Positions 1 to 64,000 of a DNA stretch of 64,000 nucleotides are shown one piece after another (the first letter of the stretch is position 1; every line of letters begins with the position of its first letter). The stretch covers positions 3,658,001-3,722,000 of the forward strand of contig NZ_CP017580.1 of the NCBI RefSeq assembly GCF_001806325.1, written 5' to 3'. The stretch comes from Curtobacterium sp. BH-2-1-1. Its GTDB lineage: Bacteria > Actinomycetota > Actinomycetes > Actinomycetales > Microbacteriaceae. The notes under the pieces were generated by a model, which ran no database searches, was not told the DNA's origin, and saw only the letters and a program-made list of their open reading frames with translations. A program made the position numbers and the translations under genes.

Positions 1-1218
1 GTCGTCCTGGGTCATGATCGGTCGGTCGGGACCCTTGAGCGCCCTGACCGAGTCGTCCGAGTTCAAGCAGACGACCAGGCAGTCGCCGAGCGCGCGGGCG
101 GCGGAGAGGGTGCGGGCGTGCCCGGCGTGCAGCAGGTCGAAGCAGCCACCCGTGGCCACCACGGTCCCGCCCGTGTTCCGCACGTCGTGCACGAGGCGCA
201 TCGCGTCGCGGTCGGCGCCGGGGACGGGCACGGGTGCCGGACCCTCCTGGGCGAAGAGCGCCGTGACGCCGCCCGCGGCGAGGTACTCGGAGGCCGCGGT
301 CACCCCGGCGGTGACGGCCTCGGCGACGTCGGCTCCCGAGGCGAGGGCGACGGCCACACCGGCGGCGAGACGGTCGCCCGCGCCGCAGGGGTCGCCTGCG
401 GTGACGGCGGGTGCCGGGACGAAGCGGTTGCCGTCCCTGCTGCTCGCGACGAGTGCGCCGCGGTCGCCGAGCGTCACGGCGACGGCGCCGACGCGCCACG
501 TTGCGACCAAGTGGGCCGCTGCCGCGGTGGCGAAGGTGACGTCCGCGCTGCCGGCGCTGCCCGCGCCCGCGTGGGGTGCCACGACCGCGTCGGCGGTGAA
601 CCGGCGCGCCTCGGCGGAGTTCGGGGTCACGACCGCGACCCCGGCGACCGGAGTGGCGCCCTTCGGGTGCGGGTCCCAGACGACGGGGGTGCTCCGGGCC
701 GCCCGGGCGAGGGCCTCCCGCATGGTCGGGGCGGCGGCGACCCCGCGGCCGTAGTCGGCGACGACGACGGCGTCGACCCCGTCGAGGGCGGCGGTCATCG
801 CGTCGGTGACGTCCGGGACGGGCGGGGTGCCGCACCCCTCGTCGATCCGCACGAGCGCGTGGTCGACGACGCGCACGCGGGTCTTCACGGGCGTGGGCGC
901 TCCGGACGGGCCCGCGACGACGGAGACGTCCGGGAGCAGGCTGCGGATCTCCGGTCCCCTGGAGTCGTCGGAGAGCACGGTGACGAGGGTCACGTCGTGG
1001 CCGTCGCGCGCGAGCATCGTCGCCACGAGGCCGGCGCCACCGGCACGGCGGTCGTCGGTGCGGACGTCGACGACGGGCACGGGCGCGTCGGGGCTGAGGC
1101 GCTCGCTCGTGCCGGAGACGTCGACGTCGAGCAGGGTGTCCCCGACGACGGCGATGCGGAGCCGCGGCGCGGTCGCGGACCCGTGCGGCACGGTGGGGTT
1201 CCCGTGCGGCCCGGTCAT
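1..1218 (-). CDS. hldE: Bifunctional heptose-7-phosphate kinase/heptose-1-phosphate adenylyltransferase, 3' end outside window
   Basis: A PfkB-type sugar kinase domain (residues about 15-330, with the C-terminal signature [13 protein letters not shown] near 275-287) is fused to a nucleotidylyltransferase domain starting near 350 ([12 protein letters not shown], the HxGH-type motif). That fusion is diagnostic of RfaE/HldE, which phosphorylates D-glycero-D-manno-heptose 7-phosphate at C1 and later adds the nucleotide. ATG at 1218 overlaps the gmhA stop (ATGA), so the genes are translationally coupled. About 406 residues are visible; family members run to about 470-490, so the end of the cytidylyltransferase-like domain lies left of the window. 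The heptose substrate is inferred from the fusion and from gmhA and gmhB in the same operon; exact sugar stereochemistry cannot be read from sequence. Confidence 0.88.
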
Positions 1219-1838
1219 CGCCGTGCCCCGCGGCGGAGCGCCGGTTCCATCGCCCGGCACAGTGCGTGCACGAGGACGAGCTGCGCCTCCTGCACGTTCG
1301 CGGAGGGCCCGTCGATGCAGATCGCGTCGTCGACCGCCTCGGCGAGCGGGTTCGGCCGCGGCCCCGTCATCGCGATCGTCCGGGCCCCGACGGCGCGGGC
1401 GGCCTCGGCGGCGCGGAGCAGGTTCGGGCTCCGGCCGCTCGTGCTCAGCAGGACGAGGACGTCGCCGGCCCGTGCGTGCGCCGAGACCTGTCGGGCGAAG
1501 ACCTGGTCGAAGCCGTAGTCGTTCCCGATGGCCGTCACGGCGGAGGACTCGGCGTGCAGGGAGATCGCCGAGTACGCCGGGCGGTCCCCGTCGAAGCGAC
1601 CGGTCAGCTCGGACGTGAGGTGCTGCGCCTCGGCCGCCGACCCGCCGTTGCCCGCAGCGAGCAACCGGCGTCCGGCGACGAGCCGCGCGGCGATGTCGTC
1701 CGCCCAGGCGCCGATGTGGTCGCCGTGGTCGACGAGCGACGCGACCACGGGGACCGAGGCCGCCACGTGGTCGAGCACGATCCGCGCACTGGCGCTGGTG
1801 CGCTCGTCGACGGTCCCCGTGCGTTGGGCGATGGTCAT
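1215..1838 (-). CDS. gmhA: Phosphoheptose (sedoheptulose-7-phosphate) isomerase
   Basis: A 207-residue single SIS-domain protein with the GmhA signatures [12 protein letters not shown] (about residue 48) and [11 protein letters not shown] (about 120), plus SELTGRF right after the first motif, which holds the family's catalytic Glu. It converts sedoheptulose 7-phosphate to D-glycero-D-manno-heptose 7-phosphate, the first committed step of activated-heptose synthesis. Length is normal for GmhA (about 190-200). The start overlaps the upstream glycosyltransferase stop and its own stop overlaps the hldE start, so it sits mid-operon. DiaA-like SIS proteins are the main alternative, but the hldE and gmhB neighbours favour GmhA. 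Confidence 0.9.
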
Positions 1839-3184
1839 CGTGCCGTCCTCTCGGTGGACTGGGTGGAGCGGGCGGCCCGTCCGGCCCGTGGACCGCGGGT
1901 CTCGGTGTCGATCGGGGCGAGGGCGTCGGGGACGGGGGCGGCGACCGACCGGCTGCCGGCGAGCAGCCGCTCGTAGACCCGCTCGCTGTCCGCGGCGACC
2001 TTCTGCCACGTGTAGCGCGCCTCGGCACGCTCGCGGCCGGCCCGTCCGTACTGCGCCCGTCGATCGGGGTCGTCGAGCAGACCGCCGACGGCCGCGGCGA
2101 CGGCGTGCTCGTCGCGCGGGGGCACGTGCAGCCCGGTGGCGTCCTCGACGACGGTGTCGATCAGCCCCCCGACGCTCGACGCGACGACCGGGCGTCCGCA
2201 CGCCATCGCTTCGAGCGGGACGATCCCGAACGGCTCGTACCAGGGCGCGCAGACGACGACGTCCGCGCTGCGGTAGACCGCGGGCATGTCGTGCTGTCCG
2301 AGCTGGCCACGGAAGGTGACGTGGTCGCGGACACCGAGGGACCGCGCGAGCGCGTCGAGGCGCTGGTACTCCGGGTCGTCCGGGAGGTCGGCGCCGGCGA
2401 CCCCGGCACCGCCGACGACGACGAGTTCGACGTCGCGACCCTCGTGCACGAGCGCGGCGAGTGCGGCGATGGTGGTCCCGACGCCCTTGCGCCGGACGAG
2501 CCGCGACGCCGTGAGGATCCGGGCGGCACGGCCGCGCTCCTCCACGGGGAGACCCGCGCCCTCGGGTCGGAACAGCGACACGTCGACGCCGCAGGGCACC
2601 ACGGAGATGCGGTGCAGCGGGACACCGAGCGCCTTCAGCTCGAACGCCTCGTCCGAGCACGTCGCCACGACCTGGTCGGCGCTGCGGCCCACCGCGGGCT
2701 CGAGCCACTCGCGCTCGGCCGGGCTCGTGTCGGCAGCGCCCTGGTGTCGGCGCTTCACGACCCCGAGCGCGTGGAAGGTCTGGACGACCGGGATGCGGAC
2801 GCCGCCGGTGCGCGCCTGGACCTGGGCGACGGCTTCGAGGGCCGCGTGCCCGGACATCCAGAAGTGCGCGTGCACGACGTCGGGCCGGTCGACGAACCAC
2901 TCCGCGGCGAGCACCGACGCGAAGGTCCCCATGTACGGGAAGAGGTCGTCCTTCGGCACGGCCCGCGCGGGCCCGGCATCGACGTGCACGACCTCGACGC
3001 CGGGGCGGAGCAGGACGCGCACGGGCTGGTCGGCGTCGTCGCGGCGCGTGTACACCGTCACCCGGTGCCCGCGGTCCGCGAGCGCGCCCGACAGTTCGGC
3101 GACGTGCACGTTCTGCCCGCCGGCGTCGACCCCGCCGAGGACCGCGAGCGGACTCGCGTGCTCGGACACCATCGCGATCCTCAT
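1835..3184 (-). CDS. Glycosyltransferase family 4 protein
   Basis: A 449-residue GT-B fold enzyme. The N-terminus [16 protein letters not shown] (about residues 18-33) is the glycine-rich acceptor-side loop seen in MshA/sucrose-synthase-like GT4 enzymes. The C-terminal donor-binding signature [14 protein letters not shown] lies near 325-338. Start ATG at 3184 overlaps the preceding gene's stop, and its stop overlaps gmhA. It probably transfers a hexose or heptose in assembly of the glycan made by this operon. Acceptor and donor are not determinable from sequence. MshA (mycothiol synthesis) is a possible misannotation; the context argues against it. Confidence 0.75.
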
Positions 3185-4182
3185 CGCGCACTCCCTTCCA
3201 GCGCGGCGGAGGCCGTGCGGTTCCGCGTCACGGCGCGCGTCACGGCGTCGTCGAGCAGGTCGTCCCAGTCCGCGGTGAAGCGGCCGAGTGCGTGCCGCGC
3301 GAGCGCGGCCTCGCGGGCGACGGCACCCCGTCGGCGCGCTTCGTCCGGGTCCTCGAGCAGGGTCCTGGAGGCGCGGACCAGCTCCTCGACGTCCGTCGCG
3401 ATCGCGCCCGCCTCGGCCGGGACCGTGCGGCCCGCGTCCGTCGTCGCCAGGACCAGGACCGGCATCGCCAGGTGCATCGCCTCGATGAGGGACAGTCCGA
3501 GGGACGTCCACCGGTTGGGGTGCACGTAGGCGCGGCGCTCGGCGAGGGCGGCGTGCATCGGGCCGGCGGGCACGTCGCCGCGGGCGACCACACGATCGCC
3601 GAAGCCGAGTTCGGGCAGGCGCTCGGTGCCCATGCCCCAGACGTCGACCGGTGCGACCGCGGCGAAGCGGGGGAGCAGGTCGGTCCCGACGACGCGGCCG
3701 CGGCGCACGGGTTCGTTGATGACGACGCCGAGTCGGTCGAGCGTGCCGGTGTACCGGGGCCCGGGGTCGACGACGCCGTGCTCGACGACCGTGGTCCGCG
3801 TCGAGCCGCAGTCCCACATGAGCGCGTTCCAGTGCGTGACGTGGGCGATGGTGACGTCGTCGCGGTCCCGCAGCGGGTGGCGGCTGTTCGGCACGTCCAC
3901 ACGGGGTGCGTTGTGCTCGACGAACACCATCGGGACCTCGCGCCCGCCGAGCAGCCGGCGCGCCTCGTCGAGTTCCTCGGGCCGCTGCAGCACCACGACG
4001 TCGACCTCGGCGTCGGCGACGTCGGCCGGGTCGATCTCGACGACGGAGGCCGGCCAGGCGCGGTCGGCACGGCCGAGCCCCCAGGCGTCCCGGGCGGGCG
4101 TGGTCGGGACGAGGTACTCGTGCTGGCCGCGGACGAAGGCGTCCATCCAGCCGCCGTGCACGTGCCACACGAGGATCCGCAT
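3181..4182 (-). CDS. Glycosyltransferase (GT-B fold)
   Basis: 333 residues. The N-terminus [19 protein letters not shown] begins a Rossmann-like half. The C-terminal half carries [22 protein letters not shown] (in two stretches), an EX7E-like nucleotide-sugar motif of GT4-type transferases. RBS GGAAGG lies about 10 bases before the ATG; 52 bases separate it from the upstream GT9 gene, while its stop overlaps the next GT start. I do not recognise a specific family member. Position in the operon suggests it extends the same heptose-containing glycan. Confidence 0.65.
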
Positions 4183-4234
4183 GCGGGGCCTTCCGGTCGG
4201 GATGAGGAGAAGAAGAGGAGGAGCAGTGCGGAAG

Positions 4235-5314
4235 CTACGCAGCACCTTCTGGCGTGCTCCGCAGACTTCTCCGGACCATCCGGGAAGCGCGGTCGAGCAG
4301 CCGCCGATGCGCTTCGAGGACGTCCTCGATGCGCACGGAGGACAGGCACGGGTGACCCGGTACCGGGCACTCGCGCGCTCGGCTGAGGCGGCACGGAGCC
4401 CCCTGGTCGCCGAGCAGTTCGACGAGCGGTGCGTCCGGCGCCCACTTGACGGCCGGGACCACCGGCGAGAACAGGCTGACGATCGGCACGCCCACCGCTG
4501 CGGCGAGGTGCGCCGGCCCCGTGTTGCCCACGACGACGACCTCGGCACCGGCCAGGACCGCCGCGAGTTCGGCCGGCGTGGTGCGGCCGCCGAGGTCGAT
4601 CGCGGTGTCGCCGGCGACCCGCGCCGTCAGGGCGCGCTCGCCCGGCGAGCCCGTGACGACGACGGCGGTGCCCTGCGTCGCGTACGCGGCGACGAGTGCC
4701 CGGTGACGGTCCTCCGGCCAGGCGCGGGCCGGGACGCTCGCGCCGGGGTGCACGACCACGTACCGGTCCAGCCCGGCCACCTCGGCAGGCGGGGCGACGT
4801 CGAGACGCACGCCGAGCCTCCTGGACGCACCCGACGGCAGTCGGTACCCGGCGGCCTCGGCGATGCGGAGGGCGCGCTCGGGTTCCGGGACGTCCTCGGG
4901 GAGGTCCTCGCCGGGTCGGAGCCGCACGTCGAGCAGTGAACCGGGGTGGTCGACGCTCGCGCCGGAGACACGACGGACGCCCGCGAGGCGGAGCAGCAGC
5001 GCGACCGGCAGCGGCGACTGGTGGAACGAGGTGAGGACCACGGCCTCGTCGGGCGCCTCCTCGGCGACCAGGGCGCGGAAGTCGGCGAGCAGTGCGTCGT
5101 CGATCGGGCGGGCGGTCTCGGTGACCCACGGCGCCGCCCAGACCCGGACCCGGTCCACGCCGGGCAGCAGGTCCGCGGCGGGCGCACCCTGCGGCCCGCA
5201 CAGCATCGTCACGTGGGACGCGCCGGCGGCCACGGCCCGGACGGCGGGCCCGGCGACGAGGACGTCGCCGAACGAGTCGAGCCGGACGACGAGGACCCGG
5301 GGTCCGGTCCTCAC
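4235..5314 (-). CDS. Glycosyltransferase family 9, ADP-heptosyltransferase-like
   Basis: 359 residues beginning GTG at 5314, in a GTGA overlap with the gmhB stop. The N-terminal VLVVRLDSFGDVLVAGPAVRA is the GT9 hallmark (R-x-D/K-x-x-GD), split here after the second Val. The C-terminal half has VVHPGASVPARAWP (about 190) and the donor-binding GNTGPAHLAAAVGVP (about 270). The family (WaaC/WaaF/RfaF) transfers L- or D-glycero-D-manno-heptose from ADP-heptose. Two conserved features, D in place of K after the first R and a Cys-rich tail (CRLSRARECPVPGHPC), resemble the actinobacterial branch. Because the sugar-nucleotide genes lie in the same operon, heptose is the likely donor; the acceptor in this monoderm is unknown. 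Confidence 0.8.
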   Translation of the reverse strand: MRTGPRVLVVRLDSFGDVLVAGPAVRAVAAGASHVTMLCGPQGAPAADLLPGVDRVRVWAAPWVTETARPIDDALLADFRALVAEEAPDEAVVLTSFHQSPLPVALLLRLAGVRRVSGASVDHPGSLLDVRLRPGEDLPEDVPEPERALRIAEAAGYRLPSGASRRLGVRLDVAPPAEVAGLDRYVVVHPGASVPARAWPEDRHRALVAAYATQGTAVVVTGSPGERALTARVAGDTAIDLGGRTTPAELAAVLAGAEVVVVGNTGPAHLAAAVGVPIVSLFSPVVPAVKWAPDAPLVELLGDQGAPCRLSRARECPVPGHPCLSSVRIEDVLEAHRRLLDRASRMVRRSLRSTPEGAA

Positions 5315-5862
5315 GACCGCACCGCCCACACGTGGTCGAGGACGAGCGCGACGGCGTCCTCGATCGTCGCCGCGACCGTCGGCGCGGCGTCGACCTCCTC
5401 CTGCCGGGTGCGCGGCGTCGGGACCAGGACGGCCTGGGCGCCCGCGGCCAGAGCGGCGCCGACGTCCGCGCCGATGTCGCCGACGACCACGAGCTCGGAC
5501 GGGTCGAGGCCGAGTCGTCCGGCCGCGTCGAGGACCATCCCGGGCCGCGGCTTCCGGCACGCGCAGTCGTCGCCGGCGTCGTGCGGGCAGACGCACCACA
5601 CGTCGAAGGGTCCGACGAGTTCGTCCACCCGGGCGTTCGTGGCGTCGACCTGCTCGCGCGTCGCCATCCCCTTCGCGATCACCGACTGGTTCGTGACGAC
5701 CCCGAGCGCCAGACCGGCTGCGCGAGCACCTGCCACTGCTCGACGCGCGCCGGGGACGGGCACCACCCGGTGCGGGTCGGCGTTGTACGGGACGTCGATG
5801 ACGAGCGTGTCGTCCCGGTCGAAGAGGAGACCGCGCACGGTGCGGTCCGGAGCGAGGGCCAT
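5311..5862 (-). CDS. gmhB: HAD-family D-glycero-D-manno-heptose 1,7-bisphosphate phosphatase-like
   Basis: A 183-residue HAD phosphatase of the HisB-N/GmhB group. The nucleophile motif FDRDDTLV lies near residues 14-21, and a zinc-knuckle loop CVCPHDAGDDCACRKPRPG lies near 93-111. K-P-R-P-G and GDIGADVGAA supply motifs III and IV. It would dephosphorylate the bisphosphate between the two HldE reactions, completing the pathway with gmhA and hldE. It is the first gene of the minus-strand operon; the 100-base gap to the divergent GT9 gene should hold both promoters. Histidinol-phosphatase is the family alternative, excluded only by context. Confidence 0.82.
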   Translation of the reverse strand: MALAPDRTVRGLLFDRDDTLVIDVPYNADPHRVVPVPGARRAVAGARAAGLALGVVTNQSVIAKGMATREQVDATNARVDELVGPFDVWCVCPHDAGDDCACRKPRPGMVLDAAGRLGLDPSELVVVGDIGADVGAALAAGAQAVLVPTPRTRQEEVDAAPTVAATIEDAVALVLDHVWAVRS

Positions 5863-5949
5863 GCTCCTGACGTACCGACCGCGGGCCGGTGACGGGTTCA
5901 GGAACAGCCGCGGAACGCGTTCCCGGACGGGCGGGCGGCCGCGTCCGTC

Positions 5950-5955
5950 TACCGT
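5950..5955 (+). promoter_or_regulatory. -10 box TACCGT for a leaderless GT9 transcript
   Basis: TACCGT lies 7 bases before the GTG at 5963. The same box-to-start spacing recurs at many genes in this window, which supports the GTG rather than the ATG at 6008. Confidence 0.5.
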
Positions 5956-5962
5956 CGGCGCG

Positions 5963-6946
5963 GTGACCGCCGTCGACACCCTGCCCCCGTCCGACGGGCG
6001 CCCCGAGATGCTCGTGCTCCGCGCCATCAAGCTCGGCGACCTGCTCGTCGCCGTGCCCGCACTGCACGCGCTGCGCCGCGCCTTCCCGGGACACCGGATC
6101 TCGCTCGCGACGACGGCCTGGCTGGCGCCCGTCGTGGAACTGGTGCCCGACGTGAACGTGCACCTCGCCCAGCACGGTCTGGACCACCCGATCGGTGCAC
6201 CCGCGGGCGCGGTCGACGTGGCCGTGAACCTGCACGGCGCCGGGCCGGAGTCGTCCGACCTCGTCGCCGCGCTCGGTGCCCGTCGGGTGATCGGCCACGC
6301 CGACCCCACGAACGGCTTCGACGGACCGGAGTGGCCCGACGCGGTGCACGAGCGCGACCGCTGGGCCGACCTGCTCCGGTGGCACGGGATCGAGGCCGAC
6401 CCCGACGACGTCGCGATCGCCCGTCCCGACGCGCCGCCGGTCGCCGAGGGTGCCGCGGTCGTGCACGTCGGCGCGTTCCACGGTGCGCGGCACTGGCCGA
6501 CGGACCGCTTCGCCGCCGTGGTGCGCGGACTGCGCGAGCGCGGCCTCGACGTGGTGCTGACGGGAGGCGCGGACGACGTCGAGCGCGCCGCCGCCGTCGC
6601 GCAGGCGGCCGGGCTGACGCCGGGGGCGGTCCTGGCCGGCGTGCTCGCACTGCAGGACTTCGCGGGCGTGATCGCGGCCGCACGGCTCGTCGTGACGGTC
6701 GACACCGGTGCCGCGCACCTCGCGTCCGCCTACGGCGTCCCGTCGGTGGTCGTCTTCGGTCCGGCGCCGCCGGAGGCGTGGGGGCCGCCCGCCTCCGGTC
6801 CGCACGTCGTCCTCACCGATGCCTCGGTGCGGCGCGGCGACGTCTTCGCCGAGGACCCGGACCCCGCGCTCCTCGCGATCGGACCCGACGACGTGCTCGC
6901 CGCGGTGGACTCGCTCGGCGTGACCGACCCGTCCGAGGCCCGGTAG
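5963..6946 (+). CDS. Glycosyltransferase family 9, heptosyltransferase-like
   Basis: 327 residues from GTG 5963; a later in-frame ATG at 6008 gives 312. The core begins MLVLRAIKLGDLLVAVPAL, the GT9 motif with the usual K-L-GD. Further motifs are VVHVGAFHGARHWP (about 170) and the donor site VDTGAAHLASAYGVPSV (about 245). It is divergent from the heptose operon and is a second candidate ADP-heptosyltransferase. The family likeness is clear, while the substrate is inferred from the neighbours. Confidence 0.8.
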   Translation: MTAVDTLPPSDGRPEMLVLRAIKLGDLLVAVPALHALRRAFPGHRISLATTAWLAPVVELVPDVNVHLAQHGLDHPIGAPAGAVDVAVNLHGAGPESSDLVAALGARRVIGHADPTNGFDGPEWPDAVHERDRWADLLRWHGIEADPDDVAIARPDAPPVAEGAAVVHVGAFHGARHWPTDRFAAVVRGLRERGLDVVLTGGADDVERAAAVAQAAGLTPGAVLAGVLALQDFAGVIAAARLVVTVDTGAAHLASAYGVPSVVVFGPAPPEAWGPPASGPHVVLTDASVRRGDVFAEDPDPALLAIGPDDVLAAVDSLGVTDPSEAR

Positions 6947-6996
6947 CGTCGACGGGGAGCGACCCGGACGCGCCGGGTGCTCGCGAGGAGGCGCAC

Positions 6997-7353
6997 GTGT
7001 TCGAAGCCGCGAACATCCGGGACTGGATCGGCCTGCCGGTCGTCGACGAGGCGGACGACAAGGTCGGGACGCTCGAGAGCATCTACTACGACACCGCGAC
7101 GTCCGAGCCTGCCTTCGGCGCGGTGACCACGGGGATGGTCGGCTTCCAGAAGCTCCTGTTCGTGCCCCTGACCGGAGCCCTCGTCGCGCCGAAGCACCTG
7201 CGTGTCGCGTACCCGAAGAAGACCATCAAGGCCGCGCCGACGATCGCGACCGACGGCGAGCTCGACGCGTCGCTCGAACCGGAGGTCTACCAGCACTACG
7301 GGCTCGAGTACCGCACCGGCAGCGGGGGAGAGCGGCGCCTGGGCCGTCGCTGA
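6997..7353 (+). CDS. PRC-barrel domain protein
   Basis: 118 residues, GTG start with GAGGAG about 8 bases upstream. FEAANIRDWIGLPVVDEADD opens a PRC-barrel beta-barrel fold (residues about 1-80), followed by a short charged tail ending RRLGRR. Such small proteins are common in high-GC actinobacteria, often as stress-linked adaptors; the specific role is unknown. A TAGCGT -10 candidate overlaps the end of the preceding GT9 gene. Confidence 0.72.
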   Translation: MFEAANIRDWIGLPVVDEADDKVGTLESIYYDTATSEPAFGAVTTGMVGFQKLLFVPLTGALVAPKHLRVAYPKKTIKAAPTIATDGELDASLEPEVYQHYGLEYRTGSGGERRLGRR

Positions 7354-7437
7354 CCGCGGCGCCCGGTCGGTCGCTGACCGCGGCAGCCGGGTCGACCGGT
7401 TAGCCTGGTCTGTCCGACCCGTCCCTGGAGGCCGAAC

Positions 7438-8490
7438 CTGCTCCGCTCCGTCCGCTCGACGCTGCTCGCCGTGGTGGCGGCCTTCGTCGTGCTCGCCGGA
7501 TCGGTCGCGGGTGGTGGTGCGGCGTCGGCTGCACCGATGTGGCCGGTCCCGCAGCCCTACCCGGTGACCGGTGTGCCGGCGGAGACGCTCGCGGACATCC
7601 CGCCGGGCAGCGAGTACGTCGCGCTCGGCGACTCGTACTCCGCGGGGTACGGGCTGTCCGACCCGACGCACCTGCCGACGAGTGCGTGCGGGCAGTCCGC
7701 CCAGGACTACCCGCACCGCATCGCCGCGCGCTTCGGGCTCGCCCTCACCGACGTCACGTGCGGCGGCGCCACGAGCGACGACGTCACGAGCGGCTTCCAG
7801 TTCAAGGGTGTGCCCCCGCAGATCCGGTCGCTGTCCGAACGCACCCGCCTGGTGACGCTGACGATCGGTGGGAACGACGCCGACCTCTTCGGCACCGCGG
7901 CGTCCTGCCTCGCGCTCTCGGCGAAGGGCCCGGTGTTCTCCGGCCGCGACGCACCCTCGTGCCGGAGCACGCTCGTGACCGACGGCGAGGACCTGCTCGG
8001 CACGAAGATCGAGTCCCGCGTCGCCCTCGGCATCGCCGACACCCTCGCCGCGGTCAAGGAGGCCGCGCCGAACGCGACGATCGTCTTCCTCGGGTACCCG
8101 GCGATCTTCCCGGACGCCGACCACACGCCGAAGGGCGGCTGCTTCCGGTCCGCCCTCGACCTCGGGACGCTCGCGGGGTCCTTCCCGACGAACTCGTACC
8201 CGTTCACGAACACCGACGTGCGGTACCTGCACGGCGTGCAGGAGGCGCTGAACGACGTCTCGGCGTCGGCGGCACGAGCAGCCGGGGTCCGGTTCGTGGA
8301 CGTGTTCTCGTCCACCCAGGCGCACTCGGCGTGCGCGACGAAGAAGCCTTACGTGTCGGGCGTCTCGCTCGACGGCACCGGCGACCTGCGGCGGATCGAC
8401 CTCGAGCCGGGAGCCCTGCACCCGAACACGCGGGGCGTCGCCTACCTCACGAAGCGCGTGGCCGCCGCCGCGCGCGACCTCGCCGGCTGA
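7438..8490 (+). CDS. Secreted SGNH/GDSL-family lipase/esterase, probable CTG start
   Basis: About 350 residues. Catalytic blocks: GDSYSAGYGL (about 63, nucleophile Ser), GGATSDDV, GGND (about 142) and the His of LHPNTRG near 325. Cysteines are paired as in secreted Streptomyces lipases of the SGNH fold. No ATG, GTG or TTG lies upstream in frame after a TAGCCT -10 box at 7401. GGAGG at 7427-7431 sits 6 bases before a CTG at 7438. Starting there gives a signal peptide with a basic n-region (LLRSVRST), a hydrophobic core and ASAAP cleavage site. The next starts, GTG 7471/7474, have no RBS and would lack the basic residues. The 3' end overlaps the convergent stress-protein gene by 49 bases. Confidence 0.8.
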   Translation: MLRSVRSTLLAVVAAFVVLAGSVAGGGAASAAPMWPVPQPYPVTGVPAETLADIPPGSEYVALGDSYSAGYGLSDPTHLPTSACGQSAQDYPHRIAARFGLALTDVTCGGATSDDVTSGFQFKGVPPQIRSLSERTRLVTLTIGGNDADLFGTAASCLALSAKGPVFSGRDAPSCRSTLVTDGEDLLGTKIESRVALGIADTLAAVKEAAPNATIVFLGYPAIFPDADHTPKGGCFRSALDLGTLAGSFPTNSYPFTNTDVRYLHGVQEALNDVSASAARAAGVRFVDVFSSTQAHSACATKKPYVSGVSLDGTGDLRRIDLEPGALHPNTRGVAYLTKRVAAAARDLAG

Positions 8491-9350
8491 CCGGTCGCGG
8501 CGGGGACCTCCGCGCTGCCGACGTCGTGTGCGCCGTGCGCCGCCCGTGGGACCACGCACACCGGCGACGCCGTCTCCCGCAGGACGTCGTGCAGCACCGA
8601 CCCCGAGAGCGCCGTCACGTGCCCGAGGCCGAGCACGACGAGCGAGGCACGGCGGGTGTGCGCGGCGATCGCGTGCCCCGGGTGCCCCTCGACGAGCAGC
8701 GGGTGGAACCGGACGCCGGGGTACCGAGCGGTCAGGTCCGTCGTGACCCGCTGCAGCAGCTCGGCGTTCCTGGTGCGCCACCGCATCGGGTCCTCGGCGA
8801 AGTCCGTGAGGCCCGTGCGGGTCAGCACCGGCATCTCCCAGGCACGCAGGAGCGTCACGCGACGGTGGAGTCGGTGCGCCTCGTCGACGGCGATCGCGAG
8901 GGCGCGTTCGTCGATCGGCTCCTCGACCGCGAGGACGACGTCGCCGTCGATCGGGTGCGGTCCCTCCGGCACGACGACCGTCGGCACCGCTGCACGTTCG
9001 GCGACCCGGGCCGGGTCCCCACCCGCCGTCGAACCGCGCCGGCCGCGGAAGGTCCCGACGACGAGCAGGTCGCCACCGTCCGACTCCTCGACGAGTGCCG
9101 CGGCGAAGGGCCCGGCGTGCCGACGCACCTCGACCCGGACGTCGGGCATCGCGGTGCGGGCAGCGTCCGCCAGGGCGTCGGCCACGCGCTTACCGTCGGG
9201 TCCGGTGCGCCCTTCGATCGCCGGGTCCACGCCGATGACCCGGATGCGTTCGATGCCCGTGCCGACCCGGGACGTGACCCAGTGCAGGGCTTCCTCGTGC
9301 GGCTTCGCCGCGTCGGCGGCCAGTGTGACCGTCGTCCACCGTTCGTCCAT
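8442..9350 (-). CDS. Universal stress protein, two tandem Usp domains
   Basis: 302 residues with two Usp folds, about 1-145 and 150-285. The first ends in VVGTFRGRRGS and VPTVVVPEG. The second ends in VVLGLGHVTALSGSVLHDVL and SPVCVVP, corresponding to the ATP-binding G-x2-G-x9-G(S/T) region, degenerate in both copies. Start ATG 9350 has AGGAGG upstream at normal spacing. Tandem Usps in actinobacteria respond to dormancy, oxygen or energy stress; ligand and trigger are not visible here. The last 49 bases overlap the convergent SGNH hydrolase gene. Confidence 0.82.
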   Translation of the reverse strand: MDERWTTVTLAADAAKPHEEALHWVTSRVGTGIERIRVIGVDPAIEGRTGPDGKRVADALADAARTAMPDVRVEVRRHAGPFAAALVEESDGGDLLVVGTFRGRRGSTAGGDPARVAERAAVPTVVVPEGPHPIDGDVVLAVEEPIDERALAIAVDEAHRLHRRVTLLRAWEMPVLTRTGLTDFAEDPMRWRTRNAELLQRVTTDLTARYPGVRFHPLLVEGHPGHAIAAHTRRASLVVLGLGHVTALSGSVLHDVLRETASPVCVVPRAAHGAHDVGSAEVPAATGQPARSRAAAATRFVR

Positions 9351-9453
9351 CCCGATCGACCTCCTCGTCCGGGGTCCTCCGGGGGCGTCGCCATGGCGCT
9401 CCTTGCGCTGCAAACTACTCCCGTTGCCCGCGGTGTCACCGTTGCCCGCTGTG

Positions 9454-9459
9454 TAGCCT
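9454..9459 (+). promoter_or_regulatory. -10 box TAGCCT for the NUDIX gene
   Basis: TAGCCT lies 6 bases before GTG 9466, indicating a leaderless transcript. Just upstream is a short tandem duplication of CCGTTGCCCGC(G/T)GTGT (9421-9454). Confidence 0.5.
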
Positions 9460-9465
9460 CGCGCT

Positions 9466-9918
9466 GTGGTGTTGAGCGCTGGACTCCTGCTGTACCGGGA
9501 CGACGACGCCGGCGTGCAGGTCTGGATCGCGCACATGGGCGGGCCGTTCTGGCGGAACCGCCCGCGCGCGTGGTCGATCCCGAAGGGGATCGTCGAGGGG
9601 GACGAGGACCCGCTCGACACCGCACGGCGCGAGTTCGCCGAGGAGATCGGGGTCGCCGCACCGGACGGACCGGTGACCGACCTCGGCGAGGTGCGACAGG
9701 CGTCCGGCAAGCGCGTGCGGGTGTTCGCGGTCGACGCCCCCGGCTTCTCGGTCGATCGGGTGCGGTCGAACACGGCGCTGATCGAGCTGCCGCGGGGCTC
9801 CGGACGGTTCGTCGAGGTGCCGGAGGTCGACGACGCACGCTGGGTCCCGATCGACGAGGCGTGGTCGATGGTCGTCGCGGGACAGGTCGCGGCGCTGGAC
9901 CGGCTGACCGCGGAGTGA
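9466..9918 (+). CDS. NUDIX hydrolase
   Basis: 150 residues with a complete Nudix box, GIVEGDEDPLDTARREFAEE then IGV, about residues 44-66 (G-x5-E-x7-REUxEExGU). The N-terminus SAGLLLYRDDD and WSIPKG are typical of the ADP-ribose/Ap4A-type bacterial group. It hydrolyses a nucleoside diphosphate linked to another moiety; the exact substrate is unpredictable. No operon partner; both neighbours are separately transcribed. Confidence 0.85.
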   Translation: MVLSAGLLLYRDDDAGVQVWIAHMGGPFWRNRPRAWSIPKGIVEGDEDPLDTARREFAEEIGVAAPDGPVTDLGEVRQASGKRVRVFAVDAPGFSVDRVRSNTALIELPRGSGRFVEVPEVDDARWVPIDEAWSMVVAGQVAALDRLTAE

Positions 9919-10037
9919 CCGACCATCACGAACGCGTCTCGTTCTGGACGGACTTCGCGCCCCGTGGATAGCGTGAGCAAGCGTCGAGAATCCGGCGTCT
10001 GGCTCAGGGACGAGGTCAGCACGAGCAGGGGAGCACG

Positions 10038-12074
10038 ATGCGGCGCTTGCGCACCGTCACGGCGGCACTGACCGCCCTCGCACTCGGAGGGGGACTCGCG
10101 CTCGTCGGCGCGTCGTCCGCCTCCGCCGAACCGGTCGGACACTGGGGGACGTTCACCCTCGCCGGCCAGAGCAAGGCCTACACCGGCACCGTCAGCATGC
10201 CTGGCTTCCCGGAGACCACCTTCACGTCCAACTCGCGGCAGTCGACCGTGATCAGCGGCAACTCGACCTGGCAGGGCCCGAACACCGGTCCGGGCACGGC
10301 GTACGGGTCGAGTCGCGGCAACACATACCTCAACCAGCGACCGCTCGCCGATGCGGCCGGCCAGCCGTCGGTCACCACCTACACGTTCGCGGAGCCGACA
10401 CCGGGTGCGAGCAGCTGGTCCTTCGTGCTCGGCGACGTCGACGCCGACCGTGCGACGATCTCGGCGGTCACCCAGTCGGGCGCCGCCGCGACCGCCGCCG
10501 ACCTCGGGTTCCAGAGCGTCTACAACTCGTGCTCGGCGACCTCGCCGGGTGGCTGGTCGTGCCCGGCGGATCCGGACGGGTCGACCGGGCGGGACGTCCC
10601 GACCTGGGACCCCGCCACGCTGACGCTCACGGGCAACACGGGCTCGGTGGACACCGCCGGCGCCACAGCCTGGTTCTCGCCGACGACCCCGCTGACGAGC
10701 CTGACCATCACCTACGAGCGTCGGAGCGGGTTCCCCGTGTACCAGACGTGGTTCGCCAACCGCACCGCCGCGATCACCGGCACGGCCACGCTCGACGGCA
10801 CGCCGATCCCCGGCGCGACCGTCACCGTGACGGCGCCGCGCGGGACCGTGTACACGACGACGACGGACGCCGAGGGGAAGTACGCGTTCCCCGAGCTCCC
10901 CGTCATCAACGACTACGAGGTGGCGATCACCGCTCCGCCCGGGGCGACGGGTGCCGCCACGGCGACGGGTGTCTCGTTGAACGGCGTCCCGGGAGATGCG
11001 GACCAGGTCCGCGACCTCACGTTCACGTCGCCAACGGGGACCACCGCGGTGATCGGACAGGTCGTCGACGACGCGGGCAACCCTGCGGCGGACGTCCCCG
11101 TTGTCATCACGGACCCGAACGCGGCCGCGCCGATCCAGACGGTCACGAACGACGAGGGCTACTACACGGCGTCAGGCCTGACCCCGAACACACCGGTCAC
11201 CGTCGCCGTCGACGGGGCGGACCCGGTCACGGTCACGACGGGTGAGGCGGCTCCCGCGGCACCCACGCGGGCCGACCCGATCGAGACCGCCGCCGTCGCG
11301 AGCGTCGGCGGCGTCGTCCGCCTCGACGGGACACCGCAGGGCGGGGTGGCCGTGGAGCTGCTCGACGCGGCCGGCACGGTCGTCGCGACGACGGTCACCG
11401 GCACTGACGGCTCGTACTCGTTCACGACGGTGGGTGGCACCTACACGGTCCGTTCGGCACTGCCGACACCGGACGCGACGGGCACGGCGACGAGCACCGC
11501 GGTGACGCTGGTCGGCGGCGGCGCGGACCAGACCCGTGACTTCGCCTTCACGACCCCGGCAGCGCCCGAGGCGGTCACCACGAACGCGAACGGCCGTGTC
11601 CTGGACACGAACGACGCACCGGTCGCCGGACGCACCGTGACGGCCACGCCGGACGAGGCGGACTCGGGCGGACCCGTGACGGCCACCACCGACGCCGACG
11701 GCCGGTACACGCTCGACGGCCTCGCCCCGTCGACCGACTACACCGTGTCGGTCTCCGGGAGCGACGCGACGGTCGGGTTCACGTCCGGTCTCGACGACAC
11801 CGACGTGGTGACCGTCGACGACCTCGTCGTCGCAGCCGCCGCGACCCCGAGCCCGACGCCGACCGCCACGCCGACGCCCTCGGCGAGCCCCGTCACGACG
11901 ACCGCGCCGGTCGCCGCGACGGGCTCCGGCCCGACGAACGGCGCCCTCGCCTACACGGGCGCCGACCTGACGCCGGGGCTCATCGCCGCGGGCGTGCTCG
12001 TGCTGCTCGGCGGCGGACTCCTGACGTTCCGCGCGGTGCGCAACCGTCGCCGGACGTCGCACCTGCAGGACTGA
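10038..12074 (+). CDS. Cell-wall anchored surface protein with CnaB-like repeats and LAYTG sorting signal
   Basis: 678 residues. A signal peptide (basic MRRLR, hydrophobic core, ASSASAEP near 32) leads into an N-terminal domain of about 210 residues that I do not recognise. Four carboxypeptidase-regulatory/CnaB-like modules follow, starting near 248, 340, 425 and 515, each opening with a G-x-V/T-x-LDGTP-like strand. A Thr/Pro/Ser linker comes next, then LAYTGADL (about 637), a hydrophobic helix and a basic tail RAVRNRRR. LAXTG is the motif of class E sortases in high-GC actinobacteria, so it should be linked to peptidoglycan. No sortase is in the window. RBS GGGGAG precedes the ATG. Role likely adhesion or wall architecture (inference). 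Confidence 0.8.
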   Translation: MRRLRTVTAALTALALGGGLALVGASSASAEPVGHWGTFTLAGQSKAYTGTVSMPGFPETTFTSNSRQSTVISGNSTWQGPNTGPGTAYGSSRGNTYLNQRPLADAAGQPSVTTYTFAEPTPGASSWSFVLGDVDADRATISAVTQSGAAATAADLGFQSVYNSCSATSPGGWSCPADPDGSTGRDVPTWDPATLTLTGNTGSVDTAGATAWFSPTTPLTSLTITYERRSGFPVYQTWFANRTAAITGTATLDGTPIPGATVTVTAPRGTVYTTTTDAEGKYAFPELPVINDYEVAITAPPGATGAATATGVSLNGVPGDADQVRDLTFTSPTGTTAVIGQVVDDAGNPAADVPVVITDPNAAAPIQTVTNDEGYYTASGLTPNTPVTVAVDGADPVTVTTGEAAPAAPTRADPIETAAVASVGGVVRLDGTPQGGVAVELLDAAGTVVATTVTGTDGSYSFTTVGGTYTVRSALPTPDATGTATSTAVTLVGGGADQTRDFAFTTPAAPEAVTTNANGRVLDTNDAPVAGRTVTATPDEADSGGPVTATTDADGRYTLDGLAPSTDYTVSVSGSDATVGFTSGLDDTDVVTVDDLVVAAAATPSPTPTATPTPSASPVTTTAPVAATGSGPTNGALAYTGADLTPGLIAAGVLVLLGGGLLTFRAVRNRRRTSHLQD

Positions 12075-12087
12075 CACCTGTCGCGCA

Positions 12088-12119
12088 ACGGGGTGGGGCC
12101 GATCAGCCCCACCCCGTTC
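12088..12119. terminator. Intrinsic terminator after the surface-protein gene
   Basis: Perfect 13-bp stem (AACGGGGTGGGGC at 12088-12100 with its complement at 12107-12119) and a 6-base loop, starting 14 bases after the stop codon. There is no strong U tract, as is common in high-GC actinobacteria. Confidence 0.75.
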
Positions 12120-12127
12120 TGCGTCCC

Positions 12128-12142
12128 GGGAACAATTCCCGT
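12128..12142. promoter_or_regulatory. Perfect dyad in the leader region of the MFS gene
   Basis: CGGGAACAATTCCCG, arms of 6 around CAA, lies 199 bases before the transporter start and just after the upstream terminator. A repressor site is plausible; no regulator gene is adjacent. The rest of this 266-base spacer shows no gene I can support. Confidence 0.4.
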
Positions 12143-12340
12143 ACCTGCGCCGTTGGAGCGGTCCGAGGAAGTTCTCAGCGGCACCCCCTCGCGCCCCTCG
12201 CCACACCGTGCAAGACTGGAGGAGCGCACTCGCCGTGGAGTCGTACCCACAACCACATCCACAGCTCGAGCGCGCAGTTCCTCGTCTCCTCCGACGTCGT
12301 CGCCGTGCGCCCGGACGTCCCCAGCGAGGAGGTCAGCCCC

Positions 12341-13717
12341 GTGTCAACCACAACCACCCGAACCTCGGCCGTGCCCACGCACACGCGGCCGATCACCGTG
12401 ACGACCGGTTCGATCGTCGGCATCGCCGTGCTCGGGCTCGCCACGTTCTTCGCAATCACGACGGAGCTCATGCCGGTCGGGTTGCTCGGCACGATGAGCC
12501 ACGACCTCGGGGTCTCCGAGTCGACCATGGGCATCGTCGTCACCGTGTACGCGGCGGCCGTGGCCCTGCTCGCGCTGCCCCTGACGTCGTTCACGGCCCG
12601 GCTGCCGCGCAAGGCGGTCCTCGTCGCGACCCTCGTCGGGTACGCCGTCTCCAACCTCATGGTCGCGCTCGCGCCGTCCTTCGCCGTGGTGTGCGCGGGA
12701 CGGATCGTCGGCGGTGTGGCCCACGCGCTGTTCTTCTCCGTCGCCTCGGCGTACGCGACCCGGATCGTGCCACCGCGCCTCGCGGGCCGTGCGATCGCAT
12801 TCGTGTACTCGGGCAGCTCGCTCGGCTTCGTGCTCGGCGTCCCGATCGCGACCTGGGTCGCGCAGCACATCGGCTGGCGACCCGCCGTGGGTTCCGTGGC
12901 GGTCGCCTCGGCGGTGCTCGCAGGCGTCGCGCTCGCCTTCCTGCCGGCCGTGCGCGGTGCCTCCTCGCCGCACATCGGTTCGCCGCGCGCCTGGGCCCGG
13001 ACCGGCCTGCTCTCGGTCGTCGTCGCCGACCTGCTCCTCTTCGCCGGCCACTACGTCGTCTACACGTACATCGGCCCGTACGCCATCGACGCCGGACTCG
13101 CTCCCGACCTGGTCTCCGGCGCGCTCCTCGTCCTGGGTGCCACAGGGGTCGTCGGACTCTGGCTCGCCGGACTGTTCGTCGACCGCGCTCCGCGGCAGAC
13201 CCTGATCGTCTCGGTCGCCGTCATGGCTGCCGCGTTCGCCGTGCTGCCCTTCGTCCACGGATCGCTCGTGGGCACGATGACCGTCGCCGGCGTCTGGATG
13301 GCGGCGAACGGCACCACGGGCACGCTCTTCATGGCCGCTGCGATCCGCACCGGTGGCGTGTCGCCCGACATCGCCGGTGCGCTCGTGAACGGCGCCTCGA
13401 ACATCGGGATCGCCGGCGGCGCGGCCCTCGGAGGCCAGGCCCTCGGCGCCGTCGGCCTCCAGTGGATGCCGTTCGCCGGTGGGGCGGTCCTCGTCGCGTC
13501 CCTCGGCGTCGTGATCGCCGCACGCAAGGGCTTCCCGGCGCGGACGCACGCGCAGGAGCACCTGTCGACGTCGTCGCTCGAGGCCATCACCTCCTCGCTC
13601 GCCGTCGTCACGACGTCGGTCCCGACGATCAGCCGGGCGATCCAGACGGTCACCGGATCGGTCGGGGTGGTCACCGGCGCGATCCGGACGCGTCGATCCG
13701 GCGAACCGTCCGCCTAG
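12341..13717 (+). CDS. Major facilitator superfamily (DHA1-type) efflux transporter
   Basis: 458 residues, GTG start 8 bases after GAGGAGG. About 12 hydrophobic helices. The loop after helix 2 (FTARLPRKAV) matches motif A, and GSSLGFVLGVPIATWVAQ near 160-177 resembles motif C of proton-driven DHA1 exporters (CmlA/AraJ-like). TTELMPVGLLGTM near 40-52 is typical of the sugar-efflux/AraJ group. The C-terminus has an extra segment of about 60 Ser/Thr/Ala-rich residues after the last helix. Substrate unknown. Convergent with the next gene, 39 bases apart. Confidence 0.82.
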   Translation: MSTTTTRTSAVPTHTRPITVTTGSIVGIAVLGLATFFAITTELMPVGLLGTMSHDLGVSESTMGIVVTVYAAAVALLALPLTSFTARLPRKAVLVATLVGYAVSNLMVALAPSFAVVCAGRIVGGVAHALFFSVASAYATRIVPPRLAGRAIAFVYSGSSLGFVLGVPIATWVAQHIGWRPAVGSVAVASAVLAGVALAFLPAVRGASSPHIGSPRAWARTGLLSVVVADLLLFAGHYVVYTYIGPYAIDAGLAPDLVSGALLVLGATGVVGLWLAGLFVDRAPRQTLIVSVAVMAAAFAVLPFVHGSLVGTMTVAGVWMAANGTTGTLFMAAAIRTGGVSPDIAGALVNGASNIGIAGGAALGGQALGAVGLQWMPFAGGAVLVASLGVVIAARKGFPARTHAQEHLSTSSLEAITSSLAVVTTSVPTISRAIQTVTGSVGVVTGAIRTRRSGEPSA

Positions 13718-13756
13718 GACCGGCCGGGCGGGCGCAGTCCGCACGGGCTCGATCGA

Positions 13757-14803
13757 TCAGTTCTCGTTCGTCACGGTGCCCTGCACCCCGCCGCCCCGGA
13801 GGCTCAGCGTCAGCGTGCCGCTCATCGACTGCGCCGACAGCGAGACCGACCCGTGCAGCGCGTCCTGCCGCGGGTAGCACGCGGACGTCGACTCCAGCCG
13901 GTTCGCCGTCGCGACGAGGCAGATCGTCGAGCGGTCCGTCCCGACGCCGGCCCACACGCTCCAGGGCGTCTCGAACGAGCCGCCGTCGAGCGCGCGGTTC
14001 GTGAAGATGAGCCGCGTCGTCCGGAGCGTGACCGGCGCCTCGACCGGTCCCGGCAGCTGGTCGGCGTAGGTCTGCGGCGCGTCCAGCAGGTCCTCGAGGG
14101 TGATCGTCCCGGCACTCGGCGTGACGCTCGGCGCTGCCGCCGGGTCCGGCCTCGAGGTCCCGACCACCGTCCCCGCCGCGAACGCCACACCGACGGCCGC
14201 CGCGACGCCCAGCCCGATCCAGACGCGCGGCCGGGTGGTCCAGAACACCCGTGCGGCTCGCGTCCGCCAGGCGCCGATGCGGTCCAGGAGGCGCGACCCG
14301 CCTCCGTCACGGTCGCCCGGCTCCGTCCCGTGGCCGGTCCCCACCCCGTGGTCCGGTCCGTCGGGGACCCCGCTCGTGTCGTCGGTCGCCGCCGGGTCGA
14401 ACGGGCCCGGAGCACCCGCGGCGGCGGCCGCGCCCGGTGGTCCCGCGTCCGGTGTCCGCGGCCCCGGTGTCGACGGCATCGAGACCGGACCCGGTGCCGG
14501 CGTCGCCATCTGGTCAGCGGCGGCTCCCGAGGAACCGGCGAGGGGCCGCGCACCGCCGGTGCGGAACGGGCTCGTCGTGCCGGACGTGACGGCCCGGTCG
14601 GAGCCCGCCGCGGGGGTCGGACGCGACCGTCCCGTCGACCGGGCCCGCGGGGAGGCGGGAGCCGCGCCTCCTGGACCGCGCCGTCCTCGGCCGAGCCGCT
14701 CGAGGGCCAGCCGCGCTGCGGCCGCGTCGGTCTCGGACGCGGCACCACCCCATGCGAGCGCCTCGAGCCGTGCTCGTTCTGCTGTCACGTCGTCGTCGGC
14801 CAT
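13757..14803 (-). CDS. Membrane-anchored protein of unknown function
   Basis: 348 residues: an acidic N-terminus (MADDDVTAERARLEAL), a long Pro/Gly/Ala-rich disordered stretch (about 35-180), one transmembrane helix (IGLGVAAAVGVAFAAGTVVG, about 200-219), then an extracytoplasmic domain of about 130 residues with two cysteines (ICLVA and SACYP). The C-terminal half resembles small exported domains in other Microbacteriaceae, but I cannot assign a family. A copy of the GCGCCTCC-type repeat (14662-14671) lies in the disordered segment. Confidence 0.65.
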   Translation of the reverse strand: MADDDVTAERARLEALAWGGAASETDAAAARLALERLGRGRRGPGGAAPASPRARSTGRSRPTPAAGSDRAVTSGTTSPFRTGGARPLAGSSGAAADQMATPAPGPVSMPSTPGPRTPDAGPPGAAAAAGAPGPFDPAATDDTSGVPDGPDHGVGTGHGTEPGDRDGGGSRLLDRIGAWRTRAARVFWTTRPRVWIGLGVAAAVGVAFAAGTVVGTSRPDPAAAPSVTPSAGTITLEDLLDAPQTYADQLPGPVEAPVTLRTTRLIFTNRALDGGSFETPWSVWAGVGTDRSTICLVATANRLESTSACYPRQDALHGSVSLSAQSMSGTLTLSLRGGGVQGTVTNEN

Positions 14804-14893
14804 GCGCACTCCCGGTCCGGTCGCACTGTCCGCCCATCGTCCCACCGGCGCCGTGCGGGCGCGCACCCAGTTCGCGGGGCGTAGACGGGGATC

Positions 14894-15097
14894 ATGAGCG
14901 ACAAGCACGATCCCGACCCCGAGACCCTCGAGCCCCTGAGCCACGACGCGCAGTCCGGCGAGGCCGACTACGTCGCGACGAGCCCGGGCGGGACGGGCAC
15001 CGAGCGGCACGTCCCCCTGCCGGACGAGGAGCAGGGACGCGGCACCGAGTACGACCCCGTCGACCAGGGCCCGCAGCAGGAGGGCCAGGGCGGCTGA
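14894..15097 (+). CDS. Small acidic protein of unknown function
   Basis: 67 residues, rich in Asp, Glu, Gly and Gln (MSDKHDPDPETLEPLSHDAQ), without hydrophobic segments; probably disordered and cytosolic. TAGACG ends 6 bases before the ATG, so a leaderless transcript is plausible. Divergent from the membrane protein and convergent with the yidC-like gene. Confidence 0.6.
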   Translation: MSDKHDPDPETLEPLSHDAQSGEADYVATSPGGTGTERHVPLPDEEQGRGTEYDPVDQGPQQEGQGG

Positions 15098-15121
15098 CAC
15101 GCCCGCCGCCCGACCGCGACG

Positions 15122-15859
15122 TCAGGCGAGCACGCGTCGCAGCACCGCACGTTCCCCGAGCGTCCACGCGGCACTCGTGACGACGTAGAGTGCGGCGGCC
15201 AGGGGTGCGATCGCGGCGAACACCACCGTGACGAAGGGCGCCCACCGGCCGATCGCCGCCGTCGCACCCGCTCCCGGCACCGCGGCGTCCGGCACCGCGG
15301 CCGGGTTCCACCGCAGGTTCGCCCGCCGGGTGAGCTCGACCACGAGGGCGAGCACGGTGAGCAGGAGCACCACGACCCACGCGTGCCACCAGAGCGGCGA
15401 GGTCACGACGACCACGAGCGAGTGCCCGAGCGGGACGCCCGCGAGCGTGGCCGTCAGCAGGGTGTTCACCGTGCCGTCGATCGAGGCGTGCGTGAACAGC
15501 GTGTACACGAGCGACAGCACCGGTGCCTGGGCGAGGACCGGCAGGCACCCGGCGAGCGGCGAGACCTTCTCGTTCGTGTAGAGCTCCTGCATCGCACGCT
15601 GCAGCCGTTCGGCGTCCTTCGCGTGGCGCCTCCGGAGCGCGGCGATCTGCGGGGCGAGGCGTCGGCGGTCCCGTTCCGCGCGGACCTGCAGCACGGCGAG
15701 CGGGACGAGCACGGCCCGGACCACGAGGGTGAGCAGCACGACGGCGACGGCGGCGGCGAGCCCTCCGGCGACGGGGGAGAGCGCCGCGGTGGCGGCGGCG
15801 AGGAGGTCGGCGCCGCCGTGCAGCAGCGGCCCGACGAGGGGCAGGGTGGTGAGGTCCAT
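15122..15859 (-). CDS. YidC/Oxa1-family membrane protein insertase, second-type
   Basis: 245 residues with the YidC2 core. Helix 1 (VAVVLLTLVVRAVLVPLAVLQ, in part) contains the conserved hydrophilic-groove Arg. A charged cytoplasmic loop (RAERDRRRLAPQIAALRRRH) follows, then CLPVLAQAPVLSLVYTLF and two further helices. It is shorter than the main actinobacterial YidC (about 300-400) and lies away from rpmH-rnpA, so it looks like an accessory paralogue. The preceding minus-strand gene encodes a small membrane protein 67 bases away, probably in the same operon. Confidence 0.78.
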   Translation of the reverse strand: MDLTTLPLVGPLLHGGADLLAAATAALSPVAGGLAAAVAVVLLTLVVRAVLVPLAVLQVRAERDRRRLAPQIAALRRRHAKDAERLQRAMQELYTNEKVSPLAGCLPVLAQAPVLSLVYTLFTHASIDGTVNTLLTATLAGVPLGHSLVVVVTSPLWWHAWVVVLLLTVLALVVELTRRANLRWNPAAVPDAAVPGAGATAAIGRWAPFVTVVFAAIAPLAAALYVVTSAAWTLGERAVLRRVLA

Positions 15860-15926
15860 GACGTTCCGATCGGTTCGGTGGGAGGGGTCGCGTGTACGGC
15901 CCGTCCACCGGTCGGTGGTCAGGGCA

Positions 15927-16202
15927 TCAGGCGACGGCTCCCGGTGCCCGGGGTCGGGCGTGCCCGTCGGCGTCGGGGTGGCTCCACGCGATCCGCGTCA
16001 CGAGGTCGGCCGGGGCGCGGGACGACAGCGACCGGACCGGCACCAGGCCGAGGACGATCGCGAGGACGCCGGCGACCAGCACCGCGACCGCCACGGCCGT
16101 GAGCCCGAGCGCGGCCACCGCGAGGAGCGGGACGGCACTGACCGACGGGTCGCCGAGCACCAGCGCGGCGGTGGCGCGCAGCAGGAGTTCGACGACGGTC
16201 AT
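15927..16202 (-). CDS. Small membrane protein (DUF6412-like) upstream of the yidC paralogue
   Basis: 91 residues with two hydrophobic helices (about 8-30 and 33-55), then a cytoplasmic tail WSHPDADGHARPRAPGA. The His-Pro-Asp...RPRAPG tail is what I associate with DUF6412 proteins that accompany YidC-like genes in this family; that association is from memory. Start ATG 16202. Divergent from the YbaK-like gene. Confidence 0.6.
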   Translation of the reverse strand: MTVVELLLRATAALVLGDPSVSAVPLLAVAALGLTAVAVAVLVAGVLAIVLGLVPVRSLSSRAPADLVTRIAWSHPDADGHARPRAPGAVA

Positions 16203-16269
16203 GGTCCGTTCAGGGTAACGCCCGCGCGCCGTCGTGGGGGAAGTGGCTGGTCACGGCAGGATCGTGCCC

Positions 16270-16755
16270 ATGACCGCAGGTTCGCCGAGCACCCCAGCGA
16301 CCGCCGCCCTCGAGCGGGCAGGGGTCGCGTACACGCCGCACGTGTACGAGCACCACGAGACCGCCACGAACTTCGGCGAGGAGGCCGCGGCCGCCCTCGG
16401 GCTCCGCGAGGAGCAGGTGTTCAAGACCCTCGTGGTGTCGGTCGACGGTGCCCTGGCCGTGGCGATCGTCCCGGTGGCGAACCGGCTCGACCTCAAGGCG
16501 ATCGCGGCTGCCGTCGGCGGGAAGAAGGCGACGCTCGCGGACCCGGCCCTCGCCGAGAAGCGCACGGGCTACGTGGTGGGCGGGATCAGCCCGGTCGGGC
16601 AGAAGACGAAGCTGCCGACCGTGGTGGACGAGTCGGCGCTGTCCTACGCGAGCATCTTCGTGTCTGGCGGGCGTCGCGGCTTCGACATCGAGGTGTCCCC
16701 GGCAGACCTGGTGCGCATCACCGAGGCGACCGCAGCACCGATCGCGCGGACCTGA
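16270..16755 (+). CDS. ybaK: Cys-tRNA(Pro)/aminoacyl-tRNA deacylase, YbaK/EbsC type
   Basis: 161 residues of the YbaK/ProX fold: VYEHHETATNFGEEAAAALG near 24-43, VFKTLVV (51), the conserved LDLKAIAAAVGGKKATLA region near 78-95, GYVVGGISPVGQKTKLP (105) and the C-terminal SGGRRGFDIEVSP. It hydrolyses mischarged Cys-tRNA(Pro) in trans. Length is normal (about 155-165). CAGGAT ends 7 bases before the ATG, suggesting a leaderless start. Confidence 0.87.
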   Translation: MTAGSPSTPATAALERAGVAYTPHVYEHHETATNFGEEAAAALGLREEQVFKTLVVSVDGALAVAIVPVANRLDLKAIAAAVGGKKATLADPALAEKRTGYVVGGISPVGQKTKLPTVVDESALSYASIFVSGGRRGFDIEVSPADLVRITEATAAPIART

Positions 16756-16813
16756 GCCGGGTCGCCGCAAGTTTCTTCCACGACCGGGAATGACCCGGTT
16801 CCTCCTGCGTTGC

Positions 16814-16834
16814 ATTGAGTCGAAGGCACTCAAG
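16814..16834. promoter_or_regulatory. HAIR element (HspR operator) before the Clp ATPase gene
   Basis: ATTGAGT, 7 bases, ACTCAAG: 13 of 14 positions match the published HAIR consensus CTTGAGT-N7-ACTCAAG bound by the heat-shock repressor HspR. It lies 16 bases before the TTG start and just before the RBS, where bound repressor would block transcription. Confidence 0.82.
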
Positions 16835-16850
16835 TTCCCAGGAGGTCCCT

Positions 16851-19445
16851 TTGCCAGCAACGTTCGGCCCGACCGGCGGCAACGACTCGTTCGACGAGTT
16901 CCTCGCCCGCCTGCTCGCGGCACAGGACTCCGGCGCCCAGCGATCCGTACCGCTGGGACGCCCGGTCGACATCACGCGACTGCTCAGCCGTCGCACCCAC
17001 GAGCTGCTCCAGCGCACCGCGGAGTTCGCGGCCGAGCAGGGGCAGCACGAGATCGACGCCCTGCACGTCCTGCACGTGCTCGTCCGCACCGACCCGTTCA
17101 CCGCGGTGCTCCGGCACGCCGGGGTCGACCCCGAGCAGTTCGCGGACGAGGTCGAGCAGCGCCTGCCGATTGCGGGCGAACCCCGCCAGCAGCCCGACGG
17201 TCGCCCGGCCCTGACCGGGACCGCACAGCGGATCCTGCTCGAGGCCACCCAGGCCGCCCGCGGGTTCGGCAGCACCTACACCGATCCCGAGCACGTCTTC
17301 TTCGCGCTCGTCATGGACCAGGACACCGTCACCGGGCAGCTGCTCGCCAGTGCCGGCGTCACCCCGCAGGTCATGCAGGACTACGCCGCGCAGGCCGCGG
17401 CGGCCGCCAGGGAGGGGCGCACGATGCCCACGAGCACCGACCAGACCAACGACACCGAGAGCGACACCCCGACGCTCGACCAGTTCGGCACCGACCTCAC
17501 CAAGCGGGCCCGCGACGGCCGCATCGACCCGGTGATCGGCCGCGCCGAGGAGATCGAGCAGACCGTCGAGATCCTGCTCCGTCGCACCAAGAACAACCCC
17601 GTCCTCATCGGCGAGCCCGGCGTCGGCAAGACCGCCATCGTCGAGGGACTCGCCCAGCGCATCGCCGACGGCGACGTGCCCGTGCTGCTCCAGGGCAAGC
17701 GCGTGGTCGCCCTCGACCTCGCCGGCATGCTCTCCGGCACGCGCTACCGCGGCGACTTCGAGGAGCGCCTCACGAAGGCGATGGACGAGATCGCGGCGCA
17801 CGCCGACGATCTCATCGTCTTCGTGGACGAGCTCCACACCGTCGTCGGCGCCGGTGGTGGCGGCGAGGGCGGTTCGATGGACGCCGGCAACATCCTCAAG
17901 CCCCGGCTGGCCCGTGGCGACCTGCACATGGTCGGCGCGACCACGCTGAACGAGTACCGCCGGATCGAGAAGGACGCCGCACTCGAGCGTCGCTTCCAGC
18001 CGGTCACGGTGGGGGAGCCGAGCGTCGAGGACGCCGTCGCGATCCTCACCGGACTCGCCCCGCGCTACGAGGAGCACCACAGCGTCACCTACACGCCGGA
18101 CGCCCTGCGCGCCTCGGTCGAGCTCTCGCACCGCTACGTCACCGACCGGCACCTGCCGGACAAGGCCATCGACCTCATCGACCAGGCCGGCGCACGTCGT
18201 CGCCTGGCCCTGTCGGGCGACGTCGACGTCGAGGCGCTCCGCGCACAGGTCGCGACGCTCACCGCGTCGAAGGACGCGGCCGTCGCCGAGGAGCACTACG
18301 AGGAAGCGTCGCGCCTGCGCGACGAGATCGACGGACTGGAGGCGCGGGTCACCGCCGCCGGATCGGCCGACGCAGGTCGCGCCTCCGGTCCGGAATCCGT
18401 GGGCACCTCGATCACGGAGGAGGACATCGCGGCCGTCGTGTCGCGTGCCACCGGGATCCCGGCGACCCGCCTGACGCAGGGCGACCGCTCCCGGCTCGCC
18501 GCGCTCGAGGACGAACTCCACGAGCGCGTCGTCGGCCAGGACGACGCCGTGCGGGCGATCGCGACCGCGGTGCGGCGCAGCCGGACCGGCATGGGCGACC
18601 CCCGTCGTCCGGTGGGCAGCTTCCTGTTCCTCGGTCCGACCGGTGTCGGCAAGACCGAGCTCGCGAAGGCGTTGGCCGGGTCGCTGTTCGGCGACGAGTC
18701 GGCGATGCTGCGCTTCGACATGAGCGAGTTCGGCGAGCGGCACACCGTGTCGCGGTTGGTCGGCGCCCCTCCCGGCTACGTCGGCTACGACGAGGCCGGG
18801 CAGCTGACCGAGCGTGTCCGTCGGAACCCGTACTCGGTCGTCCTGCTCGACGAGGTCGAGAAGGCGCACCCGGACGTGTTCAACCTGCTGTTGCAGGTGC
18901 TCGACGACGGTCGGCTGACGGACGGCCAGGGCCGCACGGTGGACTTCCGGAACACCGTCGTGATCATGACGTCGAACATCGGCTCGGAGTTCCTCGCGTC
19001 GCGCTCCGGTGCACTCGGCTTCGCGCCGGTCGGCTCCGGGGACGGGTTCGCCGGGGACGACCTGCGCGCCCGGGTCATGGGCAAGCTCCGTGAGGCGATG
19101 CGGCCGGAGTTCATCAACCGCATCGACGAGATCGTGCTGTTCCGCAAGCTGGACCGCTCGCAGATCGAGTCGATCGTCTCGCTCCTGCTCGAGGACACCG
19201 CGCTCCGCCTCGTCGCCCAGGGGATGACCCTGACGGTGACGGACGCCGCGGTCGGGTGGCTCGCCGAGCACGGCTACGAGCCGGAGTACGGCGCCCGCCC
19301 GCTCCGTCGGCTGATCCAGCGCGAGGTCGACGACCGCATCGCGAGCCTCGTGGTCGACGAGGCCGTGTCCGAGGGCGACACCGTCCGGGTCGACGTGGTC
19401 GACGGCGCGCTCGACGCCACGGTCACGGTCCCCGCCGCGGTCTAG
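16851..19445 (+). CDS. ATP-dependent Clp ATPase/disaggregase, ClpC/ClpB type
   Basis: 864 residues from TTG 16851, placed by GGAGG 5 bases upstream. Order: two Clp N-repeats (about 30-175), AAA D1 (Walker A GEPGVGKT near 257, Walker B VFVDELH), a short middle region with a UVR-like [15 protein letters not shown] helix pair (about 480), AAA D2 (GPTGVGKT near 597, sensor [13 protein letters not shown]). The short middle region resembles ClpC more than the long coiled coil of ClpB. HspR control, however, is known for clpB, clpX/lon and dnaK regulons, so the name is left open. A dispersed repeat copy (18377-18386) lies in the linker before D2. It unfolds aggregated or ClpP-destined proteins under heat stress. 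Confidence 0.85.
18371..18390 (-). repeat. Dispersed GGAGGCGCG repeat inside the Clp ATPase linker
   Basis: Read on the minus strand it begins GGAGGCGCGACCTGCGTCG. It encodes the low-complexity [10 protein letters not shown] segment between the UVR-like helices and D2, so insertion was tolerated in frame. Confidence 0.5.
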
Positions 19446-19462
19446 GCACCTCGTCCGCATCG

Positions 19463-19496
19463 AACGCCCCGGTACCCCTCGTGGGACCGGGGCGTT
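19463..19496. terminator. Intrinsic terminator after the Clp ATPase gene
   Basis: AACGCCCCGGT at 19463-19473 pairs with ACCGGGGCGTT at 19486-19496 (11 bp). It begins 17 bases after the stop and is followed by TCTGCGTGT. Confidence 0.75.
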
Positions 19497-19512
19497 CTGC
19501 GTGTCCGGCGTC

Positions 19513-19538
19513 CCCGAACTGTTCGGGAATGCAATTCC
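19513..19538. promoter_or_regulatory. Two overlapping palindromes in a 585-base spacer
   Basis: CCCGAACTGTTCGGG (19513-19527) runs directly into GGAATGCAATTCC (19526-19538). Downstream, TTGCGC and GATAGTGTT around 19559-19588 could be a promoter. The surrounding sequence is distinctly less GC-rich than the genes. Confidence 0.4.
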
Positions 19539-19639
19539 GGACGAATCTCGAGAAAAGGGTTGCGCGGGGAATACCGGTGTGGATAGTGTTCACGAGCAGC
19601 AATCACCGCGTCAGCACGAGACCGAGAGGGGGCCTGACC

Positions 19640-19711
19640 ATGATGTTCACCGAAACGACTCCGTTCCGTGGAATCCGTACGTCCGGCGGCACCCCGATCC
19701 GGGTCCGCTGA
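19640..19711 (+). CDS. Possible 23-residue micropeptide
   Basis: Begins MMFTETTPFRGIRTSGGTP and ends in a basic IRVR after an ATGATG start. GAGAGGGGGCC lies 6-16 bases upstream as a strong RBS, and a candidate promoter lies about 60 bases before it. No family is recognisable at this length. It could be a leader peptide or a real small protein. The remaining sequence to 20030 shows only a hairpin. Confidence 0.3.
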   Translation: MMFTETTPFRGIRTSGGTPIRVR

Positions 19712-19985
19712 CACGGGGCGTCCCACACCAGTCGCATCTCCGACCGGCCCGTCCGCGCTGAGGTCCTCCTCGCCGTCCGGTGCCGTTCCGACCCTCGGTC
19801 GCACTCGCCCGTCGCCCTCGCGGTGACGCACTCGGCGCGTGCCCGACACCGGTCGTGAATGTCGGTGGCCGGTGCGACGCTCCTTCCATCGGCAGCAATT
19901 CCTGACCGCACCCGTCGTGCATTCTTCGACGGGGCGCGGAATGCATTCTCGCGCATTCATCTCCCTTGCCCGCGTTCCGGGTAGT

Positions 19986-20004
19986 ACTGCCATGCCCTGG
20001 CAGT
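19986..20004. promoter_or_regulatory. Hairpin upstream of the 77-residue gene
   Basis: ACTGCCA-TGCCC-TGGCAGT, a perfect 7-bp stem and 5-base loop, 27 bases before the TTG start. It could be an operator or an mRNA leader structure. Confidence 0.35.
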
Positions 20005-20030
20005 CGTCGTCACGCCTGAAAGGCACCACC

Positions 20031-20264
20031 TTGTCAACGAAGACCGTCAACCGTCCCCCCGATACCCGTGCGGTGCGCCGTCGGGTCTCGCTCTCCGACC
20101 GCATCGCACTCCGCATCGGGATGTCCCTGATCATCTGGAGTCGTCGGACGCACCACGTGCGTCCGTCGGTCGACCTCGAGACCCGCCGGCGCCTCGAACA
20201 GGAGCGCGCCGCCCGCGAGGTCGCGTGGCTCACGCAGGTCGGCATGCTCAACCGCTGGCGCTGA
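20031..20264 (+). CDS. Small basic protein of unknown function
   Basis: 77 residues from TTG 20031, chosen because GAAAGG lies 7 bases upstream; the reading frame is open further 5' but without an RBS. Very basic (TRAVRRRVSLSDRIALRIG), with a short hydrophobic patch GMSLIIW and a C-terminal helix RRRLEQERAAREVAWL. It may bind nucleic acid or the membrane surface. No family recognised. It ends in a nearly pure G/C stretch (20268-20307) that can fold. Confidence 0.55.
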   Translation: MSTKTVNRPPDTRAVRRRVSLSDRIALRIGMSLIIWSRRTHHVRPSVDLETRRRLEQERAAREVAWLTQVGMLNRWR

Positions 20265-20313
20265 GCCGCGCGGCGCGGCGCGGCGCGCCGCGCGCGCCGC
20301 CCCGCGTCTGCCG

Positions 20314-20382
20314 CAGTGTGCGAGGTTCCGCCCTCCGTGCCCGGCCCCTGGCCCCGCACCGAGCGCGGGACCTCGCACACTG
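20314..20382. repeat. Long imperfect inverted repeat
   Basis: Arms CAGTGTGCGAGGTTCCGC (20314-20331) and GCGGGACCTCGCACACTG (20365-20382) pair over 18 positions with one mismatch around a 33-base loop. A related CCTCGCACGGTGCGG follows near 20419. It may act as a terminator between the 77-residue gene and apt. Confidence 0.6.
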
Positions 20383-20474
20383 TCATGCGAACCGCGCCCC
20401 CGCGCCCCGCGCGCCCCACCTCGCACGGTGCGGGGCGGGTCGGGCGCACCCCGCGCCTCCCGTACCGTTGTCGG

Positions 20475-21017
20475 GTGACCGAAACCGCAGCTGCACTCGT
20501 CGAACGCCTCACCGCCATCGTCCCGGACTTCCCGTCGCCAGGGATCCTGTTCCGCGACGTCACGCCGGTGTTCTCCGACGCCGTCGCGTTCGGCCGCGTG
20601 TGCGAGGCACTCGCAGCACCCTTCGCGATCGGCGAGGGCTTCGCCGCCGTCGCCGGCATCGAGGCCCGCGGCTTCGCGCTGGCCGGCGGGATCGCCGCGC
20701 AGCACCAGGTCGGCGTCCTCACCGTCCGGAAGGCGGGCAAGCTCCCCGGCGAGGTCCTCAGCGAGCAGTACGCGCTCGAGTACGGCGAGGCCGAGCTCGA
20801 GCTCCGCCCCGGGCAGCTGCCCGCGGGCACGCGCGTGCTCGTGGTCGACGACGTCCTCGCGACCGGGGGCACCGCGGCCGCGACCGTGACCCTGCTCGAG
20901 CGCGCCGGCTACGAGGCGATCGGCTTCGCCGCGCTGCTCGAACTCGACGGTCTGTCGGGTCGTGAGCGCCTCGAACCGCGCCTGCCCGTGCAGACCCTCG
21001 GCGCCGTCCCCGCGTGA
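20475..21017 (+). CDS. apt: Adenine phosphoribosyltransferase
   Basis: 180 residues. FPSPGILFRDVTPV (about 18-31), the GIEARGFALAGGIA motif near 60 and the PRPP-binding loop VLVVDDVLATGGTAAA (about 123-138) define APT, which salvages adenine to AMP. GTG 20475 lies 7 bases after TACCGT, supporting a leaderless start; the frame is open upstream but lacks conserved sequence. In many actinobacteria apt lies between secF and relA; here it is next to thrS. Confidence 0.93.
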   Translation: MTETAAALVERLTAIVPDFPSPGILFRDVTPVFSDAVAFGRVCEALAAPFAIGEGFAAVAGIEARGFALAGGIAAQHQVGVLTVRKAGKLPGEVLSEQYALEYGEAELELRPGQLPAGTRVLVVDDVLATGGTAAATVTLLERAGYEAIGFAALLELDGLSGRERLEPRLPVQTLGAVPA

Positions 21018-21079
21018 GCCTCGGCGGGCGCCCCGCGCACTAGTCTTGATCCACCATCCAACCGAGGAGTCCCATCATC

Positions 21080-23130
<2,051 letters not shown>

Positions 23131-23131
<1 letters not shown>

Positions 23132-23814
23132 TGACCCCTCCAGGAGGCACGGATCCCGTCGGTGGGACCGGTCGCGTCGACGACGCGGCCGGCCCCACCG
23201 CCGTTCCCGCTGCCGACCCGTCGGGTCCGGCCGGCGCGGCTGGCTCCGGCGGGGCGGACGACCCGCTCGTGATCCGCGACGCCTCGACCGGCGCCGCGGT
23301 GCCCGATGCGTTCCAGCGCCTCTGGAACCCGCACCGGATGGCGTACATCGACGCCGGGCGCGAGGGCAGGGGCCGCGGCCACGACGACGACTGCCCGTTC
23401 TGCGAGGCCCCGCACAAGTCTGACGAGGACGGCCTCATCGTCGCGCGGGGCGAGCACGCGTACGTCCTGCTCAACCTGTTCCCCTACAACAACGGGCACC
23501 TGCTCGTCTGCCCGTACCGCCACGTCCCGCTCTACGACGAGGCGACGCCGGACGAACTCCGCGAGATCGGCGAGCTCACCCAGACGGCGATGCGCGTCCT
23601 GCGTGCTGTGTCGCACTGCGACGGCTTCAACATCGGGATGAACCAGGGCGAGGTCGCCGGTGCCGGTGTGGCCGGCCACCTGCACCAGCACATCGTGCCG
23701 CGGTGGCAGTCGGACGCGAACTTCTTCCCGATCATCGCGCGGACGAAGTCGATGTCCCAGCTGCTCGGCGAGACCCGCCGACTCGTCGCCGAAGGGTGGC
23801 CGTCGGAGCACTAG
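23131..23814 (+). CDS. HIT-family nucleotide hydrolase/phosphorylase
   Basis: 227 residues. CPFC near 88-91 supplies a zinc half-site. The HIT triad GHLHQHIVPRW (about 182-192) is of the Ap4A-phosphorylase-like branch found next to thrS in actinobacteria. The first 50 or so residues are Gly/Pro/Ala-rich and start inside a dispersed repeat copy (23143-23152), so this extension may be recent; a later start is possible. Cotranscribed with thrS through the 1-base overlap. Confidence 0.87.
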
Positions 23815-23817
23815 ACT
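23812..23817 (+). promoter_or_regulatory. -10 box TAGACT for pdxST
   Basis: TAGACT overlaps the HIT stop codon and lies 9 bases before the pdxS ATG, implying a leaderless pdxST transcript. Confidence 0.45.
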
Positions 23818-23826
23818 GTCGGCATC

Positions 23827-24747
23827 ATGAGCGACAGCAGCAGCACCACGAGCACCCCCGGCACCTCGATCACCGGCTCGGACCGCGTCAAGCGCGGCCT
23901 CGCCGAGATGCTCAAGGGCGGCGTGATCATGGACGTCGTCGATGCCGAGCAGGCCCGCATCGCGGAAGAGGCCGGCGCGACTGCCGTCATGGCCCTCGAG
24001 CGCGTCCCCGCCGACATCCGCGCGCAGGGTGGCGTCGCCCGCATGTCCGACCCCTCGATGATCGAGGAGATCATCGCGAGCGTGTCGATCCCCGTCATGG
24101 CGAAGGCCCGCATCGGCCACTTCGTCGAGGCGCAGGTGCTGCAGGAGCTCGGCGTCGACTACATCGACGAGTCCGAGGTGCTGTCGCCGGCCGACTACGT
24201 CAACCACATCGACAAGTGGAACTTCACCACCCCCTTCGTCTGCGGTGCGACCAACCTGGGCGAGGCGCTCCGTCGCATCACCGAGGGCGCGGCCATGATC
24301 CGCTCCAAGGGTGAGGCCGGCACGGGTGACGTGTCCGAGGCCACCAAGCACATCCGCACGATCAACAAGGAGATCGCGGCGCTGCGCCACCTCAAGGAAG
24401 ACGAGCTCTACGTCGCCGCGAAGGACCTGCAGGCCCCGTTCGACATCGTGAAGGAGGTCGCGCAGACCGGCAAGCTCCCCGTGGTGCTCTTCACCGCCGG
24501 TGGCGTCGCGACCCCGGCCGACGCCGCGATGATGATGCAGCTCGGCGCGGACGGCGTGTTCGTCGGCTCCGGCATCTTCAAGTCCGGCGACCCGGCCAAG
24601 CGTGCCGCCGCGATCGTCAAGGCAACGACCTTCCACGACGACCCCAAGGTCATCGCCGAGGTCTCCCGCGGTCTGGGCGAGGCGATGGTCGGCATCAACG
24701 TCGCCGACGTCCCCGCACCGCACCGTCTCGCCGAGCGCGGCTGGTGA
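23827..24747 (+). CDS. pdxS: Pyridoxal 5'-phosphate synthase, lyase subunit
   Basis: 306 residues. Typical PdxS sequence throughout: [20 protein letters not shown], then [34 protein letters not shown] (the catalytic Lys, about 95), and [19 protein letters not shown]. It builds PLP from ribose 5-phosphate, glyceraldehyde 3-phosphate and ammonia supplied by PdxT. The stop overlaps the pdxT start. Confidence 0.97.
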
Positions 24748-25337
24748 GCGCCCGGCCCCGCATCGGGGTCCTCGCGCTGCAGGGCGACTTCCGTGAGCAC
24801 ATCGCGTCGCTGACGGAACTCGGTGCCGACGTGGTGCCGCTCCGTCGCCCGGAGGAGATCGGCGCCCTCGACGGCGTCGTCATCCCGGGCGGGGAGTCGA
24901 GCGTCATGGACAAGCTCGCGCGTGCCTTCGGCGTTGCCGAGCCGCTGTCCGAGGCGATCCGCGGCGGGCTACCGACCTACGGCACCTGCGCGGGCATGAT
25001 CATGCTCTCCTCGCGCATCGCCGCCGGCATCCCCGGGCAGCAGACGCTCGACGTGCTCGACACGACGGTGCGCCGCAACGCCTTCGGCAGCCAGAACGAC
25101 TCGTTCGAGATCGACATCCCGATGCCGGCCCTCGGTGAGGCCCCGGTGCACGCGGTGTTCATCCGCGCGCCCGTGGTGGAGCAGCACGGCCCCGGGGTCG
25201 ACGTCCTCGGCGCGCTCCCCGACGGGCAGGTCGTCGCGGTCCAGCAGGGCGCCGTCATCGCGAGCGCGTTCCACCCCGAGGTCGCCGGCGAGGACCGCTT
25301 CCACCGGCGCTTCCTCGACCTCGTCCGCGCCGCCTGA
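24744..25337 (+). CDS. pdxT: Pyridoxal 5'-phosphate synthase, glutaminase subunit
   Basis: 197 residues, class I glutamine amidotransferase fold: [13 protein letters not shown] at the N-terminus, IPGGESS (about 49), the nucleophile in [10 protein letters not shown] (about 78-87) and the His-Glu pair in [13 protein letters not shown] (about 173). It releases ammonia into PdxS. GTG start within a GTGA overlap with pdxS. Confidence 0.96.
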
Positions 25338-25364
25338 CGCCGACCAGCCGGTCGCTCGACGGGG

Positions 25365-26822
25365 TCAGGCCACTCCGGCGGCGACCAGCACCTGCACCAC
25401 GACGGCCCGGACGGCGAACACGCCGAACCCGAGGGTGATCACGGCGTACACGACGAGCCGAGCGCGCCGCGGCCGGCCCACGGCACGCAGGATCTCCGCC
25501 GCGCTCTGCAGCACGAACACTCGTGTGGCGAGGAGCAGCGGGACGGCGGCCACGGCCCACGTCCCCGTGGTCGGTGCCGCCAGCGCGACGATGCCCCAGG
25601 TCACGAGCGCGGCGAAGCCGGCGATGTACGCACCACCGCGGTCGTTCTCCTCCTTGCGACGCCGTCCGCGGTCGGCGACGAGCCCGTCCCACAGCCCGGA
25701 CCGCACCTGACGACGGCGTTGCACGATCGTGGTGACGTCCTGCGCAGCGGACTGCAGCAGCAGCGCGACGGCGAGCACGGTGACGATGGTCGTGTACCCG
25801 TCGCCGGCGGGTGGGACGATGCCGGCGAGCAGGAGCACCGCTCCGGCGGCGCCGGCGATCCAGGTGAGTGCCGCGACGCCGAGCACGACGGGCACGAGCG
25901 GGACCCGCCGCATCGTCCGGAGGAGCAGTCCGCGCGGGAACTTCGCGAACGAGTGCACCTCCACGAAGCAGACCCAGAGCGCCGCGATGCCGGTCAGGGT
26001 CCACCCGAGCGTCTTCGTGACGACGTTCGCACCGCCCCCGGCAGCGATGTGGGCGCCGAGCACCGTCACGACGAGGGACCAGGCGACGACGCCGACCGGC
26101 ACGGACACGAGGCTCCAGAGCCCATCGTCCACACGCCGGCGGGCCTCCCACGACGTCGGGTGCTGCGCGAGGACCCGAGCGGACTGCGCGACCCGCTCGG
26201 ACAGCTGCAGGACCGACCCGGCCGCGAGCATCACCCACTCGTCGTTCGGGTCGAGCTCGAGTGCTCGGTCCATGGCCTCGCGTGCCCGTGGCGCGAGGGC
26301 CGCGTCGGTCCACGAGAGGGCGCGGTAGCACTGCGCCGCGTCGGCGAACAGCCGGGCGTCGTGGGGTGCGAGCTCGAGCGCGCGGTCGAGGGCTGCCGCG
26401 GACCGGGCGACGTCCGCCGTCGGCCACGCGGCTTCCTCCGCTGCGGACCGCTTCGCGTGCGACCAGCGTGTGTGTGCGAACGCCCACAGCAGGTGCGCGG
26501 TCGCCCAGTCCGGCCGGCGCTCGCGCAGTTCCTCGGCCGCGGCCTTCGCCGCCTGGCGCTCGTTCGCGTCGAGCATCGCGTTCACCCGGGCGGACAGTGC
26601 GGTGGCGTTGTCGGGGTCGAGCGCGAGGGCGCGCTCGGCGGCGGTGCGACTGGCGGCGTGGTCGTGGCGCGCACGTTCCGCCCGTGCGAGCGTCGCCCAC
26701 AGCCGGGGGTCGTCCGGTGTGCTCGCGACGGCGGCGGTGAGCACGGCCCGCGCCTCGTCCGGGCGCTTGAAGCCCAGGAGCGCGTCGGCGCGCTCGACCA
26801 CGACGTCGACCGCGTCGGGCAT
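25365..26822 (-). CDS. TPR-containing polytopic membrane protein, partner of the AAA ATPase
   Basis: 485 residues. The N-terminal half (about 1-235) holds at least four tetratricopeptide units (RPDEARAVLTAAVASTPDDP; RTAAERALALDPDNATALSA; AALDRALELAPHDARLFADA; AREAMDRALELDPNDEWVML). The second half has about six hydrophobic helices separated by basic loops. ATG 26822 overlaps the stop of the AAA ATPase gene (ATGA), so the products are made together. The ATPase also starts with a TPR-like helix pair. No named family; a membrane-tethered scaffold or client adaptor for the ATPase is an inference. Confidence 0.72.
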   Translation of the reverse strand: MPDAVDVVVERADALLGFKRPDEARAVLTAAVASTPDDPRLWATLARAERARHDHAASRTAAERALALDPDNATALSARVNAMLDANERQAAKAAAEELRERRPDWATAHLLWAFAHTRWSHAKRSAAEEAAWPTADVARSAAALDRALELAPHDARLFADAAQCYRALSWTDAALAPRAREAMDRALELDPNDEWVMLAAGSVLQLSERVAQSARVLAQHPTSWEARRRVDDGLWSLVSVPVGVVAWSLVVTVLGAHIAAGGGANVVTKTLGWTLTGIAALWVCFVEVHSFAKFPRGLLLRTMRRVPLVPVVLGVAALTWIAGAAGAVLLLAGIVPPAGDGYTTIVTVLAVALLLQSAAQDVTTIVQRRRQVRSGLWDGLVADRGRRRKEENDRGGAYIAGFAALVTWGIVALAAPTTGTWAVAAVPLLLATRVFVLQSAAEILRAVGRPRRARLVVYAVITLGFGVFAVRAVVVQVLVAAGVA

Positions 26823-28102
26823 CAGAGCTGCTTCTCCTCGCGGAGCCACTCGACCATGTCGTCGTACTCACCGCTGCCGTTGGAGTACTCCGCGACGTTG
26901 CGGGCGGTCTGCACCCAGGGGCCGATCGACGGCTTGACCTCCTTGAGGGCGGCGCGCATGTCGTCCATCCGCATCGGCCGCACCGACCCGGTCCGGATCG
27001 ACTCCGTCATCGCCTTCTCCGCCGCGGTGGTCACGAGGTGCTCCAGGTCGGCGCCGGAGAAGCCCTTCGTGCGACGGACGAGGTCGCCGAGGTCGATGCC
27101 CTCGATCGGCCGTCGGCGGAGGTGGACACGGAGGATCGCCTCGCGGGCGTCGTCGTCCGGTGGGCGCACGAGGACCATCCGGTCGAAGCGTCCCGGTCGC
27201 TTCAGCGCGGCGTCGACCTCCCACGGGTGGTTCGTGGCCGCGAGGACGTAGACCCCGTCGTTCTGCGAGTCGACCCCGTCCATCTCGACGAGGATCTGGT
27301 TGACGACGTTCCGGAACGACGAGAACGTGTTCCCGCTCCGCTTCGCGCCGATCGCGTCCATCTCGTCGAAGAACAGCACGGCCGGCGCGTGCTCGCGGGC
27401 CGTGCGGAACACCCGGTGGATGTTCTTCTCGCTCTCGCCGATGAACCGGTCGAGCACGTCGCTGAGCGTGACGGAGATGAAGTGCGCCCCGAGCTCACCG
27501 GCGATCGCGCGGGCGAGGAACGTCTTGCCGCAGCCGGGCGGACCGTACAGCAGCAAGCCGCCGCGGAGCTTCTTGCCGAACGCGGCAGCGATCTCGGGGT
27601 GCGCCATCGGCTGCAGGAACGACTCGTCGATCCGCCGCTTCACGACCTCGAGCCCGCCGACGTCGGCGAGTCGGACGGTCTCGCGGCGGAGTTCCGCCAC
27701 CGGGTCGGCGTCCTCGGCGGTCTCGGCAGCCTCGGCCACGAGCTCCTCGTCGTGCTCGGCCACGACCCGCTCGACGAACGGCGGCTCGGTCGGGTTCGCG
27801 ATCGACGCTTCGAGCTCGGACCAGTCGATGTCCTCGTGCCGGTCGCTCGGTGCCGGCGGCGCCCCTGCCGGAACCGCGGCTGGCGTCGATCCTGGCGGCT
27901 CCGCTGCCGCGAGGGCCGCGCGCCGGACGACCGCCGTCGCCGCATCGTCCTCCGGTGCCTCGCGCAGCACGACGCTCGCCTGCTCGATCGCCTCGCCGTG
28001 CCGGCCGGCGTCGGCGAGCAGCTCGGCGTAGCGGACCCGGAGGGTCCGGTCGTCGGGGAGCGCCTGGACGGCGGCCTCGAGTGCGGACAGCGGATCGGTC
28101 AT
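26822..28102 (-). CDS. AAA+ ATPase (FtsH/Cdc48-type single AAA module)
   Basis: 426 residues. TPR-like helices at 1-60, an acidic linker to about 150, DVGGLEVVKRRIDESFLQPM, Walker A GPPGCGKT (about 186), Walker B VLFFDEMDAIG (about 243), the second region of homology with AATNHPWEVDAAL and GRFDRM, and a C-terminal helical lid with GFSGADLEHL. No protease or transmembrane domain, so it is not FtsH. RBS AGGGGG precedes the ATG. It leads a two-gene operon with the TPR membrane protein, inserted between pdxT and yebC. Substrates unknown. Confidence 0.8.
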   Translation of the reverse strand: MTDPLSALEAAVQALPDDRTLRVRYAELLADAGRHGEAIEQASVVLREAPEDDAATAVVRRAALAAAEPPGSTPAAVPAGAPPAPSDRHEDIDWSELEASIANPTEPPFVERVVAEHDEELVAEAAETAEDADPVAELRRETVRLADVGGLEVVKRRIDESFLQPMAHPEIAAAFGKKLRGGLLLYGPPGCGKTFLARAIAGELGAHFISVTLSDVLDRFIGESEKNIHRVFRTAREHAPAVLFFDEMDAIGAKRSGNTFSSFRNVVNQILVEMDGVDSQNDGVYVLAATNHPWEVDAALKRPGRFDRMVLVRPPDDDAREAILRVHLRRRPIEGIDLGDLVRRTKGFSGADLEHLVTTAAEKAMTESIRTGSVRPMRMDDMRAALKEVKPSIGPWVQTARNVAEYSNGSGEYDDMVEWLREEKQL

Positions 28103-28234
28103 GCGTTCCCCCTGGGTCGTCCCGGTGCTGCGCCCATCGTACGTGCGTCGACGGGCCCGCCCGCGAGGCGGGGCCGCACCGTGCCTCCAGGCCGCTAAGC
28201 TGGACGGGACTTTCCGCAAGACGCAAGGAGCACC

Positions 28235-28999
28235 GTGTCCGGGCATTCCAAGTGGGCAACGACCAAGCACAAGAAGGCCGTCATCGACCAGCGACGTGCC
28301 AAGTCGTTCGCGAAGCTCATCAAGAACATCGAGGTCGCCGCCAAGATGGGCGGCGCCGACCTCTCCGGCAACCCGACCCTCGTCGACGCCGTGCAGAAGG
28401 CCAAGAAGACCTCGGTCCCCAACGACAACATCGACCGCGCCATCAAGCGCGGTGCCGGCCTGACCGGTGAGACGATCGAGTACACGACGATCATGTACGA
28501 GGGCTACGGCCCGAACGGCGTCGCGATGCTCATCGAGTGCCTCACGGACAACAAGAACCGTGCCGCTGCCGAGGTCCGCACCGCGATGTCGCGGAACGGC
28601 GGGACCATGGCCGACCCGGGCAGCGTCGCCTACAACTTCTCCCGCAAGGGCGTCATCTCCGTCACCAAGACCGACGGCCTCGACGAGGACACCGTCATGA
28701 CGGCGGTGCTGGACGCCGGCGTCGAGGACGTCATCGACCAGGGCGGCGGCTTCGAGGTCATCACCGAGGCGACCGACCTCGTCGCGGCCCGCACCGCGCT
28801 GCAGGACGCCGGGATCGACTACGACTCCGCCGATGCCGAGTTCGTCCCCGGCCTCAAGGTGCCGGTCGACGCCGACACGGCGCGCAAGGTGTTCCGCCTG
28901 ATCGACGCGCTCGAGGACAGCGACGACGTGCAGAACGTCTACTCGAACTTCGACATCCCCGCGGACGTCCAGGCCGAGCTCGACGAGGACGAGGACTAG
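28235..28999 (+). CDS. yebC: YebC/PmpR-family DNA-binding or translation factor
   Basis: 254 residues. Opens [20 protein letters not shown], the universal YebC signature, followed by [20 protein letters not shown] and [26 protein letters not shown] precedes the GTG. It stands directly upstream of ruvCAB, its usual place. The classical annotation is transcriptional regulator; recent work links the family to ribosome stalling relief. Confidence 0.95.
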
Positions 29000-29003
29000 C
29001 CCG

Positions 29004-29654
29004 ATGCTGCGCGTGCTCGGGGTCGACCCCGGGCTCACGCGGTGCGGCGTCGGCATCGTCGAGGTCGCATCGAACCGCCGCGCCCGGCTCGTCCACGTGA
29101 CGGTCGTGCGCACCCCGGCGGACATGGCGCTCGAGCAGCGGCTGCTCCGCATCGCCGACGGCATCGCCGCCGAGATCGACGAGCACCGTCCCGACGCCGT
29201 CGCGGTCGAGCGGGTGTTCGCGCAGGCGAACGTCCGGACGGTCATGGGCACGGCGCAGGCCGCCGGCCTCGCCCTGCACGCCGCGGCGGCACGGGGGCTG
29301 CCGGTCGGGCTGCACACCCCGTCCGAGGTGAAGGCTGCCGTGACCGGGTACGGCAACGCGGACAAGCGCCAGGTGCAGACGATGATCGCGCGCGTGCTCG
29401 GCCTCGACGAGGCCCCCAAGCCCGCCGACGCCGCGGACGCGCTCGCCCTGGCGGTGTGCCACGCCTGGAGGCTCGGGTCACCCGACACGGTCGGCACGCG
29501 TGCCACGAACCTCACCCCGGCACAGCGTGCGTGGCGGGACGCACAGGGCGGCACGGTCGACTCGCCGCTGGCACGCGCCGCGGCCGCGGCCGCCGGTCGC
29601 TCGCAGCGTGGCTCGTCGGCATCGTCGGTGGCCGGCCGTAGGCTCGGGGCATGA
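29004..29654 (+). CDS. ruvC: Holliday junction resolvase RuvC
   Basis: 216 residues. [17 protein letters not shown] carries the first catalytic Asp; [16 protein letters not shown] the Glu; [16 protein letters not shown] the C-terminal Asp pair. The tail beyond about 175 is Ala/Arg-rich. Four bases after yebC, and its end overlaps ruvA. It cleaves Holliday junctions held by RuvAB. Confidence 0.95.
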
Positions 29655-30268
29655 TCGCGAGTCTCCGGGGCACCTGCATCGACATCGCCGGCTCCGGCGT
29701 GGTGATCGAGGTCGGGGGAGTGGGCTACGCGGTCACGGTGACCCCGGCACACGCCCTGACGATGCGCCACGGGTCCGAGGTCTTCGTGCGGACCGCGATG
29801 ATCGTGCGCGAGGACGAGCACCTCCTCTTCGGCTTCGAGTCCACCGACGCGCTCCAGGTGTTCGACCTCCTCCGCAGCGTGTCCGGCGTCGGCCCGAAGT
29901 CGGCGATGGGCGTCCTCGCCCACATGGACCCGGCCCAGGTCGCGAACGCCGTCGCACACGACGACGACGGCGCCTTCCGCAAGGTCTCCGGCATCGGCCC
30001 GAAGACCGCCAAGCTCATCATCGTCGCCCTCTCCGGCAAGCTCGCCGCGTTCGAGCAGGTGCCCGTCGTGGCGGCCCGCGGCGGCACCGCGCACCCGGCC
30101 GCGACCGACGTCGTCGCCGCCCTCGTCGGCCTCGGCTGGCGCGAGGACGCCGCGCAGCGCGCGGTCGACGAGACCATCGCGTCCGAGCCGGGCGTCGCCT
30201 CGATGGGCACCCAGGCACTGCTCCGCGCCGCCCTGGGTGCGCTCCGCCCCGCCGGTGCCGGCCGGTGA
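29651..30268 (+). CDS. ruvA: Holliday junction branch migration protein RuvA
   Basis: 205 residues. [20 protein letters not shown] is the typical start. HhH motifs are [20 protein letters not shown] and [16 protein letters not shown]. The C-terminal domain (about 155-203) contacts RuvB. TAGGCT lies 6 bases before the ATG, inside the ruvC 3' end, so an internal promoter is possible. Confidence 0.95.
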
Positions 30269-31302
30269 GCGGGATCACCGCCGCGGGCGCCGAGTCACAA
30301 GAGGAACTCGCGTTCGAGGGGGCCCTCCGCCCGAAGTCCCTCGACGAGTTCGTCGGGCAGCGGAAGGTCCGGGGGCAGCTCGACCTGCTCCTCAAGGCGG
30401 CGGCACTGCAGGACCGGACGCCCGACCACATCCTGATGGCCGGCCCTCCCGGACTCGGCAAGACGACCCTCGCGATGATCGTCGCGCACGAGTCCGGTCG
30501 GCCCCTGCGGATGTCGAGCGGCCCGGCGATCCAGCACGCCGGTGACCTCGCCGCAGTGCTGTCGTCCCTCGTCCCCGGCGAGGTCCTGTTCATCGACGAG
30601 ATCCACCGGATGGCCCGCTCGGCAGAGGAGATGCTCTACCTCGCGATGGAGGACTTCCGCATCGACGTGATGGTCGGCAAAGGGGCCGGCGCCACGAGCA
30701 TCCCGCTCGACCTCGCGCCGTTCACCCTCGTCGGCGCCACCACGCGTGCCGGCCTCCTGCCGAACCCGCTGCGCGACCGCTTCGGGTTCACCGCCCACCT
30801 CGAGTTCTACGAGAAGGACGAGCTCGAGCAGGTCCTCATCCGGGCGGCACACCTGCTCGAACTCGACATCGACCGGTCCGCGCTGCGCGAGATCGCCGGG
30901 CGCTCCCGGGGCACACCACGCATCGCGAACCGCCTGCTCCGACGTGTCCGCGACTACGCCCTCGTGCACCGCACCACCGACGGCATGGCCGCCGTGCAGG
31001 GCGCCCTCGACCTCTACGACGTCGACGAACTCGGACTCGACCGCCTCGACCGCGCCGTGGTCGAGACGATGCTGACGCGCTTCGACGGCGGTCCCGTCGG
31101 CCTGAACACCCTCGCGGTGTCCGTCGGGGAAGAGTCCGAGACCATCGAGTCGGTCGTCGAACCGTTCCTCGTCCGGGTCGGCCTCGTCACCCGCAGCCCC
31201 CGCGGGCGGATCGCCACCCCGCAGGCCTGGCGGCACTTCGACATGACACCCGGGCAGGCCGGCCTCGCACAGCCCGGGCTGTTCGACGACGACGCCGACT
31301 GA
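30265..31302 (+). CDS. ruvB: Holliday junction branch migration ATPase RuvB
   Basis: 345 residues from GTG 30265 (GTGA overlap with ruvA). [15 protein letters not shown], Walker [10 protein letters not shown] (about 61), Walker [10 protein letters not shown], sensor [19 protein letters not shown] and the C-terminal winged helix with [11 protein letters not shown] are standard RuvB. Hexameric motor for branch migration with RuvA. Confidence 0.96.
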
Positions 31303-31397
31303 CGTCCCCGTCCGCGGTCTCGGTGACATGCCACGCACAGACGTGTGCCCTAGACTGCTACGGCCCGAAACCGAGCAACCAGAGAAGGCAACGCATC

Positions 31398-31805
31398 ATG
31401 GGTCAAGAAGTCATCCTCATCGTCATCGTCGTGGCGTTCGCGGCCTTCATGTTCTACAACAGCCGGAAGCGCAAGAAGCAGCAGGGCGAGCTCGCCACCA
31501 AGATGGTGCCGGGCGCGAAGGTCATGCTGTCCTTCGGTCTGTACGGCACGCTCCTGTCGGTCGACGACGAGAAGGTCACGGCCGACGTCGAGATCGCACC
31601 GGGAACGGTCGTCACCGTCCACCGCCAGACCCTGTCGCGTGTCGTCGACGACACCGCGTCGGACATCACCACCACGGCCACGCCCGAGGACGAGCCGGCA
31701 GCGCCGAAGCCCGTCGCCGAGCTCAACGGGGAGCCGATCTACGGCGAGCGTGTCGAGTCCACGGACGCCGACACCGACGCTGCGAAGCGCAAGACCGAAG
31801 ACTGA
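31398..31805 (+). CDS. yajC: Preprotein translocase accessory subunit YajC
   Basis: 135 residues: one N-terminal membrane helix (VILIVIVVAFAAFMFY), the basic RKRKKQQ, then KMVPGAKVMLSFGLYGTL and a small beta domain, with an acidic tail of about 45 residues. First gene of the yajC-secD-secF group. Confidence 0.9.
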   Translation: MGQEVILIVIVVAFAAFMFYNSRKRKKQQGELATKMVPGAKVMLSFGLYGTLLSVDDEKVTADVEIAPGTVVTVHRQTLSRVVDDTASDITTTATPEDEPAAPKPVAELNGEPIYGERVESTDADTDAAKRKTED

Positions 31806-31812
31806 CTCCTCG

Positions 31813-31838
31813 GCCGCCGGGTCCACCGACCCGGCGGC
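31813..31838. terminator. Hairpin between yajC and secD
   Basis: GCCGCCGGGTC-CACC-GACCCGGCGGC, a perfect 11-bp stem 8 bases after yajC. It could partly terminate, or set the mRNA end that makes YajC more abundant than SecD. Confidence 0.55.
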
Positions 31839-31892
31839 GACACCTGCCGCCGGTCAACCGCCGTCGGTCCTGACAGAAAGACGAGACGACCG

Positions 31893-33644
31893 GTGGCACG
31901 ATCGACACCCGTCAAGAAGGCGATCCGCTCGCTGACCTGGTTGGTGATCCTCATGGCGGTCCTCGCGGGGTTGAACACCGCCGCGTCGGTCCTCGCCGGG
32001 AACACCAAGGACGACAGCGGCAAGTGGTTCGAAGGGGCCAGCTGGGTCCCGGAACTCGCCCTCGACCTCCAGGGCGGCACGCAGCTGACGCTCGCGGCGC
32101 AGAACACCGAGGGCGGCTCGGTGACGAGCCAGCAGCTCAACCAGGCCGTGAACATCATCCGGCAGCGCATCAACGCGACCGGTGTCTCGGAATCGCAGAT
32201 CAACACCCAGGGGACGAACAACATCGTCGTCTCCATCCCGGGCAAGCCGGACAAGGCGACGATCGACCGCATCGAGGCGGCGGCGAAGCTCACGTTCCGC
32301 CCGGTCCTCTACACCGAGGCGGCGACCAACACCGCGGTGGGCGGCAGCGGATCCTCGTCGGCCTCCGCGGCGCCGTACTCCCCGCCGGCATCGCTCGCCG
32401 CGACGCCGAGCGCCAAGCCGACCAACGGCAGCGACCTGAACTGGGTCACGCCGGCGCTGCAGGACCTGTACACGAACTACAACTGCAACGCTCCGGACGA
32501 CGTCACGACGGCGCCGGACGACGAGCCCCTCGTCACCTGTGACCAGGACGGTGCCGCGAAGTACATCCTCGGCCCGGTCGAGGTGTCCGGCTCGGGCATC
32601 AGCAACGCCACCTCCGGCCTCGCGACCGACTCGCAGGGCACGTCGACCGGCCAGTGGGCCGTCAACCTGACGTTCAAGGGCAAGAGCTCGGACGACTTCC
32701 GCGACGTCACCAGCCGGCTCGTGAAGCTGCAGCCGCCGCAGAACCAGTTCGCGATCGTCCTCGACGGCTCCGTCATCACGGCCCCGGCGTCGAACGCGGC
32801 CATCACGAACGGCAAGGCGCAGATCACCGGCTCGTTCACGGCCGACTCCGCGAAGACCCTCGCCGACCAGTTGAAGTACGGCGCGCTGCCGATCAACTTC
32901 CAGGTCCAGTCGAACGAGAACATCTCCGCGACGCTCGGTACCGCGCAGCTCGTCGGTGGCCTCGTGGCGGGTCTGATCGGTCTGATCCTGGTCATCATTT
33001 ACTCGGTCATCCAGTACCGGGCGCTCGCGTTCGTCACGGTCCTCTCGCTCGGTGTGGCCGCGGCGTTGACGTACCTCGTGATCGCGATCATGTCCTGGCG
33101 CGTCGACTACCGCCTGTCGTTGGCGGGAGTGGCGGGTCTGATCGTCGCGATCGGCATCACGGCGGACTCGTTCATCGTGTACTTCGAGCGCATCAGGGAC
33201 GAACTCCGTGACGGCCGGGGCCTCGAGAGTGCCGTCGAGTCCGGGTGGAAGCGTGCACTGCGCACGATCCTGGCGTCCGACTCGATCAACTTCCTCGCCG
33301 CCGTGGTGCTCTACATCCTCGCGGTGAGCGACGTGAAGGGCTTCGCGTTCACGCTGCTCCTCACCACCCTGATCGACGTCGTCGTGGTCGTCATGTTCAC
33401 GCACCCGATGATGCAGCTCATCGCCCGCAGCCGCTTCTTCGGCGAGGGACACCGGTTCAGCGGGCTCGATCCCGCGGCCCTCGGCGCCGTCTACCGCGGT
33501 CGCGCGCAGTTCCGCGCGCCGGTCGTCGACGGCAGGCGTCAGCGCAGCGCCGGTGAGGCGCAGCGTCGACAGACGATCGCAGAGCGGAAGGCCGCGCAGG
33601 CCTCCGGCGAGAACGGCACGACGCCGGACGGGAAGGACGACTGA
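31893..33644 (+). CDS. secD: Protein translocase subunit SecD
   Basis: 583 residues. One N-terminal helix, then LDLQGGTQLTLAAQ (the conserved D1 region), a periplasmic-side domain with a low-complexity Ser/Ala/Pro insert (about 150-180), the FKGKSSDDFRDVT region, and five C-terminal helices (about 345-515) including GVAGLIVAIGITADSFIVYF. The tail after 520 is basic. Works with SecF, driven by the proton gradient, to pull proteins through SecYEG. The stop overlaps secF (TGATG). Confidence 0.94.
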   Translation: MARSTPVKKAIRSLTWLVILMAVLAGLNTAASVLAGNTKDDSGKWFEGASWVPELALDLQGGTQLTLAAQNTEGGSVTSQQLNQAVNIIRQRINATGVSESQINTQGTNNIVVSIPGKPDKATIDRIEAAAKLTFRPVLYTEAATNTAVGGSGSSSASAAPYSPPASLAATPSAKPTNGSDLNWVTPALQDLYTNYNCNAPDDVTTAPDDEPLVTCDQDGAAKYILGPVEVSGSGISNATSGLATDSQGTSTGQWAVNLTFKGKSSDDFRDVTSRLVKLQPPQNQFAIVLDGSVITAPASNAAITNGKAQITGSFTADSAKTLADQLKYGALPINFQVQSNENISATLGTAQLVGGLVAGLIGLILVIIYSVIQYRALAFVTVLSLGVAAALTYLVIAIMSWRVDYRLSLAGVAGLIVAIGITADSFIVYFERIRDELRDGRGLESAVESGWKRALRTILASDSINFLAAVVLYILAVSDVKGFAFTLLLTTLIDVVVVVMFTHPMMQLIARSRFFGEGHRFSGLDPAALGAVYRGRAQFRAPVVDGRRQRSAGEAQRRQTIAERKAAQASGENGTTPDGKDD

Positions 33645-34645
33645 TGGCCAGCTTCAGCCAGTTCGGCAGCGACCTCTACACGGGGAAGCGCTCGTACGAC
33701 ATCGTCGGCCGCCGCAAGACCTGGTACGTCATCGCGATCATCGCGATCGTGGTCTCGCTCGCGGTCCCGTGGCTGCGTGGCGGGTACCAGCTCGGCATCG
33801 AGTTCACCGGCGGGTCCGAGTTCACGCTCTCCGACGTGAAGACGCTCGACCAGAACCTCGCCACCGAGACCGTCGAGTCGATCGTCCCCGACGGCGTCCC
33901 GCGTGTCTCGCAGCTCGGTACGCACGGCATCCGCGTGCAGACCGGCCAGCTCACCGACCGTGAGACCTCCGAGGTCCAGGACGCCCTGGCGAAGGCCTAC
34001 GACGTCCCGGACAGCCAGGTCGCCGCGACCTTCATCGGTGCGACCTGGGGTGCCGACGTGCTCAACCAGGCGATCCGCGGCCTCGTGATCTTCCTCGCCC
34101 TCGCGGCGGTGTTCATGGCGCTGTACTTCCGCACGTGGAAGATGTCGGTGTCCGCCATGGTGGCGCTCCTCCACGACCTCCTGATCACGGCGGGCGTGTA
34201 CGGCATCGTCGGGCTCGAGGTCACGCCCGCGGCGGTGATCGGCTTCCTGACCATCCTCGGCTACTCGCTGTACGACACCGTCGTGGTGTTCGACAAGGTC
34301 CGCGAGAACACGAGCCAGGAGTCCCACCGCACCTTCGTCCAGTCGGTGAACCTCGCGGTCAACCAGACGCTCGTGCGGTCGATCAACACCTCGGTCGTCG
34401 CACTGCTGCCGGTCGGCGCGATCCTCTTCATCGGGTCGTACATCCTCGGCGCCGGAACGCTCCGCGACATCTCGCTCGCGCTGTTCATCGGCATCATCGT
34501 CGGCACCTACTCGACGATCTTCATCGCGTCGCCGATGTACGCGCACCTGCGAGAGAACGAGCCGAAGATCAAGCAGGCCGACGCCAAGAAGCAGGCCGCT
34601 GCCGCCAAGCGTCAGCGCGAGGTCGACGCGACGGCGGGCGTCTGA
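33644..34645 (+). CDS. secF: Protein translocase subunit SecF
   Basis: 333 residues with six helices. GIEFTGGSEFTL (about 50-61) is the SecF extracytoplasmic signature; VIGFLTILGYSLYDTVVVFDK (about 196-216, given in part) and INTSVVALLPVGAILFIGS mark helices 4 and 5. Ends in a basic Lys/Ala tail. Overlaps secD upstream and the rhodanese gene downstream, so all three are coupled. Confidence 0.95.
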   Translation: MASFSQFGSDLYTGKRSYDIVGRRKTWYVIAIIAIVVSLAVPWLRGGYQLGIEFTGGSEFTLSDVKTLDQNLATETVESIVPDGVPRVSQLGTHGIRVQTGQLTDRETSEVQDALAKAYDVPDSQVAATFIGATWGADVLNQAIRGLVIFLALAAVFMALYFRTWKMSVSAMVALLHDLLITAGVYGIVGLEVTPAAVIGFLTILGYSLYDTVVVFDKVRENTSQESHRTFVQSVNLAVNQTLVRSINTSVVALLPVGAILFIGSYILGAGTLRDISLALFIGIIVGTYSTIFIASPMYAHLRENEPKIKQADAKKQAAAAKRQREVDATAGV

Positions 34646-34992
34646 TGCCGGCGGAGATCGTCGACGTCGACGTGGCCGAGGCCCGTCGGCGGATCGACGC
34701 CGGCGCGCGCCTGTTCGACGTGCGCGAGCAGGGGGAGTGGGACGAGGTCCACGCTCCCGAGGCGACCCTCGTGCCGATGTCCGAGTTGGTCGCCCGGTGG
34801 AAGGAGATCGACGGCGGCGACGAGCCCGCGATCATCGTCTGCCACTCCGGCGGACGCTCCGCGCGGGTCGTGGCGGCACTCGAGCAGTCCGGGGTCCCCG
34901 CGGTGAACCTCGTCGGCGGCATGGTCGCGTGGGAGCAGTCGGGCGCCCCCGTGGTGCGCGACGCCCAGGGCGAACCGCGTCACGAGCACTGA
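34645..34992 (+). CDS. Single-domain rhodanese-like sulfurtransferase
   Basis: 115 residues. ARLFDVREQGEWDEVH, the active-site loop VCHSGGRSARV (Cys near 67) and VNLVGGMVAWEQSGAPV complete a rhodanese fold. The six-residue loop CHSGGRS is of sulfurtransferase size. It starts inside the secF stop (TGATG) and fills the place where many actinobacteria carry apt. Confidence 0.88.
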   Translation: MPAEIVDVDVAEARRRIDAGARLFDVREQGEWDEVHAPEATLVPMSELVARWKEIDGGDEPAIIVCHSGGRSARVVAALEQSGVPAVNLVGGMVAWEQSGAPVVRDAQGEPRHEH

Positions 34993-35049
34993 CCGGACAC
35001 GCGTAGTCTTGTCGGATCGAGCTCGGACGGGCATCCCGGGAGGCGCAGC

Positions 35050-37410
35050 ATGACGGACACGCGTGAGTCCACGCCGCAGGACGCCTCTGCGCCGCGGGCA
35101 GGGCAGGACACCGGCTCCGCGAGCCGCCCCGGCTCCGCACCCCGGCCGACGAGTCCGCTCGGGCCGAACACGACCGGCAACCTCGGTTCGCTCCGGTCGC
35201 TGCTGCCGCGGCTGTTCTCGCGCGCCCAGCCCGCCGGTGCGGTCGACACCCTGATCCGCACCGTCCGGTCGCACCACCCCAAGGCCGACGTGACGCTCAT
35301 CGAGCGCGCCTACTCGGTCGCGGAACGCGCGCACGACGGGCAGAAGCGCAAGTCGGGCGAGCCGTACATCACGCACCCGGTCGCGGTGGCGCAGATCCTC
35401 GCCGACCTCGGGATCGGGCCGATCACCATCGCCGCGGCGCTCCTGCACGACACCGTCGAGGACACCGACTACCAGCTCGACCAGCTGCGCGAGGACTTCG
35501 GCGACGAGATCGCCATGCTCGTCGACGGCGTCACGAAGCTCGACAAGGTCAAGTACGGCGACAGCGCCCAGGCCGAGACCGTCCGCAAGATGGTCATCGC
35601 GATGTCGAAGGACATCCGCGTCTTGGTCATCAAGCTCGCCGACCGGCTGCACAACGCCCGCACGTGGGGCTTCGTCGAGTCGACCTCCGCCACGCGCAAG
35701 GCGAAGGAGACCCTCGAGATCTACGCGCCGCTCGCGCACCGGCTCGGCATCCAGATGATCAAGCTGGAGCTCGAGGACCTCTCGTTCGCGGTGCTCCACC
35801 CCAAGCTGTACGTCGAGATCGACAGCCTGGTGAAGGAACGCCAGCCGAAGCGCGAGCAGTTCGTCCAGAACGTCATCGGCACGCTCAAGAAGGACCTCAA
35901 GGCCGCCAAGGTCCGCGGCGAGGTCATGGGCCGCCCGAAGCAGTACTACTCGATCTACCAAAAGATGATCGTCCGCGGGCGCGAGTTCGACGAGATCTAC
36001 GACCTGGTCGGCATCCGCGTCCTCGTCCCGACCGTGCGCGACTGCTACGCGATGCTCGGTTCCGTGCACGCGCGGTGGACGCCGCTGCCGGGTCGGTTCA
36101 AGGACTACATCGCGACGCCGAAGTTCAACCTGTACCAGTCGCTGCACACCACCGTCCTGGGGCCGCAGGGCCGTGCGGTCGAGATCCAGATCCGCACCCA
36201 CGAGATGCACCAGCGGGCCGAGTTCGGTGTCGCCGCCCACTGGAAGTACAAGCAGCGCGCGGCCGGCCGTGACGTCGACTCCTCGTCGGCCACCGACCAG
36301 GACATGGCGTGGCTGGCGCACATCACCGACTGGCAGGCCGAGACGAGCGACCCGGGTGAGTTCCTCGACTCGCTCCGGTACGAGATCGGTGCGAAGGAGA
36401 CCTACGTCTTCACGCCCCAGGGCAAGGTCATCGGGCTGCCGTCCGGTGCGACCCCCGTCGACTTCGCGTACGCCGTGCACACCGAGATCGGCCACCGCAC
36501 GATGGGCGCCAAGGTCAACGGGCGGCTCGTGCCCCTCGAGAGCGCCCTGTCGAGCGGCGACGTCGTCGAGATCTTCACCTCGAAGAACCCCGACTCCGGC
36601 CCCAGCCAGGACTGGCTGACCTTCGTCCGGAGCCCACGCGCCCGGAACAAGATCAAGCAGTGGTTCACCAAGGAACGCCGCGAAGAGGCGATCGAGCAGG
36701 GCCGCGACGCGATCGCGCGGGCGATGCGGAAGCAGAACCTGCCGCTCCAGCGCATCATGAGCCAGGACTCGATCTCCGAGGTCGCGTCGTCGATGCGCTA
36801 CGACGACATCTCCGCGCTGTACGCGGCCGTCGGCGAGGGGCACGTCTCCACGCAGTCGGTGATCGAGAAGGTCCTCGGGAACGTCCAGACCGAGACCGAG
36901 ACGGAAGAGCCGGAGCTCAGCTTCCCCCGCCAGGTCACGAGCCGGCAGCTGCGCAACAGCGACAGCGGCGTCCTCGTGCGTGGCGCGCCGGACATCCTCG
37001 TCAAGCTCGCGAAGTGCTGCACGCCGGTCCCGGGCGACCAGATCGTCGGGTTCATCACCCGCGGCCAGGGTGTCTCGGTGCACCAGGCCTCGTGCACGAA
37101 CGTCAAGTCGCTCATGAACGAGCCCGACCGGATGATCGAGGTGGAGTGGGCGCCGTCCTCGAAGTCGGTGTTCCTCGTGCAGATCCAGATCGAGGCGCTC
37201 GATCGGTCGGGGCTCCTCAGCGACGTGACCCGGGTGCTGACGGACCACCACGTGAACATCCTGTCCGCGACGGTCTCGACGTCGTCCGACCGGCTCGCGC
37301 TGAGCCGCTTCGTGTTCGAGATGGGCGACACGACCCACCTCGACCGTGTGCTCAACGCCGTGCGACGGATCGACGCGGTCTACGACGTCTACCGGGTCAG
37401 CGCGGGCTGA
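35050..37410 (+). CDS. rel: Bifunctional (p)ppGpp synthetase/hydrolase
   Basis: 786 residues. Disordered N-terminus to about 60, HD hydrolase domain with HDTVEDT near 134, synthetase domain with RFKDYIATPKFNLYQSLHTT (about 351-370), TGS domain near 445-505 (VFTPQGKVIGLPSGATPVDF), helical/zinc-finger region with KCCTPVPGD, and a C-terminal ACT domain (about 705-785). The intact HD motif and synthetase site indicate both activities. TAGTCT near 35001 and GGGAGG before the ATG give promoter and RBS. Confidence 0.95.
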   Translation: MTDTRESTPQDASAPRAGQDTGSASRPGSAPRPTSPLGPNTTGNLGSLRSLLPRLFSRAQPAGAVDTLIRTVRSHHPKADVTLIERAYSVAERAHDGQKRKSGEPYITHPVAVAQILADLGIGPITIAAALLHDTVEDTDYQLDQLREDFGDEIAMLVDGVTKLDKVKYGDSAQAETVRKMVIAMSKDIRVLVIKLADRLHNARTWGFVESTSATRKAKETLEIYAPLAHRLGIQMIKLELEDLSFAVLHPKLYVEIDSLVKERQPKREQFVQNVIGTLKKDLKAAKVRGEVMGRPKQYYSIYQKMIVRGREFDEIYDLVGIRVLVPTVRDCYAMLGSVHARWTPLPGRFKDYIATPKFNLYQSLHTTVLGPQGRAVEIQIRTHEMHQRAEFGVAAHWKYKQRAAGRDVDSSSATDQDMAWLAHITDWQAETSDPGEFLDSLRYEIGAKETYVFTPQGKVIGLPSGATPVDFAYAVHTEIGHRTMGAKVNGRLVPLESALSSGDVVEIFTSKNPDSGPSQDWLTFVRSPRARNKIKQWFTKERREEAIEQGRDAIARAMRKQNLPLQRIMSQDSISEVASSMRYDDISALYAAVGEGHVSTQSVIEKVLGNVQTETETEEPELSFPRQVTSRQLRNSDSGVLVRGAPDILVKLAKCCTPVPGDQIVGFITRGQGVSVHQASCTNVKSLMNEPDRMIEVEWAPSSKSVFLVQIQIEALDRSGLLSDVTRVLTDHHVNILSATVSTSSDRLALSRFVFEMGDTTHLDRVLNAVRRIDAVYDVYRVSAG

Positions 37411-37452
37411 CCCGAGACCCGGTCGACCAGACCGGGTCAGCGCGGGCTGACC
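37391..37452. terminator. Duplicated hairpins at the rel / AbiEi-like convergent junction
   Basis: GGGTCAGC-GCGG-GCTGACCC (37394-37413) is followed by GACCCGGTC-GACCA-GACCGGGTC (37416-37438). The 22 bases at 37391-37412 recur exactly at 37431-37452, so the ends of both coding regions lie inside the duplication. It probably terminates both genes. Confidence 0.6.
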
Positions 37453-38015
37453 GGCTCCCCGGCCGCGTCGAGCACGTCCCGCAACCGCCGCTCCGCCTGC
37501 CGGGCCATCGGGATCGTCCCGAGCGTCGCGAGGGACCCGGCGACCGCGGCGACCGACACCGCACCGATCGCCAGGAGTCCGGCCACGGCCGCGGCGTCCG
37601 ACGGGTCGAACCCACCGGGCCGGTCCCCGGGGCTGCGCAGCAGGTCCACGACCGTGCGCAGCGGTGTGGTGACGCGGAGGCCACCGAGCACGACGACGTC
37701 CTCGTCCGTGATCACGACCTCGCGGACGCGCAGCGCGCCGTCGACGTGCACGCGGACCCGGAGCGGGACACAGGCCTCGAGCGGGGCCGGTGCACGCGAG
37801 ACGGCACCCCAGACCCACGCGGCCGTCCGGGTGCTCGCGATGAGGCGCGCGTCACGGAGCGCCCACGCCGCGGCTGCCGCCCGGAGCGCCGGGGTCTGCG
37901 GTTCGGCGGGGGAGGCCCAGCACGCCCCGACGGCCACGAGCTCGCCGGCGAGGACCGCTGCGCGCAGCTCGGCCTCGGGCCAGTCGTCGCTGGTCAGCAG
38001 CCGGGTTCGGGACAC
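37437..38015 (-). CDS. AbiEi-antitoxin-like protein without a toxin partner
   Basis: 192 residues from GTG 38015, supported by CAGGAT 6 bases upstream; an upstream GTG at 38039 would overlap that box. The order (helical N-terminus with AAWALRDARLIASTRTAAWV, then VVITDEDVVVLGGLRVTTPL and RTVVDLLRS) resembles the middle and C-terminal parts of actinobacterial AbiEi-type proteins. It lacks a clear winged-helix. No AbiEii-like nucleotidyltransferase lies next to it. Weak family assignment. Confidence 0.5.
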   Translation of the reverse strand: MSRTRLLTSDDWPEAELRAAVLAGELVAVGACWASPAEPQTPALRAAAAAWALRDARLIASTRTAAWVWGAVSRAPAPLEACVPLRVRVHVDGALRVREVVITDEDVVVLGGLRVTTPLRTVVDLLRSPGDRPGGFDPSDAAAVAGLLAIGAVSVAAVAGSLATLGTIPMARQAERRLRDVLDAAGEPVSPR

Positions 38016-38104
38016 CCGGACATCCTGCCCGACGCGCACGGCGCGTCGACGCGCCCTGTGGAGAGCGACGGACGTGCGCCCGCGACGCGACCACCTGTGG
38101 GCCA

Positions 38105-38136
38105 GGAGGCGCGGGTCGGCCCCGCACCGCGCCTCC
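38105..38136. repeat. Dispersed GGAGGCGCGG inverted repeat
   Basis: GGAGGCGCGG (38105-38114) and CCGCGCCTCC (38127-38136) around a 12-base loop, flanked by GCCA and CGTCC, exactly the flanks of the copy at 63665-63712. Confidence 0.7.
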
Positions 38137-38171
38137 CGTCCGTCAGCACGTGCCGTCGAGCGCCGACGTCG

Positions 38172-39119
38172 TCAGCGGAGCACGTCGGCCCGGTGCACGA
38201 GCGCCGCGGCGCCGATGAGGGGACCGTCCTGCGACAGCCCCGTCGGGACGATCCGCACCTTGGTCACGAAGCCGAACTCGACGCGCTCCGCCACCGCCTC
38301 GCGCGCGTACTCGAAGAGGTCGGGCGTGACGTGCGAGAACCCGCCGCCGATGGCCACGACCTCGAGGTCGACGAGGCTCGTGGCCGCCGCGATGGCCTGC
38401 CCGAGGGCGCGACCGCTGCGCTTGACGGCCGCGACGGCGATCTCGTCGCCCGCCGCGTAGGCCGCCGAGAGCTCCTCGCCGGTGCTGCCCGTGAACCCCT
38501 GCCGCTGCGCCCACGCGACGGTCTTCGGGCCGCTGGCGATCGCCTCGAGGCAGCCGGTGCCGCCGCACGCGCAGTGGTCGTCGAAGCCGCCGCACTCGAC
38601 GTGGCCGATGTGCCCGGCGTTGCCCGTCGGGCCGCTGACCGTCCGGCCGTGCAGGATCAGGCCGCCGCCGACGCCGGTGGACACGATCATGCCCATCACG
38701 TGGTCGGAGCCCTGCGCCGCGCCGACCCAGTGCTCGGCGAGCGTGATCGCCAGGCCGTCCATGCGGAGCGTGACCGGGACGCCGGCGGGGACGTGCGCGG
38801 CGACGCGGTCCCGGAGCGGGTACCCGCGCCAGACCGGCATGTTGAGCGGGGAGACGAGTCCGTGCTCCTCGTCGACCGGACCGGCCGAGCCGATGCCGAC
38901 ACCGACGAGCGTGGCGTCCGTCGGCAGCGCGGCGAGGGCGGCCGTCACGACCTCGTCGACCGCGGCCTGCAGCTCGTCGGACGTCCGGCCGGGGCCGGTC
39001 GGGCTGCGGAACCGCGTGGCGGGGAGGACGACGCCGGCGTCGGTGACGAGGGCCGCCTCGACCTTGGTACCGCCGAGGTCGACGGCGAGGGCGAGGGGGG
39101 TGGACTGGGTCGTGGACAT
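38172..39119 (-). CDS. ROK-family sugar kinase
   Basis: 315 residues. ALAVDLGGTKVEAAL near 9-23 binds ATP phosphate; GGGLILHGRTVSGPTGNAGH and GHVECGGFDDHCACGGTGC (about 172-190) supply the catalytic region and zinc site; IGGGFSH near 253 is the adenosine motif. Family members phosphorylate glucose, N-acetylglucosamine or N-acetylmannosamine. A kinase rather than a NagC-type regulator because no N-terminal winged helix is present. Downstream of deoC on the same strand, 128 bases away. Confidence 0.87.
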   Translation of the reverse strand: MSTTQSTPLALAVDLGGTKVEAALVTDAGVVLPATRFRSPTGPGRTSDELQAAVDEVVTAALAALPTDATLVGVGIGSAGPVDEEHGLVSPLNMPVWRGYPLRDRVAAHVPAGVPVTLRMDGLAITLAEHWVGAAQGSDHVMGMIVSTGVGGGLILHGRTVSGPTGNAGHIGHVECGGFDDHCACGGTGCLEAIASGPKTVAWAQRQGFTGSTGEELSAAYAAGDEIAVAAVKRSGRALGQAIAAATSLVDLEVVAIGGGFSHVTPDLFEYAREAVAERVEFGFVTKVRIVPTGLSQDGPLIGAAALVHRADVLR

Positions 39120-39141
39120 GCGCGCTCCGATGCGGCGGTCT

Positions 39142-39160
39142 GGAGGCGCGGTGCCGGTCC
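39142..39160 (+). repeat. Single-arm copy of the GGAGGCGCGG repeat
   Basis: GGAGGCGCGGTGCCGGTCC, identical over 19 bases to the left arm of the perfect hairpin at 50862. It lies between deoC and the ROK kinase gene. Confidence 0.6.
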
Positions 39161-39247
39161 CGTACGCGTCGTCGCGTCCGGTGGGCGCCGGCCCCTGGTG
39201 GTGGGTCGGGTGGTGCTGGAGGTCGCGGGGGCTCACGCCCCGGACCG

Positions 39248-39979
39248 TCAGTAGGAAGTGGTGTCGTCGCCGACGGCCGACGCGGTGCCGGTCTCGGCGC
39301 GGTGCGCGACCTCGTCGAGGATGCGTGCCGAGGCGCTCGTGCCGATGCGGTCCGCACCGGCCTCGACCATCTCGAGCAGCGTGTCGAGCCCGCGGACGCC
39401 GCCGGAGGCCTTCACGCCGGTGTCGGGGCCGACCGTGGCGCGCATGAGGGCGATGTGCTCCGCGGTGGCGCCGCCGCCGGCGAACCCGGTGGAGGTCTTC
39501 ACGAACGCGGCACCGGCGGACCGTGCGGCACGCGACGCGGCGACGATCTCGTCGTCGGTGAGGAAGGCGGTCTCGAGGATGACCTTGACGACGGTGCTGC
39601 CCGCGGCGTCGACCACGGCGCGGACGTCGGCCTCGACGCGCTCCCAGTCGCCGGACTTCGCGGCGCCGATGTTCTGCACCATGTCGAGCTCGAACGCACC
39701 GTCGGCGAGGGCCTGCAGCGACTCGGCGACCTTGGCCCCGGTGGACGTGGTGCCGTGCGGGAAGCCGATGACGGTGCCGACGCCGACACCGGTGCCGGTC
39801 AGGCGCTCGACGGCGTGCGCGACGTCGCTCGGGCGGACGCACACGCTGAACACGCGGTACGCGGCGGCCTCGTCGAGCTGGGCGTCGACGTCCGAACGCG
39901 TGAGTTCGGGCTTGAGGATCGCGTGGTCGATGAGACCACGGACGGCATCGGCGGTGACGGAGAACGCTGCTTTGTCCAC
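39248..39979 (-). CDS. deoC: Deoxyribose-phosphate aldolase
   Basis: 243 residues. VIGFPHG (about 69), VVKVILETAFLTDDEI (about 130), the Schiff-base Lys in AFVKTSTGF (about 163) and VKASGGVRGLDTLLEM (about 191) are canonical DeoC. It splits 2-deoxyribose 5-phosphate into acetaldehyde and glyceraldehyde 3-phosphate. GTG start 6 bases after TAGGCT on the minus strand, so leaderless; the promoter region is shared with the divergent SDR-type gene. Confidence 0.94.
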   Translation of the reverse strand: MDKAAFSVTADAVRGLIDHAILKPELTRSDVDAQLDEAAAYRVFSVCVRPSDVAHAVERLTGTGVGVGTVIGFPHGTTSTGAKVAESLQALADGAFELDMVQNIGAAKSGDWERVEADVRAVVDAAGSTVVKVILETAFLTDDEIVAASRAARSAGAAFVKTSTGFAGGGATAEHIALMRATVGPDTGVKASGGVRGLDTLLEMVEAGADRIGTSASARILDEVAHRAETGTASAVGDDTTSY

Positions 39980-40008
39980 CCGGCAAGCCTACCCGGAGCC
40001 GAGCCGCG

Positions 40009-40014
40009 TACCGT
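40009..40014 (+). promoter_or_regulatory. -10 box TACCGT for the SDR/DUF2867 gene
   Basis: 7 bases before ATG 40022; its mirror on the other strand is the deoC TAGGCT box, giving two leaderless promoters within about 40 bases. Confidence 0.5.
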
Positions 40015-40021
40015 GCCCCGC

Positions 40022-41554
40022 ATGCGCGTCCTCGTCACCGGGGCCACCGGCTACATCGGCGGTCGTCTCGTCCCACGTCTCCTCGAAGCCGGTCACACCG
40101 TCCGCGTCTTCGTCCGCACGCCCCGGAAGCTGCAGGACGTTCCCTGGCACGACGACGTCGAGATCACCGCCGGCGACCTGCAGGACGCCGACGCGGTGCG
40201 CCGGGCCGTCGCCGACATCGAGGCCGTCTACTACCTCGCCCACGCGATGGGCGCGGACGGCGACTTCGAGCGGGCCGAGCGGGACGCTGCCGAGACCATG
40301 GCGCGCGAGGCATCGGCCGCCGGCGTGCGGCGGTTCGTGTACCTCGGCGGCCTGCACCCCGACGGCGAGCTCTCGAAGCACCTCCGCAGCCGCAAGGAGG
40401 TCGGGGACGTCCTGCTCCACTCCGGCGTCCCGACGATCGCGTACCAGGCAGGCGTGGTGATCGGGTCCGGCAGCACCTCGTTCGAGATGATCCGCCACGT
40501 CACCGACGTCCTGCCGTGGATGCCGGCGCCGCGGTGGGTCCGGAACCGCATCCAGCCGATCGCCGTCCGTGACGTCCTCTACTACCTCGTCAAGGCGCTC
40601 GACATCCCCGCCGACGTGAACCGCACGTTCGACATCGGCGGCCCGGACGTCCTCCGCTACGGGCAGATGCTCAACGGGTACGCGGTGGAGGCGAAGCTCC
40701 CGCAGCGCCCGATCTCGCCCCTGCCCGTCCTCACCCCGGGGCTCGCGGCGCACTGGTTCAACATCGTGACGCCGATCCCGCGGAAGCTCGCCAAGCCGAT
40801 CATCGAGTCGCTCCAGTTCGAGTGCGTCCAGCGCGAGCACGACATCGACGACGTGGTGCCGCGGCCGGAGGGCGGGCTGACCGGGTACCGCCGCGCGGTC
40901 CGTCTCGCCCTGAGCCGCATGCGCACCGGCGAGGTCGAGACCAGTTGGCGGAACGCGACGCTCGCGGCCACCCCCGCGGACCCGCTGCCGAGCGACCCGG
41001 ACTGGGCCGGCCACACCGTCTACGTCGACGACCGCAAGCGCCACTCGGCCGCATCTGCGGACGACGTCTGGCGGGTCGTCGAGTCGATCGGCGGCGAGAA
41101 CGGGTGGTACTCGTTCCCGCTCGCCTGGGTGGCCCGCGGGTGGATGGACAAGCTCGCCGGGGGAGTCGGCCTGAACCGCGGTCGCCGCGACCAGAAGCGC
41201 CTCGAACAGGGCGACGCCCTCGACTGGTGGCGCGTGGAGCGGCTCGAGCGCGGGCGCTACCTGCGACTGCGCGCCGAGTTCAAGTCCCCGGGCCGCGCCT
41301 GGCTCGAGATGACCGTGACACCCGCGGACGACGGTGGCAGCGACTACCGGCAGCGGGCGATCTACTTCCCGCAGGGGCTCGCGGGCCGCCTGTACTGGTA
41401 CTCGATCCTGCCGTTCCACGGCGTGATCTTCCCCGGGATGGTCGAGCGCATCACCGCGGCCGCCGAGCGGGAGTCCGAGCACACCGAGTCGACGGGGCGG
41501 AACTGGACCCAGCAGAATGGGAACCCGGAACCCGCACACGAGGAGGCAGCATGA
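40022..41554 (+). CDS. NAD(P)-binding epimerase/reductase fused to a DUF2867-like domain
   Basis: 510 residues. An extended-SDR NAD(P) domain (VTGATGYIGGRLVPRLLEAG, 4-23; YYLAHAMG, about 76) of NmrA/complex-I-like type covers residues 1-300. The C-terminal part (about 330-490) with ENGWYSFPLAWVARGWMDKL and FHGVIFPGMVERI is a DUF2867-type domain. This fusion is widespread in bacteria but its reaction is not established. The stop overlaps the SGNH hydrolase start. Confidence 0.82.
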   Translation: MRVLVTGATGYIGGRLVPRLLEAGHTVRVFVRTPRKLQDVPWHDDVEITAGDLQDADAVRRAVADIEAVYYLAHAMGADGDFERAERDAAETMAREASAAGVRRFVYLGGLHPDGELSKHLRSRKEVGDVLLHSGVPTIAYQAGVVIGSGSTSFEMIRHVTDVLPWMPAPRWVRNRIQPIAVRDVLYYLVKALDIPADVNRTFDIGGPDVLRYGQMLNGYAVEAKLPQRPISPLPVLTPGLAAHWFNIVTPIPRKLAKPIIESLQFECVQREHDIDDVVPRPEGGLTGYRRAVRLALSRMRTGEVETSWRNATLAATPADPLPSDPDWAGHTVYVDDRKRHSAASADDVWRVVESIGGENGWYSFPLAWVARGWMDKLAGGVGLNRGRRDQKRLEQGDALDWWRVERLERGRYLRLRAEFKSPGRAWLEMTVTPADDGGSDYRQRAIYFPQGLAGRLYWYSILPFHGVIFPGMVERITAAAERESEHTESTGRNWTQQNGNPEPAHEEAA

Positions 41555-42135
41555 CCGAGGAACGCACGAGCGTCCTGTTCCTGGGCGACAGCATCACCGA
41601 GCAGGGGTCGTGGGACGCCTGGCTGCCCGACGAGCGGACCGTCAACCAGGGCGTCGGCGGTGACACGACCGACGGGGTCCTCGCACGCCTGGACGCCGTC
41701 GTGGCCGAGCAGCCCGAGGTCATCGTCCTGCTCATCGGCACGAACGACTTCGGCAACCACCGCAAGAGCGTCGAGCACGTCGTCCGCGGGGTCGAGTCCG
41801 TGCTCGTGACCCTCCGCCGCGAGCTCCCGGGCGTCCGACTGCTCCTCGTCTCCATCCTGCCGCGGCAGGCGGAGTACACGGCCAAGATCGAGGAGGCGAA
41901 CCGGCACCTCCGCCAGTTCGTCGCCACCTGCCACGCCCAGTACCTCGACGCGTGGCCGGCCCTCGCCGACGGCGACCACCTCGACGACCGGTTCACCGAC
42001 GACGGCCTGCACCTCACCGAGGACGGCTACCGGGCGTACGTCGCCGAGCTCGTGCCCGCGCTCGAACGGGTGCGCGAGCTCCCGCCGATGTCCCGGTCCA
42101 TCCAGGCGATCGACCTCGACGGGGCCACCGCCTGA
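41551..42135 (+). CDS. Cytosolic SGNH/GDSL hydrolase
   Basis: 194 residues. FLGDSITEQGSW (about 10-21, Ser nucleophile), the Gly of QGVGGDTT, IGTND (about 63) and the Asp-x-x-His of DDGLHLTEDGY (about 150) are the four SGNH blocks. No signal peptide, unlike the enzyme at 7438. AGGAGG lies 5 bases before the ATG, within an ATGA overlap. Acyl substrate unknown. Confidence 0.87.
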   Translation: MTEERTSVLFLGDSITEQGSWDAWLPDERTVNQGVGGDTTDGVLARLDAVVAEQPEVIVLLIGTNDFGNHRKSVEHVVRGVESVLVTLRRELPGVRLLLVSILPRQAEYTAKIEEANRHLRQFVATCHAQYLDAWPALADGDHLDDRFTDDGLHLTEDGYRAYVAELVPALERVRELPPMSRSIQAIDLDGATA

Positions 42136-42590
42136 TGGCAGGACGGAAGGGTCGACCACCGGCGGGATCGTCGCTGCACGGCGTGCCGGTGGGCGGGGCA
42201 GAGCCGACGCGGTCGGGCTCGGTGTCTGGCCGAGGGGCAGGGCGCGAGTTGCCGCCGTTCACCCGGCCCGCCCTCGCCCCGTCGCTGATCGCGGCGATCG
42301 TGCTCCTCGCCTGCGTCGCGATCGTCGACTCGTCCGGCTTCGTGTTCGCCCGCTGGGGTGTCACCGTGCTCAGCCTCATCGTCCTCGTCTTCGCCGTGCG
42401 GGGGCGGACGTGGTGGGCGGCGCTCCTGATGGCCGCGATCGCCGTCTGCTGGAACCCGCTCGCGGTCGTGCCGATCCCCGGCGAGGTGTGGGCGGCACTG
42501 CAGCTCGTCGCGGCCGCACTGTTCATCGTTGTCGGCATCGTCGTGAAGGTGCCACGCGAGGCGGAGGCGAGCAGCGCCTCCAGGCCCTAG
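42135..42590 (+). CDS. Small polytopic membrane protein (DUF6804-like)
   Basis: 151 residues: a basic, Gly/Pro-rich N-terminus of about 45 residues then four hydrophobic helices, with WNPLAVVPIPGEVW between the third and fourth. That motif is what I recall of the DUF6804 family in Microbacteriaceae; this is memory only. Start inside the TGATG overlap with the hydrolase. The C-terminus SSASRP is encoded by a repeat-like GCGCCTCCAGG. Confidence 0.6.
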   Translation: MAGRKGRPPAGSSLHGVPVGGAEPTRSGSVSGRGAGRELPPFTRPALAPSLIAAIVLLACVAIVDSSGFVFARWGVTVLSLIVLVFAVRGRTWWAALLMAAIAVCWNPLAVVPIPGEVWAALQLVAAALFIVVGIVVKVPREAEASSASRP

Positions 42591-42631
42591 CCCGGGCGAC
42601 CGAGGAGCGGACCGAGCGTCCGCCCGGACGG

Positions 42632-42637
42632 TAGGAT
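42632..42637 (+). promoter_or_regulatory. -10 box TAGGAT for the Stealth gene
   Basis: TAGGAT overlaps an in-frame ATG at 42636, so transcription should begin downstream of that ATG and favour the ATG at 42684, which has GAAGGG before it. Confidence 0.5.
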
Positions 42638-42683
42638 GAGTCGCCGGGCAAACGGGTCCGGCGCACTGATCCGAAGGGTGTGG

Positions 42684-44237
42684 ATGAGCAACGAGACCGA
42701 GCCGGTGACCGAGAGTCCTCTGCTGAACCCTCGACCGTCCTCCGGCGGTCTCGAACGTCCCGACGTCGTCGTGCGGAAGGGACGCCTGACGCTCGTCAAC
42801 GGGCACCTGACGCCGCAGCAGTCGATGATCGAGGACCTCCTGTTCCTCGACGACGCCCTCACCGCCGGTGACGTCGACCACCTGCTCATCCGCGGCAACG
42901 ACCAGCGGCCGGTGATCGCCCTCGACGAGCGCGACCGGCAGCGCGCGGAGAGTGCCGTGATGGCAGCCGCGGCGAACGAGCCCCTCTACGCGAAGCCCCC
43001 GGGGAAGCCCGCGGTGCTCGTCATCGACGACGGCCTCGGCTCCGTCGACGAGCCCGTCCTGCGCGTGTTCCGGCCGCGCCTCGAGCCGCTCGGACGCCTG
43101 CGCTACGGCGCCGAGACGAGCGTGCAGCTCGAGTTCTGGCGAGTCACCGACACCGAGGTCCTCGCGCCCGTCGAGAACGCCCTGATGCGCCGCAGCCTGC
43201 CCGTCGACGAGTTCGTGCTCGTCGACATCGAGCGGTACGGCCGCACCTGGCGCACGGTCGAGCACATGTTCGACGACCACGTGTCCGACATCCGGTTCCC
43301 GATCGACATCGTGTTCTCGTGGGTCGACGGCAACGCCATCGAGTACCAGCGGGCACGACAGGCAGCGCAGTCCGGAGCGGTCCTGGGCGAGGGCGACGAC
43401 GCACCCGCCCGATTCCGCCAGATCGACGAGCTGAAGTACGCCCTCCGGTCGGTGCACACGTTCGCGCCGTGGATCCGGCAGATCTACATCGCCACGGACT
43501 CCCCGGCGCCCGCCTGGCTCGCCGACCACCCCAAGGTGCGCATCGTCCGCTCCGAGGAGTTCTTCGCCGACCCCTCCGTCCTGCCGACGCACAACTCGCA
43601 GGCCGTCGAGTCGCAGCTGCACCACATCCCGGGCATCAGCGAGCACTTCATCTACTCGAACGACGACATGTTCTTCGGCCGCCTGGTCGACCCCTCGGTG
43701 TTCTTCAGCCCGGGCTCGGTGACGAAGTTCATCCTCGCGACGACGCGGATCGGCCTCGGGTCGAACAACCCGGCACGCAGCGGGTTCGAGAACTCCGCCC
43801 GGGTCAACCGCCGACTCCTGCAGCAGCGGTTCGGCGCGGTGACGACCCGGCACCTCGAGCACGCGCCGACCCCGTTGCGCGCCTCGATCATGACCGAGAT
43901 GGAGCACGAGTTCGCCGACGAGTTCGCGGCCACCGCGGCCTCACGGTTCCGTGCTGCCGAGAACATCTCGGTGACGAACTCGCTGTACCACTACTACTCG
44001 CTGCTCACCGGCCGGGCGATCGTGCAGGAGAACGCCGAGGTGCGGTACATCGACACGACGATGCAGTCCGGTCTGCGGGCGCTCGGCGACCTGCTCAAGA
44101 AGCGGAATGCGGACTTCTTCTGCCTGAACGACGGGAGCTTCCCCGAGGTCAGCGACGAGGAGCGGACGCAGCGGGTGACGGACTTCCTCGAGAAGTACTT
44201 CCCGTTCCCGGCGCCGTGGGAGCGCCCCGCGGGCTGA
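42684..44237 (+). CDS. Stealth-family hexose-1-phosphate transferase
   Basis: 517 residues with four conserved Stealth regions: CR1 FPIDIVFSWVDG (about 206), CR2 RFRQIDELKYALRSVHTFAP (about 242), CR3 RASIMTEMEHEF (about 402) and CR4 FFCLNDGSF (about 476). HHIPGISEHFIYSNDDMFFG between CR2 and CR3 holds conserved acidic residues. The family (SacB, GNPTAB core, actinobacterial CpsY) makes phosphodiester-linked wall or capsule polymers. The N-terminal 200 residues are a family-specific extension. No other capsule genes are adjacent. Confidence 0.88.
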   Translation: MSNETEPVTESPLLNPRPSSGGLERPDVVVRKGRLTLVNGHLTPQQSMIEDLLFLDDALTAGDVDHLLIRGNDQRPVIALDERDRQRAESAVMAAAANEPLYAKPPGKPAVLVIDDGLGSVDEPVLRVFRPRLEPLGRLRYGAETSVQLEFWRVTDTEVLAPVENALMRRSLPVDEFVLVDIERYGRTWRTVEHMFDDHVSDIRFPIDIVFSWVDGNAIEYQRARQAAQSGAVLGEGDDAPARFRQIDELKYALRSVHTFAPWIRQIYIATDSPAPAWLADHPKVRIVRSEEFFADPSVLPTHNSQAVESQLHHIPGISEHFIYSNDDMFFGRLVDPSVFFSPGSVTKFILATTRIGLGSNNPARSGFENSARVNRRLLQQRFGAVTTRHLEHAPTPLRASIMTEMEHEFADEFAATAASRFRAAENISVTNSLYHYYSLLTGRAIVQENAEVRYIDTTMQSGLRALGDLLKKRNADFFCLNDGSFPEVSDEERTQRVTDFLEKYFPFPAPWERPAG

Positions 44238-44270
44238 GGCCCGACGCGCGCGCCCCGCGCCGGCGCATGA

Positions 44271-44319
44271 TGAGCAGAAATGGTCGGGTCCACAGCGCGG
44301 ACCCGACCATTCCTGCTCA
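44271..44319. repeat. Large palindrome, TGAGCAGAA family, copy 1
   Basis: Arms at 44271-44290 and 44300-44319 pair over 20 positions with one G-T pair, beginning TGAGCAGAAATGGTCGGGTC. Followed by CACGAAGTGCG, nearly identical to the sequence after the copy at 61696. It probably also terminates the two convergent genes. Confidence 0.75.
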
Positions 44320-44333
44320 CGAAGTGCGGCGGC

Positions 44334-45293
44334 CTACCGGTGGACGGGGGAGACCGGCACGGAGTCGAGCGTGAATACCGGGATGCTCGACGTCACCGGC
44401 GCGGGCTCCGCAGCCGCCGGGATCGTCACGCCGGCCGCAGCGAGCCGAGCCTCGGTCTGGGCGGACGACACCGGCTCGCCGACCGTGGCGTAGTGCCCGA
44501 TCGGCACGACCGAGTGCACCACGTTGTGGCCGTAGACGTGCACGAGGTTGAACGACTGCGCGCCGTCCTGCCCACGGGTGCCGCCCTGGTACTCGGTGAG
44601 GTCCTGGGTGTAGCACGTGGCACTCGCCACCGACACGGGGATGCCCGCGAAGACGGCACTCGTCGAGTAGTGCAGGTGGCCGGCGATGATGGCGATGACG
44701 TCACTGCCCTCGACGACCTCGGCCAGGGCGGCCTGGTCGCGGAGCTCGACGAGGACGGCGAGGTCCTGCACGCTCGGCACCGGCGGGTGGTGCATCGCCA
44801 GGATGGTGCCGTGCGGTGCCTGCTCCGACAGGACCTCGGCCAGCCAGTCGAGCTGCTCGGGGGAGACCTCGCCGTGGTGGGCGCCGGGCACGCTCGTGTC
44901 GAGGGTGATCACCCGGAGGCCGTTCACGTCGTACACGAAGTCGACCGGACGATCGGTCGGCTGGAGCCCGAACAGCTCCTGCCGGAAGGCGCCCCGCTCG
45001 TCGTGGTTGCCCATCGCCCAGATGACCTGTGCGCCGATCCGCCGCGCGGCCGGCTCGACGATGTCGCGGATGCGGGCGTACGCGCCGGGTTCGCCCTTGT
45101 CGGCGACGTCGCCCGTGACGACGATGGCCTCGGGACGCGTCCCCGACGACTCGATGTCGGCGATGATCTGGCCGAGCCGCGCAGCTGAGTCGACGTCACC
45201 GTAGAGGTCGCCGTCACCCGCCACGAGATGGGTGTCGCTGAGGTGGAGCAGGAAGTGGTTCGGCCTGGGGTGTTCGGCCGTCCGGCTGTCCAT
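44334..45293 (-). CDS. Metallophosphoesterase, CpdA-like class III cyclic nucleotide phosphodiesterase
   Basis: 319 residues from ATG 45293 (an upstream start at 45332 adds 13). Metal ligands are HLSDTHLV (about 20), VVTGDVADKGE (about 61), AMGNHDERG (about 95), MHHPPVP and AGHLHYS (about 206). This D-x-H...GD...GNHD...GHxH set with GHLH and a C-terminal extension matches the Rv0805/CpdA group, which hydrolyses cAMP and other phosphodiesters. The C-terminus after about 265 is Pro/Val-rich. Confidence 0.83.
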   Translation of the reverse strand: MDSRTAEHPRPNHFLLHLSDTHLVAGDGDLYGDVDSAARLGQIIADIESSGTRPEAIVVTGDVADKGEPGAYARIRDIVEPAARRIGAQVIWAMGNHDERGAFRQELFGLQPTDRPVDFVYDVNGLRVITLDTSVPGAHHGEVSPEQLDWLAEVLSEQAPHGTILAMHHPPVPSVQDLAVLVELRDQAALAEVVEGSDVIAIIAGHLHYSTSAVFAGIPVSVASATCYTQDLTEYQGGTRGQDGAQSFNLVHVYGHNVVHSVVPIGHYATVGEPVSSAQTEARLAAAGVTIPAAAEPAPVTSSIPVFTLDSVPVSPVHR

Positions 45294-45415
45294 CGGGGTC
45301 TCATTCCGTTGGTCGGGTGCGTGGTGCAACACAGTGCCACACCGTCCTGGACGAGTCCAGCACGTGTCGGTGAATCGAACGTGAACGCGGCACGGCGTGT
45401 TCCCGCACGCACGAC

Positions 45416-45447
45416 GGAACCCCCGCCACCGAGGTGACGGGGGTTCC
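45416..45447. terminator. Terminator of the qcrCAB/ctaE operon
   Basis: GGAACCCCCG at 45416-45425 pairs with CGGGGGTTCC at 45438-45447. An inner CACC/GGTG extends the stem, with an A-C mismatch. It starts 14 bases after the qcrB stop. Confidence 0.75.
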
Positions 45448-45461
45448 GGTGCGCGGGGTGC

Positions 45462-47147
45462 CTAGTGCTTCGACTCGACCGCGGGCGCTTCGTGTCCGGC
45501 TTCGAGGTCCGGGCCGTGGTGCGCGGCGTGCGCAGCCTCGAGCTCGGCCTTGGACACCGGGGTGATCCGGTCCTCGAAGAAGAAGCGCGACATGCTGGCG
45601 CGGGCCTTCTGCAGGCTCGAGATCTTGCCTCGGGCGTTCGGACGGATCATGAGCGGCTTGTACTCGTTGAACTGCAGGAGCTTCCAACGCTCGTACTCGT
45701 CGAGCTGCTCGTGCACCTCGATGTACTCGCCGTGGGGGAGTCGCACGATGCGTCCGGACTCGTACCCGTGCAGGACGATCTCGCGGTCCTTCTTCTGCAG
45801 GGCGAGGCACACGCGCTTCGTGATCCAGAAGGCGACGAACGGGCCGAGGACCGTCGTGGCCTGGATCACGTGGATGACGTGGTCGATCGACACGTAGAAG
45901 TGGGTCGCGATGATGTCCGACGACGCGGCGGCCCAGAGGCTCGCGTAGAGCGTGATGCCGGCGGCGCCGAACGCCGTGCGGGTCGGGGCGTTGCGCGGGC
46001 GGTCGAGGATGTGGTGTTCACGCTTGTCGCCGGTGACCCAACCCTCGATGAAGGGGTAGATGAAGATGGCGAGGATGAGGAACACCAGCACCGCGATCGG
46101 CACGAGGATGTTGAACGACACCGTGTAGCCGAACCACACGACCTCCCAGTGCGGCGGAACCAGACGGAGCGCGCCGTCGGCGAAGCCGATGTACCAGTCG
46201 GGCTGGGTACCGGCGGACACCGGGGAGGGGTCGTACGGGCCGTAGTTCCAGATCGGGTTGATCGTGAACAGCGACGCGATGAGGGCGAGGATGCCCGCGA
46301 CGATGAAGAAGAACCCACCGGCCTTCGCCGCGAACGCCGGGAGGATCGGCACGCCGACGACGTTCTCGTTCGTCTTGCCGGGGCCGGCGAACTGCGTGTG
46401 CTTGTTGATGACGACCAGCACGAGGTGGACGCCGAGCACCGCGACGAGGATCGCCGGGAGCAGCAGGATGTGCAGCGTGTAGAGGCGGCCGACGATGTCG
46501 GTACCCGGGAACTCGCCACCGAAGAGCAGGTAGGCGATCCAGACGCCGATGACCGGCACACCCTCGATCATGCCGACGATGATGCGCAGACCGTTGCCGG
46601 AGAGCAGGTCGTCGGGGAGCGAGTAGCCCGTGAAGCCCTCGGCCATGGCCAGGACCCACAGGATGAAGCCGAACACCCAGTTGAGCTCACGCGGCTTGCG
46701 GAAGGCGCCGGTGAAGAACACGCGGGCCATGTGCAGCATGATCGAGGCCACGAACAGCAGGGCCGCCCAGTGGTGGATCTGCCGGACGAAGAGCCCGCCG
46801 CGGATGTCGAACGAGATGTTGAGCGTCGACTGCAGTGCGGTCGACATCTCGATGCCCTTCAGCGGGACGTACGAGCCGTGGTAGACCACCTCGGCCATGG
46901 ACGCCTGGAAGAAGAACGTGAGGAAGGTACCGGACAGCAGGACGACGACGAAGCTGTACAGCGCCACCTCGCCGAGCATGAAGCTCCAGTGGTCGGGGAA
47001 GATCTTGCGCCCGACCTCCTTCACGAGGCCCGAGATGCTCGTGCGCTCGTCGATGTAGTTGGCGACCCCGCCGATGATGCGGGATCCGCGCTCCGGTGCC
47101 GGCTTGGTGGTCGACGACGCGGGTGCGTTGGTGGTCGTGCTGCTCAT
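45462..47147 (-). CDS. qcrB: Cytochrome bc1 complex, cytochrome b subunit
   Basis: 561 residues. Cytochrome b core with heme-ligand helices (HHWAALLFVASIMLHMARVF, about 120) and the Qo-site region. The C-terminal cytoplasmic extension beyond about 420 (ILDRPRNAPTRTAFGAAG, then VRLPHGEYIEVHEQLDEYER) is characteristic of actinobacterial QcrB in the bcc-aa3 supercomplex. Start ATG 47147 overlaps the qcrA stop. Oxidises menaquinol. Confidence 0.95.
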   Translation of the reverse strand: MSSTTTNAPASSTTKPAPERGSRIIGGVANYIDERTSISGLVKEVGRKIFPDHWSFMLGEVALYSFVVVLLSGTFLTFFFQASMAEVVYHGSYVPLKGIEMSTALQSTLNISFDIRGGLFVRQIHHWAALLFVASIMLHMARVFFTGAFRKPRELNWVFGFILWVLAMAEGFTGYSLPDDLLSGNGLRIIVGMIEGVPVIGVWIAYLLFGGEFPGTDIVGRLYTLHILLLPAILVAVLGVHLVLVVINKHTQFAGPGKTNENVVGVPILPAFAAKAGGFFFIVAGILALIASLFTINPIWNYGPYDPSPVSAGTQPDWYIGFADGALRLVPPHWEVVWFGYTVSFNILVPIAVLVFLILAIFIYPFIEGWVTGDKREHHILDRPRNAPTRTAFGAAGITLYASLWAAASSDIIATHFYVSIDHVIHVIQATTVLGPFVAFWITKRVCLALQKKDREIVLHGYESGRIVRLPHGEYIEVHEQLDEYERWKLLQFNEYKPLMIRPNARGKISSLQKARASMSRFFFEDRITPVSKAELEAAHAAHHGPDLEAGHEAPAVESKH

Positions 47148-48214
47148 CAGCGTTCACGCTCCCAGAAGGACGGGCCGACGGGCTCGTGGAAGTCGCTCTG
47201 CGCAACCAGGTAGCCGTCGTCGTCGATCGCGATCGGAAGTTGGGGGAGGGGGCGTGCCGCCGGCCCGAAGATGACCTCGCAGTTGTTCGAGACATCGAAG
47301 GTCGACTGGTGGCACGGGCAGAGCAGGTGGTGCGTCTGCTGTTCGTACAGGGCGACCGGGCATCCGACGTGGGTGCAGATCTTCGAGTACGCGACGATGC
47401 CGTCGTAGCCCCAGTTCTCGTGGCCCTTGGAGGGGTTGAGGTCCTTGGGGTCGAGGCGCATGAGGAGGACGGAGGCCTTGGCCTTCTCCTCGAGCATGTC
47501 CTCCTTGTCGAGCATGCCGTCCGGGATGACGTGGAACACCGAACCGATGGTCACGTCGGACGCCTTGATCGGCAGACCCGTCGGGTCCTTCGTCAGGCGC
47601 GTGCCCTTCGCCCACATGGTGTGGCGGAGGAGTTCGTTCGGGTCGGCCGCGGGCGCGAGGTCGCGCACGAGGACGATGCCCGGGAGGGGGAAGGCCGCCA
47701 GGGCGCCGATCATCGAGTTGCGGATCAGCTTGCGACGGCTGAAGCCGGACTCCTTGTCGGCGAGCTGGAACGCCTCGACCGCCTTGGCGCGGGTCGCGTC
47801 GGTGCCTCGGGTGCCGTGGCGGAGCTCGGTGATCTCGCGGTCCACCACGAGCGACTTCGACCAGTACACGGCGCCGAGGCCCAGCGCGAGCAGGGCGAGG
47901 GCGATCGAGAGGCCGAGCCAGAGGTTGGCGGTCCGGACGGTCCCGAAGTCGTCGGAGTCGATCGGGAAGGCGACGTAGGCCGCGATCGCGAGGACACTGC
48001 CCACGATCGACAGGTAGAAGAACGTGGCGACCTGACGCTCGGCCAGGCGCTGCTTCTTCGGGTCGACATCGGTGCGGCGTGCGCGGTGCGGCGGCTCGCC
48101 CGGGTTCTCGAACGGGTCCGTCGGCAGGACCGCGATCCCGGCCGAGGTGGTGGTCGTGCCGTGCTTCTCGACAGCCGAGGACGAGTTCAGTGCCTCGTCG
48201 TCGTGCTCTGCCAT
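47147..48214 (-). CDS. qcrA: Cytochrome bc1 complex, Rieske iron-sulfur subunit
   Basis: 355 residues from ATG 48214, chosen for GAAGGG 6 bases upstream. Three N-terminal helices (about 80-100, 110-135, 180-200), as in actinobacterial QcrA. The 2Fe-2S ligands are in CTHVGCPV (about 290) and CPCHQSTFD (about 307). The Rieske head carries electrons from the quinol site to QcrC. Confidence 0.95.
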   Translation of the reverse strand: MAEHDDEALNSSSAVEKHGTTTTSAGIAVLPTDPFENPGEPPHRARRTDVDPKKQRLAERQVATFFYLSIVGSVLAIAAYVAFPIDSDDFGTVRTANLWLGLSIALALLALGLGAVYWSKSLVVDREITELRHGTRGTDATRAKAVEAFQLADKESGFSRRKLIRNSMIGALAAFPLPGIVLVRDLAPAADPNELLRHTMWAKGTRLTKDPTGLPIKASDVTIGSVFHVIPDGMLDKEDMLEEKAKASVLLMRLDPKDLNPSKGHENWGYDGIVAYSKICTHVGCPVALYEQQTHHLLCPCHQSTFDVSNNCEVIFGPAARPLPQLPIAIDDDGYLVAQSDFHEPVGPSFWERER

Positions 48215-48247
48215 GGTGTTCCCTTCAGTGTCGTTCGACACGGACGA

Positions 48248-49057
48248 TCAGTTGGACTTCGCGGTCAGCCAGACGGTCATCGCGACGACCGCGCCGAGTC
48301 CGAAGATCCAGATGAACAGACCCTCTGCCACCGGGCCGAGGGAGCCGAGTGCGAACCCGCCGGGCGACTTGTTGTCCTGCACGTACTTGAGGTACGTGAT
48401 GATGTCGGCCTTCTGCTCGGGGGTGAGGTTCAGGTCGTTGAACACCGGCATGTTCTGCGGGCCAGTGACCATGGCCTCGTAGATGTGCTTGCCGGACACC
48501 GACTGCAGGTTCGGCGCATACTTGCCCTCGGTCAGGGCACCGCCGGTGCCGGCCACGTTGTGGCACATGGCGCAGTTGATGCGGAAGAGCTCCGCACCTT
48601 CGGCGGCGTCGCCGTCCTCGCCGTTGGTCAGGCTCTCGGAGGGAACCGCCGGGCCGGGGCCGAGCGACGCGACGTACTCGGCGAGTGCGTCGATCTGCTC
48701 GTCCGTGAACTGCGCGGGCTTCTCTTCGGCCTGGGGGCCCTGGGCGGCCATCGGCATGCGGCCGGTGCCGACCTGGAAGTCGACGGACGCGGCACCGACA
48801 CCGATGAGGGACGGACCCTCGCTGGTGCCCTGCGCGGAGAGGCCGTGGCAGGTGGCGCAGTTCGAGGCGAAGAGCTTCTGGCCCTCGTTCACCTTCGACT
48901 GGCTCGAGGCCGCTACGGTGCTCGTGCTGTCGTCGGCGTTCGCCGTGGAGCTGAACAGCGCATACGCACCGCCGGTGGTCATGAGACCGACGACGATGAG
49001 CGACACGGTCGCCATCGGTGAACGGCGGCCCTTCTTGGACTTGGTTCTGTTGAACAT
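48248..49057 (-). CDS. qcrC: Cytochrome bc1 complex, diheme cytochrome c subunit
   Basis: 269 residues. An N-terminal membrane anchor (VSLIVVGLMTTGGAYALF), two c-type heme sites, CATCH (about 67) and CAMCH (about 165), with Met ligands in GRMPM and NMPVFNDL, and a C-terminal helix (FIWIFGLGAVVAMTVWL). The fused diheme subunit replaces a soluble cytochrome c in actinobacteria. Confidence 0.95.
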   Translation of the reverse strand: MFNRTKSKKGRRSPMATVSLIVVGLMTTGGAYALFSSTANADDSTSTVAASSQSKVNEGQKLFASNCATCHGLSAQGTSEGPSLIGVGAASVDFQVGTGRMPMAAQGPQAEEKPAQFTDEQIDALAEYVASLGPGPAVPSESLTNGEDGDAAEGAELFRINCAMCHNVAGTGGALTEGKYAPNLQSVSGKHIYEAMVTGPQNMPVFNDLNLTPEQKADIITYLKYVQDNKSPGGFALGSLGPVAEGLFIWIFGLGAVVAMTVWLTAKSN

Positions 49058-49078
49058 GCGGTGGGGGCTATCCAGTTC

Positions 49079-49708
49079 CTACTTGAGAAGGTAGATGACG
49101 GCGAAGAGGCCGATCCAGACGACGTCGACGAAGTGCCAGTAGTACGACACGACGATCGCGGTGGTCGCTTCCTTGTGACCGAAGTTCTTGGCGGCGAACC
49201 CGCGGCCGAGCGTCAGCAGGAAGGCGATGAGGCCACCCGTGACGTGCAGACCGTGGAACCCGGTGGTCATGTAGAAGGCCGAACCGTAAGCGCTGGAGGA
49301 GAGCGTCACGCCCTCGTGCCAGAGGTTCGCGTACTCGAAGATCTGGCCGCAGACGAAGATCGCGCCCATGCAGTACGTGACGAAGAACCACTCCGTCATG
49401 CCCCAGTCCTTGGGGTTCCAGCTCGTCCGGTGTACCTGGAAGCGCTCGGCCGCGAAGACCGCGAACTGGCAGGCGAAGCTGGACAGCACCAGGATGATCG
49501 TGTTCACCGAGGCGAAGGGCACCTCGAGCTTGGCGGTCTCGGTCGCCCAGAGTTCGGGCGAGGTGCTGCGCAACGTGAAGTAGATCGCGAACAGGCCGGC
49601 GAAGAACATGACCTCGCTGCCCAGCCACACGATCGTCCCCACGGCAACGGCGTTCGGCCTGTTCAGGACCGGACCGCTGGCGGATCTGGAGAGAGGGGTG
49701 CTAGTCAC
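49079..49708 (-). CDS. ctaE: Cytochrome c oxidase subunit III
   Basis: 209 residues with five helices: [39 protein letters not shown] and [20 protein letters not shown] contain the conserved Glu and His of CoxC. On the minus strand CATAAT ends at 49717, overlapping an ATG there, so transcription should begin near 49708 and translation at its GTG. The ATG would add three residues. First gene of the ctaE-qcrCAB block. Confidence 0.93.
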
Positions 49709-49775
49709 AGACTCCATTATGGCCGAAACCACGGACAGTGTTTTCGCAGCCAACTGGCGGGTCTCTCGAATTCAC

Positions 49776-49781
49776 TACGAT
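49776..49781 (+). promoter_or_regulatory. -10 box TACGAT for trpD
   Basis: TACGAT lies 6 bases before ATG 49788, predicting a leaderless trpD mRNA. Only 79 bases separate the trpD and ctaE starts, so both promoters share that gap. Confidence 0.5.
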
Positions 49782-49787
49782 CAGAGC

Positions 49788-50843
49788 ATGCTCGACGCTC
49801 TCACCTGGCCTGCCGTGATCAGCGCGCTCATGGCGCGCGAAGACCTGACGATCAGCCAGTCCACATGGGCCATGCAGGAGATCGTGGCAGGTCGGGCCAC
49901 CCCGGCGCAGATCGCCGCCTTCGTCGTGGCCCTCCGCGCCAAGGGCGAGACCGTCGACGAGGTCGTCGGTTTCCGCGACGCGATCCTCGACGCGGCCGTC
50001 CCGCTCGACGTCGACCCGATGGCGCTCGACATCGTGGGCACCGGCGGCGACGTCGTCGGCACGGTGAACGTCTCGACGATGAGCGCGATCGTGATCGCCG
50101 CCGCGGGTGTCCCCGTCGTGAAGCACGGCAACAAGGCGAGCTCCTCGAAGTCCGGGTCGAGCGACGTCCTCGCCGCACTCGGACTCGACCTGACGATGGA
50201 CGCCGCGCGTGTCGCGGACACGTTCCGGCGTGTCGGACTGACCTTCGCGTTCGCGAGCGCCTTCCACCCCGGGTTCGCGCACGCCGGACCCGTCCGCCGC
50301 GAGATCGGCGTCCCGACGGTGTTCAACTTCCTCGGTCCGCTCGTCAACCCCGCACGGTGCGAGGCAAACGCCGTGGGCGTGGCGCAGCTCGAGCTCGTCC
50401 CGATCATCACGGGCGTGTTCCAGACCCGCGGGGCGACCGCGCTCGTGTTCCGCGGCGACGACGGCCTCGACGAGCTGACGACGACCGGGCACAGCCACAT
50501 CTGGGAGGTCACCGGCGGCCGCGTCACCGAGCACGACCTCGACCCGCGCGACCTCGGGATCGCCCGGGCCCGGATCGAGGACCTGCTCGGCGGCGACCCG
50601 GAGCACAACGCCGCCGTGGTGCACCGCGTCCTCGCGGGGGAGACCGGTCCGGTGCGCGACATCGTCCTGCTCAACGCCGCCGCCGGCCTGGTGTCCTTCC
50701 GCCTGGCGGAGGACCCGGCCGAGGTCGACCGCCCGATCCTGCAGCGCTTCCGCGAGCAGCTGGTCGTCGCGGCCGACGCGATCGACTCGGGCGCCGCCGC
50801 GCGCAAGCTGGCCGACTGGGTGGGCGCGACCCCCGTCGCGTGA
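49788..50843 (+). CDS. trpD: Anthranilate phosphoribosyltransferase
   Basis: 351 residues. DIVGTGGD (about 82) binds PRPP; VVKHGNKASSSKSGSSDVL (about 110-128) is the anthranilate and PRPP loop; FNFLGPLVNPA (about 180) is also canonical. Second step after chorismate in tryptophan synthesis. Isolated from other trp genes and divergent from ctaE, as in mycobacteria and related actinobacteria. Confidence 0.95.
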   Translation: MLDALTWPAVISALMAREDLTISQSTWAMQEIVAGRATPAQIAAFVVALRAKGETVDEVVGFRDAILDAAVPLDVDPMALDIVGTGGDVVGTVNVSTMSAIVIAAAGVPVVKHGNKASSSKSGSSDVLAALGLDLTMDAARVADTFRRVGLTFAFASAFHPGFAHAGPVRREIGVPTVFNFLGPLVNPARCEANAVGVAQLELVPIITGVFQTRGATALVFRGDDGLDELTTTGHSHIWEVTGGRVTEHDLDPRDLGIARARIEDLLGGDPEHNAAVVHRVLAGETGPVRDIVLLNAAAGLVSFRLAEDPAEVDRPILQRFREQLVVAADAIDSGAAARKLADWVGATPVA

Positions 50844-50861
50844 GCGCAGACGCAACACAGC

Positions 50862-50902
50862 GGAGGCGCGGTGCCGGTCCGTGGGACCGGCACCGCGCCT
50901 CC
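50862..50902. terminator. Perfect 19-bp hairpin between trpD and glpK, made of the GGAGGCGCGG repeat
   Basis: GGAGGCGCGGTGCCGGTCC at 50862-50880 and its exact complement at 50884-50902 around a 3-base loop. It stands between two convergent genes, 19 bases after the trpD stop and 22 before the glpK stop, so it should terminate both. It belongs to the dispersed repeat family described in the findings. Confidence 0.8.
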
Positions 50903-50924
50903 AGGCGGTCACCTCAGGACGAGA

Positions 50925-52436
50925 CTACTGGACGTCCTCGTCGACCCAGTCGAACGTCTTCGTGACGGCCTTCTTCCAGAGGCGCAGGGTGCGCTCGCGC
51001 TCGGCTTCGTCGAGCTGCGGCTCCCAGCGCTTGTCCTCCTGCCAGTTGGCACGGAGCTCGTCGAGGTTCGCCCAGAACCCGACCGCGAGCCCGGCCGCGT
51101 AGGCCGCGCCGAGCGCCGTCGTCTCCGCGACGACCGGACGGACGACCGGCACGTTCAGGATGTCCGCCTGGAACTGCATGAGCGCGTCGTTGGCGGTCAT
51201 GCCGCCGTCGACCTTGAGCTCGGTGAGGTCCACACCGGAGTCCGCGTTGACGGCGTCGAGGACCTCGCGGGTCTGCAGCGCCGTCGCCTCGAGGGCGGCA
51301 CGGGCGATGTGGCCCTTGTTGACGTATCGGGTGAGGCCGACGATCGCACCGCGGGCATCCGGACGCCAGTACGGCGCGAAGAGCCCCGAGAACGCCGGGA
51401 CGAAGTAGACACCGCCGTTGTCCTCGACGGTCTTGGCGAGGGCCTCGACCTCCGGGGCGCTGCCGATCAGGCCGAGGTTGTCGCGGAGCCACTGGATGAG
51501 CGAGCCCGTGACGGCGATCGAACCCTCGAGCGCGTAGTGCGTCTCCTGGTCGCCGAGCTTGTAGCCGACGGTCGTGAGCAGCCCGTTCTCCGAGCGGACG
51601 ATCTCCGTGCCCGTGTTGAAGATGAGGAAGTTGCCCGTGCCGTAGGTGTTCTTCGACTCGCCCTGGTCGAACGCCGCCTGGCCGAACGTCGCGGCCTGCT
51701 GGTCGCCGAGGATGCCGGCGATCGGGACCTCGCGGAGGAGGTTCGAGGACTCGACGTGGCCGTAGACCTCGGAGGAGCTGACGATCTCGGGGAGCATCGA
51801 CTTCGGCACACCGAAGTCGGCGAGGATGTCGTCGCGCCACTCGAGCGTCTCGAGGTCCATGAACAGCGTGCGGGACGCGTTCGTGACGTCGGTCTTGTGG
51901 ACGCCGCCGTCGACGCCACCGGTCAGGTTCCAGAGGACCCAGGTGTCTGTGGTGCCGAAGAGCAGGTCGCCCGCCTCTGCCTTCTCGCGCGCACCCTCGA
52001 CGTTCTCGAGGATCCAGACGATCTTGGTGCCGGCGAAGTACGTCGCCAGCGGCAGACCGACGACCGACTTGTAGCGGTCGGTGTCGCCGTCGGCGAGCTT
52101 GTCGACGATCGACTGCGTGCGGGTGTCCTGCCAGACGATCGCGTTGTAGACCGGCTTGCCGGTGTTCTTGTCCCAGACCACCGCGGTCTCGCGCTGGTTC
52201 GTGATGCCGACCGCCGCGACGTCGTGGCGGGTGATGTCGGCGCGGGACAGGGCCTGGCCGATGACCTCACGGGTGTTGTCCCAGATCTCCGACGGGTCGT
52301 GCTCGACCCACCCGGCGCGCGGGAAGATCTGCTCGTGCTCCTTCTGTCCGACGGACACGATCGAGCCGGAGTGGTCGAAGACGATCGCTCGGGTGGAGGT
52401 CGTGCCCTGGTCGATGGCGACGATGTAGTCGGCCAT
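50925..52436 (-). CDS. glpK: Glycerol kinase
   Basis: 503 residues of the FGGY family. [13 protein letters not shown] (about 7-19), [20 protein letters not shown], the substrate loop [11 protein letters not shown] (about 81), [13 protein letters not shown], and the C-terminal [20 protein letters not shown] are typical GlpK. Makes glycerol 3-phosphate. AGGAGC precedes the ATG. 45 bases downstream of glpF, one operon. Confidence 0.96.
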
Positions 52437-52481
52437 TGGTGCTCCTAACGGTCTTGCTCGGGTGGGTGTGGTGAGGGTGGA

Positions 52482-53204
52482 TCAGGCGAGGGGCAGGAGT
52501 GCGTACGACAGCCCGGCTGCGAGGGCACCACCGACGAGGGGGCCGACGACCGGCACCCAGGCGTAGGCCCAGTCGCTCGAGCCCTTGCCCTTGATCGGCA
52601 GGAAGGCGTGCGCGATGCGGGGGCCGAGGTCACGGGCAGGGTTGATCGCGTAGCCGGTCGGGCCACCGAGGCTGACACCGATCGCGATCACGAGGAAGGC
52701 GACCGGGATGGCGCCGAGCTCGGCCGGGGTCTTGCCGTTGGTGAAGGCGATGACCACGAAGACGAGCACGAAGGTGCCGATGATCTCGGTGACGAGGTTC
52801 CAGCCGTACGTGCGGATCGCCGGGCCGGTGGAGAAGACGCCGAGCTTCGCGGCCGCGTCGGGTTCCTCGTCGAAGTGCTGCTTGTAGGCCAGCCAGACGA
52901 TGACCGCACCGATGATCGCGCCGATCAGCTGGGCGAGCCAGTAGAGGAACATCTCACCGATGGTGATGTTGCCCAGGATGGCCTGCGCGAGGCTCACCGC
53001 GGGGTTGAGCTGGCCGCCGGACTTGTACGACACGGTGACACCGGCGAAGACCGCGAAGCCCCAACCGATCGTCACCATGAGGAAGCCGGCTCCGAAGCCC
53101 TTGGACTTCGTCAGCGAGACAGCGGCGACGACGCCGCCACCCAGGATGATGAGCATCGCCGTGCCGACGAGCTCGGAGAGGAAATTGACGCCGATGCCGT
53201 CCAT
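52482..53204 (-). CDS. glpF: Glycerol facilitator / aquaporin (MIP family)
   Basis: 240 residues, six helices and two half-helices. The two NPA boxes are GGQLNPAVSLAQ (about 63) and GYAINPARDLGPR (about 192). Asp after the second NPA and Arg in NPARD, with Gly/Tyr flanks, place it in the glyceroporin group. GGAGG is 6 bases before ATG 53204. Imports glycerol for GlpK. Confidence 0.92.
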   Translation of the reverse strand: MDGIGVNFLSELVGTAMLIILGGGVVAAVSLTKSKGFGAGFLMVTIGWGFAVFAGVTVSYKSGGQLNPAVSLAQAILGNITIGEMFLYWLAQLIGAIIGAVIVWLAYKQHFDEEPDAAAKLGVFSTGPAIRTYGWNLVTEIIGTFVLVFVVIAFTNGKTPAELGAIPVAFLVIAIGVSLGGPTGYAINPARDLGPRIAHAFLPIKGKGSSDWAYAWVPVVGPLVGGALAAGLSYALLPLA

Positions 53205-53335
53205 CGGTGACCTCCAGTGCGTGAGGGTGGGGGTCCGGTGGTACAGCGCCGGCACTCCCCGTTGAGTGATTGGGGCCGAGCATACTGACGGGCATCGACG
53301 GATGGCGATGCATTCGTGAGGGAAGTGCGCGATTG

Positions 53336-53349
53336 TGCACGAACGTGCA
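53336..53349. promoter_or_regulatory. Operator-like dyad 1
   Basis: TGCACGAACGTGCA, a perfect 6-2-6 palindrome. A degenerate copy TGCGCGATTGTGCA (53326-53339) overlaps its left end. Confidence 0.65.
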
Positions 53350-53400
53350 TGCACGGTGTGCGCCCGCGCATCCGAGGTCGGTGGGCCGCCCCCGGGTCGG

Positions 53401-53414
53401 TGCACGAACGTGCA
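53401..53414. promoter_or_regulatory. Operator-like dyad 2
   Basis: An exact copy of TGCACGAACGTGCA, 65 bases (about six helical turns) from dyad 1, close to the dhaK promoter. The pairing suggests one repressor controlling both operons; its gene is not in the window. Confidence 0.65.
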
Positions 53415-53516
53415 CACGGGGGGAACGCTCGCCCGGGGCGGCGATGTAGATTGAGGGCACTCCGGTCGACGACGGCGGTGCTGCCTCGCGATCGCCCGCA
53501 CTCCGTGGAGGTCAGC

Positions 53517-54518
53517 ATGAAGAAGCTCATCAACGATCCGCAGGCCGTGGTCGACGAGACCGTGCGCGGGTTCGCCCGTGCCCACGCCGGCCACGTCGTG
53601 CTGGTCGAGGACCCGATCCACATCCACCGCGCGGACGCTCCGGTGTCCGGCAAGGTCGGGATCGTCAGCGGCGGGGGCAGCGGACACGAGCCGCTGCACG
53701 CCGGGTTCGTCGGGTACGGCATGCTCGACGCCGCGGTGCCGGGGCCGGTGTTCACGAGTCCCACACCGGACCCGATCGTCGCCGCGACGAAGGCCGTCGA
53801 CGGGGGAGCGGGTGTGCTCCACATCGTGAAGAACTACACCGGCGACGTCCTCAACTTCGAGACCGCCGCCGAACTCGCCGGCATGGACGACGTCCGGGTC
53901 GAGTCCGTCGTGGTGGACGACGACGTCGCCGTGCAGGACTCGCTCTACACGGCCGGCCGACGCGGGGTCGCCGGCACCGTCGTCGTCGAGAAGTGCGCGG
54001 GCGCCGCAGCCGAGCGAGGGGACGACCTCGACGCCGTCGCCGCCGTCGCCCGGCACGTGAACGACGTCACGCGCTCGATGGGGCTCGCACTCGCCTCCGG
54101 CACCGTCCCGCACGCCGGCGAGCCGTCGTTCACCCTCGCCGACGACGAGGTCGAGCTCGGCATCGGCATCCACGGCGAGCCCGGCCGCGAACGCATCCCG
54201 ATGGCCCCGGCCGACGAGCTCGTGGACCGCGTGCTCGAACCGATCCTCACCGACCTCGCCGCTCCCGCCGGGTCGAAGCTGCTGCTCCTCGTGAACGGCA
54301 TGGGCGGCACGCCCCTCTCCGAGCTCTACATCGCCTACCGACGCGCCGCCGAGGTCCTCACCGACCGCGGGTTCGACGTCACGCGTAGCCTGGTCGGCGA
54401 CTACGTGACATCCCTCGAGATGCAGGGGTTCTCGCTCACCGTCACGGTGCTCGACGACGAACTCACCGCCCTCTGGGACGCACCGGTGGAGACCCCGGCA
54501 CTGCGCTGGGGACGCTGA
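53517..54518 (+). CDS. dhaK: Dihydroxyacetone kinase, substrate-binding subunit
   Basis: 333 residues. [20 protein letters not shown] (about 45-64) binds dihydroxyacetone, [15 protein letters not shown] follows, and the substrate-linking His is in GIGIHGEPG (about 218). [17 protein letters not shown] lies near 260. Works with DhaL and the phosphoprotein DhaM in PEP-dependent phosphorylation. Confidence 0.95.
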
Positions 54519-54575
54519 ACCCACCGCACCACGACCCGGCCCGTGAACGGAGCCGGACGCAGGAAGGAACACGAA

Positions 54576-55202
54576 TTGGCGCTCGACACCGCATGGGCCA
54601 TCGACTGGGTCCGACGCACCGCCGCGACGATCGACGAGCACCGGGCCGAGCTCGTCACGCTCGACCGGGAGATCGGCGACGGCGACCACGGTGAGAACCT
54701 CGACCGCGGCTTCCGTGCCGTGCTCGAGGCCGTGGACGCCGGTTCGTTCGACACCCCCGGAGCCGTGCTCAAGGTCGTCGCGACGAAGCTCATCTCGACG
54801 GTCGGCGGTGCCGCGGGTCCGCTGTTCGGGACCGCGTACCTCAAGGCCGCACAGGCCGCCGGGGACGCCGCGGAGCTCGACGCCGACACGCTCGTCCAGG
54901 TGCTGACCGCAGCCCGCGACGGCATCGTGTCCCGGGGCAAGGCGGCCGTCGGCGACAAGACCATGGTCGACGCCTGGTCGCCCGCGGTCGACGCCGCCGG
55001 CGCCGCGGCCGCCGCCGGGGACAGCCCCGAGCAGGTGCTCGCCGCCGCCGCCGACGCGGCCGTGACCGGCGCGGAGTCGACCGACCCGCTGGTCGCCCAC
55101 AAGGGCCGCGCGAGCTACCTCGGCGAACGTGCCGTCGGGCACCGCGACCCGGGCGCGCAGTCCACCGTGTACATCCTCCGCGCGGCCGTGGACGCCGCGT
55201 GA
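54576..55202 (+). CDS. dhaL: Dihydroxyacetone kinase, ADP-binding subunit
   Basis: 208 residues from TTG 54576, placed by AGGAAGGA 8 bases upstream. EIGDGDHGENLDRGF (about 29) holds the three Asp metal ligands; TVGGAAGPLFGTA and GDKTMVDAW complete the site. Tightly bound ADP is phosphorylated by DhaM. Its stop overlaps dhaM. Confidence 0.94.
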   Translation: MALDTAWAIDWVRRTAATIDEHRAELVTLDREIGDGDHGENLDRGFRAVLEAVDAGSFDTPGAVLKVVATKLISTVGGAAGPLFGTAYLKAAQAAGDAAELDADTLVQVLTAARDGIVSRGKAAVGDKTMVDAWSPAVDAAGAAAAAGDSPEQVLAAAADAAVTGAESTDPLVAHKGRASYLGERAVGHRDPGAQSTVYILRAAVDAA

Positions 55203-55921
55203 CCGTCGGGATCCTGATCGTCTCGCACAGCGCGGCGATCGCGACCGGCACCGTCGAGCTCGCCCGGCAGATGGCGGCGGACGTCCCGCTCGTGGCCGCC
55301 GGCGGCACCGACGACGGCGGCATCGGCACCTCGTTCGAGGCCATCACGGCCGGCATCGAGGAACTCGTCGACGCCGAGGCAGTGGTCGTCCTGTGCGACC
55401 TCGGCTCCGCGTACCTGACCACCGACACGGCGCTCGACTTCCTCGACGACGACGTCCGGGCGCGCGTGCACGTCTCGCAGGCCCCGCTGGTCGAGGGCGC
55501 GGTCGCCGCGGCCGTCGCCGCACAGACCGGTGGCGACGTCGACGCGGTCCTGGCCGCTGCCGCGTCTGCCGCAGGCTCCGAGGCGGACGCGAGTCGCGCC
55601 TCCAGTCCGTCCGGCGACGGCCCAGGAGGCGCGGTGCCGGTTTCCGGGACCGGCCCCGTCGACGACGTGGCCGCGTCCGAGACGGTGGAACTCGTGAACG
55701 AGAGCGGCCTGCACGCCCGGCCGGCCGCGGAGTTCGTGAAGACGGCCGCCAGGTTCGACGCTGAGGTCCGGGTCAACGGGGTGGACGCGAAGAGCCTGCT
55801 CGCGATCATGGCGCTCGCACTGCCCAGGGGGGCGTCGGTGACCATCGAGGGGACCGGAGCCGACGCGCAGGACGCGGTCGACGCGCTCGTGGCCCTCGTG
55901 CGGTCCGGCTTCGGCGAGTAG
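55199..55921 (+). CDS. dhaM: PTS-dependent DHA phosphotransferase DhaM (EIIA-HPr fusion)
   Basis: 240 residues: an EIIA(man)-like domain (about 1-125) with active His in VSHSA (9), then a linker, then a complete HPr domain from about 160 with SGLHARPAAEF (His about 171) and the KSLLAIMAL region. The EI-like domain of E. coli DhaM is absent, so it needs separate enzyme I. The linker (about 125-157) is encoded by two dispersed-repeat copies. GTG start overlaps dhaL. Confidence 0.92.
   Translation: MTVGILIVSHSAAIATGTVELARQMAADVPLVAAGGTDDGGIGTSFEAITAGIEELVDAEAVVVLCDLGSAYLTTDTALDFLDDDVRARVHVSQAPLVEGAVAAAVAAQTGGDVDAVLAAAASAAGSEADASRASSPSGDGPGGAVPVSGTGPVDDVAASETVELVNESGLHARPAAEFVKTAARFDAEVRVNGVDAKSLLAIMALALPRGASVTIEGTGADAQDAVDALVALVRSGFGE
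55585..55641. repeat. Two dispersed GGAGGCGCG copies inside dhaM
   Basis: An inverse copy TCGCGCCTCC at 55594-55603 and a direct copy GGAGGCGCGGTGCCGGT at 55625-55641 make up the DhaM interdomain linker in frame. Confidence 0.6.
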
Positions 55922-55941
55922 GGCGCTGCGCCTCCTGCGGG

Positions 55942-56535
55942 TCAGGTGATCGAGACGGTGCCGGCGAGGTCGAGGTCGGACGGTCCGCCGGTGACCCCGG
56001 CGTCGGCGAGCAGCGTGGCGCCGAACACCGCGCTCCAGAACGTCCGCGCGTCGCGTCCTACGCCGCTCCGGCTCGTCCAGCAGTGTTCGGTGACGACCCG
56101 CTCGAGGTAGCGCTCCGACTGCCGGAACAGCACCTGCAGGAGCAGCCGCACCCGCTCGCGTTGCGCGGCATCGTCGCCCGTGCTCGCGAGCGCCCGCACG
56201 ACGAGCGGCGTCGACGGCATCGCGAGGGCGGTGCGGGCGAGGACCTGCCGGAACGCCTCCGCGCTCGTGGCGTGGCGTCCGGCTGCCTGCAACCGGGTCG
56301 TGTCGCGCAGGAACAGCGCGAACGCGGCGTCGAGCACCAGTCGGTCCTTCGATCCGTAGTGGTGCGTGATCTGGTTCGGGTACACGCCCGCCGCCCGGGC
56401 GATCTCGCTCACGGTCACCGTCCGGTGCTCGGTCGGGCCGCCGGTACCGCTGAGCAGTCCGGCGGTCGCGGCGAGGATCCGCGCCCGGGTCGCTGCCCCG
56501 CGCGGGGTGCCCGGGGCGTCGCTCGTGGTTGCCAT
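55942..56535 (-). CDS. TetR-family transcriptional regulator
   Basis: 197 residues from ATG 56535. The helix-turn-helix is at about 42-63 (VTVSEIARAAGVYPNQITHH, then YGSKDRLV), the latter in place of the usual YFxSK. Effector domain unrecognised. Divergent from the ketosynthase, with two dyads in the 56-base gap; it probably represses both itself and that gene, with a hydrophobic acyl ligand as inducer (inference). Confidence 0.85.
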   Translation of the reverse strand: MATTSDAPGTPRGAATRARILAATAGLLSGTGGPTEHRTVTVSEIARAAGVYPNQITHHYGSKDRLVLDAAFALFLRDTTRLQAAGRHATSAEAFRQVLARTALAMPSTPLVVRALASTGDDAAQRERVRLLLQVLFRQSERYLERVVTEHCWTSRSGVGRDARTFWSAVFGATLLADAGVTGGPSDLDLAGTVSIT

Positions 56536-56542
56536 GCCGGAA

Positions 56543-56578
56543 TTGTACGTGGTACAACTCAACTTGTTCAACGTACAA
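56543..56578. promoter_or_regulatory. Pair of TetR operator dyads
   Basis: TTGTACGTGGTACAA (56543-56557), a perfect 6-3-6 dyad, and TTGTTCAACGTACAA (56564-56578), the same with one mismatch. Centres are 21 bases (two helical turns) apart. They fill the gap between the two divergent start codons. Confidence 0.75.
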
Positions 56579-56591
56579 GAAGGAGCCTCCC

Positions 56592-57812
56592 GTGCACATC
56601 TCCATCACCGGCTACGGAGCGGTGTCGCCGTTCGGCCACGGCGTCGACACACTCTGGGACGCCCTGGTCGCCGGCCGCTCCGGCGTGCACGACCTCGACC
56701 GGACCGGCACGCACTGGGACCAGGTCCCGATCCGGGTCGGCGCAGCCGCCGCACTCGACGCGGACGGAGCACTCGGGCGGGTCCGGGCGAACCGGCTCGA
56801 CCGCAGCCAGCAGCTCGCGCTCGTCGCGGCAGAGGAGGCCTGGGCGGACGCCGGCGCCCCGACGGTCGAGGGGGACCGGCTCGCCGTCGTCGTCGGCACC
56901 GGGATCGGGGGAGTGGAGACGCTTCTCGACGCCCACGACGTGCTCGGCACCGCTGGCGCCCGTCGCGTGTCTCCCCGCACCGTCCCGATGCTCATGGCCA
57001 ACGCCGCCGCGGCGCAGATCAGCATCGCGTTCGGTGCACGGGCCGGGGCGTACACGACCGTGTCCGCCTGCGCCTCCGGGGCCGAGGCGATCGCGACGGC
57101 CGCACGGCTGATCGCCACGGGGGAGGCCGACGTCGTCATCGCCGGTGGGACCGAGGCGGCCGTGACGCCGGTGACCATGGCGTCCTTCGCGCAGTCGCAG
57201 GCCCTCGCGAAGCCCGGCGACGACGACCCGACCACGCTCTCCCGCCCCTTCGACGCATCGCGCCGCGGGTTCGTGCTCGGCGAGGGTGCCGGGTTCGTCG
57301 TGCTCGAGCGGGCCGACCACGCCGCTGCCCGCACCCAGCGCTCGCACGGGACCCTCGCCGGATGGGGCATCACCTCGGACGCCTTCCACATCACCGCGCC
57401 CCTGGCGGACGGGTCCGAGCAGGAGCGGGCGATGACCGCGGCGATCCGGATGGCCGGGTTGACGGGCGACGACATCGACCACGTCAACGCGCACGCGACC
57501 AGCACGCCCGTCGGGGACGTCGGCGAAGCCGCTGCGATCGCTCGCGCCGTCGGCACCGGGGCGGTCGTGACCGCGCCGAAGGGGGCCATCGGGCACATGT
57601 TCGGGGCAGCCGGGGCGGTCGAGTCGATCCTCGCCGTGCGGGCGATCGAGACCGGGCTCGTGCCGGCGACGCTGAACCTGGAGCACCTCGACCCGGCGGT
57701 CGAGCTGGACGTGGTCGCCGGGGCCGCGCGGGAGGTGCCGATCCGGACGGCGCTGAACAACTCGTTCGGCTTCGGTGGGCAGAACGCATCGCTGGTGTTC
57801 ACCGCGGCGTGA
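56592..57812 (+). CDS. Stand-alone beta-ketoacyl-ACP synthase (FabF-like)
   Basis: 406 residues from GTG 56592 with AAGGAG upstream. The Cys-His-His triad is SACASGAEA (about 158), NAHATSTPVGD (about 298) and KGAIGHMFGA (about 334); the C-terminal NNSFGFGGQN is also typical. FabF class, about 410 residues. No acyl carrier protein or other fab genes nearby and a private TetR regulator, so it may be a regulated accessory condensing enzyme adjusting chain length or branching. Confidence 0.88.
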   Translation: MHISITGYGAVSPFGHGVDTLWDALVAGRSGVHDLDRTGTHWDQVPIRVGAAAALDADGALGRVRANRLDRSQQLALVAAEEAWADAGAPTVEGDRLAVVVGTGIGGVETLLDAHDVLGTAGARRVSPRTVPMLMANAAAAQISIAFGARAGAYTTVSACASGAEAIATAARLIATGEADVVIAGGTEAAVTPVTMASFAQSQALAKPGDDDPTTLSRPFDASRRGFVLGEGAGFVVLERADHAAARTQRSHGTLAGWGITSDAFHITAPLADGSEQERAMTAAIRMAGLTGDDIDHVNAHATSTPVGDVGEAAAIARAVGTGAVVTAPKGAIGHMFGAAGAVESILAVRAIETGLVPATLNLEHLDPAVELDVVAGAAREVPIRTALNNSFGFGGQNASLVFTAA

Positions 57813-57866
57813 CCCGGCCGCGAGACGGCGGACCCCTCGCGCCATGACCAGGATACGGCCGGACCA

Positions 57867-57886
57867 GGGGCTTGCCGCAAGACCCC
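57867..57886. promoter_or_regulatory. Rifamycin-associated-element-like palindrome
   Basis: GGGGCTTGCCGCAAGACCCC: arms GGGG-CTTGC and GCAAG-A-CCCC with one extra base on the right. It lies at about -34 relative to the predicted start of the helR message. It resembles the RAE known upstream of rifamycin-inducible genes in actinobacteria; the exact consensus is from memory. Confidence 0.75.
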
Positions 57887-57896
57887 CGTCGTGCCC

Positions 57897-57902
57897 CACA
57901 AT
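57897..57902 (+). promoter_or_regulatory. -10 box CACAAT for helR
   Basis: 8 bases before GTG 57911 and 10 bases after the RAE-like element, so the element occupies the -35 region. Predicted leaderless. Confidence 0.45.
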
Positions 57903-57910
57903 CGGCCCTC

Positions 57911-60040
57911 GTGTCAACGCCGTACCCCGTCTTCGACCTCCCCGAACGCCTCGCCGACAAGGCCGATCCGGCCCTGATCGCCGACGACGAGCGGCACTTC
58001 GCCGCGATCGCCGCCACCCTCGACGCCTCGACCACGACGCTCGCCCGACGCCTCGACGAGCTCCGCCGGACCCGAGCGGGCGGCGGGGAGTACACGGTGG
58101 AGCGCGATGCCGAGGTGCGCCGCGTCACCCGCGAGCTCACGGCACTCCGGCGGTACGGCCTCGACCTGTGCATCGGGAGGATGGTGTTCGCCGACCGCCC
58201 AGAGCCGGTCTACGTCGGCCGCTCGGGGCTCACCGACGCGGACCTCGAGCGGCTGCTGGTCGACTGGCGTTCCGCGACCGCGGAACCGTTCTTCGCGGCG
58301 TCGCACGGCGATCCTCGTGGCCTGGTGAGCCGGCGACGCTACCGCTGGCAGCACGGTCGGATCGTGGACTACTGGGACGAGGCATTCACCGACGAGGGCC
58401 TGCTGCACACCGCGGCCCTGGACGACCAGTCGGCGTTCGTCGCGAGTCTCGGCACCAGCCGCAGCCCCCGGATGCGGGACGTGCTCGGGACGATCCAGTC
58501 CGACCAGGACGCCGTGATCCGCGCAGACTCGGCCGGAGCACTCGTGGTGGACGGCGGCCCGGGGACCGGCAAGACCGTCGTCGCGCTGCACCGGGCGGCG
58601 TACCTGCTGTACGCCGACCCGCGCGTGTCACCGCGGCACGGGGGTGTGCTGTTCGTCGGGCCGACGCACGGGCACCTCGACTACGTCGGGGACGTGCTGC
58701 CGGCGCTGGGCGAGGACGGGGTGCACCTCGCGACCGTGACGGACCTGGTGCCCGAGGGCGCCGACGTCCCCGACGAGGCCGATGCGGACGTCGCGGCGAT
58801 CAAGGCGGGTACGGCGCTGACCCGGGCGGTCGAGCGTGCGGTCCGCGGGTACGAGCAGCCGCCGGAGCGGACGGTCGTCGTCGAGACGGACTGGGCGGAC
58901 GTGCCGATCACGCCCGACGACTGGGCCGACGCGTTCGACGCGGCGGACCCGGGCGACCCGCACAACGCCGCACGCTCCGACGTCTGGGAGGCGCTGCTCG
59001 AGATCGTGACCAACCGCCTGGCGGGAGCGGCCCCACCCAGGGCGATCCGCGCCTCCGTGGACGACAGCGACGTCCTGCGTGACACGTTCCGCCGGTCGTG
59101 GCCCGTGCTCGACCCGGACGGCGTCGTCGCGGACCTGCTCGCGGTGCCCGACCACCTGGCGCGGTGCGCGCCCGACCTCACCGCAGCCGACCGCGCACGC
59201 CTGCACCGCCCGGACGCCCGCGCGTGGACCCGGTCCGACCTGCCCGTGCTCGACGCCGCCCGTCGGCGCATCGGTGACCCGGCCGCTCCCGACCGGGAGC
59301 GTCGTGCTGCGGCCGCCAGGGCCGCCGAACGCGAGCGGATGGACCGGGTGATCGAGGACCTCGTCGCGAACGACGACTCCGAGCTGCAGCTCATGAGCTT
59401 GCTGCGCGGAGCGGACGCGCGGAACAGCCTCGACGACGACGCGGTGACGGCGGCACCGGACGCCGATGCCCTGGCGGGACCGTTCGCGCACGTCGTCGTC
59501 GACGAGGCCCAGGAGCTGACGGACGCGGAGTGGCTGATGCTGTTGCGGCGCTGCCCGAGCCGGAGCCTCACGGTCGTGGGGGACCGGACCCAGGCGCGGG
59601 AGCCGTTCGCCGAGTCGTGGGAGGACCGGCTCGCCCGGATCGGGCTCCGGGACGTGCGGACCGCGCGTCTCCGGATCAACTACCGCACGCCGTCCGAGGT
59701 GATGGCGGTCGCGGAACCGATCATCCGCGCAGCCGTGCCGGACGCGAACGTGCCGACCTCGATCCGCGACTCCGGCGTGCCGGTGCAGTACGGGTCCGCC
59801 GACGAGCGGGACGTGGTCCTGGACACGTGGGCCGCGGCGAGCGCCGACGGGATCGCGTGCGTGGTCGGCGACGCCGGGTACGCGGGGACGGACCGGATCC
59901 GTTCCCTCTCCCCGGAGGCGACGAAGGGTCTCGAGTTCGACCTCGTCGTCCTGGTGGACCCGGAGCGGTGGCGCCCGGTCGACCGCTACGTGGCGATGAC
60001 CCGGGCGACCCAACGACTGGTCGTGCTCAGCTCGGCGTGA
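57911..60040 (+). CDS. helR: RNA polymerase recycling motor ATPase HelR (HelD-like superfamily 1)
   Basis: 709 residues from GTG 57911. The N-terminal coiled coil (RHFAAIAATLDASTTTLARR, about 24-55) enters RNA polymerase in HelD proteins. Walker A VDGGPGTGKTVVALH is near 214; an insertion with DPHNAARSDVWEALLE follows; Walker B VVVDEAQELTDAEW near 527; VGDRTQ; helicase motif RINYRTPSEV near 594; and ATKGLEFDLVVL. HelR removes RNA polymerase from DNA and displaces bound rifamycin, giving low-level rifamycin tolerance. Size and the RAE-like site upstream separate it from UvrD/PcrA. Its end overlaps the XRE gene by 14 bases. Confidence 0.87.
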   Translation: MSTPYPVFDLPERLADKADPALIADDERHFAAIAATLDASTTTLARRLDELRRTRAGGGEYTVERDAEVRRVTRELTALRRYGLDLCIGRMVFADRPEPVYVGRSGLTDADLERLLVDWRSATAEPFFAASHGDPRGLVSRRRYRWQHGRIVDYWDEAFTDEGLLHTAALDDQSAFVASLGTSRSPRMRDVLGTIQSDQDAVIRADSAGALVVDGGPGTGKTVVALHRAAYLLYADPRVSPRHGGVLFVGPTHGHLDYVGDVLPALGEDGVHLATVTDLVPEGADVPDEADADVAAIKAGTALTRAVERAVRGYEQPPERTVVVETDWADVPITPDDWADAFDAADPGDPHNAARSDVWEALLEIVTNRLAGAAPPRAIRASVDDSDVLRDTFRRSWPVLDPDGVVADLLAVPDHLARCAPDLTAADRARLHRPDARAWTRSDLPVLDAARRRIGDPAAPDRERRAAAARAAERERMDRVIEDLVANDDSELQLMSLLRGADARNSLDDDAVTAAPDADALAGPFAHVVVDEAQELTDAEWLMLLRRCPSRSLTVVGDRTQAREPFAESWEDRLARIGLRDVRTARLRINYRTPSEVMAVAEPIIRAAVPDANVPTSIRDSGVPVQYGSADERDVVLDTWAAASADGIACVVGDAGYAGTDRIRSLSPEATKGLEFDLVVLVDPERWRPVDRYVAMTRATQRLVVLSSA

Positions 60041-60860
60041 GTTCCTGCAGGCCGGTGACGCGCAGGAGGTCGAGCTTGGCGGCGTCCTCGGTGCCGGGGA
60101 CGGCCGTGTAGACGACGATGCGGAGGTCCCCGCCCGGCACGCTCAGGACGTCGCAGTCGATCTCGATCGGGCCGACGGGGGAGTGCACGCGCTTGCGGCT
60201 CGCCCGGTGCTCGGCGACGCGTCCGGTGTCCCAGCGGCGCTCGAACTCGGGGGACTCGCGACGGAGGCGTGCCACCAGCTCGGCGAGGTCCCGGTCGGCG
60301 GGGTACCGTCCGACGGCGGCGCGGAGGTCGGCGGCGAAGTCGCTGGAGAACTCCTCCTGGTGCTCCTCGTCCCACTCGACCTCGTCGTGGCCGTGCATGA
60401 AGTGTCGCCACACGAGGTTCCGGTCGATGCCGGTGTACCGGGAGGGGTCACCGGTGAGCGCTGCCCAGAGGTCGTTCCACAGGACGATGTCGTGCGCGGC
60501 GGTGAACACGGCGAGGGGGACGTCGCCGAGGCGGTCGACGATGCGCTGCACGCCCGGGGTGACGTGCCGGGGGACGACCCGGCGCGACGGCGGCGCGGAC
60601 CCTGCGACGCGGCAGAGGTGGTCGCGTTCCTCCTCGGAGAGACGGAGCGCGGTGGCGAGTGCGCCGAGCAACTGCGGCGACGGGTTCGTCGCGCGTCCCT
60701 GCTCGAGGCGGACGACGTAGTCGACGCTCACCCCGGCGAGCGCAGCGAGCTCCTCGCGACGGAGGCCCGGCGTCCGTCGACCGGGCCCGGCCGGCAGGCC
60801 GACCGCTTCGGGACGGACCCGGTCGCGCCAGGAACGCAGCACACTCGCGAACTCGCTCAT
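60027..60860 (-). CDS. XRE-family regulator with MmyB-like ligand-binding domain
   Basis: 277 residues from ATG 60860 (60869 also possible). TPGLRREELAALAGVSVDYV (about 28-47) is the helix-turn-helix of the MmyB-type group, followed by RLEQGRATNPSPQLLGALA. The C-terminal domain (about 105-265) with VWRHFMHGHDEVEWDEEH and HSPVGPIEIDCDVLSVPGGD binds small, often fatty-acid-like ligands. It is divergent from an SDR gene 102 bases away, a common pairing, and probably controls it. Confidence 0.87.
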   Translation of the reverse strand: MSEFASVLRSWRDRVRPEAVGLPAGPGRRTPGLRREELAALAGVSVDYVVRLEQGRATNPSPQLLGALATALRLSEEERDHLCRVAGSAPPSRRVVPRHVTPGVQRIVDRLGDVPLAVFTAAHDIVLWNDLWAALTGDPSRYTGIDRNLVWRHFMHGHDEVEWDEEHQEEFSSDFAADLRAAVGRYPADRDLAELVARLRRESPEFERRWDTGRVAEHRASRKRVHSPVGPIEIDCDVLSVPGGDLRIVVYTAVPGTEDAAKLDLLRVTGLQELTPS

Positions 60861-60962
60861 GCCCACCATCCTCGACCCGCGCCTCCTGGCCTGCCTGGTA
60901 CTGGTGGTCCCACTGTCGAGCGGTGCCTGGGGGACCCGGCCACGGGGGCGGAGGCTTGGCGC

Positions 60963-61643
60963 ATGACAACGACACTCATCACCGGAGCCAACCGCAGTCT
61001 CGGGCTCGAGACCGTCCGTCGCCTCGTCGAGGCCGGGCACACCGTGTACGCCGGCATGCGCGATCCGGCCACGGGGGACGAGGCGCGTGCCCTCGGCGCA
61101 CACGTCGTCCAGCTGGACGTCACCGACCAGTCCTCGGTCGAGCGCGCGGTCGCCGGACTGCCCGGACTCGACGTGCTCGTGAACAACGCGGGCATCCTCG
61201 GGACGTCGTTCGGGGTCGACGACCTCGACGCCGCTGCGATCGGAGCCGTGCTCGACACGAACGTGACCGGCGTCGTGCGCGTGACGCAGGCGGCGCTGCC
61301 GCTGCTGCGGGAGTCGGCGAACCCGGTCATCGTGAACGTGGCCTCGGGTGTGGGCTTCCCACGGTGGCTGACGACTCCGGGGCGGGACGAGTACCCGGTG
61401 CCGGCGGTGCCGTACGCGGCGTCGAAGGCGGCGCTCATCGCCCTGACCGTGCAGTACGCGAAGAACCTGCCCGGGTTCCGGGTGAACGCGAGCGACCCCG
61501 GGTACACGGCGACGGAGTTCAACGGGTTCGGCGGGCACCAGACCGTGACCGAGGGGACGGACGCCACGGTGGCGCTGGCGACGCTCGGCGCGGACGGCCC
61601 CACGGGGGAGTTCCACGACCGCGACGGGCGCGTCGCGTACTGA
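60963..61643 (+). CDS. Short-chain dehydrogenase/reductase
   Basis: 226 residues. The NAD(P) site is LITGANRSLGLET (5-17), NNAG lies near 75, the catalytic YAASK near 148, and the catalytic Ser comes before VGFPRW. Classical SDR with a short C-terminus. Substrate unknown; under likely control of the divergent XRE regulator. Confidence 0.87.
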   Translation: MTTTLITGANRSLGLETVRRLVEAGHTVYAGMRDPATGDEARALGAHVVQLDVTDQSSVERAVAGLPGLDVLVNNAGILGTSFGVDDLDAAAIGAVLDTNVTGVVRVTQAALPLLRESANPVIVNVASGVGFPRWLTTPGRDEYPVPAVPYAASKAALIALTVQYAKNLPGFRVNASDPGYTATEFNGFGGHQTVTEGTDATVALATLGADGPTGEFHDRDGRVAY

Positions 61644-61645
61644 GC

Positions 61646-61657
61646 GGGGGGGGGGGG
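61646..61657 (+). repeat. Homopolymer of 12 G
   Basis: Twelve consecutive G directly after the SDR stop codon, followed by GGGCGGGGCGCGCCCCGCGG that can fold. No coding frame crosses it. Confidence 0.85.
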
Positions 61658-61695
61658 CGGGCGGGGCGCGCCCCGCGGGGCGCCGCGGCCGCTTC

Positions 61696-61746
61696 GTGAG
61701 CAGAAGATGTCGGGTCGGACGGATGGACCCGACACCTTCTGCTCAC
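61696..61746. repeat. Large palindrome, TGAGCAGAA family, copy 2
   Basis: Arms of 21 at 61696-61716 and 61726-61746 pair with one G-T pair and a 9-base loop. The outer ten bases of each arm and the inner CGGGTC/GACCCG equal those of the copy at 44271, and both are followed by CAC(G/C)AAGTGCG. Confidence 0.75.
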
Positions 61747-61777
61747 CAAGTGCGTCCCCACCGCGGGCGAGACGGCC

Positions 61778-61797
61778 TGGAGGCACGGCTCGCGTCC
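61778..61797 (+). repeat. Dispersed GGAGGCACGG repeat copy
   Basis: TGGAGGCACGGCTCGCGTCC. The inverse copy inside dhaM (55585-55603) reads TGGAGGCGCGACTCGCGTCC on its minus strand, a match over 18 of 20 bases. Confidence 0.6.
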
Positions 61798-61874
61798 GAC
61801 GGACGAGCTCGCCCTGTCCCGTGGCCGGGTCGCAGAGCGCCCGCCAGCGCGTTCCCGTCTGTCAGGATGACCGG

Positions 61875-62906
61875 ATGCGCGCAGTCCAGTACGACGAGTT
61901 CGGTTCCGTCCCCGCGGTCGTCGAGGTCCCGGACCCGGTCGCCCCGATCGACGGGGTGGTCGTCCGGGTCGCCGCGACCGGGGTCTGCCGGAGCGACTGG
62001 CACGCGTGGAAGGGGCACGACGACTCGGTGCGCCTGCCGCACGTCCCCGGGCACGAGTTCGCCGGGGTGGTGTCGTCCGTCGGGCCCGACGTCCGCGGGT
62101 TCGCCGTGGGGAACCGGGTCACCGCGCCGTTCGTCTTCGCGTGCGGCGAGTGCGAGCAGTGCCTGGACGGTGCGACGCAGGTGTGCACCCGGCAGCAGCA
62201 GCCCGGCTTCACGCTGCCCGGTTCGTACGCCGAGGCCGTGGTGGTCCCGCACGCGGACGTCAACCTCGTCGCGCTGCCGGACGCCGTCGGGTTCGCCGAG
62301 GCCACCGGACTCGGATGCCGCTTCGGGACCGCGTACCACGCACTGCACGCCCGGGGACGGGTGGCCGCCGGCGAGTGGGTCGCCGTCTTGGGCTGCGGGG
62401 GAGTCGGACTGTCGACCGTCATCGTCGCGGTCGCCGCCGGAGCGAAGGTCGTCGCGGTGGACGTCTCGCCCGCCGCGCTCGCACGTGCGGAAGCCCTCGG
62501 TGCGGTCGCGGTGCCGATGGACGACGCGGTCGGGGAGGCCGTCCGAGCCGTCACGGGCGGCGGAGCCCACGTGTCCGTGGACGCCTTCGGCAGCCGCGCC
62601 ACGTCGGTCGCCGCGGTCGCCGCACTCCGGCCTCGGGGTCGGCACGTCCAGGTCGGGCTGCTGCTCGACGACGAGGCCGTGCCGTCGATCCCGATGGGCC
62701 GCGTCATCGGCGACGAGCTCGAGCTGCTCGGCAGTCACGGGATCTCGGTGGGGGAGTACGCGGCGATGCTCGACGACGTCGTCGCGGGTCGCCTCCGCCC
62801 GTCGGAGTCGATCGGTCGGACGATCGGGTTCGACGAGCTGCCCGAGGCGATCCTCGCGATGGACCGGCCGGCGACCTCCGCGGGCATGACGGTCGCGGTG
62901 TTCTGA
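61875..62906 (+). CDS. Zinc-dependent alcohol dehydrogenase
   Basis: 343 residues, medium-chain dehydrogenase. Catalytic zinc ligands: Cys in GVCRSDWHAW (about 38), GHEF (about 59) and later Cys/Glu; structural zinc Cys cluster CGECEQCLDGATQVC (about 92-106); NAD site VLGCGGVGLSTVIVAV (about 172). CAGGAT lies 6 bases before the ATG, indicating a leaderless start. Aldehyde/alcohol specificity unknown. Confidence 0.9.
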   Translation: MRAVQYDEFGSVPAVVEVPDPVAPIDGVVVRVAATGVCRSDWHAWKGHDDSVRLPHVPGHEFAGVVSSVGPDVRGFAVGNRVTAPFVFACGECEQCLDGATQVCTRQQQPGFTLPGSYAEAVVVPHADVNLVALPDAVGFAEATGLGCRFGTAYHALHARGRVAAGEWVAVLGCGGVGLSTVIVAVAAGAKVVAVDVSPAALARAEALGAVAVPMDDAVGEAVRAVTGGGAHVSVDAFGSRATSVAAVAALRPRGRHVQVGLLLDDEAVPSIPMGRVIGDELELLGSHGISVGEYAAMLDDVVAGRLRPSESIGRTIGFDELPEAILAMDRPATSAGMTVAVF

Positions 62907-62922
62907 GCGCCGGCGACCGCGC

Positions 62923-63516
62923 TCAGCGCTTCGGTCGGTACACGTCCGCCTTCGCGCCGCCGTCGAACACCGTCGAGCTGATCAGCGTCAGGTCGAGTTC
63001 GTCCTGCAGCCCCGAGAAGATCCCGTCACCCGTCCCGACCACCACCGGCAGGACCACCAGGCGGTACTCGTCGACGAGGCCCGCAGCCACCAGGCTCCGG
63101 CAGAAGTCCGTCCCGCCCTGTGCGAGGACGTCAGCGCCGCCCTCGGCCCGCAGCCGGTCGACCTCGGCCACGAGGTCGCCGTGCGCCACCCGGGCACCGG
63201 TCCAGGTCGCCGCCGCGGGGGAGCCGGCCCCACCCGTGTCGACCGTGGCGGGATCGAACCCGGCCTGGCGGGTGAAGACGACCTTCGGGACGGTGTTCAT
63301 CGCACCGGCGACGGGTGTCGTCGCGTTCGCCCAGAAGGCGGCGATGGACTCGAACGTCCGACGACCGAACGCGTGCACACCGGCGCCGGACACGGTGTCG
63401 AGCACCCACGCGGCCGAGTCCGGACTCGCGGCGCGGAACATCCAGTCGGACTCCGCACGTGCACCTGCGACGAAACCGTCGAGGGACATCGACATCTTGA
63501 GGACGAGCTTCCGCAT
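62923..63516 (-). CDS. Dihydrofolate reductase/RibD C-terminal family reductase
   Basis: 197 residues. LVLKMSMSLDGFVAG (about 4-18), HAFGRRTFESIAAFW (about 48) and VLAQGGTDFCRSLVAAGLVD (about 130-149) match the RibD_C fold, but conserved DHFR residues are missing, as in YyaP/YwjB-like proteins. NADPH-dependent reduction of an unknown substrate. TAGCAT on the minus strand near 63561 could be its -10. Confidence 0.83.
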   Translation of the reverse strand: MRKLVLKMSMSLDGFVAGARAESDWMFRAASPDSAAWVLDTVSGAGVHAFGRRTFESIAAFWANATTPVAGAMNTVPKVVFTRQAGFDPATVDTGGAGSPAAATWTGARVAHGDLVAEVDRLRAEGGADVLAQGGTDFCRSLVAAGLVDEYRLVVLPVVVGTGDGIFSGLQDELDLTLISSTVFDGGAKADVYRPKR

Positions 63517-63628
63517 CGGACACCGCCGCTTCCGAGCACCGCTCGGCGCTCGTGACGGCGATGCTAGAGGGCAGTGGCGTCGACCACCAGAGCGCGGCCG
63601 CAGCGCGGCCGGATGGATCTGAGTTGAC

Positions 63629-63642
63629 ATAATATGCATTAT
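63629..63642. promoter_or_regulatory. AT-rich dyad 1 before alr
   Basis: ATAAT-ATGC-ATTAT, immediately after a TTGACA (63624-63629). Strikingly AT-rich in this genome. Confidence 0.5.
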
Positions 63643-63664
63643 CGGCGCGCGGCGAGTGGGGCCA

Positions 63665-63712
63665 GGAGGCGCGGATCACCGCAGCCGGTCCGCTCACGCC
63701 AGCCGCGCCTCC
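63665..63712. repeat. Dispersed GGAGGCGCGG inverted repeat
   Basis: GGAGGCGCGG at 63665-63674 and CCGCGCCTCC at 63703-63712, with the same GCCA and CGTCC flanks as the copy at 38105. The rest of the 355-base spacer (63517-63871) holds the two AT-rich dyads and no gene. Confidence 0.7.
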
Positions 63713-63827
63713 CGTCCCTCGTGCAGCAGCGACGGCCGTCATCCGCGCGGCATCGACGGCTTGGGTCGCGCGGCGCGCGACGTCATCCCCAGGACCGATG
63801 ACTTCCTCCGTAGTGTCCGTGACCATC

Positions 63828-63842
63828 GATATCATGCATATC
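63828..63842. promoter_or_regulatory. AT-rich dyad 2 before alr
   Basis: GATAT-CATGC-ATATC, 30 bases before the alr start. Shares the ATGCAT core with dyad 1, 199 bases upstream. Confidence 0.5.
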
Positions 63843-63871
63843 AGTTCGGCAGCGATCTCCAGGAGGCAGGC

Positions 63872-64000
63872 ATGACACCGTCGCGCCCACAGCTCGTCGT
63901 CCACGACGACGCCGTCCGCGCGAACACCGCCGTGTTCGCCGACCGGACGGACGGCGGCGTCATGGCCGTCCTCAAGGCCGACGGGTTCGGCCACGGGGCG
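63872..64000 (+). CDS. alr: Alanine racemase, N-terminal fragment cut by the window edge
   Basis: The first 43 residues are visible. AGGAGG lies 5 bases before the ATG. VMAVLKADGFGHGA (30-43) is the PLP-lysine region of fold-III alanine racemases (usually VVKANAYGHG), preceded by AVRANTAVF. It makes D-alanine for peptidoglycan. A broader alanine-racemase-like amino-acid racemase is possible; the catalytic Tyr lies outside. Confidence 0.75.
   Translation, partial: MTPSRPQLVVHDDAVRANTAVFADRTDGGVMAVLKADGFGHGA

Follow-up and report, generated by a model that had tools for sequence, protein, structure and literature searches.

The helR locus and its palindrome

The window analyzed here is a 64,000-nucleotide stretch of the Curtobacterium sp. 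BH-2-1-1 genome. It carries a helR gene preceded by a palindrome of the rifamycin-associated element (RAE) type, and the features recognized or predicted around them are listed in Table 1.

Table 1. Coordinates of genes and predicted elements around the RAE, in window positions
Feature	Position	Strand	Remarks
Upstream ORF	56529..57812	+	uncertain start; stops 54 bp short of the RAE
Predicted antisense start and hairpin	57816..57843	-	GG at 57843-57842; without T-run
Predicted antisense -10, TATCCT	57850..57855	-	spacer 19; TANNNT at matching offset across RAE sites
RAE palindrome, GGGGCTTGCCGCAAGACCCC	57867..57886	.	-35 region common to the two predicted promoters
Predicted sense -35, TTGCCG	57872..57877	+	19-bp spacer to sense -10
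Predicted antisense -35, TTGCGG	57875..57880	-	palindrome right arm
Predicted sense -10, CACAAT	57897..57902	+	NANNNT at matching offset across RAE sites
helR, 709 aa	57911..60040	+	GTG start at predicted sense start (leaderless)

The helR product matched the NCBIfam model motor_HelR (NF041254) over its full length with 1064.9 bits (cut-off, 750), and stayed below the cut-offs of motor_HelR_2, HelD_MYCSM, and HelD_BACSU. The HelD-type ATPase recognized in a first-pass annotation is thus a HelR. Among its PDB relatives, Mycobacterium smegmatis HelD (6YXU) was found with an E value of 3e-94 and Bacillus subtilis HelD far more weakly. The protein has a Walker A motif at aa 215, an ANDDSE loop at aa 486, and a Walker B region at aa 528. 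The Asp-Asp of ANDDSE provides the acidic tip of the primary-channel loop, as read from an alignment that is weak in the loop; in M. smegmatis HelD, the acidic loop-tip residues are Glu484 and Asp485 (PMC10719064).

The start of helR is probably the GTG at 57911, which would be the first transcribed codon of the predicted sense promoter. This codon lies 24 bp after the last base of the palindrome and 44 after its first, not the roughly 34 bases given in the first pass. GTG stands at the predicted sense start in all five loci of the genus with an exact palindrome, the window included. Elsewhere, a start codon falls at the predicted sense +1 in 15 of 25 Microbacteriaceae sites, in 0 of 15 Mycobacterium sites, and in 13 of the 95 sites of the main set described below (among the matches listed).

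No rifamycin-modifying gene adjoins helR, as already proposed: by eye, there is none among the ORFs of 54000-64000. The upstream ORF resembles a FabF-type ketosynthase, a name that we assume from reading its sequence. The predicted antisense promoter is directed at the 3' end of this ORF. Elsewhere in the genome, an arr gene is found at G000:C1:419766-420062 (PF12120, 161.7 bits); its locus (L225, 3.3 kb) contains neither the RAE core nor the two-promoter pattern. A second HelD-type protein, encoded at G000:C1:487626-489851, scores 433.5 bits to motor_HelR, below the cut-off, and its gene is not near the sole RAE of the genome.

In the literature, an RAE is described as a 19-bp palindrome that overlaps the -35 element of a helD or helR promoter (PMC10719064, PMC8655204). 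The window site contains the 19-bp RAE palindrome GGGNCTTGCNNCAAGNCCC, and its 20-mer overlaps the -35 of a rifamycin-resistance gene whose promoter is predicted by sequence. At up to two mismatches, GGGGCTTGCCGCAAGACCCC is the sole site in a scan of the 3.8-Mb genome. When GGGGCTTGCNNCAAGNCCCC was searched at up to three mismatches, the window gave two matches, which are one site (57867-57886) seen on both strands; a shuffle control gave 0.35 matches expected per shuffle, and 3 of 100 shuffles had at least two. The same search in the whole genome returned eight matches, namely the RAE on its two strands (0 and 2 mismatches) and six at three mismatches. These six are uninformative, because the backward pattern matches 38 times in the genome at up to three mismatches. 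An Rfam scan of 57700-58000 gave no match up to E 1. We conclude that the palindrome is a genuine RAE before a true HelR gene. The first-pass annotation was right about this half of the locus, which is of a known kind, and missed the antisense half.

Two predicted promoters facing away from the element

Sigma-A promoters follow simple rules, with T at -12, A at -11, T at -7, and a start seven bases after -7. Read in this way, the RAE region looks like a back-to-back pair of sigma-70/sigma-A-type promoters with -35 elements that overlap within the palindrome. The layout is a mirror: each predicted -35 (TTGC) sits in one palindrome arm, and each -10 lies 19 bp away. A pattern made of the two -10s and their spacing matched the window once on the plus strand, at the RAE, and twice on the minus strand.

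The main set was built from the exact palindromes among the matches listed in a genome collection, together with those of the genus. Adjoining genes were clustered and the flanks were aligned by gene direction. Among the matches listed, the five largest clusters were HelR (43 sites, including the window's own protein), Rox (29), Rph (11), Rgt (9), and Arr (7). One Arr (PF12120) and one Rox (PF01494) were checked with Pfam, and we take the Rph and Rgt clusters to be such from our own reading of the proteins. Of 118 sites among the matches listed, 99 belonged to the five clusters and 96 were kept. The three dropped were L050 (archaeal) and L065 (Christensenellaceae), both in coding-like DNA, and the Bradyrhizobium rox-like L045. 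Loci matching the pattern on the other strand only were left out; two -10-like boxes are present at L067, L078, and L073, and none at L021, L023, L036, and L105. Outside the clusters, both boxes occur at L028, L038, L048, L055, L064, and L096, and at most one at the others. Four misses were kept in the 96. These are L128; L098, which by eye is a base shorter; L024, whose sense spacer by eye is one longer; and L071, where the orientation followed the wrong gene of a pair. At L071 (2661), one RAE lies between divergent Rgt-like (+) and HelR (-) genes, and the two-promoter signature is directed at the Rgt-like gene.

Boxes were scored at d12 on either side, d being the distance from the 19-mer. 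Among the matches listed, the antisense TANNNT stood there in 93 of the 96 main-set sites (next best offset, 5/95), the sense NANNNT in 94, and both together in 92; with the dropped three restored, the counts were 93/99 and 94/99. In the same set of listed matches, -11A and -7T were among the best-conserved flank positions on either side (98-99%), and the third base of the antisense box was near random. The -12 position was T in 97% on the antisense side and C in 85% on the sense side, and the predicted antisense +1 and +2 (d24 and d25) were G in 95% and 96%.

Other readings of the antisense box were considered. It does not simply serve a divergent gene, because upstream orientation is mixed: among the matches listed, the upstream gene lay on the same strand at 42 of the 96 sites and on the opposite strand at 36, with 11 too short and 7 unclear. 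A TATANG box with a 17-bp spacer was also rejected, as its T and A outside TANNNT are just 80-83% conserved and loci losing it retain TANNNT at 19. Finally, because ANNNT reads alike on the two strands, what we take for the antisense -10 could also be a sense box, CAACNT. No conserved -35 was seen for a tandem sense promoter built on this box, and both the -12T and the terminator direction favor the antisense reading; the tandem one is kept as a caveat.

The antisense DNA was then scored for terminators, defined by our own score as a hairpin plus a T-run (n = 95, L090 being omitted since it begins at a contig edge). Among the matches listed, 28 of 95 main-set sites had one reading antisense, and the same DNA read in sense had 1. 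Control counts on the listed matches were 0/96 for the sense side, 2/96 for sense-side DNA read antisense, and 0-3 in five shuffles of the main-set DNA. The Microbacteriaceae set gave 7/25 antisense versus 0/25 in the sense reading. No terminator was scored at the remaining 67 of 95 main-set sites (among the matches listed), at 18 of 25 Microbacteriaceae sites, or in the window. The first predicted antisense base was paired in 79 of 95 main-set folds (among the matches listed), 13 of 24 Microbacteriaceae folds, and 7 of 15 Mycobacterium folds, and the Mycobacterium antisense DNA gave no folding signal (z -0.3). In the window, the hairpin begins at +1 in a 36-nt fold (-15.9 kcal/mol); in a 45-nt fold its first two bases are unpaired. 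Judged by sequence, some of the antisense units end in an intrinsic terminator starting at the unit's own first base.

Distribution among relatives and in other phyla

According to the first-pass annotation, a lack of the palindrome upstream of orthologous helR genes in close relatives would count against its reading. At up to one mismatch it occurs in 6 of 66 genomes of the genus; five are exact and stand before HelR every time, and the sixth is a one-strand imperfect match. The five exact loci have both -10s (NANNNT or better), the spacing, and the GG start intact. Across the Microbacteriaceae, we searched 249 genomes and took the best 30 of 48 over the cut-off; the CTTG...CAAG core lies upstream of HelR in 25 of these best 30 of 48, with the antisense TANNNT in 24 and the sense box in all 25. 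The element is thus conserved before orthologues, yet found in exact form in only 5/66 genomes of the genus. The placing of the window in the Microbacteriaceae also stands; the family code further includes Leifsonia (Diaminobutyricibacter) tongyongensis. Three Microbacteriaceae HelR loci without RAE (L150, L153, and L157) have, by eye, another upstream sequence in common (around gacgatggc), perhaps a different promoter. RAE-helR in this family is not new, and a figure legend puts two Microbacterium species in a potential helR group (PMC8655204).

The Mycobacterium HelD set took 30 of 34. The core was present within the searched stretch at 15 of the 30, and these 15 all have the antisense and the sense box, with a GG start in 12. 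A third protein-chosen set held 25 of 26 genes, the window's own being left out, so that the three sets total 85. A pattern of -10s and spacing only, with the middle unspecified, matched one place before 59 of the 85 HelR/HelD genes, and in all 59 the middle was RAE-like; L152 is an RAE with one core mismatch. L151 has the core and misses the full two-box pattern (antisense GATAAT). The element is missing from 26 of the 85. In the 59 loci, found without the palindrome, the left arm reads GGG in 58, 59, and 59, followed by CTTG in 59/59, and the right arm reads CAAG in 59, 58, 59, and 59 and CCC in 49, 56, and 47. Overlap with the main set is 1 of 25 Microbacteriaceae sites and 2 of the 59. A phylum-wide search with the core pattern was discarded as too unspecific.

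The first palindrome matches already included arr loci from Stenotrophomonas and from a Xanthomonadaceae bin. In the genus of the Stenotrophomonas locus (L226-L252), 27 of 61 genomes match the pattern, and a backward control matches once. From 30 loci of this group, 5 duplicates and 1 without arr were removed, leaving 24. All 24 carry TANNNT on both sides, antisense and sense, together with the GG start; the T-run is found in 23/24, and the predicted antisense RNA is roughly 27 nt. The 24 are distinct over 160 bp, and a main-set locus has 99 bp in common with two of them. They represent few independent events, because they were palindrome-chosen and are close kin. This gammaproteobacterial group nonetheless keeps both predicted promoters and the predicted terminator before arr.

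The alphaproteobacterial arr locus L128 has neither box at the expected offset, and the RAE core was absent upstream of arr in the five Proteobacteria plasmid records examined, of 1555 matching records. The Bradyrhizobium rox-like gene of L045 (1155) has an RAE-like palindrome but no -10 box at either expected place. In contigs binned as Chloroflexi, L103 and L125 carry Rph-like and Rox-like genes linked to an RAE, which could reflect transfer or misbinning.

A possible promoter switch and its known counterparts

How the RAE works is described as unresolved in a paper of 2026 (PMC12802891). We judge it somewhat better than an even bet that the RAE sits at the center of a two-promoter switch of rigid geometry, in which the antisense promoter is the default and the drug shifts use to the sense side via a further factor. 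Since the -35 elements overlap, one polymerase should exclude the other, and only one of the two promoters could be occupied at a time. As long as the drug is absent, the antisense promoter would take most of the RNA polymerase and make a very short RNA, thereby keeping the leaderless helR promoter low. With rifamycin, promoter use would move to the sense side, and HelR would then free RNA polymerase from the drug.

We infer that the antisense promoter is the stronger, default one, because of its -12T and because of the likeness of the main-set antisense box to that of mycobacterial rpoB promoter II, CGCTATNGTT, which is described as strong (PMC6181997). With CGCTATANGTT, which is CGCTATNGTT plus one extra A, 69 of 95 main sites (among the matches listed) matched at up to two mismatches, and only 7 of 25 Microbacteriaceae and 6 of 15 Mycobacterium sites did.

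With rifamycin on part of the polymerase, exclusion by itself can only depress sense output: across 200,000 parameter sets, a fixed-rate exclusion model showed no rise with the drug. On this model, the antisense promoter alone would not explain induction. A further factor is likely, because plain exclusion fails to induce and because the palindrome arms are conserved beyond what the -35s need. It would most likely read the arms and respond to rifamycin or to rifamycin-arrested polymerase. One mapped promoter could not be placed in the two-promoter scheme, the M. smegmatis sense promoter P1, whose start lies about 20 bp upstream of the RAE (PMC10719064); a sense-readable ANNNT at d19-23 was seen in 46 of 95 main-set sites (among the matches listed).

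The conserved arms, seen in the 59 loci found without the palindrome, also suit a classical operator: some rifamycin-responsive transcription factor would act on the sense promoter by binding the RAE, and the antisense promoter would be a by-product with no role. Such a factor is suggested by a review (PMC10719064) and a research paper (PMC12802891). However, a useless antisense -10 should decay, and its key bases match the sense ones in conservation; the antisense unit starts with GG, and at some loci it runs into a terminator. The presence of the element in Stenotrophomonas would moreover require the factor in two phyla. We regard the operator as a serious contender that is nonetheless improbable.

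It is less probable again that RNA polymerase is the only sensor and that rifamycin alters promoter competition with no other factor, as proposed for B. subtilis helD. The presence of the whole two-promoter unit in Stenotrophomonas is in line with this idea, and precedents exist in B. subtilis helD and pps (PMC12802891) and in M. smegmatis rpoB (PMC6181997). But the RAE promoters overlap and diverge, so the B. subtilis collision step is missing; plain exclusion never induces in the model; and within 69 bp upstream, most main-set sites have no further conserved -10-like box in common (among the matches listed). Finally, it is very improbable that the window site is an RAE by descent only and helR not rifamycin-inducible in this strain: the exact palindrome, present in only 5/66 genomes of the genus, may be newly gained or being lost, and the window antisense unit has no T-run, but both -10s, the spacing, GG, and GTG are intact in all five loci.

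Beyond the two-promoter switch with its further factor, a broader reading is possible, and we hold it only tentatively. The RAE may be more than an operator and form the heart of a two-promoter rifamycin sensor common to two phyla, in which the antisense promoter with its very short, often self-terminating RNA would keep polymerase facing the wrong way, and rifamycin, acting via RNA polymerase and at most a general polymerase-binding factor, would release it towards the resistance gene.

The two-promoter layout may help explain the drug switch-on of RAE genes, and the conserved antisense promoter gives the question of how rifamycins are sensed through the RAE a concrete, cheap test. It also hints at a parallel with the B. 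subtilis alarm, and the range of the element now includes Stenotrophomonas. The mirror antisense promoter is what looks new, provisionally: the published RAE accounts, in the part of the literature covered, make no mention of one.

At the level tested, no difference was seen between the window HelR and known HelR/class II HelD proteins (M. abscessus MAB_3189c, S. venezuelae SVEN_6029, and M. smegmatis HelD, 6YXU), with which it shares the full-length NF041254 match, the Walker motifs, and the acidic tip. The locus also agrees with the Actinobacteria RAEs before helR/helD and rifamycin-modifying genes, in its 19-bp palindrome over the -35 and its HelR gene. Those have one or two sense promoters in the available accounts, whereas we predict an added mirror antisense promoter, with a terminator in part of the loci, and the two-promoter unit is found here in Stenotrophomonas as well.

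In mycobacterial rpoB-rpoC (PMC6181997), as proposed here, a promoter is kept down by a second one until the drug lifts the suppression, and the CGCTATNGTT box is similar. In contrast to the RAE, those promoters are in tandem on one strand, and the available text mentions no palindrome. The B. subtilis helD/pps alarm (PMC12802891) likewise has a sense and an antisense promoter before a rifamycin-protection gene, with 19-bp antisense spacers, and both kinds of promoter are predicted, from sequence alone, upstream of the window helR. The B. subtilis promoters converge, 39 bp apart counting both starts, whereas the RAE promoters diverge and overlap at their -35s. The published model requires convergent, non-overlapping promoters, and shorter spacing with polymerase clash abolished induction (PMC12802891). 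As it stands, it does not fit the RAE, because the RAE promoters diverge and overlap.
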